DNA of 64,000 nt from NCBI RefSeq assembly GCF_900117445.1, contig NZ_FPEJ01000001.1, positions 362,501 through 426,500 on the forward strand. Reading direction: 5' to 3'. The position numbers were made by a program, and so were the translations under genes. Under the pieces are notes generated by a model. That model searched no databases. It was not told the DNA's origin and saw only the letters and a list, made by a program, of their open reading frames with translations. Positions 1-64,000 of this stretch are shown piece after piece. Positions within the stretch are counted from its first letter, which is position 1; every line of letters begins with the position of its first letter. The DNA is from Hyphomicrobium sp. NDB2Meth4 (GTDB lineage: Bacteria; Pseudomonadota; Alphaproteobacteria; Rhizobiales; Hyphomicrobiaceae).

Positions 1-2
1 CC

Positions 3-770
3 GCCCAGCTGCAGAAGCTTCCAGAGGACGTCATCACCAAGGTGATGAAAATTCACGCCTCGCAAACGGACTTCAGACGCCGACTGCGCCCCGGCGATTC
101 AATCGAATATTTCTTCGACATGAAGGATGGTGCGAAGGCAGATAGTCCGCCTGGTGAGTTGCTCTACACGTCCATCACCAGCGGCGGCGAGACATACAAA
201 TTCTACCGTTTCCGCACCCCCGATGGCGTCGTCGACTACTACGACGAGCGCGGAAACAACTCGAAGCAGTTCCTCATGCGCCGCCCCGTTCGCGGCGACG
301 TTCGCCTCGCTTCCGGCTTCGGCATGCGCTTCCATCCCCTGCTCAACGAGCGGCGCATGCACACCGGTGTCGACTGGGCAACATCGACCGGAACGCCGAT
401 TCTTGCCGCAGGCACGGGCGTCATCGAGGAGGCCGGACGCAAAGGTCAGTACGGCAACTACGTGCGCATCCGTCACCCGAACGGCTATCACACCGCCTAC
501 GGACATATGCTGCGTCTGCGCAAAGGCATCGTCGCCGGCGCCAAGGTGCGCCAGGGCGAAATCATCGGTTATGTCGGATCGACAGGCCTCGCATCTGGCC
601 CGCATCTTCACTACGAGGTGTTGATCAATTCGCGCTTCGTCGACCCGCTCGCCATCCAGGTGCCGCGCGAGCGCGAGCTCTCGGGCCGTCAGCTCGCTGA
701 GTTCCAGAAAGAGCGCCAGCGCATCGACGACCTGCGCCACCTCGCACCAGTCATGACCGCCAGCAAATAG
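3..770 (+). CDS. M23-family metallopeptidase, C-terminal part (5' end outside window)
   Basis: The frame is open from the first base of the window, so the true start lies upstream and only about 255 C-terminal residues are seen. The M23 (LytM/lysostaphin) fold is clear: HTGVDWA carries the first zinc ligands (HxxxD), and GPHLHYEV carries the HxH motif that completes the zinc site and catalytic centre. M23 enzymes are periplasmic peptidoglycan endopeptidases, or degenerate activators of amidases; with all zinc ligands kept, this one should be active. The preceding segment (FRTPDGVVDYYDERG) resembles the linker domain that often precedes M23 in alphaproteobacterial cell-wall hydrolases. It is convergent with clpB. 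Family is certain; the substrate bond is not known. Confidence 0.9.
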   Translation, partial: AQLQKLPEDVITKVMKIHASQTDFRRRLRPGDSIEYFFDMKDGAKADSPPGELLYTSITSGGETYKFYRFRTPDGVVDYYDERGNNSKQFLMRRPVRGDVRLASGFGMRFHPLLNERRMHTGVDWATSTGTPILAAGTGVIEEAGRKGQYGNYVRIRHPNGYHTAYGHMLRLRKGIVAGAKVRQGEIIGYVGSTGLASGPHLHYEVLINSRFVDPLAIQVPRERELSGRQLAEFQKERQRIDDLRHLAPVMTASK

Positions 771-786
771 GCAGCCGACGCACCTC

Positions 787-860
787 GACGTCACCCCGAC
801 GAAGGTCGGGGCCTGCGCCAGCTTCCGCACGCTTCTCTGGTCCCGTCCCGCGCCGGGATG
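787..860. repeat. palindromic intergenic element between convergent genes
   Basis: A 7-bp stem CCCCGAC/GTCGGGG (794-800 with 805-811) is followed by CCCG/CGGG around 847-857. This 'ACCCCGACGAAGGTCGGGG ... CGCGCCGGGATGA' arrangement looks like the short dispersed palindromes common between genes in Rhizobiales. No second copy is seen in this window, so the repeat nature is inference from style. It may end transcription from both sides. Confidence 0.4.
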
Positions 861-972
861 AAAGATGTGGATAGGCACCGCACCCTGCACGCATGAGGCA
901 GAAACGACAACGGCAGCGGGCGCCATTCCGACTGCCCACTGCCGACTGCCTTACTTGCCTGCCATGCCCGGC

Positions 973-3570
973 TTAGGCCGCTGCCTTCACGACCTCGCCG
1001 TTCAGCACCAGTTCGCCGTCGCGCACGCCGATGTGCACCGTGTCGCCATCCTTGATGCGCCCCGCGAGGATCTGCTCGGCGAGCGGATCCTGCACATGCC
1101 GCTGGATGACGCGCTTCAGCGGACGCGCACCATAGGCCGGATCATAGCCGCGATTGGCGAGCCACGTCCGCGCCGCATCGTCGAGATCGACGATGATCTT
1201 GCGATCGGCGAGCAGCTTGTCGAGACGCTTCATCTGGATGTCGACGATCTTGCCCATGTCCGCACGCTGCAGACGGTGGAACAGGATCGTGTCGTCGAGA
1301 CGGTTGAGGAATTCCGGCCGGAACTTCTGCCGCACTTCGCCCATCACCAGATCGCGAACCAGCGCCGTGTCCTCGCCTTCCTTCTGGTTGACGAGATACT
1401 CCGCGCCGATGTTCGACGTCAGGATGATGATCGTGTTGCGGAAGTCGACCGTGCGGCCCTGTCCGTCCGTCAGACGCCCGTCGTCGAGCACCTGCAGCAG
1501 CACGTTGAACACGTCCGGGTGCGCCTTTTCGATCTCGTCGAACAGGATCACCTGATACGGCCGGCGACGCACTGCCTCGGTCAGCGAGCCGCCTTCCTCA
1601 TAGCCGACATAGCCGGGAGGGGCGCCGATGAGACGAGCGACCGAGTGCTTCTCCATGTACTCCGACATATCGAAGCGCTGCATCGCGTTGTCGTCATCGA
1701 ACAGGAATGCCGCGAGCGCCTTTGACAGTTCGGTCTTGCCGACACCCGTCGGCCCGAGGAACATGAACGAGCCGATCGGCCGGTTCGGATCCTGCAGGCC
1801 CGCACGTGCGCGCCGCACAGCCTTAGAGACGGCATCCACCGCCTCGCGCTGACCAACGACGCGCTTCGCCAGCGCATCCTCCATCTTCAGGAGCTTCTCG
1901 CGCTCGCCTTCGAGCATGCGGTCGACCGGAATACCCGTCCACCGCGACACGACCGACGCGATCTGATCCGGTGTCACGGCCTCTTCGACCATGCCACCCT
2001 TGGCTTCCTCTTGCTCCATCTTCAGGAGCTTCTTCTCCAGATCGGGAATCTTGCCATAGGCAAGCTCGCCCGCGCGCTGCAGGTCACCGCGGCGCTGCGC
2101 CTTCTCCAACTCGGTCCGCGCGGTGTCGAGCTCCTCCTTCAGCTTCTGGGCACTGCCGAGCTTTTCGCGCTCTGCTTCCCAGTTCTGCGTCAGGATCTTG
2201 CTCTCCTCCTCGAGGTCGGCGATCTCCTTCTCAAGATTGGACAGCCGGTCTTTCGACGCGGCATCCGTCTCCTTCTTCAAAGCTTCGCGCTCGATCTTCA
2301 GCTGCATCAGCTCGCGATCGATGCGGTCCAGTTCCTCGGGCTTGGAATCGATCTGCATCTTGAGCCGCGAAGCCGCCTCGTCGACGAGGTCGATCGCCTT
2401 GTCCGGCAGGAAACGATCCGCGATGTAGCGGTTAGAGAGCGTAGCGGCCGCCACCAGCGCGCTGTCGGTAATCCGCACGCCGTGATGCAGCTCGTACTTC
2501 TCCTTGATGCCGCGCAGGATCGAGATGGTGTCTTCCACCGTCGGCTCGTTGACGAACACCGGCTGGAAGCGCCGCGCCAGCGCCGCATCCTTCTCGATAT
2601 GCTTGCGATACTCATCGAGCGTCGTTGCGCCGACGCAGTGCAATTCACCGCGTGCCAGCGCCGGCTTCAGCAGATTGCCGGCATCCATGGAGCCTTCGGT
2701 CTTGCCGGCACCCACGATGGTGTGCAGCTCGTCGATGAAGAGGATGATGCGTCCCTGCTCGGCCTCGACCTCGCTCAGCACGGCTTTGAGGCGCTCCTCG
2801 AACTCGCCGCGATACTTCGCGCCGGCAATCAGCGAGCCCATGTCGAGCGCCAGCAGCTTCTTGTCCTTGAGGCTGTCCGGCACGTCGCCCTTGACGATGC
2901 GCTGCGCCAAGCCCTCGGCGATCGCCGTCTTGCCGACACCCGGCTCACCGATCAGCACGGGATTGTTCTTCGAACGCCGCGACAGCACCTGAATGGTACG
3001 GCGAATTTCTTCGTCGCGGCCAATAACCGGATCGATCTTGCCTGCAGCCGCAGCTTCGGTGAGGTCGCGCGCATAGCGCTTCAGAGCGTCATAGCCCTGC
3101 TCGGCCGACGCCGTGTCCGCGGTACGTCCTTTGCGCAATTCGTTGATCGCCGTGTTGAGACCCTGCGCCGTCACCCCCGCATCAGCGAGGATCTTGGCAG
3201 CATCCGTGCCCTTCTCGAGCGCCAGCGCAAGCAACAGCCGTTCGGCGGTTACGTACTTGTCGCCGGCCTTCTCTGCGATCTTCTCCGCCGCGTCGAAAAC
3301 GCGCGCGAGCTCGGATGCCATATAAAGCTGGCCAGCCCCGCCGCCCGACACCGACGGACGCTTCGCAAGCTGAGCTTCGACCGCCTTCAGCGCCGCCTTA
3401 GGATCGCCGCCAGCCTTGCGGATCAGCCCTGCGGCCAACCCTTCATTGTCGTCGAGCAGCACCTTCAACAGGTGGTCGGGCGAAAACTGCTGATGGCCTT
3501 CACGCAGCGCCAGATTCTGCGCCGCTTGTACGAAACCGCGTGCGCGGTCCGTAAACATTTCAAAGTTCAT
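973..3570 (-). CDS. clpB: ATP-dependent disaggregase ClpB (Hsp100)
   Basis: A 865-residue AAA+ chaperone, the usual length for ClpB. The order is the N-terminal Clp repeat domain ([18 protein letters not shown]), first AAA module with Walker A GEPGVGKT, the long coiled-coil M domain (about residues 410-530, rich in E, K and L) that sets ClpB apart from ClpA, and the second AAA module with GPTGVGKT. ClpB works with DnaK to pull apart aggregated proteins in the cytoplasm. The start at MNFEMF was chosen over an upstream ATG because a strong GGAGGG ribosome site lies just before it and the family begins there. Heat-shock control is usual; I could not identify a convincing RpoH promoter in the 200 bases upstream. 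Confidence 0.97.
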
Positions 3571-3771
3571 GAGAGATTCCCTCCTCAGCGCACCGTTCCG
3601 CCCTGATGGCACGGCCCGGCACCTTCCACGTCAGGATTAATGTGGTTCCGCCGACCTACCGACGCGGCAGCATCGTCCGGAAACCTTTCCAACAGGTGAT
3701 ATAGTGTGGTCGAAACCGGACAAAAGAGGGCTACACCGGTACTTCTCAAACTCACTTGAGTTGCATCAACG

Positions 3772-4542
3772 ATGTCATCCTCGCTCGAACCTGCCGTCCG
3801 CGGACTCTATCGCTATCCCGTCAAGGGCCTCTCGCCCGAACCGCTCGAGCGCGTGACGTTGACTAGGGACCAGACCGTCCCTTTCGACCGCGCCTATGCG
3901 ATCGAGAACGGTATCGGCCGATTCGACCCCGAGCATCCCGCCCACCTGCCGAAGATCAACTTCCTGATGTTGATGCGTAATGAGCGCCTGGCGACATTGC
4001 AGACGCGCTTCGATGACGAGACCGAGACCCTGACGATCTTACGCGCCGGCAAGCAGGTGGCGCGCGGCGATCTGCGCAGCCAGCTCGGCCGCCGCATGAT
4101 CGAGCAGTTCCTCGCAGCCTACATGCAGTCGGAGTTGCGCGGACCGCCTCACGTCGTTTCGGCCCCCGGCCACAGCTTTTCCGATGTCGCTGCCAAGTGC
4201 CTGCACATCGTCAACTTGGCGTCGCTACGCGAATTGGAGCGCGTAGCCGGCCGCCAACTCAATCCGTTGCGCTTCCGCCCCAACGTCATCATCGATGGCG
4301 CCGAGCCATGGGCCGAATTCAGTTGGAAGGATAAGCCGCTGCAGATCGGCGGCGTGCCGCTCGCATTCATCAAGCGCACTGAGCGTTGCGCCGCCACCGA
4401 CGTCGATCCCGATACCGGAAAACGCGACACCGCTTTGCCCGCCACGCTGCTGCGCACCTACGGACATTCCGACTTCGGCATCTATGCCCGCGTCCTCTCC
4501 GACGGCGAAATCACCCTCGGCGACCCGGTCAAATTCTCTTAG
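3772..4542 (+). CDS. MOSC domain-containing protein
   Basis: A 256-residue protein with the MOSC N-terminal beta-barrel signature (RGLYRYPVKGLSPEPLERV) followed by a MOSC domain (FRPNVIIDGAEPWAEF, and ERCAATDVDPDTGKRD with the single conserved cysteine that binds molybdenum cofactor sulfur in this family). Relatives include YcbX and the mitochondrial amidoxime-reducing components, which use the molybdenum cofactor to reduce N-hydroxylated compounds. No ferredoxin domain is attached, unlike YcbX, so an electron donor would have to be separate. No strong ribosome site precedes the ATG. Family assignment is firm; the reaction is unknown. Confidence 0.85.
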   Translation: MSSSLEPAVRGLYRYPVKGLSPEPLERVTLTRDQTVPFDRAYAIENGIGRFDPEHPAHLPKINFLMLMRNERLATLQTRFDDETETLTILRAGKQVARGDLRSQLGRRMIEQFLAAYMQSELRGPPHVVSAPGHSFSDVAAKCLHIVNLASLRELERVAGRQLNPLRFRPNVIIDGAEPWAEFSWKDKPLQIGGVPLAFIKRTERCAATDVDPDTGKRDTALPATLLRTYGHSDFGIYARVLSDGEITLGDPVKFS

Positions 4543-4561
4543 CCGCAGCGCGCCCGCCGCC

Positions 4562-4601
4562 AAAAAAAGCGGCCGCCACTCCCGATCGGGAGGGCGGCCG
4601 C
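4562..4601 (-). terminator. rho-independent terminator of the DUF4167 gene
   Basis: A near-perfect long inverted repeat (GCGGCCGCC at 4569-4577 pairs with GGCGGCCGC at 4593-4601, with CTCCCGATCGGGAG between) is followed on the minus strand by seven Ts (4568-4562). Read from the minus strand this is a textbook terminator for the gene ending at 4627; it may also stop transcripts from the convergent MOSC gene. Confidence 0.85.
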
Positions 4602-4626
4602 CCATTCGTCAGAACTGGATTACCGT

Positions 4627-5469
4627 TTACTCGGCGTCGTCCGTAGCCGGTGCTGCGGCGGCTGCCGCGCTCACCTCACCGCCGGCGCTGCTTTCGCGGC
4701 GCGGACGGCGAACCGGCCGGCGCAGGAATTCCGGCTGCTCGTGCTGCTGCTGCGGGAACCGATCGCGGTCGCGATCACGCTCCCGTTCGCGGCGCGGCTG
4801 GAACGGCTGCGCCTCGGCCACCGGCTGCGGCCCACCAGCATCGACGCCTTCCGGACTGTTGTTGCGCGGTGGGCGCGGCTGTGCGCCAAACCCTTCGCCG
4901 CCATGCTCGCGATCGCGACGCTCGCCCCGGTCACCACGATCTCCGCGGTCGCCGCCACGATCCCCCCGATCGCCTCGGTCATGATTCCGGCCACGGTGCT
5001 CGTTCCGGTCACGGAAGCGGCCCTGATCGTGGCGCTCATGTCGCTGCCCGTCGAACCGCTGACCTTCCATCCGCGGCTGATCGTTGTTGTGGCGCGGTTG
5101 ATTGAACGACGGCTGCATATCGCCATCATCGCCATCATCATCGCCGTAGTCGTCGCCGTCCATGTCGTTGAACGGCCGATTGCGCGGTATCCCGCCGTTT
5201 ATATCCGGCCCGCCCTGGCTGATCTGCTGCTCCCGGAAGGCCATGATGATGCGGTTGTAGTGTTCGGCGTGTTGCAGATAGTTCTCTGCGAGAACCGGAT
5301 CGCCCGAAGACGAGGCATCACGGGCCAGCGACATATACTTTTCAGCGATATGAGACGGAGTTCCACGGATCTTAACGTCCGGCCCCGTGCTCTCGAAGCT
5401 GCGCGTCAGCGGGCTTTGGCCCTTGCGGTTGCGTCCGCGTCCCCGGCGGTTCTGCTGTCCTTGCCTCAT
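4627..5469 (-). CDS. DUF4167 domain protein, arginine-rich
   Basis: A 280-residue protein. The first 90 residues hold the DUF4167 signature (MRQGQQNRRGRGRNRKGQ, then a conserved block VKIRGTPSHIAEKYMSLARDA and NYLQHAEHYNRIIM). The rest is low complexity and highly charged: Asp/Gly stretches, then tandem RGD/DRGDRG repeats near residues 150-190, then a basic tail ending in acidic residues. DUF4167 is found almost only in alphaproteobacteria; the arginine-glycine repeats suggest nucleic acid, perhaps RNA, binding, but no function is established. Downstream of the prfA-prmC genes but separated by about 400 bases, so it probably has its own promoter. Confidence 0.88.
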   Translation of the reverse strand: MRQGQQNRRGRGRNRKGQSPLTRSFESTGPDVKIRGTPSHIAEKYMSLARDASSSGDPVLAENYLQHAEHYNRIIMAFREQQISQGGPDINGGIPRNRPFNDMDGDDYGDDDGDDGDMQPSFNQPRHNNDQPRMEGQRFDGQRHERHDQGRFRDRNEHRGRNHDRGDRGDRGGDRGDRGDRGERRDREHGGEGFGAQPRPPRNNSPEGVDAGGPQPVAEAQPFQPRRERERDRDRDRFPQQQHEQPEFLRRPVRRPRRESSAGGEVSAAAAAAPATDDAE

Positions 5470-5866
5470 TGGCTCCGTTCTCGGTGGTGATGAATGACAG
5501 GCGTCACGTCTCGTTAGCGTCTTTCAATCGCTAGTGCCCTAGAGAGGCGCTGAAACCGCAGTCTCTGGCCAGTTTTCCTGGCGGCGCCCATGCGCGCGCG
5601 TTGTATCTCAATCTTGTGACGCTCAACCGGCAGTCGCTACTTCCGATCGGAAAGGGGCGTGGCACGCCACACGGCTAGCGATTGCCGTTTCAGCGGGAGC
5701 TACAGGGCCCCGTAACCACGTGTCCCCGCGCCTCTATCATCCCAGCTGGGTTTCCCAGCTCGTGCGGCAGGTCAGAGCTCCAACACTGAAGCGCGCCACA
5801 CGTTTAATCGGCTGCAGCCAGACTAGCGCGGAACCGGAGCAAATCAAACAGTTTCTTTGCGACCAA
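5470..5866. other. 397-base intergenic region with clustered palindromes
   Basis: No gene is supported here. It holds TTCCGATCGGAA (5641-5652), GGCGTGGCACGCC (5656-5668), a 7-bp hairpin AGCTGGG-TTT-CCCAGCT (5744-5760) and an enclosing pair GGAGCT/AGCTCC (5696-5701 with 5776-5781). It must contain the promoter of the DUF4167 gene and perhaps the end of the prfA-prmC transcript. The nested pairs from 5696 to 5781 could form a structured RNA, but no known RNA family was recognised. Confidence 0.4.
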
Positions 5867-6766
5867 TTATAACTGTAGCAACAACGCCACACAGCGCTCG
5901 TGGCCACCAAGGTCTGAATGTCGGCTCAGTTCTGCCTTACGTGTCTTAACGAACGCTTGCTGCAACAAGACTGCCACAGGGCCGGCTTGGCCTGCTCCAA
6001 CTTCCACCACCGCTGCCCCATCGAGCACGCGATCGAGGCCGGCCGCTATCCTTCTATATATTTCGAGGCCGTCCGCCCCGCCATCAAGTGCAGCACGCGG
6101 ATCAAAAACGCGCACCTCCGGACTCAAACCAGCGATCTCACCACTCGCGATATAAGGCGGGTTGCTGATCACCAGATCGAACCGGTCCTCAATACCATCC
6201 AGCACATCGTGGATTTCAAACTGCGCGCGATCGCCGACGCCCAGCGCACGAGCATTCTTCCGCGCCGTCTCCAGCGCATCTGCGCTGATATCCGTCCCGA
6301 GACCGCGCGCTTGCGGCAGCTCCGCCAGCAGCGTCAGCAGCAGACAACCCGTGCCGGTGCCGATGTCGAGGATGCGAATGGGTTTTTCGCGCCAGCCCGC
6401 CCGATCGGCAATTCCCAGAGCAGCCTCGATCAGCGTCTCGCTATCCGGCCTCGGGTCGAGCGTCTCCCGCGACAGCAAAAAGCGCCGTCCATAAAATTCC
6501 CGCTCTCCTAGAATGCGCGAAACCGGCTCATGCGCGGCCCGCCGCACGAGCATCGCTGCAAATCTCTCACGCGCCTCCTCGGGCAATGGCCGCTCGGGAT
6601 GCGCGATGATGTCCGCGGTCGAGCACCCCGTCGCCGCGACCAGCAATAGCCGCGCATCGCGTCCCGCATCCTCGATCCCCGCGGTAGCAAGATCGCGCTG
6701 CCCCGCCTGCGCCGCCTCGCCGAGCGTGCCGAAAGCCTCGTGCTCTGTCGGAGGCTCAGGCGCCAT
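5867..6766 (-). CDS. prmC: peptide chain release factor N5-glutamine methyltransferase
   Basis: A 299-residue methyltransferase that methylates the glutamine of the GGQ motif in release factors, using S-adenosylmethionine, to raise termination efficiency. Visible motifs are an N-terminal helical domain, the SAM site [13 protein letters not shown], and the diagnostic catalytic SNPPYIA. The start overlaps the last 11 bases of prfA, its substrate gene, so the two are translationally coupled. Length and gene order fit PrmC (HemK) throughout. Confidence 0.95.
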
Positions 6767-7841
6767 TGCCCGCCATCTCGGCGAGCAGCGTCGCCTGGTG
6801 ATCCGTTGTCAGGGCGTCGATCATCTCATCGAGACCGGAGCCGTCGAGCACCGTATCGAGCTTATGCAGCGTGAGATTGATCCGGTGGTCCGTCACCCGC
6901 CCTTGCGGAAAGTTGTAGGTGCGGATGCGCTGCGAACGATCGCCCGAGCCGACCTGCCCCTTACGCGCCTCCGCGCGCGCAGAATCCGCCTTTTCCCGCT
7001 CCATCTCGTAGACGCGCGAGCGCAGCACCTGCATCGCCAGCCGGCGGTTCTGATGCTGCGACTTCTCCGCCGACACGACGACGATACCCGTGGGCAAATG
7101 CGTCATGCGCACGGCGGAATCCGTCTTGTTGACGTGCTGACCGCCTGCGCCACCCGCCCGCATCGTATCGATGCGGATGTCCTCGGGGCGAATGTCGATG
7201 TCGATATCCTCGGCCTCCGGCAGCACCGCGACCGTCGCCGCAGAGGTATGGATGCGCCCGCCAGTCTCCGTCGCGGGGATGCGCTGCACCCGGTGCACGC
7301 CGGATTCGAACTTCAGCTTCGCGAAAACCCCCTCGCCGGAGATCGACGCCACGATTTCCTTGTAGCCGCCGAGGTCGTTCTCCGACTCCGAGATGACCTC
7401 GACCTTCCAACCGTGCAACTCCGCATAGCGCGCGTACATGCGGAACAGATCCGCCGCGAATAGCGCCGCCTCATCGCCGCCAGTGCCGGCGCGCACTTCC
7501 AGGATGGCACTGCGCTCGTCGGCCGCATCCTTCGGCAGCAGCTGGATCTTCAACTTCTGCTCCAGCGCCTCGCGTCGCGGCTCCAGCGCCTCGAGGTCCG
7601 CCTCCGCCAGCGCGACCATCTCCTTGTCCGCCGATGGATCATCGACCATCGCCTGCAGGTCCGCGCGCTCCTTTTCGGCTGCCCTCAGCGCCTCGATCGT
7701 CTCCACCACCGGGTTGAGCTGGGCGAACTCCTTCGTCAGCTTCGCATACGCCGCCTGGTTCACCCCGGCGTTGAGCTCCGCCTGGATCGCGCTCCAGCGC
7801 CCCACCATCTTTTCGATTTTGTCTTGTGGAATTCCGACCAT
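6756..7841 (-). CDS. prfA: peptide chain release factor 1
   Basis: A 361-residue class I release factor that reads UAA and UAG stop codons in the ribosomal A site. The GGQ hydrolysis loop is present as [16 protein letters not shown]. An earlier ATG would add 16 residues; I chose the ATG at [12 protein letters not shown] because the length then matches the family (about 360). Neither start has a strong ribosome site. Overlaps prmC downstream by 11 bases. Confidence 0.95.
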
Positions 7842-7945
7842 GGTTCTCGAAACGGAATGCCAGCTTCGCGTCTCGGCGAGCCGGTTCATGTTCTATTATG
7901 GGGTGAATATATGGGCACCCGCGCCGCGGCGCGCCGCATCTAATC

Positions 7946-8689
7946 CTATTGGGCGGCCGTCTGCAATTTGTCGCCGCGCCGGGTCCTGGGGTCGGGAACG
8001 TCGATCCACCGCATGCCGTCGCGAACCGGGGCAAACCGCACGATCACGTAGTTCTGCGCCCCGCGCACGAACCGCTTCATAGACGGCGGCAACTGCGAAA
8101 CCGCCGCTTCCAGCACCGACGTCTGGGTGATGAGGACGATCATGGCGATGCCGAGCGTCACGGTAAACAGCGCCATGCCAGGGCGCCCGGCATGATCGTT
8201 GACCACCCGGCTGACCTTGCGTGCCGCCTGGGCCGCCCGTTTACCGCCCCCGCCGATCGCCTTGATGATCGGCGCGCTGCTCTGTCCGCCAAGATTGATG
8301 TTGCGGATCAACGGACGCCGGGGCGTCGGCTGTGGCGCCTGCGCGCGAGGCGCGGCAACGTAAAGCTGCTCCAGGATATGCAGTACTGGACGCGGGTCCA
8401 GCCCCGCCAATCCAGCATACGAACGCACGATGCGGCACGTCTCTGGCCACAGCGGCAGTGCCTGGACCTGTCCGGCCTCGAGCGCGGCGATGATGTCGAC
8501 GCGTGTCGACAGCGCCTGAGCAGCCTGCAGCGGCGACAACCCGAGCGCGCCACGCAAGTCATGAAAGAAGCGAGAGATGTCCGCAGCAAGCGCCGCTTGC
8601 GATGGAGAAGGTGCAACAGGGGCGTGCGTGCGGGCCGCTTGCGGGCGCGCAACAGGAAAGGGTCTTGCTGGCTCGTAGGCTCTACGCAT
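7946..8689 (-). CDS. RodZ-like membrane protein with N-terminal helix-turn-helix
   Basis: A 247-residue protein of uncertain identity. Residues about 40-110 form a Cro/RodZ-like helix-turn-helix (DISRFFHDLRGALGLSPLQAAQALSTRVDIIAALE), followed by a basic proline-rich linker and one hydrophobic segment (GMALFTVTLGIAMIVLITQT) near residue 190, then a short, probably periplasmic, tail. This HTH-TM order is that of RodZ, a cytoskeletal anchor for MreB, but the long beta-rich C-terminal domain of RodZ is missing. The ATG at 8689 was preferred to a TTG 19 codons earlier. Lies between ptsP and prfA on the same strand. Confidence 0.6.
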   Translation of the reverse strand: MRRAYEPARPFPVARPQAARTHAPVAPSPSQAALAADISRFFHDLRGALGLSPLQAAQALSTRVDIIAALEAGQVQALPLWPETCRIVRSYAGLAGLDPRPVLHILEQLYVAAPRAQAPQPTPRRPLIRNINLGGQSSAPIIKAIGGGGKRAAQAARKVSRVVNDHAGRPGMALFTVTLGIAMIVLITQTSVLEAAVSQLPPSMKRFVRGAQNYVIVRFAPVRDGMRWIDVPDPRTRRGDKLQTAAQ

Positions 8690-8780
8690 GACCAACGCCA
8701 AAAACGATTCTGGAACCGGAAGTTCCCCCTGGGAGGTATCGTCCAATAACGGCGACGCCTTGTCCAGTCGGAACGCGAAA

Positions 8781-11069
8781 CTAGATCTCGATACCTTCTG
8801 CGCTAGCGAAGGCAGAGATACGTTCGCGCATACCAGTGGTGCCCTTTTTCAACAGGTCTTCCACAAGTTTCGACGCGCGGTTCGCATCAAGCGACAGGAT
8901 CATCGTCTTGACCGGACCGATTGATGCAGGCGCCATTGACAGCGACCGGAAGCCGAGTGCGATCAGCACCAGTGCCTCAATCGGACGCCCGGCCATTTCT
9001 CCGCACAGCGTCACGGGCACCTTGTACTTCTCCGAAGCCTTCACCAGCGACTTCAAAGCCCGCAGCGGCGCCGGAGATAGTGGGTCGTAGCGGCTGCCCA
9101 CGCGCGCATTCGTACGATCTGCCGCAAACATGAACTGCATAAGATCGTTGCTGCCGACCGAGATGAAGTCGACCTTCTTCATCAGCGCGTCGAGCTCAAA
9201 TAATAGGCAGGGCACTTCCACCATCGCGCCGACGCGGATCGTCTTGGGCGGCTCACGCCCTTTGGCCAAGAGGATCTGGTGCTCTTTTTCGATCAACTCG
9301 CGCACCGGATCCATCTCGGCGGCCGTCGATATCATCGGGATCATGAGCCGCAGCTCTTGTCCCCCGGCAGCGCGCAGCAGGGCTCGCACCTGCGTGCGCA
9401 GCAACGCCGGGCGATCGAGGCCCATGCGCACCGCGCGCCAGCCCATCGCCGGATTCTCTTCCTTGGGCTGCCGCAGATAATGCAAAACCTTGTCGCCGCC
9501 GATGTCGAGCGTCCGGAACACCACAGGCTTGCCATCCGCGCGCGCCAGCACCGCACTATAGGAATCCGCCTGCCGCTCGACCTTGGGCAGCGTATTCGAC
9601 AGCATGAAAAGCAGCTCGGTGCGGAACAGACCGACACCGTCCGCACCCGACTCTTTCAAATGCGGCAGGTCGACGAGCAGACCCGCGTTGATGTGCAGGT
9701 TCACCCGCACACCATCCGCCGTCACCGCCGGAACATCGCGCAACGCCTTGTACTGCCGTTGCCGACGGGCCAGGAACCGCACCTTGTCGGAATAGGCCGC
9801 GATCACATCCGAAGACGGCCGCAAGTGAACCTCGCCGGTCGTCGCATCGACAATCGCGGCGTCGCCCGCCGTCACGCGTTCGACGACGCCCCGCGCCTGG
9901 CCCACAGCAGCGATGCCCAGCGCCTTGGCAACGACAGCGACATGACTCTGCCCGCTGCCGTCTTCGACGATCAATCCCCGCAACCGCCGACGGTCATAAT
10001 CCAGCAGCTCTGCAGGTCCCATCGTGCGCGCAACGAGAATGGTGTCGGGCGGAAGCGCAGAGGGTGCATCTGCACTGGTGATGCGACCCGCGAGAATGCG
10101 CAGCAACCGGTCCGACAGATCATCGAGGTCACGCTGACGCTCGCGCCAATACGCATCGTTCTGCCGCAACATGCGCGCACGCGTAGAGTTCTGCACGCGC
10201 TCCACCGCAGCCTCGGCAGTCAGACCGCCCTCGACCGCCTCGCGCAGCCGGCGCTCCCAACCCTTGTCGTGTGCGAACATGCGGTAGGCTTCGAGCACGT
10301 CGCGATGCTCGCCAGCACCCGACAGGTGCTCGTGCTCGAACATCTCATCAAGCGACGCGCGCAGCGTCACGATTGCAGCCTCGAGGCGCACCAGCTCCGC
10401 CGCCGGGTCTTCGGCCATCAGATGCGTGACGACGATGCGCGGCTCATGCAGCACAACATGCCCGAGCGCGATCCCATCGGCCATCTTCTCGCCCTGGATC
10501 ACCGCCGAAAGCGATTTCTCGATCTCGATAGACGCGCCCGAGCCCGCCACCGCACCGGAAACGAGATGCTCGGCAACGACCATCGCGGTCGCCTGCAGCA
10601 CCTCGACATCCTCGTCGGAGTATTCCTTCTGCGTGCGGTTCTGGACGACCAGCACGCCGAGCACCTGGCCCGACCGCTGAATCGGTACCGCCAGCAGCGA
10701 GTGATAGATTTCTTCGCCCGTCTCCGGACGATATGAGAACGCCGGGTGGTTCGAAGCCTCTGGCTCGTTGACCGTGATATTGAGTTCCGCGCACCGGCCG
10801 ACGAGACCTTCGCCACGCTTCATGCGCACCGCGTGCACGGCGTCTCTGTTGAGGCCCTCGGTGGCGAACAGCTCCAGAGAGCCGTCCTGTCGCTTGAGGT
10901 AGATCGAGCAGACTTCGGCGACCATCACGCCGGCGATCTGCTTGACGATCTTGTCGAGCCGTTGCTGTCCGTCACCCGGTTCGGACATGATCTCCCGAAG
11001 ACGCCGCATGATTACACGCAGCGCCGGCTCGGATGTCATCACTCGTGGCTCGTCGCCTCGCCTCTGCAT
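8781..11069 (-). CDS. ptsP: phosphoenolpyruvate-protein phosphotransferase PtsP (EI-Ntr)
   Basis: A 762-residue first enzyme of the nitrogen phosphotransferase relay: it takes phosphate from phosphoenolpyruvate and passes it to NPr. An N-terminal GAF domain (residues about 25-165) binds glutamine or 2-oxoglutarate in relatives. Then come the PEP-utiliser N-terminal and swivelling domain with the active histidine in EDGSGQSHVAVVAKALG, and the PEP-binding barrel (LFRTELLFM, GAMVEVPCLLF, SVGSNDLMQFMFAADR, CGEMAGRP). The NPr and EIIA-Ntr genes are not in this window. The start is uncertain between 11069 and 11039. lysC lies just upstream on the same strand, an order common in Rhizobiales. Confidence 0.95.
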   Translation of the reverse strand: MQRRGDEPRVMTSEPALRVIMRRLREIMSEPGDGQQRLDKIVKQIAGVMVAEVCSIYLKRQDGSLELFATEGLNRDAVHAVRMKRGEGLVGRCAELNITVNEPEASNHPAFSYRPETGEEIYHSLLAVPIQRSGQVLGVLVVQNRTQKEYSDEDVEVLQATAMVVAEHLVSGAVAGSGASIEIEKSLSAVIQGEKMADGIALGHVVLHEPRIVVTHLMAEDPAAELVRLEAAIVTLRASLDEMFEHEHLSGAGEHRDVLEAYRMFAHDKGWERRLREAVEGGLTAEAAVERVQNSTRARMLRQNDAYWRERQRDLDDLSDRLLRILAGRITSADAPSALPPDTILVARTMGPAELLDYDRRRLRGLIVEDGSGQSHVAVVAKALGIAAVGQARGVVERVTAGDAAIVDATTGEVHLRPSSDVIAAYSDKVRFLARRQRQYKALRDVPAVTADGVRVNLHINAGLLVDLPHLKESGADGVGLFRTELLFMLSNTLPKVERQADSYSAVLARADGKPVVFRTLDIGGDKVLHYLRQPKEENPAMGWRAVRMGLDRPALLRTQVRALLRAAGGQELRLMIPMISTAAEMDPVRELIEKEHQILLAKGREPPKTIRVGAMVEVPCLLFELDALMKKVDFISVGSNDLMQFMFAADRTNARVGSRYDPLSPAPLRALKSLVKASEKYKVPVTLCGEMAGRPIEALVLIALGFRSLSMAPASIGPVKTMILSLDANRASKLVEDLLKKGTTGMRERISAFASAEGIEI

Positions 11070-11141
11070 AGGTCGTGCCGCCCGGGTGACCCGCCGGAAT
11101 GGCGGGGCTCAGTGCTCGACCGGGTGCGCTGTCTTAAGCGC

Positions 11142-12404
11142 TCAATCCGAATCGAGCCCATAAATGGAGTGCAACGTTCTCACCGCCAGCTCGGCATATG
11201 CCGCGTCGATAAGCACGCTGATTTTGATCTCTGAAGTTGTGATTGCGAGAATATTGATGCCCTTGCTTGAAAGGGCTTTGAACATCATGGCTGCGACGCC
11301 GGCGTGACTGCGCATTCCGATGCCGATCACCGAGATCTTGGCCACGTCGGCCGAGCTCTGCACATCGAACTCGCCGATCTCCGTTTTGGCGCCTTTCAGC
11401 GTCTCGAGCGTGCGAGGCAGCTCGCTGGCCTGCACCGTGAAGGTCATGTCGGTGTGCTTGCCGTCCGGCGTGACGCTCTGCACGATCATGTCGACGTTGA
11501 TGTTGGCATCCGCCAGCGGTCCGAAGATGCGCGCGGCGATGCCCGGCTTGTCCTCGACCTTGATGAGCGTCACCTTGGCCTCGTCCTTGACGTAGGCAAT
11601 GCCGCTGACGACCTGGTTCTCCACGATCTCTTCCTCATCGCAAACGATAGTGCCAATGTCCTCCAGGCGATCGAGACGCACGGGGCTCATCGCCTCGGGC
11701 GCCACGAAGCTGGACAGCACACGAACCCGCATCCGGTGCACCATCGCGAGCTCTACGGATCGCGTCTGCAGCACCTTGGAGCCGAGCGAGGCCATCTCCA
11801 GCATCTCCTCATAGGAGATCTTCGGCAGGCGTCGCGCCTTCGGCACGATGCGGGGATCGGTGGTGTAGACACCATCGACGTCGGTATAGATGTCGCACAC
11901 ATCGGCTTTGAGTGCGACCGCCATGGCCACCGCGCTGGTGTCTGATCCGCCGCGGCCCAATGTTGCAATGCGGCGACGCTCGGGCTCGATGCCCTGGAAG
12001 CCAGTCACCACTGCAACGTCGCCGTCATCGAGCCTGCGCCGCAGCTCGGTTCCGTCGATGCCGGCGATCCGGGCAGACCCGTGCGCAGCCGACGTAGTGA
12101 TCGGAATCTGCCAGCCCTGCCAGGAGCGCGCCTGCAGTCCCATCGACTGCAGCACGATGGCGAGAAGCCCCGCCGTAACCTGCTCGCCCGTGGCAACGAC
12201 GGCGTCATACTCGCGCGCATCGTGCAGCACCGAGGCCTCGCGCACCCAGGAAACGAGCTGGTTCGTCGCGCCGGCCATGGCAGAGACGACCACGCACACC
12301 TTGTTGCCGGCGTCGACCTCACGCTTCACGTGACGCGCCACGTTGCGAATGCGCTCGACGTTGGCGACGGACGTGCCGCCAAACTTCATCACAACAACAG
12401 CCAT
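11142..12404 (-). CDS. lysC: aspartate kinase
   Basis: A 420-residue kinase that phosphorylates aspartate, the first step to lysine, threonine, methionine and diaminopimelate. The N-terminal kinase motif is VVMKFGGTSVANVERI, and the C-terminal third holds two ACT domains (IGIGMRSHAGVAAMMFKALSSKG) for feedback inhibition. The start at MAVVVMKFGG is preceded by GGCGGGA; the ATG 10 codons earlier is less likely. Probably cotranscribed with ptsP (72-base gap) and divergent from ubiG. Confidence 0.96.
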   Translation of the reverse strand: MAVVVMKFGGTSVANVERIRNVARHVKREVDAGNKVCVVVSAMAGATNQLVSWVREASVLHDAREYDAVVATGEQVTAGLLAIVLQSMGLQARSWQGWQIPITTSAAHGSARIAGIDGTELRRRLDDGDVAVVTGFQGIEPERRRIATLGRGGSDTSAVAMAVALKADVCDIYTDVDGVYTTDPRIVPKARRLPKISYEEMLEMASLGSKVLQTRSVELAMVHRMRVRVLSSFVAPEAMSPVRLDRLEDIGTIVCDEEEIVENQVVSGIAYVKDEAKVTLIKVEDKPGIAARIFGPLADANINVDMIVQSVTPDGKHTDMTFTVQASELPRTLETLKGAKTEIGEFDVQSSADVAKISVIGIGMRSHAGVAAMMFKALSSKGINILAITTSEIKISVLIDAAYAELAVRTLHSIYGLDSD

Positions 12405-12611
12405 CGCTATCCCGCCGTGCGGCTCATTCTTCAATGTTGTCTGGATCAGCCCGCTCTAGTCGCCCGCCCGCGCAGCGCGGCCGTCGGGTGGCGCCTAATT
12501 GCCTGGAGTGAACAGGAATCCCGCTTTTGCGGCGTTGTCTTAACGGCATCGCACCCATCCCGCAATATCCGCGTCTTGACATTCTGTTTCGCTCATCGCC
12601 GTATCCCGCTC

Positions 12612-13379
12612 ATGGCTACCCCAGAACACAGCTCCAGCGCCCCTGCCGCGAACCTCGACCCGGTCGAGGTCGAGCGCTTCGAAGCCCTCGCCGGAGAATG
12701 GTGGGACACCGCCGGAAAGCTGCGCCCGCTGCACAGCCAGGGGCCCGCCCGCTTGAGTTTCATCCGCAACGCCCTGGTGCGCCACTTCGACATCAAGACC
12801 ACCGGGTTGCAGCCATTATCCGGCCTTTCTGTGCTCGACGTCGGATGCGGCGGAGGCCTCGTTTCCGAGCCCCTCGCGCGCCTCGGCGCAGCCGTCACCG
12901 GCATCGACCCGACGCACGATTCCATAGCCGTCGCCCGCAGCCACGCCAAAGGCCAGGGCCTCACCATCGACTATCGTACAGCCTCGGTTGAGCAACTCGT
13001 TGCTGCGGGTGAGCAGTTCGATGCCGTCGTCTGTGTGGAGGTGATCGAGCACGTCCCCGACCAGGCCGCCTTCGTAAAATGCCTCGGCCAGCTCGTGCGG
13101 CCCGGCGGTGCCCTCGTAATGTCGACCCTAAACCGCACTTTGAAGTGCTACGCCCTCGCCATTGTTGGCGCGGAATACGTGCTCGGCTGGATCCCCCGCG
13201 GCACGCACGACTGGAACCGCTTCGTCACCACCGAAGAGCTGACCCGCTACCTCGCTGACGCAGGGTTCGCGCCGCCCCAAATGGCCGGCATTATCTATGA
13301 TGTCATGTCGGACACCTGGCGCCTCGGCACCGACACCGACGTCAATTACATCGCCGCCTCTGCTCGAACAGCCGCCTGA
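12612..13379 (+). CDS. ubiG: ubiquinone biosynthesis O-methyltransferase
   Basis: A 255-residue SAM-dependent enzyme that performs both O-methylations of ubiquinone synthesis at the inner membrane. Motif I is VLDVGCGGGLVSEPLARLG; the N-terminal FEALAGEWWDTAGKLRPLH and later VEVIEHVPDQAAFV and IPRGTHDWNRFVT are typical of UbiG. The long open frame starts 177 codons earlier over lysC, but the ATG at MATPEHSSS gives the family length. Divergent from lysC, with about 200 bases between. Confidence 0.95.
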   Translation: MATPEHSSSAPAANLDPVEVERFEALAGEWWDTAGKLRPLHSQGPARLSFIRNALVRHFDIKTTGLQPLSGLSVLDVGCGGGLVSEPLARLGAAVTGIDPTHDSIAVARSHAKGQGLTIDYRTASVEQLVAAGEQFDAVVCVEVIEHVPDQAAFVKCLGQLVRPGGALVMSTLNRTLKCYALAIVGAEYVLGWIPRGTHDWNRFVTTEELTRYLADAGFAPPQMAGIIYDVMSDTWRLGTDTDVNYIAASARTAA

Positions 13380-13407
13380 CGCCAAGTCGGGTTGCAGCCG
13401 CGCCCGA

Positions 13408-13432
13408 GGAACCGCACCCCCCATCGGGCGTT
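13408..13432 (+). promoter_or_regulatory. EcfG-type general stress promoter of the lipoprotein gene
   Basis: Exact GGAAC (13408-13412), 16-base spacer, CGTT (13429-13432). This is the consensus bound by the EcfG/SigT extracytoplasmic sigma factor that runs the alphaproteobacterial general stress response. The gene start is only 19 bases beyond, fitting a short leader. Confidence 0.7.
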
Positions 13433-13450
13433 TCAAAATGAAACGAGCCA

Positions 13451-13750
13451 ATGGGCTTCCCGATGACCGACCACCGCAAATCTAGGCCAAGGGCCTCAAT
13501 CGTGTTGATCGCCGCGGCCCTGGCATCGCTCGCGCTCGGCGGGTGTCAGTCACCGATGTATTCCGGGACGCCCGACGATATGAGCGGCTCCGTCGCCCCC
13601 GCCTATTCGCCGGACACCTACGAGCCACCCGCCAAGGTAGGCCGGGCTGACCAGGACGAGACCGAGCAGCAAGTTCCGCAGGACGACACCAAATATGTCT
13701 ACCGCGGCGGTCGCGATCCCATCACCGGCAAGGCCGAAAAGCAGATGTGA
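13451..13750 (+). CDS. small lipoprotein, unknown function
   Basis: A 99-residue protein with a lipoprotein signal peptide: basic start, hydrophobic stretch, lipobox LGGC near residue 32. The mature part is short, polar and proline-rich (YEPPAKVGRADQDETEQQ, then YVYRGGRDPITGKAEKQM), with no recognised domain. It should sit in the outer or inner membrane facing the periplasm. A second ATG four codons in (13463) is an equally possible start. The exact EcfG-type promoter just upstream suggests induction under general stress. Confidence 0.75.
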   Translation: MGFPMTDHRKSRPRASIVLIAAALASLALGGCQSPMYSGTPDDMSGSVAPAYSPDTYEPPAKVGRADQDETEQQVPQDDTKYVYRGGRDPITGKAEKQM

Positions 13751-13916
13751 CCCACGCGGTCCGGCCCGGGCACGGCTCGAAAACTCCAAAAAGAACACCT
13801 TAGGTTTCGGACAGTTTCCCGCCATCACTCCGGGCAACTCCCGCCACAATGAAAGGGCTACGTCCGCGCTGCGTCGCAGCGGAACCGTGGCCCTTCGTGG
13901 CCATTGACAAGCCGAC

Positions 13917-13945
13917 GCCGCCCTCCACATGTGTGGCGGCTTTTT
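13917..13945 (+). terminator. terminator-like hairpin just upstream of opgG
   Basis: GCCGCC (13917-13922) pairs with GGCGGC (13935-13940) around the palindrome CACATGTG and is followed by TTTTT. It could end the lipoprotein transcript. It lies only 25 bases before the chosen opgG start, so opgG needs a promoter inside or after it, or readthrough. Confidence 0.65.
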
Positions 13946-13969
13946 CAGCATCGAGCTCAGGTAGCGAGC

Positions 13970-15547
13970 ATGTCTCAGGTCAACCGCAGAGAAGTCCTCA
14001 CGACCGGCGGCCAATGGGCCCTCTTGATGGCATTGGCAGGTCTTTCACCCGCGCGCGCAGAGCCCGCGCCGGCGGTTCGCCTTGGCGACCCCGAACCCTT
14101 CAGTTTCGATGCCCTCCGCCAGCGCGCCAAAGACCTCGCTGCCAAGCCCTACGTCGCGCCAGCCGCCGCACCGAGCATCGTCGGAGACGTTGATTTCGAC
14201 GCTGCACAAAAGATCAAATTCCGCGCCGATCGCGAGCTGTTCCCAAATGGCCCCGGCGCTTGCCCCGTGCGTCTTTTCCACGTCGACAAGTACAATCAGC
14301 TTCCCGTCCGCATCAATGAGCTGTCGGACGGCGTTGCACGGCAGCTCATCTACTCGGCTGACAGTTTCGACTACAAAGATCCAGAGTTCGCCAGCAAGCT
14401 GCCCGCCGACCTCGGCTACTCGGGCTTCCGCGTCATGGATGGTCGCGGCAAAGATACAGACTGGCTCGCATTCCAGGGCGCCAGTTATTTCCGTACATCA
14501 GGCGAAGACAACCAGTACGGCGCATCGGCGCGCGGCATTGCCATAAACACTGCTATGCCCGAGCCGGAAGAGTTCCCGCGCTTCGTTGAGTTCTGGCTGG
14601 AACAGCCCAAAGGCGACGCCGCGTTGATCACCGTCTACGCGCTCCTCGATGGTCCGAGCGTCAGCGGCGCCTATAAGTTCACCGCCACCAAGACCCGCGT
14701 ACCGGTCATGGACGTCAGCGCGGAGATATTCGCGCGCACGAACATCGACCGCGTCGGCATTGCCCCGCTTACGTCCATGTTCTGGTACGGTGAGAACGAC
14801 CGCCGCTACGCCACCGATTGGCGCCCCGAAATCCATGACAGCGACGGCCTCGCAATGTGGACTGGCGCCGACGAGCATATCTGGCGCCCACTCATCAATT
14901 CAGAGTTGGTTCGCACCAACTCGTTCCTCGACAAGAACCCCAAAGGCTTCGGCCTGATGCAGCGCGACCGTGACTTCGCCAAGTACGAGGACGACGGCGC
15001 GTTCTACAACAAGCGGCCCGGCATCTGGGTCGAACCGGTCGGCGAGTGGGGCGAAGGTGCCGTGCAGCTCGTCGAGATCCCGACCGACGACGAGATCCAC
15101 GATAACATCGTCGCCTACTGGGTGCCGAAGGAGGCAGTCCGCGCCGGCGATGAATTGCACTTCGGCTATAAGCTTTACTGGCAGAACGACGAGCCCAACC
15201 CGCCCATAAACATTGGCCGCGTGGTCGCCACCTACACCGGTAGTGGTGGCGTCCCCGGTGCTCGCCGCCGCGAAGACCTGTTCAAGCGCAAGTTCGTCAT
15301 CGACTTCACTGGCGGACCGCTCGACAACATGCAGCAGCGCTTCGACGTCGAGCCTGTCGTCACGCACTCGCGCGGTCGCGTTGATAATGCATACGTCGTC
15401 AAAGTCGTTGGCACCGATCGCTGGCGCGCACTGTTCGACTTGACCACCGAAGGCAGCGACCCGATCGACCTGCGCTGCTACCTCCGCCTCGGCGACGAGA
15501 CACTCACCGAGACGTGGCTCTACCAGTGGATCCCTGCGAAAACCTGA
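13970..15547 (+). CDS. opgG: periplasmic glucan biosynthesis protein OpgG/OpgD family
   Basis: A 525-residue protein needed to make osmoregulated periplasmic glucans, where it shapes the branching of the beta-glucan backbone in the periplasm. The chosen N-terminus MSQVNRREVLTTGGQWALLMALAG is a signal peptide with a twin arginine, so Tat export is possible, as for OpgD of E. coli. Diagnostic stretches include PFSFDALRQRAKDLA and FWYGENDRRYATDWRPEIHDSDGLAMWTG. No glucosyltransferase gene opgH is adjacent. Whether it is OpgG or OpgD cannot be told from this alone. It ends 6 bases from a convergent membrane protein gene. Confidence 0.92.
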   Translation: MSQVNRREVLTTGGQWALLMALAGLSPARAEPAPAVRLGDPEPFSFDALRQRAKDLAAKPYVAPAAAPSIVGDVDFDAAQKIKFRADRELFPNGPGACPVRLFHVDKYNQLPVRINELSDGVARQLIYSADSFDYKDPEFASKLPADLGYSGFRVMDGRGKDTDWLAFQGASYFRTSGEDNQYGASARGIAINTAMPEPEEFPRFVEFWLEQPKGDAALITVYALLDGPSVSGAYKFTATKTRVPVMDVSAEIFARTNIDRVGIAPLTSMFWYGENDRRYATDWRPEIHDSDGLAMWTGADEHIWRPLINSELVRTNSFLDKNPKGFGLMQRDRDFAKYEDDGAFYNKRPGIWVEPVGEWGEGAVQLVEIPTDDEIHDNIVAYWVPKEAVRAGDELHFGYKLYWQNDEPNPPINIGRVVATYTGSGGVPGARRREDLFKRKFVIDFTGGPLDNMQQRFDVEPVVTHSRGRVDNAYVVKVVGTDRWRALFDLTTEGSDPIDLRCYLRLGDETLTETWLYQWIPAKT

Positions 15548-15553
15548 TGGGGC

Positions 15554-16150
15554 TTAGGCTGCAGCATCTCGCTGCAGCTTGGTATCGCCATCAAGCGGGC
15601 GCGTCTCACGGCGCGCCAGCCGTACCGCCGCATCCCGTTCTATAGATTCGAGTATAGCCAGCGAGGCGAGCGGCCGGCTCGCTTCGATGGCGCGAGCAAG
15701 TGCCATTAATGCGCCGAACGTCACCACGCCTGCCAGCGCAATGGCGTATTCCCAGTTCTGCCGCGCGCTCTCGAAATCTTCTGACGCTACTGTCCATGCG
15801 CCGGTCAAGGCACCCATCGGCACTGCAATCGACCAGAAAATGACTTGCGCCACGGAAAGCGCGCAAGCCGCCACTATGGACCAGACGAACGCACGCGCAT
15901 TGCCGCGCACCAAGAACGCGTGCACCAGCACGCCGCCCAGAGCGAGCAGCCCCAGCACTCCCACAACCAGCATCGAACGATCGAGCTGCTGCACGACGAA
16001 ATAGTCGTTCGGTTGCATTTGCAGGCGCGACTGCAGCGTCAGCAGATGTCCCAGAACTGGCGTCAACGCCAGCGCGAGCAGGGCTATGGCAACCAGCTGC
16101 ACGGCATCGAGCAGATGCCAGCGGTACCGTGTCAAACGTCGATGCGCCAT
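15554..16150 (-). CDS. integral membrane protein, unknown function
   Basis: A 198-residue protein with four hydrophobic segments: about residues 15-38, 58-80, 86-112 and 135-155, then a charged cytoplasmic tail. The loop between segments 3 and 4 (WTVASEDFESARQNWEYAIA) faintly recalls the DUF1772 (anthrone-oxygenase-like) family, but I am not confident. A near-consensus EcfG promoter lies about 45 bases upstream on its strand, so it may belong to the stress regulon along with the divergent NepR-like gene. Confidence 0.65.
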   Translation of the reverse strand: MAHRRLTRYRWHLLDAVQLVAIALLALALTPVLGHLLTLQSRLQMQPNDYFVVQQLDRSMLVVGVLGLLALGGVLVHAFLVRGNARAFVWSIVAACALSVAQVIFWSIAVPMGALTGAWTVASEDFESARQNWEYAIALAGVVTFGALMALARAIEASRPLASLAILESIERDAAVRLARRETRPLDGDTKLQRDAAA

Positions 16151-16196
16151 GTCCCTCTCCGACAGTCACTCACCCGGGGTGACGGTTGATGCGCCC

Positions 16197-16222
16197 AACT
16201 CGACAGCGACTGACTTAGTTCC
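16197..16222 (-). promoter_or_regulatory. possible EcfG-type promoter (imperfect) of the membrane protein gene
   Basis: On the minus strand GGAAC (16222-16218), a 17-base spacer and AGTT (16200-16197). It differs from GGAAC-N16/17-CGTT by one base of the -10 element. Its placement before the gene starting at 16150, and back to back with the exact promoter at 16275, makes it worth noting. Confidence 0.35.
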
Positions 16223-16274
16223 CGACAGCGCAGCAGTCACGCGGCCAGCGCCCGGGCGTTAATTCCAACCAATG

Positions 16275-16299
16275 GGAACGGGAAGGCTTGCTCGCCGTT
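16275..16299 (+). promoter_or_regulatory. EcfG-type general stress promoter of the NepR-like gene
   Basis: Exact GGAAC (16275-16279), 16-base spacer, CGTT (16296-16299), 56 bases before the start codon at 16356. This matches the consensus of the alphaproteobacterial general stress sigma factor. Confidence 0.75.
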
Positions 16300-16355
16300 A
16301 GCGGCTCGATCCGCCGAGACCACCGGCGCAAACCAAAGCCGAGGAGGCACAAGCA

Positions 16356-16586
16356 ATGGTCGACGGCTTTCATTGGACGCGCGTTACATCCAAGCAGTTG
16401 CGCTTCCTTTACGAAACAGTAACCCTCAACCCGGTTCCCGAGCAGATGTACGCGCTCGCAGCAAAAGTCGACCGCAAGCTTGCACCCGCACGCGACGCTT
16501 CGATTTCGTCTACTGGGATTCTTTCAGGCGACCACGCTGCCGCTGCGGAGCAAGATGCGCTGATTTCGCCGAGGCCCCGCGAATAG
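16356..16586 (+). CDS. NepR-like anti-sigma factor (candidate)
   Basis: A 76-residue protein with a strong ribosome site (GAGGAGG, 16341-16347). Residues about 12-42 (KQLRFLYETVTLNPVPEQM) fit the two-helix core of NepR, where QLR..Y..V...PVP followed by L..KLD is the conserved pattern. NepR binds and silences the stress sigma factor EcfG and is itself captured by PhyR upon stress. The tail after residue 43 is not conserved. The exact EcfG-type promoter upstream and the lone receiver protein downstream both support a role in the general stress circuit. No ecfG or phyR gene is in this window, so this may be a second, accessory NepR. The call rests on motif reading only. Confidence 0.65.
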   Translation: MVDGFHWTRVTSKQLRFLYETVTLNPVPEQMYALAAKVDRKLAPARDASISSTGILSGDHAAAAEQDALISPRPRE

Positions 16587-16603
16587 TTGTTTTTGTGCAG
16601 TGC

Positions 16604-16628
16604 GGAACCACCGCCACTGCACGGCGTT
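16604..16628 (+). promoter_or_regulatory. EcfG-type general stress promoter of the response regulator
   Basis: Exact GGAAC (16604-16608), 16-base spacer, CGTT (16625-16628), 21 bases before the ATG at 16650 and its AAGGAG ribosome site. It is the second exact copy within 350 bases. Confidence 0.75.
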
Positions 16629-16649
16629 CTTCAACCAAAGGAGAACGTC

Positions 16650-17066
16650 ATGAGCACCGTGATGATCTGCGAGGACGACGCCATCCTCGCCGCCGACTTG
16701 GCCCTCACTATCGAAGAAAACGGGCACCGCGTATCGGGCATCTACGCCAACGGGCGCGACGCACTCAAATCCGTCGAGTACCAAATTCCCGACGTCGCCT
16801 TCATCGACCTCGAGCTTAACGATGGGCACACCGGGGCTGGCATTGCCCAGGAGCTGCAGGCGATGGGCGTCAGGGTCATCGTTCTGTCCGGCTACCCGAA
16901 CGTCGGCGTCGGCTTGGGCAACGTTCCTCACACCTACGCTGCCAAGCCGATGAGCAGCGACCTCGTCGAATTTCTGTTGCGCACGCCGAGCGCGCGCCGG
17001 GAAGCTGCGAGGAAGGCAGAGGCCGCTCTCCCCAACTGCCGTAACGTGAGTGGCATGATGCAGTGA
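16650..17066 (+). CDS. single-domain response regulator (receiver only)
   Basis: A 139-residue protein that is a receiver domain and little else: acidic pocket EDD at residues 7-9, phosphorylated aspartate in AFIDLEL near residue 53, and the conserved lysine in YAAKPMS near residue 104. There is no output domain, so it should act by protein contact or as a phosphate sink, like the SdrG-type regulators of the general stress response. Start chosen at MSTVMICEDD because AAGGAG lies 5 bases upstream. Preceded by the NepR-like gene and its own exact EcfG-type promoter. Ends 9 bases from the convergent MFS gene. Confidence 0.88.
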   Translation: MSTVMICEDDAILAADLALTIEENGHRVSGIYANGRDALKSVEYQIPDVAFIDLELNDGHTGAGIAQELQAMGVRVIVLSGYPNVGVGLGNVPHTYAAKPMSSDLVEFLLRTPSARREAARKAEAALPNCRNVSGMMQ

Positions 17067-17075
17067 GGCAGGACG

Positions 17076-18359
17076 TCAGCCCGGTTTGGAGACTTCAACT
17101 TTCTGGCCGGGCAACTCCACGCGGACAGTATCGAGATGGGCATCGCGCAGAGCAGGAAAGAGCTTCGCCCAGATACCCGTCAGCGCAATCGATCCCACGC
17201 CCCCGAAGATCGCCGCCCCGACCGGACCCAGAAAACGCGCCGCAACTCCGCTCTCGAATTCCCCAAGTTCGTTCGACGCGCTGATGAAGAGGCTGGACAC
17301 CGCCGTCACGCGTCCCCGCATCGGATCGGGCGTCACAATCTGAATGAGGCTCTGCCGCACGAACACCGATACGGCATCAGCAGCCCCCAAAATTGCAAGT
17401 GCCACCATCGATATCGACACCCATGTCGACACTGCGAATATGATGGTCGCGAACCCGTAGATCGCGACTGATACCAGCATCCAGAACCCGGCATTTCGCT
17501 GGATCGGACGCGTGCTCAGCGCCAATGCCATCAACCCGCCGCCAATCGCAGGCCCCGAGCGCAACAAACCAAACCCGTCCGGACCGATGTGCAGCACGTC
17601 ACGCGCGAACACCGGCAGCAGTGCCGTCACCCCGCCCAGCAGCACCGCAAACAGATCCAGCGATATGGCGCCGAATACGATCTTGTTCGACCATACGTAG
17701 GATAGCCCTTCCGCGATCAACTTCAGACGGCCACCGCCCTTATGGTCCGGCTTCGTGTTTGCGGTTATCAGCGATACGGCAACTGCAGCACACAGATAGA
17801 GCGCGGCCGCCGTCGCATAGGATGCCGGTACAGAAACGGCGCACAGCACGCCACCGAGCCACGGCCCGATCACCATGCCCGTCTGCATTGCCAGCGTATT
17901 CCAGCCGATGGCACGCGGCAGGATCTCGCGCGGCACCAACATCGGCCCAAGCGACGCCGACGCGGGCATCGTGAAGGCACGCCCCACGCCGAACAAAGCC
18001 GCGATAGAGAAAATGGCTAAAATGCTTGGATGCTGCGCGGCCGCGTTGAACGCCAGCCCTGCCGAGCAGCCGAGCTGCAGCACGCAGCACGCGATCAGTA
18101 TCTTACGTCGATCGTACCGATCTGCCGTCTCGCCGGCGAGCAGCACGAACGCGAACATCGGCACGAACTGGACGAGCCCGATCATGCCGACGAGGAACGA
18201 GCTGTAGGCAACCGTGTGCTCCAGCCGCGCCACGGAATAGACCTGCCAACCCAGCGTGACGCTCTGCGTGAGCATTGCCACGGTCGACAGGAACCGCCCC
18301 GTCAGCAGCAGGGTGAAATCAGGGTATTTGCGAAAGGGCAGAACGTTGTCTTGACTCAT
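17076..18359 (-). CDS. MFS transporter, EntS-like (MFS_3)
   Basis: A 427-residue inner-membrane protein with about 12 hydrophobic segments. The loop AGETADRYDRRKIL after segment 2 is the MFS signature; the start FRKYPDFTLLLTGRFLSTVA and the overall pattern resemble the EntS/enterobactin-exporter branch (MFS_3). The substrate is unknown and no siderophore genes are nearby. The ATG at 18359 (MSQDNVLPFRKY) was chosen over one 15 codons earlier on family grounds. Confidence 0.85.
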   Translation of the reverse strand: MSQDNVLPFRKYPDFTLLLTGRFLSTVAMLTQSVTLGWQVYSVARLEHTVAYSSFLVGMIGLVQFVPMFAFVLLAGETADRYDRRKILIACCVLQLGCSAGLAFNAAAQHPSILAIFSIAALFGVGRAFTMPASASLGPMLVPREILPRAIGWNTLAMQTGMVIGPWLGGVLCAVSVPASYATAAALYLCAAVAVSLITANTKPDHKGGGRLKLIAEGLSYVWSNKIVFGAISLDLFAVLLGGVTALLPVFARDVLHIGPDGFGLLRSGPAIGGGLMALALSTRPIQRNAGFWMLVSVAIYGFATIIFAVSTWVSISMVALAILGAADAVSVFVRQSLIQIVTPDPMRGRVTAVSSLFISASNELGEFESGVAARFLGPVGAAIFGGVGSIALTGIWAKLFPALRDAHLDTVRVELPGQKVEVSKPG

Positions 18360-18539
18360 GAAGGTCGCGATCCGGGTCGCGCAGACGCCAATTGGTCGGC
18401 GCATTAGCCCGGCTTCTATGGCACCGGAGGTTCGCGGTCACCTGTAGAATGAAGCTACAGCGCTAGCGCGCTCGCAGTGTCGCAGGGGCTTAAGCGTCAC
18501 GCTGGCGGGACGCCTTTCGGGAGTTACGTCCTGGTAGCG

Positions 18540-18884
18540 TCAGGGCGTTTTTGCCGGGGCCTTCTCTTCGCCGCCGTGCAGGAAATAGTAGATGCTCGTA
18601 ATTTCCTCGGGCGAGAACTGAATCTGCGGCATGTCGCGATGGCGCGAGCCGACACCGTCCGCCAGTTCCATTTCCAGTTCTTCGTTCGGCCACGCACCCA
18701 GCACCACCGACAGGTTGGGCGCCTGCTTCAACGGACTCTTCTGATCGCCCACGACACCGTGGCATCGCCCGCAGTTCTGCTCCAGCAGCGCCTGGCCCTT
18801 CTCCGCTTCCGTTTTGACATCAGCTGCCGCCACGCACACGCAGCCGCTCACCACCACCATGCCCAGCGCAACGACCCAACGCAT
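18540..18884 (-). CDS. class I cytochrome c, small
   Basis: A 114-residue exported c-type cytochrome. After an N-terminal hydrophobic segment comes a heme-binding CGRCH motif near residue 40, and a probable methionine ligand in SRHRDMPQIQFS, followed by the closing helix EEITSIYYFLHG. The sequence VVSGC in the signal region could be a lipobox, so it may be membrane-anchored. It should carry electrons in the periplasm; no partner oxidoreductase is adjacent. Start chosen at MRWVVALG because GGAGGAGG lies just upstream. Confidence 0.88.
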   Translation of the reverse strand: MRWVVALGMVVVSGCVCVAAADVKTEAEKGQALLEQNCGRCHGVVGDQKSPLKQAPNLSVVLGAWPNEELEMELADGVGSRHRDMPQIQFSPEEITSIYYFLHGGEEKAPAKTP

Positions 18885-19161
18885 CCTCGCCTCCTCCAGC
18901 CGTGCGAGCACTCGTAGCCCGCTAAAGACTATATCAAGCCGCTACTGATGACGATGTAGGCAACCACGCCGGGGCGCAGATGCCCGGCTGCGGCTTGCCC
19001 CGGGCAGGATGTCCGCACACGCGTGACGGACCTCAATAAAGAAATGCGGATTGCGGCAGAGCAACACACGCAACCAGCGATATATCCATGCTAGAGTTTG
19101 CCCGCGCTTCGGGACAATGTGAATTAAATCTCGCCGACCTAGCAATGACTGAGTTGTATCC

Positions 19162-19584
19162 GTGACGATTTCCGAGTCGAGAGCTGCACAAGTTCTATAT
19201 GCAGCGCATGAGATCTGGAACAGGCGCGACCTCGCTGCCCTCCTCGAGCTCTTCGACGACGACATGATCTATTGGAGCAACGTCGGCACCGCGAGCGCCG
19301 AAACCGTTCTGCATGGCAAGGCGGACTTCCTCGCCTTCCTCAACGGCCTACAGCATATGGAAGGGCTGTCCGTCCCGCATAGCTTCCGCTTCAGAGACGG
19401 TGTCGCCACGGCGAATGCCGAGTTCTACCTGCGGGACCACCGCAGCGGCTATTCGCACTCGGGCACCTTCCGGCAGGTGCTGACCTTCCGCGGACACCGC
19501 ATTCTGCGTATGGACGAATATCACGATGCCGCGGCGCTATCCTCGTTCCTCGCCCTGCTCGATAGCGAAGCCTCGGAGCCTTAA
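19162..19584 (+). CDS. SnoaL-like (NTF2-fold) protein
   Basis: A 140-residue cone-shaped NTF2-fold protein: an N-terminal helix (AAHEIWNRRDLAALLELFDDDMIYWS), then the beta sheet ending with FRGHRILRMDEYHDAAALSSFLALL. The family includes polyketide cyclases, isomerases and many unknowns; no catalytic pair can be assigned. The GTG start is supported by alignment with a paralogue at 54710-55156 of the same N-terminal length. A six-codon frame (ATG at 19145) ends overlapping this GTG. Confidence 0.75.
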   Translation: MTISESRAAQVLYAAHEIWNRRDLAALLELFDDDMIYWSNVGTASAETVLHGKADFLAFLNGLQHMEGLSVPHSFRFRDGVATANAEFYLRDHRSGYSHSGTFRQVLTFRGHRILRMDEYHDAAALSSFLALLDSEASEP

Positions 19585-19608
19585 CTCCCCACCCCATCGA
19601 TGGTGAGG

Positions 19609-19685
19609 TGGTACCACCTCCCGGGCTCGAACCGGGGACCTCTAGATCCACAATCTAGCGCTCTAACCAACTGAGCTAAGGCGGC
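19609..19685 (-). tRNA. tRNA-His (anticodon GTG)
   Basis: On the minus strand a full cloverleaf: acceptor GCCGCCT with AGGTGGT, D arm TAGCTCAGTTGGTTAGAGC, anticodon stem CTAGA/TCTAG enclosing loop TTGTGGA (anticodon GTG), T arm CCCGGTTCGAGCCCGGG, discriminator A and encoded CCA. The base at -1 is T, so the usual extra G at -1 and C73 of tRNA-His are absent, a known trait of one large alphaproteobacterial clade. Confidence 0.97.
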
Positions 19686-19898
19686 ACGCCAGCAACATCA
19701 CGGACTTAGGTCACCCCACGGCGAAATGTCAATTCCGTGGGCACCCCGCCCGATGCGGCAAGGGGGCATCCGATTGAGCCCGGCAGAACGGCCGAGCCTG
19801 GGATACCCGCAGGAGCGCTCAAATACAGCGGCGAACCGGCCAACGCAAGGCGCAGGGTTGGCATTTTTGCGCCACCCCGCACACCAGGCGATCGGAAC

Positions 19899-20270
19899 TT
19901 ATCGGTTCTGCGCCTTTTGCGCCGCCTCTGCCACCAGCCGCCCTAGAATATGCGCCTGATGCGCAAACGCCTGCATCTGCTTTTGTGCGTAACGCTGCTG
20001 AATCTCAATATACTCTTTGAGATCCCGCGCCCGCGACAATTCTGTAGCGAAGGCAAAGTTCGCCTGGATGTTTTGCTCCGCGAACTTCGACATCTGCGAC
20101 TGCATCTCCACCGCGCTGGAGGTCATCGCCCCCTGCGACGCCGACACCGTGTCTTGCACCTTGCGCGCCATGTCGACAAATTGGTTGTAGGCACTCCGAG
20201 CCTGCTCGACGTTACGCTCGGCGAGTTCGCGGACCGCCTCCGGGAACTCGAACTGCGGCTTGTCGGACAT
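19899..20270 (-). CDS. phasin family protein
   Basis: A 123-residue, almost wholly helical, amphipathic protein (EAVRELAERNVEQARSAYNQF, then QNIQANFAFATELSRARDLKEYIEIQQRYAQKQM), the pattern of the phasin_2 family. Phasins coat polyhydroxyalkanoate granules and steer their size and number. No PHA synthase or depolymerase is near. An A/G-rich ribosome site (GGAG) precedes the ATG. Confidence 0.88.
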   Translation of the reverse strand: MSDKPQFEFPEAVRELAERNVEQARSAYNQFVDMARKVQDTVSASQGAMTSSAVEMQSQMSKFAEQNIQANFAFATELSRARDLKEYIEIQQRYAQKQMQAFAHQAHILGRLVAEAAQKAQNR

Positions 20271-20457
20271 CGAAGGTCTCCTCCTGGGGCCAGGATGGTT
20301 ATAACGCCCGCTCCTGGTTTTCGGGCAGCGGCGATTATAGCGCGATCCGCCATCGAACGGACGTGAAATGAATGTGGATACCGCGACCCACCGAACCGAG
20401 CGCGTGGACGGAACCGGCTCAGCACGCTAACAGATTTAAAGCCTTGGTGTTTCGCCC

Positions 20458-21729
20458 ATGCAGTTAGACGGCCCACGCGCTTCGCTGCCTACGACAGCCG
20501 CCGGTGCCGCTCAGGCGCTCGCTGCCTGTGCTGATCCCGCTTGGATCATCGATCCTGCCAAGGGCCGCGTGCTTGCCGCCAACCCCGCAGGAGCCGCGCG
20601 CCTGGGACTTCATCCCGACGCCGCCTCCGGCACGCTCGACGCAGCCATGCCCGGACTCGTACGTCTTCGCGCCATGGTGCGGGAGTCTTTGGCCGATGGT
20701 CGACGCGAACCCCTCGTCTTCTGGACCGCATACGGAGCTGAAAACCTCGTTTGCGACGTTGCGAGCCTCCCCGAAGCGGCCAACACGCCCGATCTGGTGC
20801 TCGTCAGCCTGGCTTCGGGCGCGCGCAGGCGCCTTTTGCCGGCGCCAGCCGGAACTTCCGCGCCAGCTCTCCCGCCGCCGGTCACGCCAACGCCCGACGA
20901 CGCCGCGACCATGACCAGGATCGCCGCGGCCATCCGCAACGGCTTTTCCGCCGGCCGTAGCACCGATGAAGCGCCTCCCGACGCCGACCTCGAAGGCGAT
21001 GCTTCGACCCGCGACCCTCGTTCAGCCCAGGTGTCCAAGCTCGCCCACGAATTGCGCACGCCCTTGAGCGCCATAGCGGTGGCAGCAGAAATTATGAAGG
21101 ACCAGCGCTTCGGTCCCATCGAGAACGAGCGCTACCTCACCTACACGTCTGATATCCACGATAATGCCCGCCACGCACTGGCGCTGATCGAGCGCCTCCT
21201 CGGCGACAAATCCGCCGACGATGCGGAATCCGCGGGAAATGCCACCGAGCTCGACCTCAATGTCCTCGCGGAGGCGTCTGTCTCTGCTCTGAAGCCGCTT
21301 GCCGACGAAGCTGGCCTCAACCTCGTCTGCGAATTCCACCGCGAGCTGCCTCAAGTCAAAGCTGACGGCACCACCATCAAGCAGATCCTCTTCAACCTCA
21401 TCTCCAACGCCATCAAGTTCACGCCGCGCGGTGGAGATGTGCGTGTCGTCACCGGCCTCGGCTTTGACAGATCAGTCTTCATCGCTGTCCAGGACACTGG
21501 CGTCGGCATGACGAACGAGGCGATTACCACTGCTCTCAACGCAGAAGTCCCCGCTCATCCTCAACGCAAGGAAGCAGGCGGACACGGCATTGGGTTGCCG
21601 CTGGCGCGCGATCTTGCCAAGTCGAATGGCGCTCGACTGGAAATCGACAGCCAACGAGGTGAAGGCACGGCCGTAGCACTCGTCTTTCCACGCGACAGAG
21701 TCGCCGCACGTGCTCCTGTTTCAAATTAG
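20458..21729 (+). CDS. PAS-domain sensor histidine kinase (cytoplasmic)
   Basis: A 423-residue kinase with no transmembrane segment. Residues about 15-110 form a PAS-like sensor (ADPAWIIDPAKGRVLAANPAG), followed by a proline-rich linker, the HisKA phospho-acceptor HELRTPLSAIAVAAEIM near residue 197, and the ATPase domain (NLISNAIKFT, DTGVGM, GGHGIGLPLARDLAKSNG). The phospho-acceptor segment with FGPIENERYLTY is of the PleC/DivJ-like type common in alphaproteobacteria. No cognate regulator is adjacent. Its stop codon overlaps the iron box described at 21726. Confidence 0.9.
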   Translation: MQLDGPRASLPTTAAGAAQALAACADPAWIIDPAKGRVLAANPAGAARLGLHPDAASGTLDAAMPGLVRLRAMVRESLADGRREPLVFWTAYGAENLVCDVASLPEAANTPDLVLVSLASGARRRLLPAPAGTSAPALPPPVTPTPDDAATMTRIAAAIRNGFSAGRSTDEAPPDADLEGDASTRDPRSAQVSKLAHELRTPLSAIAVAAEIMKDQRFGPIENERYLTYTSDIHDNARHALALIERLLGDKSADDAESAGNATELDLNVLAEASVSALKPLADEAGLNLVCEFHRELPQVKADGTTIKQILFNLISNAIKFTPRGGDVRVVTGLGFDRSVFIAVQDTGVGMTNEAITTALNAEVPAHPQRKEAGGHGIGLPLARDLAKSNGARLEIDSQRGEGTAVALVFPRDRVAARAPVSN

Positions 21730-21740
21730 ACGATTTCTAA
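21726..21740. promoter_or_regulatory. Irr-box (ICE)-like palindrome upstream of the iron uptake operon
   Basis: TTAGACGATTTCTAA, flanked by A and T to give ATTAGA-N5-TCTAAT. It differs by one base from the ICE motif as I recall it (TTAGAA-N3-TTCTAA), the binding site of the Fur-family regulator Irr. It lies 136 bases before the iron-binding protein gene, and irr itself is in the window at 39975-40427. Confidence 0.55.
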
Positions 21741-21875
21741 TCTATTGGCATTGCTCGCAGTTTTGTTGACGGCCGATGCGACAGCGCGTTAGGGATGATG
21801 TTCCGCGGCGCACCAATCGGCCGCTATTCAATTCGCCCATACCGGGGCCTTGAACCCCGACTATCGGAGCTCGCG

Positions 21876-22913
21876 ATGCGTTTTCTCTGCGCCCCTTTGC
21901 GCAATGCGGCCTGTGCCGCTCTCCTTGCCATCGTTGGCGCGACATCGGCCGCCGCCACCGGCGAGGTCAACATCTACTCGTACCGCGAGCCGGGCCTCAT
22001 CAATCCGCTTCTCAAGGCCTTCACCAAAGAGACTGGCATCAAGACCAACGTGGTCTTCGCCACCAACGGTCTTATCGAGCGCCTCGCTGCCGAAGGCCGT
22101 AACAGCCCCGCTGATCTGCTGCTCACGAACGAGTCTGGCCTGCTGCTGCAGGCCGTCGGCGCCGGCGTGACACAGCCCGTCAACTCCGCCGTCCTCGACA
22201 AGGAAATTCCAGCCAGCTTGCGCGACGCCGACAATCGCTGGTTCGGCCTCACCAAGCGCGCCCGCGTCGTCTACGCGTCCAAGGATCGGGTGAAGCAGGA
22301 CACGATCACCTACGAGGAACTGGCCGACCCGAAGTGGCGCGGCAAGATCTGCATCCGCTCGGGCCAGCATACCTACAACGTCGCCCTCATCGCATCGATG
22401 ATCGCCCACCACGGCGAGGAGTACACCGAGAAGTGGCTCAGCGGCCTCAAGGACAATCTCGCCCGCCGCCCGGCCGGCGGTGACCGCGAGGGCGTGCGCG
22501 ACGTGCAGGCCGGCCTCTGCGATATCGCGATCGGCAATACCTACTACATGGCAGCGATGCTGAAGAACCCGGACCAGAAGGGCTGGGCCGAGGCCGTGCG
22601 CATCATCTTCCCGAACACCGCCGACCGCGGCAGCCACGTCAACGTTTCCGGCATGGCGATGACCGCCAACGCGCCGAACAAAGACAACGCGCTGCGTCTG
22701 ATGGAATACCTCGCTTCCCCCGAAGCGCAGCGCATCTACGCAGAGGCCAACGGCGAATATCCAGTGGTCGAGGGCGTGCCTGCCTCCGACCTCGTGAAGA
22801 GCTGGGGACCACTCAAGTCTGATCCACTGCCACTCACCAAGATCGCAGCACTGCGCAAGAAAGCTTCCGAACTCGTCGACCGCGTCCAATTCGATCAGGG
22901 GCCAACCAACTGA
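21876..22913 (+). CDS. iron(III) ABC transporter, periplasmic binding protein (FbpA-like)
   Basis: A 345-residue exported protein: signal peptide MRFLCAPLRNAACAALLAIV ending near ATA, then GEVNIYSYREPGLINPLLKAF, the typical opening of the FbpA/FutA iron-binding family. NTYYMAAML carries the paired tyrosines that ligate ferric iron in this family. It should capture iron(III) in the periplasm and deliver it to the permease two genes on. The start was moved 27 codons in to MRFLC, where CGGAG precedes the ATG. The stop overlaps the next start (ATGA). Confidence 0.93.
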   Translation: MRFLCAPLRNAACAALLAIVGATSAAATGEVNIYSYREPGLINPLLKAFTKETGIKTNVVFATNGLIERLAAEGRNSPADLLLTNESGLLLQAVGAGVTQPVNSAVLDKEIPASLRDADNRWFGLTKRARVVYASKDRVKQDTITYEELADPKWRGKICIRSGQHTYNVALIASMIAHHGEEYTEKWLSGLKDNLARRPAGGDREGVRDVQAGLCDIAIGNTYYMAAMLKNPDQKGWAEAVRIIFPNTADRGSHVNVSGMAMTANAPNKDNALRLMEYLASPEAQRIYAEANGEYPVVEGVPASDLVKSWGPLKSDPLPLTKIAALRKKASELVDRVQFDQGPTN

Positions 22914-23440
22914 TGTCTGAGATCGACACCTTCCAGAAGGTCCGCTCGTCCCGCGACTTCGCGGTGCCCGCGGCTGCCATGCTTCCCGCCGCCGAGCGTC
23001 TCGTCGGTGTGGGATTTCGTTGTTGGCTGCAGGGCTTCCAGACCAGCGACATCGGATGCTGGGAGCTGGCATGGGAGGAATTCTCCCGCGCTGTCGGCCA
23101 GCAGGCGGCAAAACCGCTGATGACCGAACTCGCCTGCTGGGTGCGCGCGGTGCAGGACTCAGCCGAGCGCCGCATCGAGGTGTTTCCAGCCCAGTCTCGC
23201 CGCTTCTGCCGCGATGAGTGCCTCGCCATCTCGATGGTCGCTGCTTGCCAGCACTCGACCTGCCCTGCCTTCCGCGCCTGCGCCATTGCGCTGCTTGGCT
23301 GCGATGACGTCGAAGAAGCCATCGAAGGTGCAGAGGGCTTTGCCCGCCGCCTCAAGGAAGCAGGTCAGATCCTCTCGCCCGGCACCGTGTTCATGGGCGC
23401 CAGCTTGGTGACACCCGGCCCGCGCCCCACGCTCTGCTGA
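22913..23440 (+). CDS. cysteine-rich protein in iron uptake operon, unknown
   Basis: A 175-residue soluble protein with no recognised domain and no signal peptide. It has about ten cysteines, most in the second half (RRFCRDECLAISMVAACQH, then STCPAFRACAIALLGC, and a C-terminal Cys). The regular CxxxC and CxxxxC spacing suggests a metal or iron-sulfur site. Its start overlaps the stop of the iron-binding protein gene (ATGA) and it precedes the permease gene, so a role in iron handling is a fair inference. Confidence 0.75.
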   Translation: MSEIDTFQKVRSSRDFAVPAAAMLPAAERLVGVGFRCWLQGFQTSDIGCWELAWEEFSRAVGQQAAKPLMTELACWVRAVQDSAERRIEVFPAQSRRFCRDECLAISMVAACQHSTCPAFRACAIALLGCDDVEEAIEGAEGFARRLKEAGQILSPGTVFMGASLVTPGPRPTLC

Positions 23441-23503
23441 GCCGCAAACCTTGCTAAAATTGTCGTCGCACGCCCCGAACGCTGACGGAAAGCGCCGCAG
23501 CCG

Positions 23504-25276
23504 ATGAGCGTGCGAGATCCCGAGCCGATAGTTTCGACAGCGCCTTCCGCCTCGCTCGGCGACGCGACATTCAGCTTTGCCAACCTGCCTGCGAGGGTGA
23601 AGGCATGGCATCATCGCCGCCGCGTATCGCCCGGCTGGACGATCATCGTCGCCGTCATTTTGACTATCGTCGCTCTGCCGATCGCCACAGTCGTGCTGCT
23701 GGCGCTGACGCCGACAGATAATATCTGGCCGCACCTCGTTTCGACCGTCCTGCCCGGCTCCGTTGCGCGCACGCTCCTGCTCTCTGGCGGCGTCGCCGCT
23801 GTCACCTTCGCCATCGGCACCGCCACCGCATGGCTCGTCACCATGTATCGCTTCCCGGGCCGCAACCTGCTCGACCGCCTGCTCGTGCTACCACTGGCCG
23901 TGCCGACGTACATCGTCGCCTACTGCTACGTTGAGCTGCTCGACTACGCCGGTCCCATCCAGACGCAGCTTCGCGCGACATTCGGCTTCACCACAGCGGC
24001 CGACTATTGGTTTCCGCATGTGCGCTCTATCGGCGGCGCCATCTTCATCTTCTCGTCGGTGCTCTATCCCTACGTCTACCTCACCGCGCGCGCGAGCTTC
24101 GCCCAGCAATCGGTGTGTGTGCTCGAAGTCGCCCGCACACTTGGCCGCACGCCGCTCGCAGCCTTCGCCGACGTTGCCTTGCCGATGGCGCGCCCGGCGA
24201 TCGCGGCTGGCGTCGCGCTCGTCATCATGGAGTGCCTAAACGATCTGGGTGCCGTGCAGTATCTCGGCGTCGATACGCTGTCGGCCAGCATCTATTCGAC
24301 TTGGGTACAGCGCTCCAACATCGGCGGCGCAGCTCAGATCGCAACGGTCATGCTGCTGCTCCTTGCCGTCCTTCTCGCTGCAGAGCGCAAGCTACGCGGC
24401 GGCGCGCGAACCCATCACACAACCGGCCGCTACCGCGCCATTCCCTTTCAGGAACTGGAAGGATGGAAGGGCGTCACTGCCGCTGCGCTTGCGTCGCTGC
24501 CGTTCGTATTCGGCTTCATCGTACCGCTAGGCGTCATCGTCCCCGATGCCGCCACACACCTCGACAATGCGATATCGAGCGGCTTCCTCCCCGCCGCCGG
24601 CAACACGCTTCTGCTCGCGACCATGGCCGCCATCGCGACCGTCGCCCTTTCCCTGATGCTCGGCTATGCGCGCCGCATTGCGGGCAATCGTTTCACCAGT
24701 TCAGCCGCGCGTTTGTCCGCCCTCGGCTACGCCATACCGGGCACCGTGCTCGCCATCGGTCTGCTGCTTCCGCTCGCCGGCATCGACAATCGCGTCGATG
24801 AATTCGTGCGCACCACATTCGGCGTGTCGACCGGCCTGATCCTGTCGGGCTCGCTGTTCGCCATCACGCTCGCCTACATCATCCGCTTCCTCGCCGTTGC
24901 CTTGGCGCCCATCGAAGCCGGCCTGGAGCGCGTATCGACAAACCTGGACGCCGCCGCGCGCACGCTGGGCGAAACTGCCCTCTCCTCCTTGTGGCGTGTG
25001 CACCTGCCGCTGCTTGCAGCCCCGCTCGGCGCCGCCGCACTGCTGGTATTCGTCGATTGCATGAAGGAGTTGCCAGCGACGCTGCTGCTGCGCCCCTTCA
25101 ACTTCGAAACTCTGGCAACGAGTGTCTACTCACTCGCTTCCATCGAGCAGCTCGAGCAGGCCTCACTCGCCGCGCTCACCATCGTCGCCGTCGGGCTCGT
25201 GCCTGTGCTGCTGCTGCACGAGGCCATCGCTGGCGGACGGCCCGGCAGCCGCGCTGGCAGCCACCCCGCCCATTAA
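23504..25276 (+). CDS. iron(III) ABC transporter permease, two-domain (FbpB-like)
   Basis: A 590-residue inner-membrane protein made of two fused ABC permease halves, about 12 segments in all. Each half has the EAA-type loop that docks the ATPase: LEVARTLGRTPLAAFADVALP near residue 208 and LDAAARTLGETALSSLWRVHL near residue 485. This fused form is usual for FbpB iron transporters. The ATPase subunit gene (fbpC) is not next to it, so the ATPase must be encoded elsewhere. Ends 32 bases from a convergent gene. Confidence 0.93.
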   Translation: MSVRDPEPIVSTAPSASLGDATFSFANLPARVKAWHHRRRVSPGWTIIVAVILTIVALPIATVVLLALTPTDNIWPHLVSTVLPGSVARTLLLSGGVAAVTFAIGTATAWLVTMYRFPGRNLLDRLLVLPLAVPTYIVAYCYVELLDYAGPIQTQLRATFGFTTAADYWFPHVRSIGGAIFIFSSVLYPYVYLTARASFAQQSVCVLEVARTLGRTPLAAFADVALPMARPAIAAGVALVIMECLNDLGAVQYLGVDTLSASIYSTWVQRSNIGGAAQIATVMLLLLAVLLAAERKLRGGARTHHTTGRYRAIPFQELEGWKGVTAAALASLPFVFGFIVPLGVIVPDAATHLDNAISSGFLPAAGNTLLLATMAAIATVALSLMLGYARRIAGNRFTSSAARLSALGYAIPGTVLAIGLLLPLAGIDNRVDEFVRTTFGVSTGLILSGSLFAITLAYIIRFLAVALAPIEAGLERVSTNLDAAARTLGETALSSLWRVHLPLLAAPLGAAALLVFVDCMKELPATLLLRPFNFETLATSVYSLASIEQLEQASLAALTIVAVGLVPVLLLHEAIAGGRPGSRAGSHPAH

Positions 25277-25308
25277 GTCGGCACCGCACGACCATCGCGC
25301 GCGTCATT

Positions 25309-26346
25309 TCAATCGATCACTTCGTCCTCTTCGTCGGGATCGGCGAGGATCGCACGCTCCGGCGAGGCGCGCTCCGACACCTCTTCCGACCACCCGATAT
25401 TCAGCAGCGCATCGCCCATGTTGACGATCGGCAGCGTCGTCCGCCCGATGATGATGCCGCGCCGCGGTGATCGCACCTCCACCGCCACGTCCTCGTAGGG
25501 ATTGGCGACGTGCCCGACGATGTCTCCCACACTCACGCCATCGCCGATCCGCTTCGTCGTGCGGAACACGCCCCCTTCCGGCGACCGCAGCCAGCTCGAC
25601 GCGTTGATCAGCACCGGCGTATGCCGCTCTCCCGGAGGCTCGACGCCATCCGCCAGATCGAGCATTCCCATCTTCAGCATCACGCCAGTGATACCGTCGA
25701 CCCCGGCCCTGATCGCAAATTCATCGAACCGCAGTCCCTCGCCGCCCTCGTAGCTCAGCACATCGACACCGACGGCGCGCGCAGCCTCACGCAGCGACCC
25801 CGGCCGCTCCGCGCTATCAAGCATCACCTCAGCCCCGAAGGCTTGTCCCAACTCGCGCACCCGCGGATGCTTGCGGAAGACGCAGCGGATCTGCGGCAGA
25901 TTGATCCGATGAATGGCGGCTGTGTGAAGATCAATGCCAACCTGCGATCGCTTAACGATCTCGGTCAGAAACAGATGCGCCAGCCGCGCCGCCAATGATC
26001 CAGTCGCCGATCCCGGAAACGAGCGATTGAGATCGCGCCGGTCCGGCAGATATCGCGAACGGCTGATGAAACCAAAAACGTTCACCACCGGCACGCAGAG
26101 CAGCGTCCCGTTGATGCTCCCAGGCGTCAGCGTCCGCAACAGACGCCGTATGATCTCTACGCCATTCAGCTCATCGCCGTGTATCGCCGCCGATACGAAC
26201 ATCGTCGGCCCCGGCTGAGCACCATGCAGAACATGCACGGGCAACGTGACAGGAGCGTGATTAGAAAGCTTCGAAATCGGCAGGTCGACCAACCGCCGCT
26301 CGCCGGGTTTCACGGCCAGCCCACCAATGACGAACGGCTGCCTCAC
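25309..26346 (-). CDS. succinylglutamate desuccinylase/aspartoacylase family protein
   Basis: A 345-residue zinc hydrolase of the AstE/AspA carboxypeptidase-like group. The zinc ligands appear as AAIHGDELNG (HxxE) and the later histidine in VGIDLHTAA; RDLNRSFPG is the conserved substrate-binding arginine stretch. Relatives cleave amide bonds of N-acyl amino acids, but the substrate here is unknown. The start is a GTG with no clear ribosome site. The C-terminus is strongly acidic (DPDEEDEVID). Confidence 0.85.
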   Translation of the reverse strand: MRQPFVIGGLAVKPGERRLVDLPISKLSNHAPVTLPVHVLHGAQPGPTMFVSAAIHGDELNGVEIIRRLLRTLTPGSINGTLLCVPVVNVFGFISRSRYLPDRRDLNRSFPGSATGSLAARLAHLFLTEIVKRSQVGIDLHTAAIHRINLPQIRCVFRKHPRVRELGQAFGAEVMLDSAERPGSLREAARAVGVDVLSYEGGEGLRFDEFAIRAGVDGITGVMLKMGMLDLADGVEPPGERHTPVLINASSWLRSPEGGVFRTTKRIGDGVSVGDIVGHVANPYEDVAVEVRSPRRGIIIGRTTLPIVNMGDALLNIGWSEEVSERASPERAILADPDEEDEVID

Positions 26347-26736
26347 GGCGCGGCACCGCCTCCCTCACGTTTTCCGAAGCGCCGCGAAGGTGCACGACAC
26401 GCACCCTCCACGCAAGTATCGCGGCACTGCCCGCGTCCCCGGCGCTTGCCCCCAAGCCATTCGACACTCTCCACAAAAAATGCCTGCTGCATAAGCAAAT
26501 AACGTGTGTAGACGGCTACGAATGCCTCGCCACGCGGCACTGTCCACGATATGAATTGCGCCATTAAGAAAATTCAGCGCTTGGCGCTCACTGAGGTCAG
26601 CTCGCTGCTTGCACCACGGCTGAGCCGCCTCTAAGACTAGACAATTCGCGCAGGGCTCTCAGGTCTCGCTGCATCGAGACCGATGATTGATGCACCCGCG
26701 CTGAAAGGGTGGCGTGTGCTCAGGCGGCAAGGGTCT
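26347..26736. other. 390-base divergent intergenic region
   Basis: It lies between the aspartoacylase-family gene and the AsmA-like gene. No gene is supported. It holds a perfect 7-bp hairpin GGTCTCG-CTGCAT-CGAGACC (26662-26681) that stops one base short of an in-frame ATG at 26683; this would hide a ribosome site there and favours the later AsmA start at 26737. Confidence 0.5.
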
Positions 26737-28557
26737 ATGGAACGCCAGAGGCAGATGAAGCGACGCTACCCATGGTCGCTGGCGCTGGCTTGCTTCCTCG
26801 TCATTCTTCTCGCAGCACCGCTGGTCATCTCTGACCGGTATCATCACCTCGCACTGCAAAGCGGTGCGGTGTTCGCCGCTTCGAACAACAGCTACAGCCT
26901 CAGTTCTCCGGTCCGCCTGATGAGCGGCCCGACCATCGAACTCGAGAGCGGCACGCTTTCGGTACCGCCCACCCGCACGGGCCTTGCGCGTGGCGGCGAG
27001 GTCATCGCCATGCTCATCACCGGCAGCGGCCCGCAGCTCACTCTGGAGAACGCCACTTTCACGGCCGATTTCTCCACGCGCGAACCGACCTTCTCGCAAA
27101 CCGAAACAGCCAGCGAGATCGCGCCTCTGGTCAAAGCGCTGCAAGGCATGCAGTTCAGCGACCTCACGGTCCGCAACGGCACCGTCCGCATCAAGATGTC
27201 CGACGGAACGATCGCCGAACTGCATAAGGTTCAGGCGTCTCTCTCGGGCAAGCCCAATGGAGCGATCAGCGCTGCGGGATCGTTCGAGTTCCATGGCGAG
27301 AAGATCGATTTCGACACCACGCTCGGCGCCAGCCTCGATGCCCAAGGCATGTCACGTCCGGTGAACGCGACATTCACCGGCACCCCAATCAGCGCAAAAC
27401 TCGACGGCAATCTCCTCCTCGGTGAAAGCCCGCAGCTCCTGTCGCCGCGCGCAGAGCTGAGCACCAACGACCTGCGTGCCACCGCGCGTTGGCTAGGCGT
27501 CAACTGGCCGAGCGGCAAAGGCTTCGGCGCATTCAGCGCCAAAGGTCCGCTTGAGTGGGCCAATCGCACCATTGCATTTCAGAATGCCGCCATCGAGCTC
27601 GACGAGAACGACGCAACGGGAACGCTGTCCGTCAACTTCGCCGGTCCGCGGCCTTCGGTCGAAGGAACGCTCGGCCTCAAGTCTCTCGATCTGACTCATT
27701 ACTTGAAAGCTGACACCCCCGAGGATCAGGCGCGCACGATCCTGGCATCCCTCCGCGCTGCCGACGGTTTCGACTTTCCCCTTATCGATGCGGTCGACGC
27801 CGACTTCCGTCTGTCCGCCGACACTGTGAATCTCCCCGCGACGACGATCGGGCGCAGCGCCGCCACTGTTTCCCTGCGCGATGGCAAAATGCTCGCCGAC
27901 CTCGCCGAGCTGGAATTCAGCGACGGCACACGCGGCGGCGGTCAGATCCGCATCGATCAGAGCGGCGACAATCCAAGTTTCGGCATGCAGGCAAAGTTCG
28001 AATCCCCCGATGTCGGCCAAGCCATCCAGGCCGTCTTCGGCCATCCTACGGTGCAAGGCCGTGGCTCCGTCACCATCGATCTGACGGCTATGGGCGACAC
28101 AGGCGAGAGCCTACTGCAGTCGCTCGCCGGAAAGCTCTGCGTCACCCTTGCAGAAGGCGGACGCGTCGGCATCGACATCAACTCGCTGACTTCCCCGCAG
28201 TCCCAATCGCTCCCTGACGGGAAATGGCAGCAGGTGAGTGCAACAGCCATCTCAGTCGACAAGCTGGATGCCAGATTCACAGTCACCAATGGCGTGCTGC
28301 GCGCACAGTCAGCGGAGGCAGTATCCGGTGAGCGCGCATTGAAAGCCGATGGCGCCATAAGCCTCGTCGAGCGGCGGCTCGATATGGAGCTTGCTGTCGG
28401 CGACGTCATCAAGGCGGCAACAGAAAGCGAAGCAAGCGAAGCTGTAAAGATGCACGCCAGAGAGATCATCAATATGCATGGTCCCTGGTCAGCGCCTCAG
28501 ATACGCAACGACCCCGCGCCCGGCGCAGCCCAGAGCATCGCCCCCGCGCCCGGCTGA
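26737..28557 (+). CDS. AsmA-like protein
   Basis: A 606-residue protein with one N-terminal transmembrane anchor (RRYPWSLALACFLVILLAAP) and a long periplasmic beta-rich part. The last 200 residues (AGKLCVTLAEGGRVGIDINSL, then FTVTNGVLRAQSAEAVSGE) are the AsmA-like C-terminal domain. AsmA proteins are thought to form lipid-conducting bridges between the membranes. A start at 26683 would add 18 residues; it is disfavoured by the hairpin right before it, and 26755 is a third option. Ends 5 bases from convergent glpD. Confidence 0.85.
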   Translation: MERQRQMKRRYPWSLALACFLVILLAAPLVISDRYHHLALQSGAVFAASNNSYSLSSPVRLMSGPTIELESGTLSVPPTRTGLARGGEVIAMLITGSGPQLTLENATFTADFSTREPTFSQTETASEIAPLVKALQGMQFSDLTVRNGTVRIKMSDGTIAELHKVQASLSGKPNGAISAAGSFEFHGEKIDFDTTLGASLDAQGMSRPVNATFTGTPISAKLDGNLLLGESPQLLSPRAELSTNDLRATARWLGVNWPSGKGFGAFSAKGPLEWANRTIAFQNAAIELDENDATGTLSVNFAGPRPSVEGTLGLKSLDLTHYLKADTPEDQARTILASLRAADGFDFPLIDAVDADFRLSADTVNLPATTIGRSAATVSLRDGKMLADLAELEFSDGTRGGGQIRIDQSGDNPSFGMQAKFESPDVGQAIQAVFGHPTVQGRGSVTIDLTAMGDTGESLLQSLAGKLCVTLAEGGRVGIDINSLTSPQSQSLPDGKWQQVSATAISVDKLDARFTVTNGVLRAQSAEAVSGERALKADGAISLVERRLDMELAVGDVIKAATESEASEAVKMHAREIINMHGPWSAPQIRNDPAPGAAQSIAPAPG

Positions 28558-28562
28558 GGCGA

Positions 28563-30047
28563 TCAGAACAACCGCGCGATCATCTCTTCGGCGGCCCTGC
28601 GCTGCTCCGCGCTCATGCCGAGCCCGCACTTCGTCCGCCGCCACAGCACATCCTCGGCATCGCGCGCCCACTCTTGATCGCGCAGATAAATCACCTCGCG
28701 CTCGCTGAGCCCCGCACCGAACGCCGCCCCGAGATCGTGCATATCGCGCGCATCGCCCAGCACGTCGTCGACACGGCTGCCATAGCGCCGCGCCAGCCGG
28801 CCGAGAAACGCGCTGTCGAAGCCGCGATGCTCGCGACAAAGTCCGCGAATGAAACCTTCCAGCCCCTGCGCCCCGAGATTGCCGCCTGGCAGAGGTGTCG
28901 AAGCCGTCCACGCCGGCCCCATCGCCGGAAAGTATCGTTTCAGCTTCGCCATCGCCGCCTCTGCGAGCCGCCGATAGGTAGTGAGCTTTCCGCCAAGCAC
29001 CGTCAGCAGCGGAGCGCCCTCATCGTCGTTCACTTCGAGACGGTAATCGCGCGAAACCGCGCCGGCGCTCGCTGTGCGATCATCATCGAATAGCGGCCTG
29101 ACGCCTGCAAAGCTCCACACGATGTCTGCGCGCTCAGGCGGCTTCGCGAAGAACTGCCGCGCCAGTGCCAGCAGGTAGTCCTCTTCCTCCGCGCTGATGG
29201 CCACGCCACCGGGATCGCCGTCGAAAGCAATCTCCGTTGTACCGATCAGGGAGAACCTCTCCTCGTAGGGAATGGCGAACACCACGCGCCCATCAGCGTT
29301 CTGACACAGATACGCGTCATTCGCGCCGCTGATGCGCGGCACGACGATGTGGCTGCCTTTGACCAGCCGCAGCGGCACCCCGGAACGCGCGCTGCTCGCA
29401 AGCTTACCGCCGAAGCTGCTCACCCACGGCCCGGCCGCATTGACGAGCGCGCGCGCGCAAACCTCGCCTTCGCGTCCACCGTCGAGAACGACGCGCCAGA
29501 CACCATCACCCACACGTGCAGATACGACGCGCGTCCGCGTTGCGATGTCCGCTCCGCGATCGGCGGCCGCGCGCGCATTCAACACCACCAGCCGCGCATC
29601 ATCGACGCGGCAATCCCAGTAAAAGAAGCCCTGCATAAACTCCGGCCGCAACGCATAGCCTGCAGGGTCGCGGCGCAGGTTCACCGCCTGCGAAGCAGGA
29701 ATGCGTTTGCGATGCCCGAGGTGATCGTAGAGGAAAAGCCCGGCGCGCAGCATCAAGGTCGATCTGCCGGCCGCTGTCTGCGGCAACACGAAGCGCTGCG
29801 GCCAGATGATGTGTCCGGCATTTGCGAGCAGCACCTCGCGCTCTTCCAGCGCCTCGCGCACCAGCCGGAACTCGAAATGCTCCAGATACCGCAGCCCGCC
29901 GTGGATGAGCTTTGAGCTCGCCGAGGACGTCGCCCCGCCGAGATCGCCCTTCTCCGCCAGCAGCACTTTGAGCCCACGCCCAGCAGCGTCAGCGGCTATG
30001 CCGGCGCCGTTGATGCCTCCGCCCACCACGACGAGGTCATAGATCAT
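28563..30047 (-). CDS. glpD: aerobic glycerol-3-phosphate dehydrogenase
   Basis: A 494-residue FAD enzyme that oxidises glycerol-3-phosphate to dihydroxyacetone phosphate and feeds electrons to quinone at the inner membrane. The N-terminus YDLVVVGGGINGAGIAADAAGRG is the dinucleotide-binding motif, followed by the GlpD signature SSASSKLIHGGLRYLEHFEF. Later blocks (GTTEIAFDGDP, WSFAGVRPLFDD) also fit. No glycerol kinase or glp regulator is adjacent. Confidence 0.96.
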   Translation of the reverse strand: MIYDLVVVGGGINGAGIAADAAGRGLKVLLAEKGDLGGATSSASSKLIHGGLRYLEHFEFRLVREALEEREVLLANAGHIIWPQRFVLPQTAAGRSTLMLRAGLFLYDHLGHRKRIPASQAVNLRRDPAGYALRPEFMQGFFYWDCRVDDARLVVLNARAAADRGADIATRTRVVSARVGDGVWRVVLDGGREGEVCARALVNAAGPWVSSFGGKLASSARSGVPLRLVKGSHIVVPRISGANDAYLCQNADGRVVFAIPYEERFSLIGTTEIAFDGDPGGVAISAEEEDYLLALARQFFAKPPERADIVWSFAGVRPLFDDDRTASAGAVSRDYRLEVNDDEGAPLLTVLGGKLTTYRRLAEAAMAKLKRYFPAMGPAWTASTPLPGGNLGAQGLEGFIRGLCREHRGFDSAFLGRLARRYGSRVDDVLGDARDMHDLGAAFGAGLSEREVIYLRDQEWARDAEDVLWRRTKCGLGMSAEQRRAAEEMIARLF

Positions 30048-30086
30048 GCGCGATCGCTATCACGGCCACACTTACGGCTGCGTTTC

Positions 30087-31991
30087 TTACGGCGACGTCC
30101 CTTTGCGCGGATCCCCCGTGAGCAGCGAGACCACGACTAGGGCGACAAACCCTACTGGCAGCGCCAGCAGAACAGTTGCAGCACCACCAATCCCCCACCA
30201 GTCGGCCATCGACCGGGCGTGAGCATCTAGCGCTGCCCAGGCGGCAAGTTTCTCCGCACCCGGCTCAGCCGCCAGCCAGGCGTCCTTCAGCTCCGTAAAG
30301 TATTCGAGGCCATTGCTGCCTCCGCTCGACAACGCCGAAGTCGCCTCGACGAATGGCACCGCGAAATAGTGCTGCCCGGCGAAGTAGAGCAGCATGAACC
30401 CAGCCCCAGCCAGCATGGCCGCCGAAGCACCCCAAGCATTGGCGCGCGGCCACCACAACGCGCCGACGAGTGCAGGGAACAGTCCGGCTGCAACGAACGC
30501 CAGCGATCCCGTCGCAATATCGATGATCGGCGCCAGCCGCTGCATGGCGAGGACAGCACCGGCCACGATGATCGTCGCGGCGATGACATAGGAAGCAATG
30601 CGCGTTCCGCGCGAGCCATCCTCCGCGCCAGCTGCCGCGTCGATTCCCAGCGCCCTCACCACCACGTTGATCGGCGCGTGCAGCCCCACCAAAACCGCTG
30701 CTAGAATGGCAACCGCAAGCAGTCCCGTCAGCCCACCATCCAGCCCGGCGATCTCCGGAAGCGCAAAACCGACGACGTCCTGATTGACGGCAATGTCCTG
30801 CAAACGCAGTGCGCCGCTGGCGTCCAGGCTTGCAGAGCATGCTGCCCTCACCGTCGCCGCATCTGTCGCAGCGCGCTCGCACACTTCGACCAGCCCGAGT
30901 TTCCCGTAAGCGAACACCCACTGCGGCAGGTCGCTGGCTGTCGCGCCGTCTGCAATCAAAGAAGCAATAGATTGTCGCGCATAAGTCGCCGCCGCCGGCA
31001 TCAGCGTCAGCAGCAGTACGCACCAGCCTAAAACCCACAGCGCCGTGTGCCGCGCTTCACGCATCGGCCTTTGCGCCAGCGGTGCCGCGAGCACGTTGGG
31101 AAGCGCCGCGACGCCTGCCGCAAGCGCCAGGACGATACCTGCAAAGTTGATCGGCGCCATTGTCAGGAACGCGGTCATCAGTGGGCGCATGTAGGCAGGA
31201 TCGGCAAGATCGCGGCCCAGTAGGTCCTCCTCGATCCCTTGCAACTGCCAGAGCGAATTTGCGTACGCGATCTGCGGCACCGGCAGTCCGAACCATTGCA
31301 CCGACACGATAACCAACGGCACCAGCAGCGCGACAAGTAACAGCACATAGAGCATGGCGTTGGGGATCGAAGCATCGCCTTCGCCGCGCACGATGAAGCA
31401 TGCGAACACCGCGCACGCCGCAGCGATGACCGCCGCATCGAATCCGATACCGAGCAGACGCGTTCCGATCAGCCCCGCGGCCATGAGCCCCGCTGTCGCC
31501 GCCACAATCATCGACGCCGCGATGATCGCACCCGAGACCACTGCCACCATGCGGCCGGGGAAGCGCATCGCGAGTAGCGCCGGAAGCGAATCCGCACCCG
31601 ACGCCGCAAATCGCGGCGCCACGAGAAGTTGCATCAGCAGACAGCCTGCGCCGATCCCCAACGCATAAGACAGCCCATCGTAGCCGAGGGCAAAAACCGC
31701 TCCTGGAATTGCTACGAAGAACGCGCCGCTGACGACGCTGGGCACCAGCGACATGCCGCTGAGCACGGGCCCAGCGCGCCCCGCTCCAATCAGCCCCGCC
31801 GCCAAGGCGATAACCGCGGCAATCCCTATGCCCGCGGCCCAGTAGGCCCCATCACCCCACGCAGCCAAGGCGCCGAGTCGGGCAGCCAGCAGAAGCGCAA
31901 CGATCACGCCGCCGACACCGGCCGCAGTGGCCGCGGAAACCACGACCCCGGGCTTCTTTTCGGAGACGGCGCTCTCCCCATCGAGCGGCAT
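30087..31991 (-). CDS. sodium:solute symporter, large subunit
   Basis: A 634-residue membrane protein with about 13 hydrophobic segments, of the SSS family branch that is always paired with a DUF4212 small subunit (acetate/monocarboxylate permease-like). SLVPSVVSGAFFVAIPGAVFA and ALLAMRFPGRMVAVVSGAII match the conserved first half. A long extra loop around residues 330-400 is unusual for short-chain acid carriers. It starts one base after the stop of the DUF4212 gene, so the two are coupled. The solute is unknown. Confidence 0.88.
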   Translation of the reverse strand: MPLDGESAVSEKKPGVVVSAATAAGVGGVIVALLLAARLGALAAWGDGAYWAAGIGIAAVIALAAGLIGAGRAGPVLSGMSLVPSVVSGAFFVAIPGAVFALGYDGLSYALGIGAGCLLMQLLVAPRFAASGADSLPALLAMRFPGRMVAVVSGAIIAASMIVAATAGLMAAGLIGTRLLGIGFDAAVIAAACAVFACFIVRGEGDASIPNAMLYVLLLVALLVPLVIVSVQWFGLPVPQIAYANSLWQLQGIEEDLLGRDLADPAYMRPLMTAFLTMAPINFAGIVLALAAGVAALPNVLAAPLAQRPMREARHTALWVLGWCVLLLTLMPAAATYARQSIASLIADGATASDLPQWVFAYGKLGLVEVCERAATDAATVRAACSASLDASGALRLQDIAVNQDVVGFALPEIAGLDGGLTGLLAVAILAAVLVGLHAPINVVVRALGIDAAAGAEDGSRGTRIASYVIAATIIVAGAVLAMQRLAPIIDIATGSLAFVAAGLFPALVGALWWPRANAWGASAAMLAGAGFMLLYFAGQHYFAVPFVEATSALSSGGSNGLEYFTELKDAWLAAEPGAEKLAAWAALDAHARSMADWWGIGGAATVLLALPVGFVALVVVSLLTGDPRKGTSP

Positions 31992-31992
31992 G

Positions 31993-32253
31993 TCAGCGGC
32001 CCGCCAGCCGGCGCCGGTCGCGCCGGTCCTGCCAGTGCGCCGACGCGAGTCCGATCACCACGAAACCAATCAGCGCGCCTTGCGCGACCATGAAGTAGCC
32101 GAGGGGAAAGGCGAAGATGTCGATGAGGTCGAGCGCCTGCGCCAGCATCGGCACACCGAACGCCAGCAGTGCCCAGGTCAGCAGCGCAAGCACAGGAAAT
32201 CGTCCCTGCTGCGCTGCGCTAGCTGTGCTCGAATTGATTGGCTGTCCGCCCAC
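31993..32253 (-). CDS. DUF4212 protein, symporter small subunit
   Basis: An 86-residue protein with two transmembrane segments (FPVLALLTWALLAFGVPMLA and GYFMVAQGALIGFVVIGLAS) separated by the conserved FAFPLGYF stretch of DUF4212. It always travels with the SSS large subunit that follows. The open frame extends to a TTG at 32358, but the extra 35 residues look non-coding, so I chose the GTG at 32253, preceded by a G-rich stretch. The exact start is uncertain. Confidence 0.8.
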   Translation of the reverse strand: MGGQPINSSTASAAQQGRFPVLALLTWALLAFGVPMLAQALDLIDIFAFPLGYFMVAQGALIGFVVIGLASAHWQDRRDRRRLAGR

Positions 32254-32585
32254 GACGTCCGCCCCCGCCCGCCCTGACGACGCACGCGACGCCGCGGCCG
32301 CCAAACTCACTGCACTTTGCGACACAGTCGTGGCGCCGCATACAGCCGGCCACCGCAAATGCGCGGCGCTGAATGCAGTAAGGCGGGGCGACGCGCTACC
32401 GCATCCCCCCGCCCTGGGATCCTCTCCCTAGACTTGGACCGTTGTAAATTTTTTGCTTTGGCAGGCTGAGGGGTCCTCGACTCGCCGGCCCCGCAACATG
32501 GGCGACGAAAGGTCCTGCGTCAAGTCGCCTCCAACTGAAAATATGTGATGCGATGCAGCGATTTATATCCGCCTCCGCAGCGCGC
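32254..32585. other. 332-base intergenic region upstream of the symporter genes
   Basis: No gene or known RNA seen. It includes an A/T-rich stretch near 32448-32460 and must contain the promoter for the DUF4212-symporter pair. A TTG-started extension of the DUF4212 frame covers part of it. Confidence 0.4.
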
Positions 32586-33227
32586 TTACGATACCTCCGG
32601 ACGGCACTCTGAGTCCGATGGAAGCGGGTCGCACTGACGATTTCCTGTGCACGTTTTCATCGCCTGAGCGAGGCCTGTCGAATAGAGCCCGTCGAGGGCG
32701 CCGAAGAAGAGCCCCTGCGAACGCAACCCACACTGATACATCTTCACGATGCGCTCGCCGCCGGTGCGCATCGCAAGGTCGTAATCGCGGAATGCAGCCT
32801 CCGCCTCGCCCTGCGCTTGCCGGATATGCGCGCGAGTGTCGAGCGCATAGGGACTTCCCGGCGATAGCGCGAGAGCGCGCTCGACATCGGCAATACCCTG
32901 CTCCGCGCGACCGAGCTTGAAATAGGCCCACGCGCGGTTGTTCAGCGCCAGCGGGAAATCGGGCCGCACTTCCAGCGCCACGTCGTAGTCGGCGATCGCC
33001 TTGTCGAACAACCCCAGCAGCGAGTAGGCGAGCGCGCGCATGCCATAGGCAAGGCTGCGCTGCTCATCCGGCAGCCCGGGCGTATCAATCAGCGCCGAGC
33101 AGCCTTTGATGCGGCGCTCGTTGTCTTCGCTGAGGCAGTCGACCATAGGATCGTCCACCGTCGCCAGGGCCGCAAAGCCCCCGCCCAGCAGCACCGCCAA
33201 AACAAAAGCTAGCCTCAGGAAAGACAT
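32586..33227 (-). CDS. exported TPR-repeat protein
   Basis: A 213-residue protein with a signal peptide (MSFLRLAFVLAVLLGGGFAAL) and three tetratricopeptide repeats between residues about 55 and 160 (YGMRALAYSLLGLFDKAIADY, LNNRAWAYFKLGRAEQGIAD, LDTRAHIRQAQGEAEAAFRDY). Four or more cysteines, including CLSEDNERRIKGC at the N-terminus, may form disulfides in the periplasm. The C-terminal part (YQCGLRSQGLFFGALDGLYS) resembles a short peptidoglycan-binding-like repeat, though this is weak. TPRs bind partner proteins; the partner is unknown. Confidence 0.82.
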   Translation of the reverse strand: MSFLRLAFVLAVLLGGGFAALATVDDPMVDCLSEDNERRIKGCSALIDTPGLPDEQRSLAYGMRALAYSLLGLFDKAIADYDVALEVRPDFPLALNNRAWAYFKLGRAEQGIADVERALALSPGSPYALDTRAHIRQAQGEAEAAFRDYDLAMRTGGERIVKMYQCGLRSQGLFFGALDGLYSTGLAQAMKTCTGNRQCDPLPSDSECRPEVS

Positions 33228-33393
33228 TTGACCCCCGAAGTTCCAGAAGGCCTTTGAAGCAGCAAAAGCAGCACTTTATAAGGCCTGATCGACGGCCCGC
33301 GCACCCTCGGCAACCTGCCGCGGACGCAAATGGCTAACAATGCCGCTTAACACCTTCTCCCGTGCCCCATGCTAACCTTAAGCGTGTGGCCGG

Positions 33394-34653
33394 ATGCGAG
33401 CGTCCCACGTGAAACAAAAGCGAATTCTGCTCATCATCGGCGGCGGTATCGCTGCCTACAAATGCCTCGATCTCGTTCGGCGCCTTCGCGAAACGGGAAC
33501 GACCGTGCGCGCCATCATGACGAAGGCCGCCACCCAGTTCATTACGCCGCTGTCGGTCGGCGCTCTCACCGGCGACCGCGTCTTCACTGACCTGTTCGAC
33601 CTCAACGACGAGCACGAGATCGGCCACATCCGCCTCTCGCGCGAAGCCGACCTTCTCATCGTCGCCCCGGCAACCGCCGACCTCATCGCCAAGATGGCCG
33701 GCGGCCATGCCGATGACCTCGCCTCTAGCGTGCTGCTCGCAACCGACAAGCCCGTGCTCATCGCGCCGGCCATGAACCCGCGCATGTGGCTGCATCCGGC
33801 AACGCAGCGCAACGTCGCTCAACTGCGCGCTGATGGCATCCGTATCGTAGGACCCAACACCGGCGAGATGGCCGAACGCGATGAAAAAGGTCCAGGACGC
33901 CTTGCCGAGGTGCCCGAGATCATGGCCGCCGCCGCCGACATTCTCACTAATAGCGACACCCCATCCATCGCGCAGCTTCACGCCCGCCCGCTTCAAGGAC
34001 GGCACGTGCTTGTCACCAGCGGCCCGACGCATGAGCCCATCGACCCCGTGCGCTACATCGCCAATCGCTCATCCGGTAAACAAGGCCACGCCATCGCCCG
34101 CGCCGCCGCACAGCTGGGCGCGCGCGTAACCCTCGTCACCGGCCCTGTAACCATTGCCGATCCTCCTGGCGTCGAGGTCGTGCGCATCGAAACTGCGCAG
34201 GAGATGCAGCACGCCGTCGCCAGCAGCCTGCCCGCGGACATCGCCATCTTCGCTGCCGCCGTCGCCGATTGGCGCACCGCTTCCGAAGCGCCTCAGAAAC
34301 TCAAGAAGTCGGGCCAAAAGCCGAGCCTAGATCTCGTCGAGAACCCAGACATTCTCGCCAGCGTCGGCAACATGCGCACCGGACGCCCGCAGCTTGTTAT
34401 CGGCTTCGCCGCCGAGACCAGCAACGTCTCTACCGAAGCAAAGCGCAAGCGCAAAGCCAAGGGCGCCGACTGGATTGTTGCCAACGACGTGTCGCCCGAC
34501 CGCGGCGTCTTCGGCGGCGAAGGCAACACCGTGCATCTCGTCACCGCCGAGGGCATCGAAGACTGGCCCACCATGAGCAAAGATGACGTGGCGCGCCGCC
34601 TCATCCAGCGGGCCGCAGAGCAGCTCGCCAGCGGAGCTGCAGCAGCAGAATGA
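33394..34653 (+). CDS. coaBC: bifunctional phosphopantothenoylcysteine decarboxylase/synthetase
   Basis: A 419-residue two-step coenzyme A enzyme. The N-terminal flavin decarboxylase (CoaC) shows [20 protein letters not shown], the active histidine in [16 protein letters not shown] and APAMNPRMW. The C-terminal synthetase (CoaB) joins cysteine to phosphopantothenate: [21 protein letters not shown] and AAVADWRT. The stop overlaps the start of dut (ATGA), the conserved dfp-dut pairing. A GTG at 33409 is an alternative start. Confidence 0.96.
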
Positions 34654-35288
34654 TCGCCAAGACGCCGAAACCGAAAGCGCCGGCCCAGACCAGGAAGGCC
34701 TCGCCGCAAACCAAGCGCCCGCCCACGCGAGTGCGTGTGCAGCGGCTCGCGCACGCCGACGGGCTGCCGCTGCCCGCATACCAGACCGAGGGCGCCGCCG
34801 GTCTCGATCTCGTCGCCGCACTGGATGTCCAGCACCCGCTCGTTCTGGCCCCCGGCGCACGCGTGCTCGTACCCACCGGCCTCGTCATGGAGCTCCCACG
34901 AGGCTACGAGGCTCAGGTGCGTCCGCGATCGGGGTTGGCGGTCAAGCACGGCATCACGGTGCTGAACAGTCCGGGCACCATCGACAGCGACTATCGCGGC
35001 GAGGTGCAGGTAATCCTCATCAACCTCGGACAAGCGCCCTTCGAGGTGCGTCGCGGCGAGCGCATCGCCCAACTCGTCATCAGTCCGGTAACGCACGCAC
35101 AGTTCACTGCGGTTAACGCTGTATCCGCTACAGCGCGCGGAAAAGGCGGATTTGGCTCAACTGGCCAGGCGACCGCCAATAAGAACGGTGGCTTACACAA
35201 ACAGGCCAAAAAGCAGAAATCCATACCCAAGCCGCGCACCGCAGAAAAAAATGCAAGTGCAGCGCCACCACGACATCGCAATCGGTGA
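34650..35288 (+). CDS. dut: dUTP diphosphatase, with basic extensions
   Basis: A 212-residue enzyme that hydrolyses dUTP to dUMP, keeping uracil out of DNA and feeding thymidylate synthesis. All five motifs are visible: [48 protein letters not shown] and [10 protein letters not shown]. The family is usually about 150 residues; here a 25-residue lysine/proline-rich head and a 45-residue basic tail ([14 protein letters not shown]) are added. Starts inside the coaBC stop codon. Confidence 0.95.
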
Positions 35289-35411
35289 TCCCTCGTACGC
35301 CTTGACACCCGGCCGCTTTGTCTCAACGTGCCAGTTAAAGCGGCACATCCTAGATCTTCCCCCGGAGGCTCAGCATTCCGGCTCGGAACCCATGATACGA
35401 GGCACCCCGTA

Positions 35412-36413
35412 ATGAACGAGATTCCGCAGATCAAGACGCTCAGCTCCACGACGTCCTGGGGCCGCGGCCGCGTCTATGATTCAATCGCCGAAACCATCGG
35501 CCACACGCCGCTGGTACGTCTGTCGAAGCTGACCAAGGAAGAGAACGCGGTCGCCGACGTCCTTCTGAAGCTCGAGTTCTTCAACCCGCTGTCTTCGGTC
35601 AAAGATCGCATCGGCCTTGCCATGATCGACGCCCTGGAGGCTCAGGGCCGCATCTCGCCAGGCAAGACCGTGCTCGTCGAGCCGACCTCCGGCAACACCG
35701 GCATCGGCCTCGCCTTCATCGCGGCAGCCCGCGGCTACCGGCTGATCCTCGTCATGCCCGAGACGATGTCGCTAGAGCGCCGCAAGATCCTGACGCACCT
35801 TGGCGCCGAGCTCGAGCTGACGCCAGGCCCCGGCGGCATGCCGGTAGCGGTTGAGCGCGCTGCTGAGCTTGCCAAGACGATCCCCGGCGCCGTCATCCCC
35901 GGCCAGTTCGACAACCCGGCCAACCCGCTGGTGCACGAGAAGACCACCGCCGAAGAGATCTGGAACGACACCAACGGCAATGTCGACGCGATCGTCGTTG
36001 GCGTCGGCACCGGCGGCACGCTCACCGGCGTCGCCCGCGCCCTGAAGCCGCGCAAGCCCGGCCTCAAGATCATCGCCGTCGAGCCATCGACCAGTCCGGT
36101 TCTTTCCGGCCAGCCGCGCGGTCCGCATAAAATCCAGGGCATTGGCGCCGGCTTCATTCCCTCGATCCTCGACACCGGTCTCATCGACGAGATCGCCACC
36201 GTGTCGAGCGACAAGGCTTTCGAGACCTCGCGTCACCTCGCCAAGGTCGAGGGTATCCCCGGCGGTATCTCGACAGGTGCCAACGTGGCCGCGGCCCTTG
36301 AGGTGGCAAAGCGCCCCGAGTTCGCGGGCAAGACCATCGTTACGTTCGCGCCCTCCTCGGCCGAGCGCTATTATTCGAGCGACCTTTTCCTGGATCCCTC
36401 AAAGCCCGCCTGA
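35412..36413 (+). CDS. cysK: cysteine synthase A
   Basis: A 333-residue pyridoxal-phosphate enzyme that makes cysteine from O-acetylserine and sulfide. The PLP lysine is in FFNPLSSVKDRIG, PTSGNTGIGLAF binds the substrate carboxylate, and GVGTGGTLTGVARAL binds the cofactor phosphate. The start at MNEIPQIK matches the family; an upstream ATG 28 codons earlier was rejected. A strong terminator follows. Confidence 0.96.
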   Translation: MNEIPQIKTLSSTTSWGRGRVYDSIAETIGHTPLVRLSKLTKEENAVADVLLKLEFFNPLSSVKDRIGLAMIDALEAQGRISPGKTVLVEPTSGNTGIGLAFIAAARGYRLILVMPETMSLERRKILTHLGAELELTPGPGGMPVAVERAAELAKTIPGAVIPGQFDNPANPLVHEKTTAEEIWNDTNGNVDAIVVGVGTGGTLTGVARALKPRKPGLKIIAVEPSTSPVLSGQPRGPHKIQGIGAGFIPSILDTGLIDEIATVSSDKAFETSRHLAKVEGIPGGISTGANVAAALEVAKRPEFAGKTIVTFAPSSAERYYSSDLFLDPSKPA

Positions 36414-36441
36414 CGTCGGCGAGGCGCGACCGATATTAAGT

Positions 36442-36475
36442 GGGCCGGGGGATGCGCATCTCCCGGCCCTTTCTT
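36442..36475 (+). terminator. rho-independent terminator of cysK
   Basis: A perfect inverted repeat, GGGCCGGG with CCCGGCCC around GATGCGCATC, is followed by TTTCTT. It starts about 28 bases after the cysK stop. Confidence 0.85.
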
Positions 36476-36577
36476 CATCCGCCCTATCGTAACTATTTTA
36501 GGAGATAGACCGTCGGGAGCGCGGCCACGAGGCAGTGTCCCGTGACGATCCAACGCCATATGCGATAAACTCTCCCC

Positions 36578-37444
36578 ATGCAGGACAAGGCACCGACCAG
36601 CGCCCCGGCACGCCTGACAGCGCAGGAGATCGAGCGCTACAAGCGCCACCTCGTGCTCAAAGAGGTGGGCGGACAGGGCCAGCAGCGCCTCAAGGCCACG
36701 CGCGTGCTGATTGTCGGCGCCGGCGGCCTCGGTTCCCCGATCGCCCTTTACCTCGCGGCAGCTGGCATCGGCACCATCGGCATCATCGACGATGACCGCG
36801 TCTCGCTCGACAACCTGCAACGCCAGATTGCTCACGACACAACTCACGTCGGCGAACCAAAGGTTGAGAGCGCCCGCGACACCATCGCCCGCCTCAACCC
36901 GCACGTCTGCGTCGAGACCATCGAAGCGCGCCTGACAGCGGAAAACGCCGCGGACATCATCCAGCGCTACGACATCATCGCCGACGGCTCAGACAACATC
37001 GAAACGCGCTACCTCGTTTCCGATGCCTGCTACTTCGCCAAGCGTACCCTGGTGTTCGGCGCTGTCGGGCCGTTTGACGGCTACGTCTCGACATTCAAGC
37101 CGCACATGAAGGACGAGAACGGCGACCCCTACCCCAGCTACCGCTGCCTCTTTCCGGAAGCGCCCCCGGCGGGCACGCTCGCCAACTGCGCTGAGGTCGG
37201 TGTTCTGGGCGCAGTGGTCGGCGTCATCGGAACGATCCAGGCAACCGAGATTCTAAAGGAAGCCCTCGGCATCGGGACAGGGCTCGCCGGACGGCTGTTG
37301 GTCTATGACGCCCTCTCCGCACGCTTTGAGACGTTCACGGTTGCCTGGGATCCTGAGAACCCCCTGAGTGGCCTCAACCCCTCGATAACGGAATTAGCCC
37401 GGAGCGACGAAACACACCTCGACACGTGCAGCGTTAGGGGATAG
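36578..37444 (+). CDS. moeB: MoeB/ThiF-family adenylyltransferase lacking zinc cysteines
   Basis: A 288-residue E1-like enzyme that adenylates the C-terminus of a ubiquitin-like sulfur carrier (MoaD or ThiS) for molybdopterin or thiamine synthesis. The ATP site is VLIVGAGGLGSPIALYLAAAG, with the conserved IGIIDDDRVSLDNLQRQI and DGSDNIETRYLVSD. In E. coli MoeB two CxxC pairs bind zinc; here the first is reduced to SYRC and the second is absent (the tail ends TCSVRG). Followed 7 bases later by the DUF4189 gene, but they need not be related in function. Confidence 0.88.
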   Translation: MQDKAPTSAPARLTAQEIERYKRHLVLKEVGGQGQQRLKATRVLIVGAGGLGSPIALYLAAAGIGTIGIIDDDRVSLDNLQRQIAHDTTHVGEPKVESARDTIARLNPHVCVETIEARLTAENAADIIQRYDIIADGSDNIETRYLVSDACYFAKRTLVFGAVGPFDGYVSTFKPHMKDENGDPYPSYRCLFPEAPPAGTLANCAEVGVLGAVVGVIGTIQATEILKEALGIGTGLAGRLLVYDALSARFETFTVAWDPENPLSGLNPSITELARSDETHLDTCSVRG

Positions 37445-37451
37445 CGCTCTG

Positions 37452-37952
37452 ATGCTCATCGTTCGGGACATTCCTGTCGTGCTGCTCACAATCCTCGCTG
37501 CCGTTCTGTTTCCACTGCCTGGCTTTGGCGTCGACCCTGCCGTCGCCCAGCAGCCCGACGCTCAGGAGCTGTCCGTCGGACCAGCAGCACCAACCGAGCA
37601 ACGGCCGGTTTACGGTGCCATAGCCTTCACGCCCGACGGCTCGTTCTTTTCTGTCTGGAAGATCTCCTCGCGCCTCGAGGCCGAAGAGAAGGTGCGCGAG
37701 GAATGCGCCACCTTGGGCCGTGGAGCATGCGAGGCTGTCAGCTTCCGCGGCGAGATCTGCACCGCGATTGCGACCGGTGAAATCCGTAAGCGCCGCAAGA
37801 TCACCTACGCGGGCGGCGGATTGAGCCCGGACGGCGCCGAGCAGCTCGCCCTGAAGCGCTGCAACAGCGATCGTCGCGCCCGCGGCACCTGCCAGCTACG
37901 CACCACGGTTTGCGGCGACGGCCGCCTAGAAGCTGCCTCCCGCACGAATTAG
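37452..37952 (+). CDS. exported DUF4189 protein
   Basis: A 166-residue protein with a signal peptide ending near AVAQQ. The mature part is one DUF4189 domain (YGAIAFTPDGSFFSVWKISS, then KVREECATLGRGACEAVSF), with cysteines at CATLGRGAC, EIC, KRC, GTC and TVC that probably pair as disulfides in the periplasm. The function of DUF4189 is unknown. Confidence 0.83.
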   Translation: MLIVRDIPVVLLTILAAVLFPLPGFGVDPAVAQQPDAQELSVGPAAPTEQRPVYGAIAFTPDGSFFSVWKISSRLEAEEKVREECATLGRGACEAVSFRGEICTAIATGEIRKRRKITYAGGGLSPDGAEQLALKRCNSDRRARGTCQLRTTVCGDGRLEAASRTN

Positions 37953-38069
37953 TTTTTCCGCTGGCACCAGCAGCAAGAACTCCTGGCCCGCGCAGCGGCG
38001 CTCGCGCCGAGCGCCCTTGGCTGCCGCTCCGATGCCGAACGGAGAGTCTCGAGCGGGAATAGGGCCCGC

Positions 38070-38184
38070 ACCTAGCCGCCGAAGGCGGCAAGGGCCCAAG
38101 GGGCCGCGGCGCAAGCGCCGGCTGTCAGCGTGTTCGACGCCTGCCGCAAGCAAAGCCTCTCTCAGCCCGCGTCAGCTTTAAAAA
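38070..38184. repeat. hairpin-rich convergent-junction repeat, copy A
   Basis: It contains hairpin GCCGCC-GAA-GGCGGC (38075-38089), then GGGCCCAAGGGGCC, then the core CAAAGCCTCTCTCAGCCCG continuing CGTCAGCTTTAAAAA (38151-38184). It lies between a plus-strand and a minus-strand gene, right at the 3' end of the minus-strand gene, like copies B and C. Confidence 0.55.
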
Positions 38185-38193
38185 CAGTCAGTC

Positions 38194-39192
38194 CTAGAAC
38201 ATCGCCGGGTGCACGCGGTCAGGCGGAGCGTGACCATCAAGGAATGTCTTGATGTTGATGATCACCTTCTCACCCATGTCGATGCGGCCTTCGATAGTGG
38301 CCGAACTCATGTGCGGAAGCGCCACCACGCGATCGGAAGCGAGCAGCTTCGGATTGACCGCCGGTTCATGCTCGAACACATCGAGCCCCGCGCCTGCGAT
38401 TGCCCCCGATTCGATCAGGCGAGCCAGCTCGTTTTCATCGATGACCTCGCCGCGGGAGGTGTTGACAACGTAGGCCGACGGCTTCAGTAGGCGCAACCGC
38501 CGGGCCGACAGCAGGTGGTACGTACCCGGCGTGTGCGGGCAGTTCACCGACAGAATATCGACGCGGGACAGCATCTGGTCGAGGCTTTCCCAGTAAGTCG
38601 CCTCGACCTCTCTCTCTAGGTCGAGCGAGACGCGACGGCGATTGTGGTAGTGGATCTGCAGGCCGAACGCTTTGGCGCGACGCGCCACCGCCGAGCCGAT
38701 CCGGCCCATGCCGACGATGCCAAGGCGCTTGCCGTAAATGCGATGGCCCAGCATCCACGTCGGCGACCATCCGCTCCACGTGTTCTTCTCGTTCTTCAGG
38801 TAGTCGGCGCCTTCGACCAACCGGCGCGGCGCGGCGAGGATCAGCGCCATAGTCATGTCAGCCGTGTCCTCGGTGAGCACGCCCGGCGTATTGGTCACGG
38901 TTATGCCGCGGTTGCGCGCGGTATCGAGGTCGATGTTGTCGACGCCGGTGCCGAAGTTCGCGATCAGGCGAAGCTGCGGCCCTGCCTGCGAGATGACCGC
39001 ACGATCGATGCGGTCGGTCACCGTCGGGACCAGGACATCGGCCACCTTCAGAGCTTCAGCGATCTGGGATTGCGTCAGCGGCGTATCGTCGACGTTCAGT
39101 CGCGCGTCGAACAGCTCGCGCATGCGCGTTTCGACAACGTCGGGCAGCTTACGCGTAACAATGACGATGGGCTTTCGGGCGCTGGTCGGCAT
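38194..39192 (-). CDS. D-2-hydroxyacid dehydrogenase (glyoxylate/hydroxypyruvate reductase-like)
   Basis: A 333-residue NAD(P)-dependent reductase. The cofactor motif is GIVGMGRIGSAVARRAKAFG; the catalytic trio appears as VNTSRGEVIDE (Arg), the Glu in FEHEP, and His in VALPHMSSAT. The last has HM where HI or HT is common. Such enzymes reduce glyoxylate or hydroxypyruvate to glycolate or glycerate; the glycerate kinase at 52547 could take the product onward, but they are 13 kb apart. The start at MPTSARKP has AGCGGA upstream. Confidence 0.9.
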   Translation of the reverse strand: MPTSARKPIVIVTRKLPDVVETRMRELFDARLNVDDTPLTQSQIAEALKVADVLVPTVTDRIDRAVISQAGPQLRLIANFGTGVDNIDLDTARNRGITVTNTPGVLTEDTADMTMALILAAPRRLVEGADYLKNEKNTWSGWSPTWMLGHRIYGKRLGIVGMGRIGSAVARRAKAFGLQIHYHNRRRVSLDLEREVEATYWESLDQMLSRVDILSVNCPHTPGTYHLLSARRLRLLKPSAYVVNTSRGEVIDENELARLIESGAIAGAGLDVFEHEPAVNPKLLASDRVVALPHMSSATIEGRIDMGEKVIINIKTFLDGHAPPDRVHPAMF

Positions 39193-39397
39193 CGGGGTCC
39201 GCTGTAGCCTCTTGATTTGCAGGGAGGGGGGGCCGGGGATCAAGTTGGTTATCGTTAGGGTGGTCTAACAGAACGCCATTGCAATGACAAAGTGCCGGAT
39301 TTTCTGTCCGCACCAATGGGTGCTAACTCATCGGTGCTGCGCGGTTGGGTTGCTGTGACGCTACTAATCTCCAGACATAACGACGAGGACAATTGGA

Positions 39398-39952
39398 ATG
39401 TGGGAAGCTGCGGCGCACAAAATGTATCGCACGACCTTCGCAGCCATATTGTTCTTTTCGGCGATCCCCGCGGCGACCGCCCAGCCGTCGGGAGTGGGCG
39501 CCACCGGGGGGAGCGGCCTGCCGATTCCCCGCTTTGTTAGCCTCAAATCCGACCGCGTCAACATGCGCAAGGGGCCTGGCACGGACTATCCGACCGCTTG
39601 GGTTTACCGCCGCGCCGGACTGCCCCTCGAAGTCATCAAAGAGTTCGAAGGCTGGCGCCAAGTCCGCGACGCGGATGGCGCAGCGGGCTGGGTTCTACAG
39701 TCGTTCCTGTCTGGCCGCCGCACCGCCCTCGTACTGCCGTGGGAGATCAAGTCGGGAGCCCCCGCGCCCAAGGTAGCGCTGCGCGCCGATGACAGCGAGC
39801 GCTCGCGCCCGGTGGCCATGATTGAGGCAGGCGTCATCGCCAATCTGTCGAACTGCGACGGGCGCTGGTGCCGCGTCAGCATCGATAGATATCAGGGCTA
39901 TATCGAGCAGAAGAAGCTCTGGGGCGTCTACCAGGGAGAGGTCGTCAACTAG
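39398..39952 (+). CDS. exported protein with two SH3 domains
   Basis: A 184-residue protein with a signal peptide (MYRTTFAAILFFSAIPAATA). The mature part has an SH3_3/SH3b domain (LKSDRVNMRKGPGTDYPTAW, EGWRQVRDADGAAGWVLQS) and a second, shorter SH3-like half ending CDGRWCRVSIDRYQGYIEQ. Bacterial SH3b domains bind peptidoglycan or partner proteins. A start at 39422 would drop eight residues and give a cleaner signal peptide; GAGGA lies before 39398. Convergent with irr. Confidence 0.85.
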   Translation: MWEAAAHKMYRTTFAAILFFSAIPAATAQPSGVGATGGSGLPIPRFVSLKSDRVNMRKGPGTDYPTAWVYRRAGLPLEVIKEFEGWRQVRDADGAAGWVLQSFLSGRRTALVLPWEIKSGAPAPKVALRADDSERSRPVAMIEAGVIANLSNCDGRWCRVSIDRYQGYIEQKKLWGVYQGEVVN

Positions 39953-39974
39953 CGCGACCCGCTCTCCCCTCGCC

Positions 39975-40427
39975 TCAGTCTTTGCCTTTGTCGGCTACCA
40001 GCCGCACCACCACGTCGATATGCGTGATGCGCATCCCTTCGGGCGGCTCGGGGAGCCCGTCGACGCGGATGGCGTGCCCAGGAATGTCTTTCAGCTCGCC
40101 CTCGTCCTCGACAAAAAAGTGATTGTGGTTCGAGGTGTTGGTGTCGAAATAAGCCTTCGCGCCGTTGATAGCCAACTCGCGCAGAAGCCCCGCCCTTTTG
40201 AACTGGTGCAGGGTATTGTAGACCGTCGCCAGCGACACGTGCTGACCTGCAGCAGTGGCCTCGGCATGCAGCGATTCCGCCGTCACATGGCGATCCTCGC
40301 CTTCAAACAACAACGCGCCGAGCGCCAGCCGCTGCCGGGTCGGGCGCAGACCGGACTTGCGCAGGAGCTGGGCGACCCCGCGCGCGGGGCGGCCATCTTT
40401 TTGCGAGCCGTGGTTGTTATCGGTCAT
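39975..40427 (-). CDS. irr: iron response regulator Irr (Fur family)
   Basis: A 150-residue regulator that senses heme or iron status and controls iron uptake and heme synthesis in alphaproteobacteria. The N-terminal winged helix is LLRKSGLRPTRQRLALGALL and HVSLATVYNTLHQFKRAGLL; the dimer domain has FDTNTSNHNHFFVEDEGELKD, the histidine cluster typical of Irr rather than Fur. Start chosen at MTDNNHGS, 61 codons after the first in-frame start. Divergent from fabA, the conserved Rhizobiales arrangement. The Irr-box-like site at 21726 is a candidate target. Confidence 0.93.
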   Translation of the reverse strand: MTDNNHGSQKDGRPARGVAQLLRKSGLRPTRQRLALGALLFEGEDRHVTAESLHAEATAAGQHVSLATVYNTLHQFKRAGLLRELAINGAKAYFDTNTSNHNHFFVEDEGELKDIPGHAIRVDGLPEPPEGMRITHIDVVVRLVADKGKD

Positions 40428-40679
40428 AGGCGTGCGCGTCGCACCAAGTTGAAAAGCGTGCCCACCCGCCGGTCCCGCAAATAGCAGACGCCGACGAGAA
40501 GATGACACCGTCGGTACACTATATGCACGCCGCGTCCGCACCGCAACTGAGCCTCTCCGCGGGAAGGCATCGTCCCCTGATAGCTCGCCACACACCCTTT
40601 TGAACGCCAAATGACTGTGTTAGGAACCCCGAGAACATATGGCAAAAGCCCTACGGGGTCGGAATTGAGCAAGGAAATC

Positions 40680-41219
40680 ATGACGGAACGCCGCTCGAGC
40701 TTCGATTTCGAGGATTTGCTCGCGTGCGGTCGCGGTGAGCTATTCGGCGCCGGCAACGCCCAATTGCCCCTGCCGCCAATGCTGATGTTTGATCGCATCT
40801 CGACCGTATCCGAGAATGGCGGCCAGCATGGCAAAGGGCAGATCGCTGCCGAGCTCAAGGTGGCAGGCAACGACCGTCTGAACTGGTTTTTCGACTGCCA
40901 CTTTCAAGGCGATCCGGTGATGCCGGGCTGCCTCGGCCTCGATGCGCTATGGCAGATGACCGGATTTTTCCTGGGCTGGCTCGGCGCCCCTGGCCGCGGC
41001 CGCGCCCTCGGCGTGGGCGAGGTCAAGTTCACCGGCATGGTCCTTCCGACCGTCAAGCGGGTCGAGTACATCGTCGACATGAAGCGGGTGATCTTGCGCA
41101 AGCTCAAGCTCGCCATCGCCGACGGTGTCATGAAGGCGGACGGCGAAGTGATCTACACAGCAACCGACCTTCGCGTCGGCCTGTTCGAGAGCGGCGAAAC
41201 AGCTGCCGTCAGTCCTTGA
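40680..41219 (+). CDS. fabA: 3-hydroxydecanoyl-ACP dehydratase/isomerase
   Basis: A 179-residue enzyme that dehydrates 3-hydroxydecanoyl-ACP and isomerises the double bond, starting anaerobic-type unsaturated fatty acid synthesis. The active-site histidine is in [21 protein letters not shown] and the aspartate follows in this stretch. The start at MTERRSSFD is preceded by AAGGA. First gene of fabA-fabB-fabI. Confidence 0.96.
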
Positions 41220-41301
41220 TCTTGATGGTATTTCGTGCTCGCTTCCGCCGGAGCCGAACAGCGAGAAAAGCCGAAAGCTTCCGGTACAAGAGGATGGGCG
41301 G

Positions 41302-42534
41302 ATGAGACGTGTGGTCGTCACGGGCATGGGCATTGTTTCCTCGATTGGAAACAACAGCCAGGAAGTGCTCGCTTCCCTACGCGAAGGGAAGTCCGGAATC
41401 GTCCGCGCTGACAAATACGCAGAGCTTGGGTTCCGCTGCCAAGTTCACGGCGCGCCTAACATCGACTGGGAATCCCAGGTGCCGCGCAAGCCGCGCCGCT
41501 TCATGAGCGATGGCGTGGGCTGGAACTACGTCGCTATGGATCAGGCGATCCGCGATGCCGGCCTCGAAGAAAAGGACGTCATCAACGAGCGGACTGGCAT
41601 CATCATGGGATCGGGCGGTCCCTCGACGCGCGCCATCGTCGCCGCAGCGGATGTGACGCGCGAGAAGGACCCGAAGAAGGTCGGCCCGTTCGAGGTCCCC
41701 AAAGCGATGTGCTCGGGTCCTTCGGCCGCGCTCGCCACCAGCTTCCAGATCAAGGGCGTGAACTACTCCATCGCCTCAGCCTGCTCCACTTCCGCACACT
41801 GCATCGGCAACGCCACCGAGCTGATCCAGTGGGGCAAGCAGGACGTCATGTTCGCAGGCGGCTGCGAAGAACTCGACTGGACACTGTCCGTGCTGTTCGA
41901 CGCGATGGGCGCCATGTCGTCGAAGTACAACGACACGCCGGCCAAAGCCTCCCGCGCCTACGACAAGAACCGCGACGGCTTCGTCATCGCCGGCGGCGCC
42001 GGTGTTGTGGTCCTCGAAGAGTACGAGCACGCCAAGGCGCGCGGCGCACGCATTTACGGTGAGGTCGTCGGCTACGGCGCGACGTCCGACGGCTACGACA
42101 TGGTCGCTCCGTCCGGCGAAGGCGCAGTACGCTGCATGCAGCTCGCGCTCCGCGGCTTCGACGGTAATGGCGTCGGCGGCAAGATCGACTACATCAACCC
42201 GCACGGCACCGGCACGCCGATCGGCGACCTGCGCGAGATCGAAGCCATCCGCAAGGTGTTCAACGGCGACGTGCCGAAGATCTCGGCCACCAAGTCGCTG
42301 ACGGGTCATTCGCTGGGCGCCGTCGGCGTTCAGGAGGCGATCTTCTCGCTACTGATGATGAACAATGGTTTCATCTGCGAGAGCGCAAATATTGAGGAAA
42401 TCGACCCCGAGTTGGCCGATGTGCCGATCGTGCGCGAGCGCCTTGATAACGTTAGCCTTAATTGCGTGATGTCGAACAGTTTCGGGTTCGGCGGTACTAA
42501 TGCCACGCTCGTTTTTCGCCGCGTGACCGGCTAA
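41302..42534 (+). CDS. fabB: 3-oxoacyl-ACP synthase I
   Basis: A 410-residue condensing enzyme that extends unsaturated acyl chains with malonyl-ACP. The catalytic cysteine is in [14 protein letters not shown], and the two histidines in [11 protein letters not shown] and [12 protein letters not shown], giving the Cys-His-His triad of KAS I/II. The N-terminus [18 protein letters not shown] is typical. An AGGATGGGCGG stretch precedes the ATG. Between fabA and fabI on the same strand, so one operon is likely. Confidence 0.96.
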
Positions 42535-42658
42535 AAGAGCCCGATTGCGGCCCGCTAGAAGCTTGTTATGCCGGGAACAGCGCGTCTCGCGCCGATCGGC
42601 TGACTAGACGCTTGAGGGCCGTCCGGCCCACCGCACTTTAGGAACGACAGGAACACCC

Positions 42659-43522
42659 ATGACTGAAATCGACCTCGCAAAGCCGGGTCCGATACTGGCA
42701 GGAAAACGCGGGCTCATCATGGGCGTCGCCAACGAGCGCTCCATCGCGTGGGGCATCGCCCGCATCGCCGCCGGCCAGGGCGCCGAACTGGCTTTCACAT
42801 ATCAGGACGGCGCGTTCGGCCGTCGCGCGCTGCCGCTGGCGCAGAACCTCGGCTCCAAGCTCATCGAGCCCTGCAACGTGCTCGACCTCGACAGCGTCGA
42901 TCGCGTCTTCGAGCGCATCAAGAATGAATGGGGCACCCTCGACTTCGTGGTCCACGCGCTCGCCTTCTCCGATCCGCGCGAGCTGTCCGGCCGCTACGTC
43001 AACACCACGCGCGAGAACTTCACCAACACCATGGTGATCTCCTGTTTCTCCTTCACCGAGGTATCGAAGCGCGCTGCAGCGCTGATGCCCAACGGTGGCT
43101 CGCTGCTGACGTTGAGCTACGGCGGCGCCACCAAGTCCGTGCCGTCCTACAACGTCATGGGCGTCGCCAAGGCTGCGCTCGAAGCCTCTGTGCGCTATCT
43201 CGCTGCTGACCTCGGCCCGCAGAACATTCGCGTCAACGCACTCTCAGCTGGCCCCATGCGCACGCTCTCCGGCGCCGGCGTGTCCGATGCACGCGTGATC
43301 TTCAATTTCCAGAAAGAGAACGCCCCTCTGCGCCGCACGCCGACGCTGAACGAGGTTGGCGGCTCCGCTCTGTACCTGCTCTCGGATATGTCCGGCGCGG
43401 TGACCGGCGAAGTGCACTTCGTCGACTGCGGTTACTCGACCGTCGCCATGCCGAGCCTTGATACGCTGAAGCAGCTCGATGCCGACGCATCGCACCGCTC
43501 GCCTCCCGCGGCCGCAGAGTAA
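42659..43522 (+). CDS. fabI: enoyl-ACP reductase (FabI)
   Basis: A 287-residue short-chain reductase that completes each fatty acid elongation with NADH. GLIMGVANERSIAWGIARI is the FabI cofactor motif; the catalytic Tyr-x6-Lys appears as SYNVMGVAKAALEASVRYLA and TLSYGG is also diagnostic. The family is the target of triclosan-type inhibitors. An AGGAAC site precedes the ATG. Confidence 0.96.
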   Translation: MTEIDLAKPGPILAGKRGLIMGVANERSIAWGIARIAAGQGAELAFTYQDGAFGRRALPLAQNLGSKLIEPCNVLDLDSVDRVFERIKNEWGTLDFVVHALAFSDPRELSGRYVNTTRENFTNTMVISCFSFTEVSKRAAALMPNGGSLLTLSYGGATKSVPSYNVMGVAKAALEASVRYLAADLGPQNIRVNALSAGPMRTLSGAGVSDARVIFNFQKENAPLRRTPTLNEVGGSALYLLSDMSGAVTGEVHFVDCGYSTVAMPSLDTLKQLDADASHRSPPAAAE

Positions 43523-43619
43523 CCGCGATCGCACGATCATTCTGGCGGGCTGCGATGCCCGCCAGTTCCCACAAATCGAGGCATCTTGACGATCTGACGA
43601 TGCCGGCTCACACACGCGC

Positions 43620-44471
43620 ATGATCGGCGTCTTCGATTCAGGTCTCGGGGGACTGACGGTGCTTCGCGCACTCGTCGACCGCTTCCCCGACAAATCGTTC
43701 CTCTACTTGGGGGACCATGCCAACGTCCCGTACGGCAACCGCCCGTCGGACGAGGTCATCGATTTGACGCGCGCCAGCACCGAGGCCCTCTTTTCTCAAG
43801 GCTGCAAGCTGGTTCTGCTCGGCTGCAACACGGCAACCGCCGTCGCCGCGCGTCACCTGCAGCAGAACTGGCTTCCGCAAAGCAAGTGGCGCGGCCACAA
43901 CGTCCTGGGCATCGTTGCGCCGACCGTCGAAGCCGCTACGCAGACGCCGTGGGCAGTTTCAACGCCGCAGTACCCGCAGAAGTACAACACCGACGTCGTT
44001 GGCGTGTTCGGCACCACGCGTACCATTGCTTCGGGCGTTTACCCCGAGGAGATCCGCAAACGCTGCCCGCGCGTCACAGTCGTGCAGCAGGTGTGCGCAG
44101 CTCTGGCCGGCGCCATCGAGCAGGAGGCCCCTGAAGCCGAGCTTGAGCGCCTCGTCGTCGAAGGCGTCGAAGGCCTCCTCGCGCAGACGAACGGCCTGCC
44201 GCCGCACCGCGCCATCCTCGGCTGCACGCACTTCCCGCTCGTAGAGCATCTGTTCCGCAGACACCTGCCGCCATTCACGCGCATCCTCTCGCAGCCCGAG
44301 GTCGTCGCCGACAGCCTCGAAGACTACCTCGCACGTCACGCGCACTACACCGCGGGAGATGCCGGCGGATCGCTTACGCTGCTGACGACAGCCGCCAACC
44401 CGGCCGACATCAGCGCCAGAGCGCGCGTCTTCTGGCCCGAAGTCGCCCCCTTCGCCCTCTCCGCCGCCTGA
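43620..44471 (+). CDS. murI: glutamate racemase
   Basis: A 283-residue cofactor-free racemase that supplies D-glutamate for peptidoglycan. The two catalytic cysteines lie in VLLGCNTATAVA and ILGCTHFPLVEH; IGVFDSGLGGLTVLRAL is the N-terminal signature. Starts about 100 bases after fabI and may share its transcript. Confidence 0.95.
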   Translation: MIGVFDSGLGGLTVLRALVDRFPDKSFLYLGDHANVPYGNRPSDEVIDLTRASTEALFSQGCKLVLLGCNTATAVAARHLQQNWLPQSKWRGHNVLGIVAPTVEAATQTPWAVSTPQYPQKYNTDVVGVFGTTRTIASGVYPEEIRKRCPRVTVVQQVCAALAGAIEQEAPEAELERLVVEGVEGLLAQTNGLPPHRAILGCTHFPLVEHLFRRHLPPFTRILSQPEVVADSLEDYLARHAHYTAGDAGGSLTLLTTAANPADISARARVFWPEVAPFALSAA

Positions 44472-44497
44472 GCCATCTTCAAACGCGCAGCGGGCCT

Positions 44498-44591
44498 CGA
44501 CTGCCGCGCGAAGCGGCAAGGCGCCAAGGGCGCCCGCGCCTAGTGGCGCGCCACACAGCAAGCTTCCCTCAGTTCGTGTCAGCTAAAAAAA
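44498..44591. repeat. hairpin-rich convergent-junction repeat, copy B
   Basis: It holds hairpins TGCCGC-GCGAA-GCGGCA (44502-44518) and GGCGCC-AAG-GGCGCC (44520-44534), then the core AAGCTTCCCTCAGTTCGTGT continuing CAGCTAAAAAAA (44559-44591), abutting the csoR stop. It matches copies A and C in order and position between convergent genes. Confidence 0.6.
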
Positions 44592-44867
44592 CTACCGCTC
44601 GGCCCGCGCAAAAACTTCCATCAGCTCGGCCACCTTTTGACGCTGCTCATTGGCGTCCCCGCTGGCGATGGCATGCTCGACACAGTGCGCCACGTGGTCA
44701 CGCAGCACCTCTTCCTCCACCCGCCGCAGGGCAGCCCGAACAGCCGACACCTGCGTAAGGATGTCGATGCAGTAACGGTCCTCGGTCACCATGCGCGAAA
44801 TCCCGCGCACTTGGCCTTCTATGCGGCCAAGTCGCTTCAGGCATGAATCTTTAGCTGGCTGTCTCAT
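44592..44867 (-). CDS. csoR: copper-sensing repressor CsoR
   Basis: A 91-residue, all-helical metal-sensing repressor. The copper ligands fit the CsoR pattern exactly: Cys33 (DRYCIDIL), His58 and Cys62 (RDHVAHCVEH), that is C-x24-H-x3-C. When copper binds, the repressor leaves DNA. It is divergent from copA, with a palindromic operator in the 66-base gap. This rules out RcnR/FrmR, which use a different set of ligands. Confidence 0.92.
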   Translation of the reverse strand: MRQPAKDSCLKRLGRIEGQVRGISRMVTEDRYCIDILTQVSAVRAALRRVEEEVLRDHVAHCVEHAIASGDANEQRQKVAELMEVFARAER

Positions 44868-44875
44868 ACTTGACC

Positions 44876-44894
44876 TATACCCCTAGGGGGTATA
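44876..44894. promoter_or_regulatory. CsoR operator between csoR and copA
   Basis: TATACCCCTAGGGGGTATA is a 19-bp palindrome with the TACCC...GGGTA arrangement of CsoR operators. It overlaps a TTGACC box (44870-44875) and TATACA (44891-44896) that could be the copA promoter, so bound CsoR would block it and the csoR promoter too. Confidence 0.8.
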
Positions 44895-44933
44895 CATGGT
44901 CAACCACCCTGCCAGGTCGTGTGGAACCGCAAC

Positions 44934-47306
<2,373 letters not shown>

Positions 47307-47320
47307 CGACACCCGCTAAA

Positions 47321-47432
47321 CTTCAGCGAGGCGTGCATTGCACGCCTCGCTCAGGGCCAGAGGGGCCCCGGGCCGGGCTATCCACTCGCGCGACAACCGC
47401 CGCACAAACAGCTTCCCTCAGCCCGTGTCGCC
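47321..47432. repeat. hairpin-rich convergent-junction repeat, copy C, including copA terminator
   Basis: It begins with a perfect 12-bp hairpin AGCGAGGCGTGC-ATT-GCACGCCTCGCT (47325-47351), a probable copA terminator, then GGGCCAGAGGGGCCCC, then the core CAGCTTCCCTCAGCCCGTGT (from 47409). The core shares 18 of 20 bases with copy B. Confidence 0.55.
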
Positions 47433-47434
47433 AC

Positions 47435-48934
47435 TTACTGGCTCGGCATCGTGTTGAAGCGCGCCTTCTGCTCATCGCTCAGCGAATCGTAGAACCCGGT
47501 GAGAGCCGGACGGATCTCGTTCATCGCCGTCACCGTCGCCTTGAGCCTCTTGTCCATCGCGTCGAGACGCGCCGTCGTTGATGACGGAATGTCGGACGGA
47601 CAAGTGCCCTGCAGCATCGCGGCGGCCTTTGCCGAAACATCGTCCAGATGCTCGAGCGCTTCCTTCTGCTTGTCGTCCGGATCGACCGTCGCGATGATCT
47701 CCTGCGTCGGCACGTTGATGAACTCCTGGTTCTGCGTCGAGCACAGCTTCGCGGGCTGATCGGCCTTGTCGCCACCCAGCGCATCGAGCTTGGCGCGCTG
47801 ATCGGCTGACAGCGATCCGTCGAACTTGGCGAGCGGCATCTTCACCAGATCGAGCCCCTGCACCATCGCGTCGAGACGCTTCTGCAGCGCATCGAGACGG
47901 CCAACCGGCGTAAGCGGCGGAGAGTTGGGGCAGGACGCCTTGAGCAGGCTCTCGGCCTTGTTCGACGCCGATTCGAGCGCCTTCAGGTCGGCGAGCTGAT
48001 CACCGTGCGGATCGACACTGGCTTTGATCTTGTCGACCGGCAGGCCGCTCACGCCTGGAGCAAAGCCGGCGCAGGTTGCCATTTCCGGATTCTGACTGTC
48101 GTCCTGTGTAACTGGCGTAGAAGCAGCGGCCGATGATTGGTCGTTGCTGCCGCCGCCCGAAGGGCCGGAGCTGTAGACGTCCTGATGCGATTCACGCGCA
48201 TAGACGTAGTTGTTGTCCGACTGTGTCCACGCGGTTGCACCATAGCCACCCGACGGCCAAGCGTAAGCGCCGTACGGCCAGAACAGACCGCCCATGATGT
48301 AATCGACGCCGTAGTCCCAGAACGGCGCGCTGCCCGCGAAAGGCCACCACGCGAACGACCACATATCGCCCCAGGCAAACGGCCAGAACACACCGCCAGC
48401 CCAGCCCCAGCGGCAGTTGTAGCAGTTGAAGTTGCGAGCGTTCCAATTGTTGTTCCAGAACGCGTTGTGGTTCCAGTGGCCGGCGTTCACCGGCTGGTGC
48501 CAGTTGTTCCAGTTGTGAGCGAGGTCGTCACGGCGGTCATCGCGCCGGTCGTCCCTGCGATCGTCGCGGCGATCATCGGCGCGCTGGTCATCGTGGTGGT
48601 CATCGGCCGGGTGATCATCGGCGCGGTGGTCGTCGGCGTGGCGATCATCATTGCGACGATCGTCTGCGCGGTCGCGATCCTCCTGGTGCTCGGGCTCCCG
48701 GTGATCCTCGGCCCGCGGTGCGCGCATCTCCTCCTGGTGGAACTCAGGGCGGAAATCGCGACCACCACCGAAGTCCCGCATGCCGCCACCAAAGTCGCGC
48801 ATGCCACCGAAGTGGCCGCCACCAAAACCGCCACCGAAATGCCCGCCGCCACCACGCGCTTCCGCGTCCGTGACCAGTGCGAGTGCGCCAAGCGAAGCGG
48901 TTGCGGCCAGCGCAAGAGCCGTGCTGCGGATCAT
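47435..48934 (-). CDS. exported LTXXQ-type protein with His/Asp/Arg-rich repeats
   Basis: A 499-residue protein with a signal peptide (MIRSTALALAATASLGALAL). Then follow a glycine/phenylalanine-rich stretch (GGGHFGGGFGGG), a block of about 70 residues rich in Asp, His, Arg and Glu (tandem RRDD and ADDH repeats, residues about 65-140), a tryptophan/asparagine-rich segment, and two copies of a helical domain with degenerate LTXXQ motifs (FDGSLSADQRAKLDAL and FYDSLSDEQKARFNTM). LTXXQ is the Spy/CpxP periplasmic chaperone signature. The His/Asp block and position beside copA make metal binding possible, though unproven. A GGAGGGAA ribosome site precedes the ATG. Confidence 0.8.
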   Translation of the reverse strand: MIRSTALALAATASLGALALVTDAEARGGGGHFGGGFGGGHFGGMRDFGGGMRDFGGGRDFRPEFHQEEMRAPRAEDHREPEHQEDRDRADDRRNDDRHADDHRADDHPADDHHDDQRADDRRDDRRDDRRDDRRDDLAHNWNNWHQPVNAGHWNHNAFWNNNWNARNFNCYNCRWGWAGGVFWPFAWGDMWSFAWWPFAGSAPFWDYGVDYIMGGLFWPYGAYAWPSGGYGATAWTQSDNNYVYARESHQDVYSSGPSGGGSNDQSSAAASTPVTQDDSQNPEMATCAGFAPGVSGLPVDKIKASVDPHGDQLADLKALESASNKAESLLKASCPNSPPLTPVGRLDALQKRLDAMVQGLDLVKMPLAKFDGSLSADQRAKLDALGGDKADQPAKLCSTQNQEFINVPTQEIIATVDPDDKQKEALEHLDDVSAKAAAMLQGTCPSDIPSSTTARLDAMDKRLKATVTAMNEIRPALTGFYDSLSDEQKARFNTMPSQ

Positions 48935-49280
48935 GAATTCCCTCCAGGGAGCTGATGAAATGGCGCCGGCCGAACCCGTACAGAAATGCCCACCGACGTC
49001 TGAATGCTGGATAGCCTGGAAGGTATGACGAGAGCCTCATGAGCGCCGGGCGACCTTGGCCTAGCGCAAACAAAGGCTTCCGCATCTCGTTGTAGTTGTC
49101 ACGATCGCCGCAACCACTCGTCAGGAGTTGGTGATAGGACGTTTCCTGCCCCCAACCTGACGTTTAGGCCCGGTACGTCGTCATGCCACTGGTGAACAAG
49201 GCCGCGCATCACGATATGACGCTCCCCAACGGCCGCGCGCGCCGCTATTGATCCGTTCAGCTGCGGAGCCAGGAGTAACG
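48935..49280. other. 346-base divergent intergenic region
   Basis: Between the LTXXQ protein gene and aguA, reading outward on both sides. It must contain both promoters, but I see no clear consensus, RNA gene or small reading frame with a ribosome site, other than the AGGAG that belongs to aguA. Confidence 0.4.
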
Positions 49281-50303
49281 ATGCTTCCCGACGTGACCGA
49301 GACGACCATCACCGTGCCGCCCGAATGGGCGCTGCTGAAGGCCATCTGGACCGCCTGGCCGGCCAACGCCGATGAATGGAACGGCGACCTCGATGCGCCA
49401 CGCCGCGACGTCGCCGCCCTGGTGCACGCACTGGCCGAGGCGAACACGGTCCGGCTGCTGGTCAACGGCCCGGAAGCCGAGGCCTCCGCCCGCGCGGCCC
49501 TCGGCGGCGAGGCGGACTTCGTGCAAGCCCGCTACGGCGATATCTGGCTGCGCGATACCGGCCCCATCTTCGCCCGCACCCACCTCGGGCCCGTCGCGTT
49601 GCGCTTCGCAACCAACAGCTGGGGCGGCAAGTACGATCTGCCCGACGACGCCACTGTCGGAGACGAGGTGGCGGCGCTCGCCGACGCCCCCATCCGCCGC
49701 TTCCCCTTTGTGCTCGAAGGCGGCGCCGTCGACCATGACGGCGAGGGCACCGTCCTCACCACGCGCCAGACGCTGCTCAATCCAAACCGCAATGGCTGGA
49801 CCAAGGAGCAGGCAGAAGCGGCCCTCGCCGAAGCATTTGGCGCGCGCAAGGTCATCTGGATCGACGAAGGTCTGAAGAACGACCACACCGACGGACATAT
49901 CGACAATATCGCCCGCTTCGTCGGCCCCGGCCGCGTAGTTTGTCAGGCGCCCGCCGGCGAGGATGATCCCAACGCCGAAACGCTCAACGCCATCGCCGCG
50001 ACGCTCGAAGCGGCAACGGACGCGACCGGACGCAAGCTGGAGGTGACGCGCATTCCAGGCGTCGGCCTCTACCGTAACGCGCTCGGCGAGGTATCGCCCG
50101 CGTCACACATGAACTTCATCATCGCTAACAGTCTTGTCATCGTCCCCGTTTATGGGACGCCGACGCAGGACGCTGCGATCGCCGCGCTGCAGCAGGTGTT
50201 CCCCGATCACAAGGTCATCGGCGTACCGTCGAAGGGCCTGCTCGGCTGCGGCACCGCTGGCGGCGGATCGTTCCACTGCATCACCCAGCAGGAGCCGCGC
50301 TAG
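49281..50303 (+). CDS. aguA: agmatine deiminase
   Basis: A 340-residue enzyme of the guanidino-group-modifying fold that converts agmatine to N-carbamoylputrescine. The catalytic cysteine is in LLGCGTAGGGSFHCITQQ; the aspartate/histidine pair is in DHTDGHIDNIARFV; EWALLKAIWTAWPANADEW is the N-terminal signature. The start at MLPDVTET has AGGAG 6 bases upstream. Its stop is immediately followed by the aguB start, so the two steps are coupled. Confidence 0.95.
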   Translation: MLPDVTETTITVPPEWALLKAIWTAWPANADEWNGDLDAPRRDVAALVHALAEANTVRLLVNGPEAEASARAALGGEADFVQARYGDIWLRDTGPIFARTHLGPVALRFATNSWGGKYDLPDDATVGDEVAALADAPIRRFPFVLEGGAVDHDGEGTVLTTRQTLLNPNRNGWTKEQAEAALAEAFGARKVIWIDEGLKNDHTDGHIDNIARFVGPGRVVCQAPAGEDDPNAETLNAIAATLEAATDATGRKLEVTRIPGVGLYRNALGEVSPASHMNFIIANSLVIVPVYGTPTQDAAIAALQQVFPDHKVIGVPSKGLLGCGTAGGGSFHCITQQEPR

Positions 50304-51164
50304 ATGTCGAACCGCACGCTCACTGTCGCCGGCATCCAGACTTGGTATGGCCACGACCTGCGCGACAACATCGCCCGCACCGAAGCCTTCGTGCGCGAGG
50401 CCGCTAAAGAAGGCGCTCAAGTCGTGCTGCCCTCAGAGCTGTTCCAGGGCATCTACTTCTGCACGCGCCAGGATCCGAAATGGTTCACCACCGCATTCCC
50501 GGTGGGCGAGCACCCGTGCGTGCTCGCGCTGCAGAAGCTCGCCGCCGAACTCGAGATCGTCATCCCCATCTCGTTCTTCGAGAAAGACGGCCCGCGCTAT
50601 TACAATTCCATCGCCATTGCTGACACTGATGGCGCGATCCTTGGCGTCTACCGCAAGAGCCACATTCCTGATGGTCCCGGCTATCAGGAGAAGTACTACT
50701 TCCGGCCCGGCGACACCGGCTTTAAGACCTGGAAGACGAAGCCCGCGCACATCGGCGTCGGGATCTGCTGGGACCAATGGTTCCCCGAATGCGCGCGCGC
50801 TATGGCTGTCGCCGGCGCAGAGGTGCTGTTCTATCCCACCGCCATCGGATCCGAGCCCTACGACACGAGCCTCGACACGCACTTGCAGTGGCAGCGTGCC
50901 ATGCAGGGCCACGCCGTCTCCAACGCTGTGCCCATCATAGCTGCCAACCGCATCGGCCTGGAGGAAAACGACGGAGCACAGCAGCGCTTCTACGGCCACT
51001 CCTTCATCGCCGATCACCGCGGCGAGATCGTGCAGTCGTTCGGCGCACACGAGGAAGGCGTGCTCGTGCACACCTTCGACCTCGATGAAATCGAGAGCTA
51101 CCGGGCCGACTGGGGCTTCTTCCGCGACCGCCGCACCGACCTCTACGCCAAGAGCATCATCTGA
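50304..51164 (+). CDS. aguB: N-carbamoylputrescine amidase
   Basis: A 286-residue nitrilase-superfamily enzyme that hydrolyses N-carbamoylputrescine to putrescine, carbon dioxide and ammonia. The Glu-Lys-Cys triad is visible: LPSELFQGIYF, GVYRKSHIPDGPGY and GVGICWDQWFPECARA. With aguA it gives arginine-derived putrescine. The ATG directly abuts the aguA stop. Confidence 0.95.
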   Translation: MSNRTLTVAGIQTWYGHDLRDNIARTEAFVREAAKEGAQVVLPSELFQGIYFCTRQDPKWFTTAFPVGEHPCVLALQKLAAELEIVIPISFFEKDGPRYYNSIAIADTDGAILGVYRKSHIPDGPGYQEKYYFRPGDTGFKTWKTKPAHIGVGICWDQWFPECARAMAVAGAEVLFYPTAIGSEPYDTSLDTHLQWQRAMQGHAVSNAVPIIAANRIGLEENDGAQQRFYGHSFIADHRGEIVQSFGAHEEGVLVHTFDLDEIESYRADWGFFRDRRTDLYAKSII

Positions 51165-51254
51165 CCGAGGTCAAGCAGTCGTTTGCCACCCGGCTTGCCG
51201 CCCGAATATCCTGCGTCTCCCCAACCGGCGAACCGGCAGCAACGGACGCAGGAC

Positions 51255-52034
51255 ATGCCCACGAAAGAAGCGGAGCAGCACCGGCCCTCCGAGGCTTCGT
51301 TCGAGTACCGGTTACAGCACACACCGGCGGGCGTGGTGCTGCTTGACCCTGACCTCTCGATCCGCTCCGTAAACCCCGTTGCTCAACGGCTGCTGGCCTC
51401 AGGCAGAGCACCTGTCTTGGGCGCCAACATCGTGGACCTTCATCCCCAGCAAGCGCGCGACAAAATCGCCTGGCTGATCGAGCGCGCACGAACGTCGCCC
51501 GACGGAAACGCTTCCCTCCTCGTGGCCACTGCCGGCGCCAGCATGGTCGCCAAGGTCAGCCGTCTCGATGGCGGCGACGGCGCGTTGACTGGCTATTGCA
51601 TGATCGTCCACGCTCTTTCTAACGCACCCGTCATGGGCCAGATCACTGGCACGAACGCAGGTTCAGACGGCAAGCTGCCCGCCGATGCCCTCTGCCCGCT
51701 GATGAAGCTCCCGCTGGTGCGCGGAAAGACGGATGTCATCAGTCTCATCGATGTTGCCGATGTCGTATGCCTGGTTGCGCAGGGGCACTACGCCGAAGCC
51801 AAGACCCTTTCCTATTCGGCCTTCTGCCCGCGCCCGCTCGCCGATCTGGAACGCCGCCTCGATCCGGCAGCCTTCCTGCGGGTGCACCGCCGCTATGTCG
51901 TGAACATGCGCCACGTGCGCGGCGCCGAGCGCTTGGACGGCAGCTGGCACCTCATCCTTGCAGACCAAGCCGCAACACGCATTCCCGTCAGCCGCACCAA
52001 GGTCGAGACAGTCCGCCGGCTACTGGCGGTCTGA
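51255..52034 (+). CDS. rcoM: RcoM-like PAS-LytTR transcription regulator, candidate CO sensor
   Basis: A 259-residue protein with an N-terminal PAS domain (FEYRLQHTPAGVVLLDPDLSI, residues about 16-120) and a C-terminal LytTR DNA-binding domain (LADLERRLDPAAFLRVHRRY, residues about 165-259). This rare PAS-LytTR pairing is that of RcoM, which binds heme in the PAS domain and activates genes when CO binds. His63 (in VDLHPQQARDK) sits where RcoM has its heme-binding histidine, as I recall it; Met97 or Cys115 could be the second ligand. The next gene is cowN, which supports the call strongly. The ATG at 51255 has GGA only one base away, so the ribosome site is poor. Confidence 0.75.
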   Translation: MPTKEAEQHRPSEASFEYRLQHTPAGVVLLDPDLSIRSVNPVAQRLLASGRAPVLGANIVDLHPQQARDKIAWLIERARTSPDGNASLLVATAGASMVAKVSRLDGGDGALTGYCMIVHALSNAPVMGQITGTNAGSDGKLPADALCPLMKLPLVRGKTDVISLIDVADVVCLVAQGHYAEAKTLSYSAFCPRPLADLERRLDPAAFLRVHRRYVVNMRHVRGAERLDGSWHLILADQAATRIPVSRTKVETVRRLLAV

Positions 52035-52070
52035 GCCGCCGTTCGTGCAGCTCTGATGCAGCCCATGCAC

Positions 52071-52091
52071 GACGCTCGTAGCCCGAGCGTC
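52071..52091. promoter_or_regulatory. inverted repeat between rcoM and cowN
   Basis: GACGCTCG-TAGCC-CGAGCGTC, a perfect 8-bp stem 80 bases before cowN. It lacks a T-run, so it could be an operator or a weak terminator of rcoM. RcoM sites are usually described as direct repeats, so it need not be the RcoM site. Confidence 0.4.
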
Positions 52092-52171
52092 TGACGTTGA
52101 GGCCACCACGCCGTCACGCCACCTTCCCGCAACGCGCTCGCCCGCGTCTCCAGGAACCTGAAAGGTGTCCG

Positions 52172-52489
52172 ATGACATCATCTCTCGATAGCCTCGCCAT
52201 TCCGGCGCAGCCCGACCGTTACCTGACGTTCCGCGGCATCGACTTTGAGGGCAACATGCGGGCCGTACTCGGGCACCTGCGCCGCTACATCGATGATCCA
52301 GCGCACGCCAACCCGTTCTGGGATCGCTTCCTACAGCGCCTCACGAGCGCCGAGACCGGCGGCTCGGCGATTTACGATAAGCTCCTGCTACTGCATTCGC
52401 ACACGTACTACATGGCCGAGCTGTTCGAGGACCATGACGACGACGCAGCAATTACCGCCCTGAAGAAGCTCGAAGAGGAGTGCTTCTGA
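52172..52489 (+). CDS. cowN: CowN, protects nitrogenase from carbon monoxide
   Basis: A 105-residue soluble protein matching the CowN family: [19 protein letters not shown], then [20 protein letters not shown], the [20 protein letters not shown] stretch and the closing KKLEEECF. CowN lets N2-fixing growth continue in the presence of CO by protecting nitrogenase. No nif gene is in the window. The start at MTSSLDSL follows AAAGGTG. Gene order rcoM-cowN fits CO-controlled expression. Confidence 0.85.
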
Positions 52490-52497
52490 AACACGGC

Positions 52498-52521
52498 GAC
52501 GCCGCCAACAAGAGCGGCGTC
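52498..52521. terminator. hairpin between convergent cowN and glycerate kinase genes
   Basis: GACGCCGC (52498-52505) pairs perfectly with GCGGCGTC (52514-52521) over an 8-base loop. There is no T-run on either side, so termination efficiency is uncertain, but its place between two stop codons suggests a shared terminator. Confidence 0.5.
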
Positions 52522-52546
52522 TCCCCGGCGCGAGCCAGGTGTCAGT

Positions 52547-53701
52547 TCAGGCCTTCGGCATCCGCTGACCGATCGCGATCAGGCGCGCAGCACGCTCCGC
52601 GGCGTCCTGCAAATACTGGCGCGATTTCTTGATCGCTACCTCGAGCGGCATCGCGTTCGGCGTCGCTGTCTCCAGTCCGTCGATCCCGTGCGCAAACACG
52701 CCGCCGGCATCGTCCGCGAGGCCACCGCCGATCGCGACGACCGGAACGCCATGCTTGCGTGCCGCGGCAGCAACGCCCGACGGCGTCTTGCCGAACGCGG
52801 TCTGGAAGTCGACCCGGCCCTCGCCCGTCACGGCCAGGAATGCGCCTTGCATCTGATCTTCGAGGCGCGTCGCCGCAACGACGAGCTCGACACCGCGCTT
52901 CAATTCGGCGTTCGTGAAGGCCATCAGGCCTGCACCAATGCCGCCGCCGGCGCCCGCGCCCGGGCGATCGATGACATCAGCACCGATGCTGCGTTTAATG
53001 ACGTGCGCAAAGTGAGCGAGGTTCTTGTCGAGCTGCTCAACCATCTCCGGCGTAGCACCCTTCTGCGGACCATAGACCCGCGAGGCACCCTTCTCGCCGC
53101 ACAGTGGATTGGTAACGTCGCACGCGACGCTGATATGGATTTTCGCCAGACCCGGATTGACGGCCGACATATCGACCGCCTGCACCTTGTCCAGGTGTCC
53201 GCCCGCGATGAGATCGGGGATCAGCGCTCCGCCGAAATTGAGGAACCGCACGCCAAGCGCCTGCGCCAGGCCGGCACCGGCATCGTTGGTTGCCGAACCG
53301 CCGATGCCGAGAATGATCTCGGTCACGCCACGGTTGATGGCATCAGCGATCAGTTCGCCCGTGCCGAACGTCGTGGCAACCAACGGGTTGCGCTGTTCTT
53401 TGGGCACCAGTGGCAGGCCGGACGCCTCTGCCATCTCGATCACCGCGGTGCGGCCGTCGCCCAACAGGCCATAGGACGCGAGCACCCGCGCGCCCATCGG
53501 CCCTGATACCTCGACCTTGACGATCTGCCCGCCCGTCGCATCGACCAGCGATTGCACAGTGCCCTCGCCGCCATCGGCCATCGGCACCTTCACGTAGGTG
53601 GCGTCCGGCCAGACCCTTTTGAGGCCCGTCTCGATCTCAGTCGCCACTTCTAGGGAGGTGAGGTTTTCTTTGAACGAGTCGGGAGCGATAACGATCTTCA
53701 T
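52547..53701 (-). CDS. glxK: glycerate 2-kinase, type I (GarK/GlxK family)
   Basis: A 384-residue kinase that phosphorylates D-glycerate to 2-phosphoglycerate. MKIVIAPDSFKENLTSLEVA, MADGGEGTVQSLVDA, GIGGSATNDAGAGLAQALG and TGEGRVDFQTAFGKTPSGVA are signature blocks of the type I family. It would link hydroxypyruvate/glyoxylate metabolism to glycolysis. No glyoxylate carboligase gene is adjacent. Confidence 0.94.
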   Translation of the reverse strand: MKIVIAPDSFKENLTSLEVATEIETGLKRVWPDATYVKVPMADGGEGTVQSLVDATGGQIVKVEVSGPMGARVLASYGLLGDGRTAVIEMAEASGLPLVPKEQRNPLVATTFGTGELIADAINRGVTEIILGIGGSATNDAGAGLAQALGVRFLNFGGALIPDLIAGGHLDKVQAVDMSAVNPGLAKIHISVACDVTNPLCGEKGASRVYGPQKGATPEMVEQLDKNLAHFAHVIKRSIGADVIDRPGAGAGGGIGAGLMAFTNAELKRGVELVVAATRLEDQMQGAFLAVTGEGRVDFQTAFGKTPSGVAAAARKHGVPVVAIGGGLADDAGGVFAHGIDGLETATPNAMPLEVAIKKSRQYLQDAAERAARLIAIGQRMPKA

Positions 53702-54105
53702 TGAGCACTTCTTCTCACGGACGCTTGCGCGCCAACGGCTAATCGGCGTCAGGATACTGGGAAAGCATGCACTGTGTCGCGTGCTTGATTAAAGTTGCTT
53801 TCTTTGCCGAGGGTGGCCCGAAAGCCATCACTGAGCATGGTTAAAGATGCCCGAGCACTCGTACGCAAGTCCCCTCTTGGGGATCCCCTGCCCGCCTGCC
53901 CTTACGGTCATTTTTTAACGTTGCCTACCAAATACTTGCACTCCGGAGCAACCGCCGCAATCGCAACGACTGACGGCTCGGCGCAGCAGCGGGCCTCGCC
54001 CTTCGCGATTTGGTATCGCGCCTTCGTGGCCACCCCGTGGTCCACGGGGGCAACGCAGGATGGCAATATCGTGCGGCGAACCCACTCTCTATCGAAAGGA
54101 CAAGC
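53702..54105. other. 404-base intergenic region with a perfect 17-bp palindrome
   Basis: Upstream of the glycerate kinase gene and of a small unknown gene. It contains CCCCGTGG-T-CCACGGGG (54033-54049), operator-like in form, and GGGGATCCCC near 53878. Reading frames on both strands here have no good ribosome site or recognisable product. Confidence 0.4.
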
Positions 54106-54345
54106 GTGAGCACCTTCACCGTACGTCGTGGCTATCGCTACCGCGCCGAGATCTCTCTCGGCGTGCTCGAAAGCTTGGCGGGCAACGAAGCCGTCGCCGC
54201 TCGATTGCGAGATGCTGGATTCATCGATGTTAGCGTTGCGGGAGCCGGACGCAGACGCGTTGCTGAAGGGCTCTGGCCGAACGCCGATGCAAGCGCCCCC
54301 ATGCCCCACCAGATAACCGCCGTAACAGAAATTGAAGCCGCCTAG
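54106..54345 (+). CDS. small protein, unknown function
   Basis: A 79-residue protein starting with GTG, with AAAGGA 6 bases upstream. The sequence (STFTVRRGYRYRAEISLGVL, then LRDAGFIDVSVAGAGRRRVAEG) looks folded: alternating beta strands and a helix, with the closing stretch MPHQITAVTEIEAA. I do not recognise a family. The isolated position, between two regions without known genes, suggests an accessory gene. Confidence 0.55.
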   Translation: MSTFTVRRGYRYRAEISLGVLESLAGNEAVAARLRDAGFIDVSVAGAGRRRVAEGLWPNADASAPMPHQITAVTEIEAA

Positions 54346-54387
54346 TTCGGTGCCCAAGTGGCAGTAACTGCGTTCCAAATTGCCTAA

Positions 54388-54435
54388 TCCGCGGGCGATT
54401 ATCCGCGCCTGTCCGCGGGCGTTCATCCACGACTG
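54388..54435 (+). repeat. two 24-bp tandem direct repeats
   Basis: Unit 1 (54388-54411) and unit 2 (54412-54435) both start TCCGCGGGCG, share ATCC in the middle and end CTG; 20 of 24 bases agree. They lie in the 364-base region (54346-54709) between two small genes, which otherwise shows no supported gene. Confidence 0.7.
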
Positions 54436-54709
54436 CATGACCTACCGCGAGGAAAATCAGGTTCCCCGAATCACACTGGTAAACGCCCGCGCACCGCTGC
54501 ACAGAAGATGTGCGCCACAACAGACAATCAGTGGACTGATTCTATTCAATTGAGGGGCTTGCTTTGCTTGACTGAGCTGGCAGAATGCCTGGCCTGATCA
54601 GGAAGCTTGGTTGGGCTCTCGCGGAAATTGCTGGCGACGATCCCATCAGTATCCTGCGGCCGACGCCACGGTCGCTCATACCGGAGCTGGTGAGAAGGGT
54701 TTAGGGGAA

Positions 54710-55156
54710 ATGCAGCTGGACGAATGTCGCGCCCGGGTCATTCTCGAGGCTACGCATGCAGCCTGGAGCAATGGGGACATTGAGGGCGCCACTCGCCACA
54801 TTTGCGATGACCTCACCTATTTCTGCAACACAGGCGGACCTGACGGCGGCCCCCTCACCATCACCGGCAAGGTGGCCTACCGCGAAACGCTACGGCAGAT
54901 TCTCGAGGTCGCCGAGAGCGTCTCGGTGTCCGAGTACTTCCGTTTTCATGACGGCATCGGGCGCGCCAAGATCGAGTGCTACATCCGGCACAAGACGACC
55001 CGTCACACCCTGGTTGGCTCCTATCGTCAGCTCATCACGTACCGCGACGATAAAATCGCGCGGTTGGAAGAGTTCCATGACGCAGCCAAGATGATCGCCT
55101 TCTGGCGCATGATCTCTGGCGAAGCAGCAATCGAGAAGGCCCTGCTCGCCGAGTGA
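54710..55156 (+). CDS. SnoaL-like (NTF2-fold) protein, paralogue
   Basis: A 148-residue NTF2-fold protein: ARVILEATHAAWSNGDIEGAT, then TYFCNTGGPDGGPLTITGKV and a closing stretch LITYRDDKIARLEEFHDAAK. It resembles the protein at 19162-19584 along its length (helix 1 AAHEIWNRRD, end RILRMDEYHDAAALSS), so the two are paralogues. The function is unknown. The start at MQLDECRA follows AGGGGA; an upstream frame of 33 codons was rejected. Confidence 0.78.
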   Translation: MQLDECRARVILEATHAAWSNGDIEGATRHICDDLTYFCNTGGPDGGPLTITGKVAYRETLRQILEVAESVSVSEYFRFHDGIGRAKIECYIRHKTTRHTLVGSYRQLITYRDDKIARLEEFHDAAKMIAFWRMISGEAAIEKALLAE

Positions 55157-55189
55157 CGCAGCGAGGCTGAGCCACGTCGGCTCGGACAC

Positions 55190-55393
55190 CTACCAGCGAC
55201 GCCAACGCCACCACCAATTGCGATGCCCCCGCCAGCGGCGCCAGCCTGCTTGTTCGACGATCATTGACCTATGCGCGCTGGAGCCGGGGACAGCGCTGAA
55301 ACCACTGACCGGAGCGGCCCGGGTCGGCGTTCCTGCTAGGGCAGACATCACCAACAACGCCGCCAAGGCGGGCAAAAGAGCGTAGCGTGACAT
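55190..55393 (-). CDS. small secreted Trp/Arg-rich protein
   Basis: A 67-residue protein: a clear signal peptide (MSRYALLPALAALLVMSALA, cut near TRA-AP), then about 40 residues ending in a remarkable run of alternating tryptophan and arginine (GWRRWRGHRNWWWRWRRW). GGAGA precedes the ATG at 55393. Tryptophan/arginine-rich tails occur in cationic membrane-active peptides, but similar short exported proteins of unknown function are also common in Rhizobiales. No immunity or maturation gene was seen. Confidence 0.6.
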   Translation of the reverse strand: MSRYALLPALAALLVMSALAGTPTRAAPVSGFSAVPGSSAHRSMIVEQAGWRRWRGHRNWWWRWRRW

Positions 55394-55512
55394 GAACAAA
55401 GTCTCCAACATCACCGATGGAGAGCATATTCAAACCGCGCCAATCACCGCTTAGTACGCCCGCAGAAAATTGCCTCAAACACTCCCCATCGGAGAAGCTT
55501 GGCGCCTACCAC

Positions 55513-55553
55513 AAAAAAAAAGAGGTGCCAGCCGATCGCTCGGCAGCGGCACC
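55513..55553 (-). terminator. rho-independent terminator of the two-component operon
   Basis: On the minus strand, GGTGCC pairs with GGCACC and an inner CCGA/CGGC stem, then nine Ts (55521-55513). It lies about 170 bases after the stop of the hybrid kinase gene. Confidence 0.85.
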
Positions 55554-55721
55554 CCAGAATTGACCACGCGGCCCCGGGAATGGGAATTCTTGGGAAGGGC
55601 CTTCCTCCTAGGGAAAGGGATAGTGGCTGCGAAGAATGTGCTCCAACTCCCGCCTCGAAGACTTGACCTTGATCAACACTCAACGTCGCAGCCTCGCAAA
55701 GCTCAAACGCCGTCCGCCCAA

Positions 55722-56759
55722 CTACAGGGGAAAGCGCAGCATCGCATGCGTTCCCCGTTCTGTTGGCGCATAGACGAACTCCGCACTTAGACGGACGCAC
55801 ATGCTCTTGATGACCCGGGTGCCTAGCCCCGTCCCACCCGCGGACGCCTTTGCGCCAACGAAGCCCACACCCTCATCGATAACACTGAGGCGCGCCGCTT
55901 CCCCCTCTCGCACCAGCCGGACCTGGATATCACCCCGCTCGGTTTCGACGTATGCGTACTTGTAGGCATTCGTCACCAGTTCCGTCACGATGATGCCGAG
56001 CGAAACCGCTTTGTCCGTAGGCAAGCTGATCGGATCCGCCTCGAGCGAAATCTCGTAGTCGCTGCCCCACGCCAGCATGGCGCTGCGCAACTCTTCGATG
56101 AGGCCGCCGAAGTATGCCTGCATATCCACCCACTGTACGTCCTGCGACGTGTAGAGGCGGCGATGCACTCCCGCTATCGCTAGGATGCGCGCCTGCATTT
56201 CATCGAGCGCGCGACGCGCCGATGGATCCGTCAGCGAGTTGCGCTGCAGATTTGTCAGCGCAGCTACGATGGCGAGTGAATTTGCAACGCGATGATTGAC
56301 CTCGCGCAGCAAGAGTTCGGCCCTGTCGCGCGCTTCGACGATTGCACGGTCGGCCGCCTCCTTGTCCCGCCGCAACCGCTCCTTTTCGAGAGCGGTGCCA
56401 ACCGCCTGGACCAGCAGATCGAGAAAGTGCCCTTGAACGTCTTTCCATACGTAATCGACTGCACCGGCCTTCAATGCAGACACGGCAACATGGCTATCAT
56501 CGGAACCGGTCACATAGACGACGGGTGGAGCGTCCGCCAGGGCACGAATTTGAACAAGCACATCGAGCCCGTCTTGCCCTGGCATGTGATGATCAAGCGC
56601 TACGACGTCGAACTGTTCAGCCCCGAGCTTCGCCAATCCCGCCTCGCCGGAGGTAACCGCAACGACGACGTAACCCGCTCCCTGCAGCGCCTTCTGCACG
56701 AGGCGCCCGAGACCAGGATCGTCATCGATATAGAGAATGCGTGCGACGCGGTCGGTCAC
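55722..56759 (-). CDS. receiver-HisKA_2 (HWE-like) hybrid histidine kinase
   Basis: A 345-residue soluble protein. Residues about 7-120 form a receiver domain (ILYIDDDPGLGRLVQKAL, phospho-Asp in VVALDHHMPG, Lys in VDYVWKD). A short coiled coil leads to a HisKA_2 dimerisation domain with the phospho-accepting histidine in LLREVNHRVANSLAIV, then the ATPase part (VTNAYKYAYVETERGDI, then VIDEGVGF and GGTGLGTRVI). This REC-first order lets an upstream kinase control its activity. HisKA_2/HWE kinases often feed the general stress response. Its start overlaps the stop of the receiver gene before it (ATGA). Confidence 0.9.
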   Translation of the reverse strand: MTDRVARILYIDDDPGLGRLVQKALQGAGYVVVAVTSGEAGLAKLGAEQFDVVALDHHMPGQDGLDVLVQIRALADAPPVVYVTGSDDSHVAVSALKAGAVDYVWKDVQGHFLDLLVQAVGTALEKERLRRDKEAADRAIVEARDRAELLLREVNHRVANSLAIVAALTNLQRNSLTDPSARRALDEMQARILAIAGVHRRLYTSQDVQWVDMQAYFGGLIEELRSAMLAWGSDYEISLEADPISLPTDKAVSLGIIVTELVTNAYKYAYVETERGDIQVRLVREGEAARLSVIDEGVGFVGAKASAGGTGLGTRVIKSMCVRLSAEFVYAPTERGTHAMLRFPL

Positions 56760-57202
56760 TGAGTCTCCGGCACCTGCATCACGGCGAAAAACAACCCAAG
56801 CTGTCGAATTGCATTGGCGAAGTTATCGTAGTCGACCGGCTTGGTGATATAGACGTTGGCACCGAGATCATAACAGCGCTGGATTTCGCGCGCGTCGTCC
56901 GTCGTAGTGAGAACGATGACGGGCGATCTTTTCACATGTCGATTGTTCTTGATCTTCTCGAGGATTGAAATGCCCGTCATGTCGGGAAGGTTGAGATCCA
57001 GCAAGACGAGCAGTTGACGTCCCGCACTGACTTCTCCGCTTCCGTCCGCGCCAAGCAGATATTCGAGCGCCGAAGACCCGTTTGTGAACGGAATAAGTTC
57101 GTTGTTCACACCGGCACGACGAATGTTGCGCTCGATGAGCCGCGCATGACCCTCATCGTCTTCGATCATAACGATGGCGACGGGTTTACCCTCTAAACTC
57201 AC
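56756..57202 (-). CDS. single-domain response regulator, Rcp1-like
   Basis: A 148-residue receiver protein with no output domain: acidic pair EDD in IVMIEDDEGHARLIERNI, phospho-aspartate in LLVLLDLNLPDMTG, lysine in VYITKPVDYDNF. It resembles the phytochrome-linked Rcp1 group. It overlaps the kinase gene upstream by 17 bases and the hybrid kinase downstream by 4, so all three are translationally coupled and likely form a phosphorelay. Confidence 0.92.
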   Translation of the reverse strand: MSLEGKPVAIVMIEDDEGHARLIERNIRRAGVNNELIPFTNGSSALEYLLGADGSGEVSAGRQLLVLLDLNLPDMTGISILEKIKNNRHVKRSPVIVLTTTDDAREIQRCYDLGANVYITKPVDYDNFANAIRQLGLFFAVMQVPETQ

Positions 57203-58688
57203 CTAAGCGCTCCAATACAAATCGAAGGTTGCGTGGAATTCTTACTCGAAACGTCGTGCCCTTTCCAAGCTCCGAAGCAAGAGTTATCTGCCCGCCCATG
57301 CGCCGAACCAGCGCCTGCACGTGGGCAAGTCCGATCCCTTCTCCCGGCTTGTCCTGTTTGCCTGCCCGCCGAAACAGGTCAAACACGCGCGTATGGTCCT
57401 GCTCGGCAATTCCTCGACCGTTATCCTCAACCTCGATCATAACCATACTGTCCGATTGAGGGCGGACCCGGATCTTGACCACCGGTGGCCGGTCCGCAGC
57501 CTGATATTTCAGGGCGTTGTCGATCAGATTGCCGAAGACCTGTTCCAACGAAAGCTTGTCGCCGACGATCGTGGGCAAAGCAGTCTCCACGACCAGCGAA
57601 CCATCGCTTTCCTGCAGCTGGTGCTGGACGCTCCCCTCGATCCCCGCGAACAAAGCCTCGAGGTCAACCCGTTCCGGATTGAGCACGCGCCGTCCCTCGC
57701 GCGACAGCTTGAGAATGGCGTTGATCAGACCATCCATCTTTTTCGTCGATGTTTTGATGAACGACAGCGCCTCGGGAATATCCGTTTCGACCGCGGCCTT
57801 CGCCTCGGCGATCCTCGGCAGTTCCTGGACAACTGGATCGTTGACGATCTCTTGCAGCGGCTCCAAGGAGGCTTTGAGTTCCGTCGTAAAGCCCATCACG
57901 TTTACGAGCGGAGCTCGCAGGTCGTGGCTCACGATATACGCAAAGCGCTGAACCTCTTCGTTGGCCCGCTCCAGATCAGCCGTCCGCTCTTTCACTCTCT
58001 CTTCGAGCCCGAAGTTGAGTACCTCGAGTTCCGATCGCGCATGAACCAGCTCCCGCGTGTAACGGGTCAGCGTCCATGCGGCCCCGGCGCCCGCCAGAAG
58101 TATGAGAATACCGCCGGCAATGATGCTCCTTTGCAGGATCAGAGCATTGTCTCTTTGCGCGATCACGGCTCGGTTCAGGCGCGCCTCGACCATCTCTCGC
58201 CGGCCACCGATCAGCGACCGAATCCGGTCCATGAGATCTTTGCCGCGGTCCGAGCGGACGAGCGCCATCGCTTCATCGATTTTGCCCCCGTTCCTGAGTT
58301 CGACTGTCTGCGAAAGCTCGCCGAGCTTGTCGTCAAGCGCAGATTTCAGGTCACTGAGGAATTGCTCGGAATCGGGTTGCCTGGCGAGGGCCCGCCGCAA
58401 CGCATCGAACTTCTCGTCCGTCGCGCGCACAGCCACGGTATATGGCGTGAGGTAACGGTCCTCGCCGGTGAGAAGAAATCCGCGTTGCCCAGTCTCCGCG
58501 TCTTGGACGACGGATAAAAGGTCAACCAGCCTGCTCCGCATGTCACGCGTTGCAATCAACTCCTCGGTCGACTGCCCCGTACGATCCAGCATCCAATAAG
58601 AGAGGCCGACGATGCCCAGCAGGATGAGCATGCCGACGGCAACAAAGCTCACCGTCGCACGCATCAGATTAAACTTGCTGACCAGCAC
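57186..58688 (-). CDS. CHASE3-domain sensor histidine kinase
   Basis: A 500-residue membrane kinase. Two transmembrane segments (near residues 10-32 and 188-208) enclose a periplasmic CHASE3 domain (VVQDAETGQRGFLLTGEDRY). A coiled coil follows, then HisKA with FAYIVSHDLRAPLVNVMGF and the ATPase domain (NLIDNALKYQ, VEDNGRGI, GEGIGLAHVQALVRRMGG). The periplasmic CHASE3 signal is unknown. First gene of the operon; it starts just after the pnp terminator, so it may have a promoter inside the pnp region or be read through. Confidence 0.92.
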   Translation of the reverse strand: MLVSKFNLMRATVSFVAVGMLILLGIVGLSYWMLDRTGQSTEELIATRDMRSRLVDLLSVVQDAETGQRGFLLTGEDRYLTPYTVAVRATDEKFDALRRALARQPDSEQFLSDLKSALDDKLGELSQTVELRNGGKIDEAMALVRSDRGKDLMDRIRSLIGGRREMVEARLNRAVIAQRDNALILQRSIIAGGILILLAGAGAAWTLTRYTRELVHARSELEVLNFGLEERVKERTADLERANEEVQRFAYIVSHDLRAPLVNVMGFTTELKASLEPLQEIVNDPVVQELPRIAEAKAAVETDIPEALSFIKTSTKKMDGLINAILKLSREGRRVLNPERVDLEALFAGIEGSVQHQLQESDGSLVVETALPTIVGDKLSLEQVFGNLIDNALKYQAADRPPVVKIRVRPQSDSMVMIEVEDNGRGIAEQDHTRVFDLFRRAGKQDKPGEGIGLAHVQALVRRMGGQITLASELGKGTTFRVRIPRNLRFVLERLGEFRG

Positions 58689-58705
58689 TAGTACCCTTCA
58701 TTAGC

Positions 58706-58732
58706 AAAAGGCCGCCGATGTAATCGGCGGCC
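58706..58732 (-). terminator. rho-independent terminator of pnp
   Basis: GGCCGCCGAT (58710-58719) pairs perfectly with ATCGGCGGCC (58723-58732); on the minus strand it is followed by TTTT. It starts 16 bases after the pnp stop. Confidence 0.8.
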
Positions 58733-58747
58733 TCTGTTATTTTCAGC

Positions 58748-60970
58748 TTAGCCAGCTTCGCGATCCCGGCGCGGCGGGCGCCGGTCTCGGCCGCCGCCAC
58801 CACCTTCGCGGTCACGACGCGGCGGACGCGCTGCAGAAAACTCCTGCTCCGGTTCCTCGCCCTCGGCACGCGGAATCTCCTGGCCCGTCGTTTGATCGAC
58901 GATCTTCATCGACAGACGCGTCTTGCCGCGCTCGTCGAAGCCCAGAAGCTTCACATAGACTTCCTGGCCTTCCTTCACGACCTCGCCGACCGTCGCCGGA
59001 CGACCCGGCGCGAGTTGCGAGATGTGAACGAGACCGTCCTTGGCGCCGAAGAAGTTCACGAACGCACCGAAGTCCATGATCTTCACGACCTTGCCCTTGT
59101 AGATCGTGCCGACTTCCGGCTCCGAAGCGATCTCTTTGATGCGCTTCAGGGCGGCTTCGATCGACTCGCGCTTGGCGGCCGCGACACGCACGGTGCCGTC
59201 GTCCTCGATGTCGATCTTGGCGCCGCTCTCGGCAACGATCTCGCGGATCACCGAGCCGCCCGAGCCGATCACTTCGCGGATCTTGTCGGTCGGGATCTTG
59301 ATCGTCTCGATGCGCGGAGCGTGCTCGCCGAGCTCGGTACGCGTCGAGCTCAGCGCCTTCGACATCTCGCCGAGGATGTGCATGCGGCCTTCGCGCGCCT
59401 GATCGAGCGCAACACGCATGATCTCTTCGGTGATGCCCGTGATCTTGATGTCCATCTGCAGCGACGTGACGCCCTGGTCGGTGCCAGCCACCTTGAAGTC
59501 CATGTCGCCGAGGTGATCTTCATCGCCCAGGATGTCCGACAGAACGGCGAAGCTCTCGCCTTCCTTGATCAGACCCATGGCGATGCCGGCCACCGGCGAC
59601 TTGATCGGCACGCCGGCATCCATAAGGGCCAGTGAGGTGCCGCACACCGTCGCCATCGACGACGAGCCGTTCGACTCGGTGATCTCCGACACGACGCGGA
59701 TCGTGTAGGGGAAGTCTTCCTGGCCCGGCATCACTGGGCGAATCGCGCGCCACGCCAGCTTGCCGTGGCCGATCTCGCGACGGCCCGGAGAGCCCATGCG
59801 GCCCGTCTCACCCACCGAATAAGGCGGGAAGTTGTAATGCAGCAGGAAGCGCTCTTTGCGGGTGCCTTCCAGCGCATCGACGAACTGCTCGTCTTCGCCG
59901 GTGCCCAGCGTCGCAACGACGAGAGCCTGCGTCTCACCGCGCGTGAACAGCGCCGAGCCGTGCGTACGCGGCAGCACGTGCACGTCAGAGACGATGGGAC
60001 GAACCGTCTTCAGATCGCGGCCGTCGATACGGCGACCCGTCCTGACGATGTCGCCACGCACGATCTCGCTTTCCAGCGCCTTGAACGTGTCCGACAGCAG
60101 CACTTGCTCGTTGGGATCGTCCGGAATCTCGATTCCGGCCTTCACCTTCGCCTTGGCCTCGGCCTTCAGCTCATAGCGCTTCTGCTTCTCCTTGGTGGAG
60201 AAGGCGGCGCGCAGGTCAGCCTCGGCCAACTCGCGAACCTTCGCCGAATACTTCTGCGCGTCGGGGATCTGAATGTCCCACGGCTCCTTGGCGGCCTTCT
60301 CGGCAAGCTTGATGATCGCCTGGATGACCGGCTGGAAATGCTTGTGGCCGAACATCACGGCCTCCAGCATCTGCGTCTCGGGAAGCTCCTTGGCCTCCGA
60401 CTCGACCATCATCACGGCGTCCGTGGTGCCGGCCACGACGAGGTCGAGCGTCGATTCCGCCATCTCGTCGATCATCGGGTTGAGCACGAACTCGCCGCCG
60501 ATGAGGCCGACGCGTGCAGCGCCGATCGGACCGAGGAACGGCAGACCCGACAGTGTCAGCGCAGCCGAAGCGGCCACCAGCGACAGGATGTCGGGATCAT
60601 TCTCCATGTCGTGCGAGAGCACGGTGACGACGACCTGCGTCTCGTTCTTGAAGCCCTCGACGAACAGCGGGCGGATCGGGCGGTCGATGAGACGCGACGT
60701 CAGCGTCTCCTTCTCGGTCGGACGCCCTTCGCGCTTGAAATAGCCGCCGGGGATCTTGCCCGCGGCGTACGTCTTTTCCTGGTAGTTCACGGTCAACGGG
60801 AAGAAATCAATGCCGGGCTTCGGCGACTTGGCGCCGACGACAGTCGCCAGCACGCTGGTCTCGCCATACTGGGCATAAACGGCAGCATCCGCCTGACGGG
60901 CAAGGCGCCCAGTCTCGAGCGTCAGCTTACGGCCGCCCCAGTCAATTTCAACACGATGGATATCGAACAT
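58748..60970 (-). CDS. pnp: polynucleotide phosphorylase
   Basis: A 740-residue exoribonuclease that degrades RNA 3' to 5' with phosphate and is a core of the RNA degradosome. It has two RNase PH-like domains ([20 protein letters not shown] at the front, [17 protein letters not shown] in the second), a KH domain ([20 protein letters not shown]) and an S1 domain ([20 protein letters not shown]). The C-terminal tail is Arg/Gly/Glu-rich. Follows rpsO as in most bacteria, with a hairpin in the leader. Confidence 0.97.
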
Positions 60971-61034
60971 GTGCGTTCTTTCTCTCTCTCATCTCGGTGC
61001 GTTGCGCGAAGCGGCCGGAGTGCCGCAGCGCCAC

Positions 61035-61053
61035 CCTCGGCTCTTGGCCGAGG
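61035..61053 (-). promoter_or_regulatory. leader hairpin between rpsO and pnp
   Basis: CCTCGGC (61035-61041) pairs with GCCGAGG (61047-61053). In E. coli the pnp leader is cut by RNase III at such a stem and PNPase then autoregulates its own mRNA; the same role here is inference. A second stem GGCCGG/CCGGCC lies at 61091-61111. Confidence 0.5.
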
Positions 61054-61130
61054 TGCGAGGCGAGATGCCTCTCGGGGGTTGCCCACGGATGGCCGGCACA
61101 TCGCACCGGCCTTCCGAGTGCTTGATGTGA

Positions 61131-61400
61131 TTAGCGGCGGATGCCGAGCTTTTCGATGATGGACTGATAGCGCTGCTCGTTCTTGCGCTTCACGTAATCG
61201 AGCAGCTGGCGACGCTGGCTGACCATCTTGAGCAGACCGCGACGCGAATGGTTGTCCTTCTTGTGAAGCTTGAAGTGCTCGGTGAGGTCATTGATCCGCT
61301 GCGTAAGGATCGCGATCTGAACCTCCGGCGAGCCGGTGTCGTTGGCCTTGGTGGCATTATCTTTGATGAGCGCGCTCTTGCGCTCTCCAGACAGCGACAT
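61131..61400 (-). CDS. rpsO: 30S ribosomal protein S15
   Basis: An 89-residue primary 16S rRNA-binding protein, exactly the usual length: [52 protein letters not shown]-type stretch [20 protein letters not shown]. It nucleates the small-subunit platform. A palindrome GAGGGCT-GAGCCCTC lies upstream on its strand near 61428-61443. Confidence 0.97.
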
Positions 61401-61591
61401 CGGGTATCCTTTCTATTGAGATGTGATGAGGGCTCAGCCCTCGCGAAGCGGCCACAGCCGGGATGTCGTCCAGCAGGGTCGCGAAGTAGTGCGGGTCTTA
61501 TACACGAGACGCCCTCCGCGGCGAGGGGAAATCGCCGTAAAAAAGGGCTTCCGAAGGGTTAACGCCGAACCTTTTGGACCAAGCCAGACCC

Positions 61592-62503
61592 TCAGCCGAA
61601 ATTGAACACGCGGGTCGGCCGGAAAGCACCCTTCTCCAGTTCGCCAAGCGCCAGAATGCGTCCTTTGAAGTGGGCATAGGCGGCCCCGTTCAGCACCGGC
61701 GCATCGCGCCCGCGCACCAGCACCGCCTGGCCCCTGGAGAGGCTCGCTGCATCGTTCGGCCCGACGCTGAGCCCCGGCAGGTCATCCAGCGCCGCCTCGA
61801 CCGGCCGCAGGTACTGGTCGATATCGCCGGCCTCGAAGGCGTCCTGCAGCGTCTGGAGTTGCACAGACGCCTCTTCGTCGAACGACCCGACCCTCGTCCG
61901 CCGCAGCCCAATGACATGGGCAGCGCTTTCAAGCGCCCGGCCGATGTCGCGCGCCAACGCCCGCACGTAGGTGCCCTTGCCGCATTCGGCTTCCAGCACC
62001 ACGGTCGCCGCATCCGGCATATCGACCAGCCTCAGGTCTTCGACCACGATCCAGCGCGGATCGAGCACGACCGTCTCGCCGCTGCGGGCGAGGTCATACG
62101 CGCGATTGCCATCCACCTTGATCGCCGAGAATGCGGGCGGCACCTGGCTGATCTCGCCAGTAAAATCGGGCAGCACGTTCTCGATGTCTTCCAGCGTCGG
62201 CAGCACGGCCGACGTGCGCACCACCTGCCCTTCCGCGTCGTCGGTATCCGTCTCGGCACCAAACCGCACCGTGAAGCGATAGGCCTTCTCGCCATCGACG
62301 GCGAATGGAACGGTCTTCGTCGCCTCGCCGAGCGCGATCGGCAGGATGCCGGTTGCCAGTGGATCGAGCGTGCCGGCATGCCCGGCCTTTTGCGCCCCGA
62401 ACAACCGGCGCACCGCGCCGACAGCCTGCGTCGACGTCATGCCGACAGGCTTGTCCAGCACCACCCAGCCATGAACCGGGTTTCCCTTCTTGCGTCGTGC
62501 CAT
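61592..62503 (-). CDS. truB: tRNA pseudouridine55 synthase
   Basis: A 303-residue enzyme that makes pseudouridine 55 in the T loop of tRNA. The catalytic aspartate is in KAGHAGTLDPLATGILPIA, and GWVVLDKPVGMTSTQAVGAV is the N-terminal signature. It lies 6 bases after rbfA, in the conserved infB-rbfA-truB-rpsO order. Confidence 0.96.
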   Translation of the reverse strand: MARRKKGNPVHGWVVLDKPVGMTSTQAVGAVRRLFGAQKAGHAGTLDPLATGILPIALGEATKTVPFAVDGEKAYRFTVRFGAETDTDDAEGQVVRTSAVLPTLEDIENVLPDFTGEISQVPPAFSAIKVDGNRAYDLARSGETVVLDPRWIVVEDLRLVDMPDAATVVLEAECGKGTYVRALARDIGRALESAAHVIGLRRTRVGSFDEEASVQLQTLQDAFEAGDIDQYLRPVEAALDDLPGLSVGPNDAASLSRGQAVLVRGRDAPVLNGAAYAHFKGRILALGELEKGAFRPTRVFNFG

Positions 62504-62509
62504 CGGGGC

Positions 62510-62911
62510 TTAGTCCTTATCGACATCCTGGCGGACCTTCGGGCTTGCGAGCAGCGCATCGATGCGGCTCGCCTCCTCGAACGTCTCGTCGCGGCGGAAG
62601 CGCAAGTCGGGCGCGAACTTCAAATTCACCGCTTGTGCAATCTCTCCGCGGATAAAGCGCTTGTTGCGATCCAGCGCTTTCAGCACCGCGTCGGTGTCGG
62701 CGTCACCCAGCGTCACGATGTAGACGGTCGCCAGCTTCAAGTCCGGCGACAGCCGCACCTCCGGTACCGTGATCACATGCGCTGCGATGATGTCGTCGTG
62801 AATTTCGCCACGCGCTAGCAGTTCCGCCAGCTTGTGCCGAACCAGTTCGCCAACGCGGAGCTGACGCTGGGATGGGGGCGCTGAGCCCCCCGTTTTCTTT
62901 GATCTCGTCAC
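62510..62911 (-). CDS. rbfA: ribosome-binding factor A
   Basis: A 133-residue KH-fold protein that helps mature the 5' end of 16S rRNA in the 30S subunit. Typical stretches are [39 protein letters not shown] and [19 protein letters not shown]. Between infB and truB. Confidence 0.95.
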
Positions 62912-63059
62912 GAATTCAATCCATCTGCCATGACGGGATTGGACCGCCTGATGGCATCACAAAACGTAAACAGGTCGGCCCGAAGGCCCAGGGAGCAAGG
63001 CGGCCCGGCGGTCTTGGCGAAGCCGAGCAAAGCTCGAACCGCCGCCTCGCGGAGCGCGA

Positions 63060-63081
63060 CCGTTCGCCGGTTGGCGAACGG
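63060..63081 (-). other. hairpin between infB and rbfA
   Basis: CCGTTCGCC (63060-63068) pairs perfectly with GGCGAACGG (63073-63081) over a 4-base loop, in the 189-base gap. No T-run follows on the minus strand, so it is more likely an RNA-processing or stabilising stem than a terminator. Confidence 0.5.
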
Positions 63082-63100
63082 ATCTGCGCACCTGAGCGGC

Positions 63101-64000
63101 TTAAAGCGACCGCGTCACCGTCTCGATGTTGAAGCACTCGATCTGGTCACCCGCCCGGATGTCCTGATAGTTGGCGAAGGCCATGCCGCATTCCTGACCG
63201 GCGGGCACTTCCTTCACCTCGTCCTTGAAGCGCTTCAGCGTCGAAAGCGTACCCTCGTGGATCACCACGTCGTCGCGCAGCAGGCGCACCTTGGCACCAC
63301 GCTCGACCTTGCCTTCGGTAACGCGGCAGCCGGCAACCTTGCCGGTCTTCGAGATGTTGAACACCTCGAGGATTTCCGCCTTGCCGAGGTAGACCTCGCG
63401 GATCGTCGGCGCCAGAAGGCCCGACATCGCTGCTTTCACGTCATCCACGAGATCGTAGATGATGCTGTAGTAGCGGATCTCGACGCCGTCGCGCTCGGCC
63501 AGAGCCTTGGCCTGCGCATTGGCGCGGACGTTGAAGCCGACGATGACAGCCTTCGACGCGTTCGCCAGCGCCACGTCGGATTCGGTGATGCCACCGACGC
63601 CCGAGTGCACGATCTGCGCGGCGACCTCATCGGTGCCGAGCTTGCGCAACGAACCTGCAATCGCCTCGACCGAGCCCTGCACGTCGCCCTTGACGAGCAG
63701 CGTGAAGTCCTTGCGGCCCGTCTCCTTCAGCGACTGCATCATCTGCTCGAGAGTACGCGGAGTGCCAGCCGAGCCCATCGTGTCGCGGCGCTTGCGCACG
63801 CGATAATCGGTGATCTCGCGGGCACGGCCTTCGCTTTCGACGACGGCGAACTGGTCACCGGCTTCAGGCGCGGAGTCGAAGCCGAGGATTTCGACCGGAA
63901 TCGACGGACCCGCCGACGGCACGTTGGCGCCGAGTTCGTCGATGAGAGCGCGAACGCGGCCCCACGCCTTGCCCGCCACCACGATGTCGCCGACCTTCAG
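63101..64000 (-). CDS. infB: translation initiation factor IF-2, C-terminal part (5' end outside window)
   Basis: The frame is open to the window edge, so the GTPase domain and start lie beyond. Visible are the end of domain II ([20 protein letters not shown]), the domain III stretch [20 protein letters not shown] and the C-terminal domain that binds the formylmethionyl end of initiator tRNA ([20 protein letters not shown], then [20 protein letters not shown]). IF-2 brings fMet-tRNA to the 30S subunit and hydrolyses GTP on subunit joining. A GTG at 63982 is internal (Val), not a start. Confidence 0.96.

Follow-up and report, generated by a model that had tools for sequence, protein, structure and literature searches.

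A NepR-like gene paired with a lone receiver gene behind EcfG-type promoter-like sites in Hyphomicrobium: a possible accessory branch of the general stress response

We analysed a 64,000-nucleotide stretch of the genome of Hyphomicrobium sp. NDB2Meth4 (the window), in which two small genes follow each other on the plus strand, each of them preceded by an exact GGAAC-N16-CGTT sequence. The first encodes a 76-residue NepR-like protein and the second a single-domain receiver; together they are referred to below as the cassette. Both genes and both sites lie where an earlier note had placed them, and the strong ribosome sites it described (GAGGAGG for the NepR-like gene, AAAGGAG for the receiver) are present as well, which confirms the observation. 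These ribosome sites are purine-rich, and a weaker one was seen by eye at the NepR-like gene of the sister species (genome G001). The island proved to be bigger than first reported, since conserved sites also precede two further genes, one membrane-protein-like and divergent from the cassette, the other lipoprotein-like and upstream of it. The features are as follows (G002 is a further genome of the same genus).

13408..13432, plus strand: EcfG-type promoter-like site of the lipoprotein-like gene, exact GGAAC-N16-CGTT (N17 in G001 and G002)
13463..13750, plus strand: small lipoprotein-like gene, lipobox recognised by eye; the open reading frame opens at 13451 and the start was set at 13463
15554..16150, minus strand: membrane-protein-like gene (hydrophobic by eye), 198 aa, divergent from the cassette
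16197..16222, minus strand: EcfG-type site of the divergent membrane-protein-like gene, GGAAC-N17-AGTT, 72 bp upstream (CGTT in G001 and G002)
16275..16299, plus strand: EcfG-type promoter-like site of the NepR-like gene, exact GGAAC-N16-CGTT, 81 bp upstream of the ATG
16356..16586, plus strand: NepR-like gene (open reading frame), 76 aa, core KQLRFLYETVTLNPVPEQM, with GAGGAGG upstream
16604..16628, plus strand: EcfG-type promoter-like site of the receiver gene, exact GGAAC-N16-CGTT, 46 bp upstream of the ATG
16650..17066, plus strand: single-domain receiver protein, 138 aa, with AAAGGAG upstream; the start ATG at 16650 is conserved in two relatives

The frequency of the motif, which had been regarded as striking, turned out to be unremarkable. 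With spacers of N15-18 the window contains 5 matches against 1.91 expected, and at least 5 were reached in 6 of 100 shuffles. Over the whole genome (N16-17, both strands) there is no enrichment, with 70 matches versus 81 for the reversed control pattern. One of the matches in the window, at 13408, is a third exact N16 site that had been overlooked. Since the bare motif count is weak, the case for the sites rests instead on their position and conservation.

Close relatives of the receiver were found in 8 of 102 family genomes, namely the window's own, G001, G002 and five genomes of genus g14 (36-41% identity; none was found in a sixth, G084), and in all eight carriers the gene is preceded by GGAAC-N16/17-NGTT. 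In the sister species both genes of the cassette are kept, each with GGAAC-N17-CGTT upstream (76 bp 5' of the ATG in the case of the NepR-like gene), and in G002 the EcfG-type site upstream of the receiver is conserved. In the five g14 genomes a GGAAC-N16-NGTT site lies 58-62 bp upstream of the receiver, ending in CGTT once and in TGTT and GGTT twice each. A scan of the syntenic stretches revealed the two further conserved sites, those of the divergent membrane-protein-like gene and the lipoprotein-like gene. When 150-bp upstream intervals were inspected, a site was present at 11 of 11 test starts (the lipoprotein-like, membrane-protein-like and receiver genes in three species each, the NepR-like gene in two) and at none of 12 neighbouring control starts (mdoG, MFS, cytochrome-like, phasin-like and kinase genes); for the relatives, some of the gene starts are estimates based on the ends of tblastn matches. 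The chance of a site per interval is approximately 0.003 in a first-order random model. The membrane-protein-like and lipoprotein-like genes entered the test set after their sites had been seen, so a fair independent test is provided by the NepR-like gene of G001 and by the receiver of G001, G002 and g14. A relaxed form of the pattern (GGAA[CT], N15-18, NGTT, within about 250 bp) was also present upstream of other receivers, in 13 of 26 rows (with one locus entered twice), and a relaxed site alone is therefore not diagnostic. Judging from their conserved sites, the membrane-protein-like gene, for which no family was found above cut-off, probably belongs to the same regulon as the cassette, and the lipoprotein-like gene (no Pfam family at E <= 0.01) is probably under EcfG control.

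The claim that the 76-residue protein matches NepR held in part. The protein has no match to the Pfam NepR family (PF18557) at E <= 1, against 6e-10 for the canonical NepR of the same genome, and searches of NCBIfam and of the PDB (E <= 10) gave no match either. The earlier note had named the lack of a NepR profile match as refuting; this lack holds for Pfam, whereas purpose-built profiles did recover the relationship. A profile of 28 family NepRs together with the canonical NepR of this genome (cores were taken from 28 of 30 loci; L035 and L050 were dropped) scored the protein at 11.8 bits and its G001 orthologue at 14.4, the best of 2000 shuffles reaching 5.0. In the opposite direction, a profile made from the 76-residue protein and its G001 orthologue (A2) gave 18 non-self matches at E <= 0.01 in 397 genomes of the order. 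With E-values between 4.8e-5 and 0.0098 per genome these matches are weak, and across 397 genomes a few as good would be expected by chance. Nevertheless, 13 of them are nepR genes whose stretch also includes phyR, one being the canonical nepR of this genome; four are NepR-like genes without phyR in the stretch (L085, L086, L092 and L100) and one (L094) is unrelated. A nepR gene was thus picked too often for chance, which argues for NepR kinship, and the absence of any A2 match from 378 of the 397 genomes indicates that this kinship is distant. The profile search outperformed a BLAST-type search with the 76 residues alone, which in 103 family genomes found G001 strongly and gave 8 weak matches (E 0.006-0.1), two of which (G010 and G048) coincide with NepR matches.

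Residues L15, R16, Y19 and M31 of the protein align to L32, R33, Y36 and M48 of Sphingomonas melonis NepR, which have been named as PhyR contacts (PMC6599016). This gap-free placement relies on a comparison by eye with the numbered 2lfw NepR sequence; the profile alignment is also gap-free over residues 13-34. According to the same study, function depended on the L and Y/F positions but not on R or, in NepR2, on M (PMC6599016). The predicted structure, a low-confidence model (pLDDT 62.9), has helices at 12-24 and 29-42 around a PVP sequence, followed by disorder; it thus contains two helices around a V-P turn together with the L/R/Y contact residues. The second helix looks degenerate, with LAAKVD in place of the LLxxL of NepR. 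Comparison with G001 revealed 11 synonymous and no other changes in codons 1-20, and a dN of 0.23 with a dS of 2.28 over codons 1-45, a codon pattern indicating that the gene is under selection. Considering the profile kinship, the contact residues and the selection, yet also the missing Pfam match, we file the protein as NepR-like and not as NepR proper.

The second gene of the cassette encodes a receiver (Pfam Response_reg, 1.2e-08) and nothing of the sigma-like N-terminal half of PhyR, as the earlier note had stated. Its best NCBIfam matches are PRK13435-type receivers, under their cut-offs. In an alignment of the eight orthologues the receiver pocket is intact (E8/D9/D10, D53, S80, Y96, K99), with an aromatic residue kept three positions before the lysine. 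The structural model has a pLDDT of 81.9 and a very short fourth helix (86-89, local pLDDT about 64). By both sequence and fold, the solved structures ranking top for this protein are PhyR receivers; one of them, 2n9u, is the PhyR receiver domain of Erythrobacter litoralis and not SdrG. The protein nevertheless differs from PhyR, not only in lacking the sigma-like half. A tree was built from 59 receivers selected among the collected loci; its deep nodes are weakly supported, and a number of long branches come together in it. Here the eight orthologues cluster by themselves (97/94), separate from both the 22 PhyR receivers (100/100) and a nine-row group containing all six FATG-type rows (98/95). 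Membership of the FATGUY receivers was considered and rejected: the protein has VRVIVLSGYP instead of PFxFATG[G/Y] and lies outside the FATG-containing group of the tree. Other receivers with the FATG motif are present in the genus. No kinase adjoins the receiver gene, whose neighbours are the membrane-protein-like gene and an MFS transporter; a kinase in the neighbourhood, at 20458, is HisKA and not HWE.

A search for the canonical locus, which the earlier note had proposed, revealed a complete module elsewhere in this 4.08 Mb genome. Contig C16 encodes an HWE kinase with PAS domains, phyR, ecfG and nepR, with GGAAC-N16-CGTT upstream of phyR and GGAAC-N17-CGTT upstream of nepR-ecfG. The cassette lies on contig C13, and the NepR-like gene is therefore not encoded with ecfG or phyR. 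By similarity there is one EcfG only; the three other sigma matches (E <= 1e-5) are 25-30% identical. A second EcfG that might have the NepR-like protein as its dedicated anti-sigma factor was also considered, and none was found, the other three sigma matches being 25-30% identical. At locus L002 (8961-9135) two divergent EcfG-type sites are located beside the canonical module, near Crp-like regulator and PRC-barrel-like genes (named by eye).

The two genes of the cassette do not always occur together. Of the 8 genomes of the genus, 3 contain the receiver (the window's own, G001 and G002), 2 the NepR-like gene and 3 the membrane-protein-like gene. No NepR-like open reading frame was found within about 1.5 kb of the receiver in G002 and the five g14 genomes. 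G002 has the same flanks, with approximately 290 bp between the starts of the membrane-protein-like and receiver genes (about 500 bp in the window) and no NepR-like open reading frame between them. Since G002 and g14 have the receiver and its site without a NepR-like open reading frame, the receiver with its site is the more widespread, separable part. Of the four order-level receivers that group with the orthologues (L105, L106, L113 and L114), three lack any site within 250 bp, and the fourth has one, of the GGTT form, at 246 bp. A scan of genome contigs returned two loci, that of G002 and one distant receiver.

Alphaproteobacteria have one stress switch in common and different ways of damping it. 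The NepR-like protein resembles NepR2 of S. melonis Fr1, which binds PhyR and represses the response (PMC6599016), in being a small NepR-like protein of the EcfG regulon (here predicted from the sites) and in being recognisable by a few core residues, not by database search, with the L, R, Y/F and M positions kept (PMC6599016). The genetic context is different: nepR2 of S. melonis adjoins ecfG (PMC6599016), whereas the gene in the window stands on another contig, beside a lone receiver. Another NepR homologue with an EcfG-type promoter is META2p0735 of Methylobacterium extorquens, which is EcfG-controlled, stress-induced and binds PhyR, and whose overexpression represses the response and sensitises cells to stress (PMC4814048); unlike in the window, the passages of that study dealing with META2p0735 report no lone-receiver partner for it. 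In Sphingopyxis granuli TFA a second NepR gene (nepR2) also follows a putative GGAAC-N16-CGTT promoter, but there it forms an operon with ecfG1 (PMC7083833).

For the receiver, a possible parallel is offered by LovR of Caulobacter crescentus, a single-domain receiver controlled by the stress sigma factor SigT, which acts on the stress phosphorelay and together with LovK constitutes a phosphate sink, while MrrA serves as a relay (PMC5964349). LovR is encoded with the HisKA2 kinase LovK (PMC5964349), whereas no kinase is adjacent to the receiver of the window, and the likeness considered here is one of description. The FATGUY receivers SdrG and MrrA are single-domain receivers of the same stress response (PMC5964349). 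Their motif PFxFATG[G/Y] (PMC5964349) is absent here, a comparison made with FATG-type receivers from the fetched loci and not with the SdrG and MrrA sequences. EcfG-controlled NepR paralogues and stress-controlled single-domain receivers have thus each already been published (PMC6599016, PMC4814048, PMC5964349); the new part is the pairing of a NepR-like gene with a lone receiver. A literature check, limited and thin on subscription papers, found no other cassette of this kind.

Our preferred explanation, to which we assign a probability of about 0.5, is that the cassette is an accessory, EcfG-driven feedback branch of the general stress response. In this view EcfG, once freed by the canonical PhyR-NepR-EcfG switch on the other contig, would transcribe the NepR-like and receiver genes, each from its own promoter; as no terminator-like element was found between the genes, transcription from the first promoter may also continue into the receiver gene. 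The NepR-like protein would most likely bind phosphorylated PhyR via its first helix. With PhyR held in this manner, NepR would be released, EcfG recaptured and the response damped. By analogy, such titration of PhyR, as proposed for S. melonis NepR2 and META2p0735, is the most likely role of the protein, and the suggestion in the earlier note that the extra NepR provides negative feedback has these published precedents (PMC6599016, PMC4814048). The receiver, having no output domain, would most likely draw phosphate from those HWE/HisKA2 kinases that supply PhyR, and would so alter the amount of phosphate reaching PhyR; the absence of the FATG motif gives a slight lean towards a sink. The accessory branch proposed earlier is partly supported: a NepR-like gene and a sigma-less receiver gene do each stand behind an EcfG-type promoter-like site, but G002 and the five g14 genomes indicate that they are not a fixed pair.

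Several points speak against this explanation. The Pfam NepR family is unmatched, the motif is not enriched genome-wide, the A2 E-values are weak, the second helix is degenerate and the model of low confidence; moreover, the receiver lies outside the PhyR and FATG groups, its order-level relatives are mostly siteless, and the kinase at 20458 is of the HisKA type. The NepR paralogue META1p2700 of M. extorquens, whose promoter is putatively of the EcfG type, failed to pull down PhyR (PMC4814048), and the EcfG-dependent induction of S. melonis nepR2 was slightly under the cut-off of the study (PMC6599016).

The alternatives are not mutually exclusive, and their odds need not sum to one. It is possible, though somewhat unlikely, that the two genes are ordinary, separate members of the EcfG regulon, neighbours by chance that act neither on each other nor on the core switch. 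This would fit both the relatives that have the receiver without a NepR-like open reading frame within about 1.5 kb (G002 and the five g14 genomes) and the sites of the adjacent membrane-protein-like and lipoprotein-like genes, but the kin of both cassette genes, NepR and PhyR-type receivers, are parts of the core switch. We consider it unlikely that the NepR-like protein acts as a further genuine anti-sigma factor that binds and buffers EcfG directly. Its kinship to NepR in both profile searches and the finding that both NepRs of Sinorhizobium meliloti, RsiA1 and RsiA2, bind the sigma factor (PMC4814048) would allow such a role; the degenerate second helix and the missing Pfam match do not favour it, META2p0735 made no contact with any EcfG sigma (PMC4814048), and the test of S. 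melonis NepR2 with EcfG was inconclusive because the proteins were unstable, the authors considering that there is perhaps no complex (PMC6599016).

Equally doubtful is a role of the receiver as a positive phosphorelay hub like SdrG or MrrA, relaying phosphate from several kinases towards PhyR, and not as a sink. Relay is a possible function of single-domain receivers in the stress response (PMC5964349) and the residues E8/D9/D10, D53, S80 and K99 are intact, yet the protein has VIVLSGYP where a hub of this type would have PFxFATG[G/Y], it retains the aromatic residue three before the lysine, it falls outside the nine-row group with the six FATG-type rows (98/95), and FATG-bearing receivers are found elsewhere in the genus. 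A second partner switch without a sigma mimic, in which the phosphorylated lone receiver itself controls the NepR-like protein, is very unlikely; if true, kinases could turn the EcfG-driven feedback on or off. The idea that the promoter-like sites are accidental and that the small open reading frame does not constitute a gene can draw on the lack of genome-wide enrichment and on the shuffles (6 of 100) that reach the window count, but it is extremely improbable in the face of sites in 11 of 11 test and 0 of 12 control intervals and of 20 codons with synonymous changes only.

On the preferred explanation, that of an accessory feedback branch, a probable brake and a stand-alone receiver would be combined in one probably stress-induced island apart from the core genes. 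The relatives that have the receiver with or without the brake provide a natural test of the role of each part.

Other lone receivers were encountered among the collected loci. Those of genus g10 (L061, L066 and L074) constitute a different lone-receiver group, in which a GGAAC-type CGTT site precedes the match by 104-115 bp, and in two genomes (G044 and G046) a g10-type lone receiver is located approximately 5-6 kb from nepR. A possible second pairing was seen at L086 (genome G364), where, judged by eye, a NepR-like open reading frame lies about 0.2 kb downstream of a receiver-like one and on the same strand. That strand of the stretch showed no GGAAC-N16/17-NGTT site. Finally, in G001 a 51-residue hydrophobic open reading frame is located downstream of the receiver (L012, 2324-2479) and is preceded by an extra GGAAC-N16-CGTT site (L148, at 8365), while the window instead has the MFS gene directly downstream.
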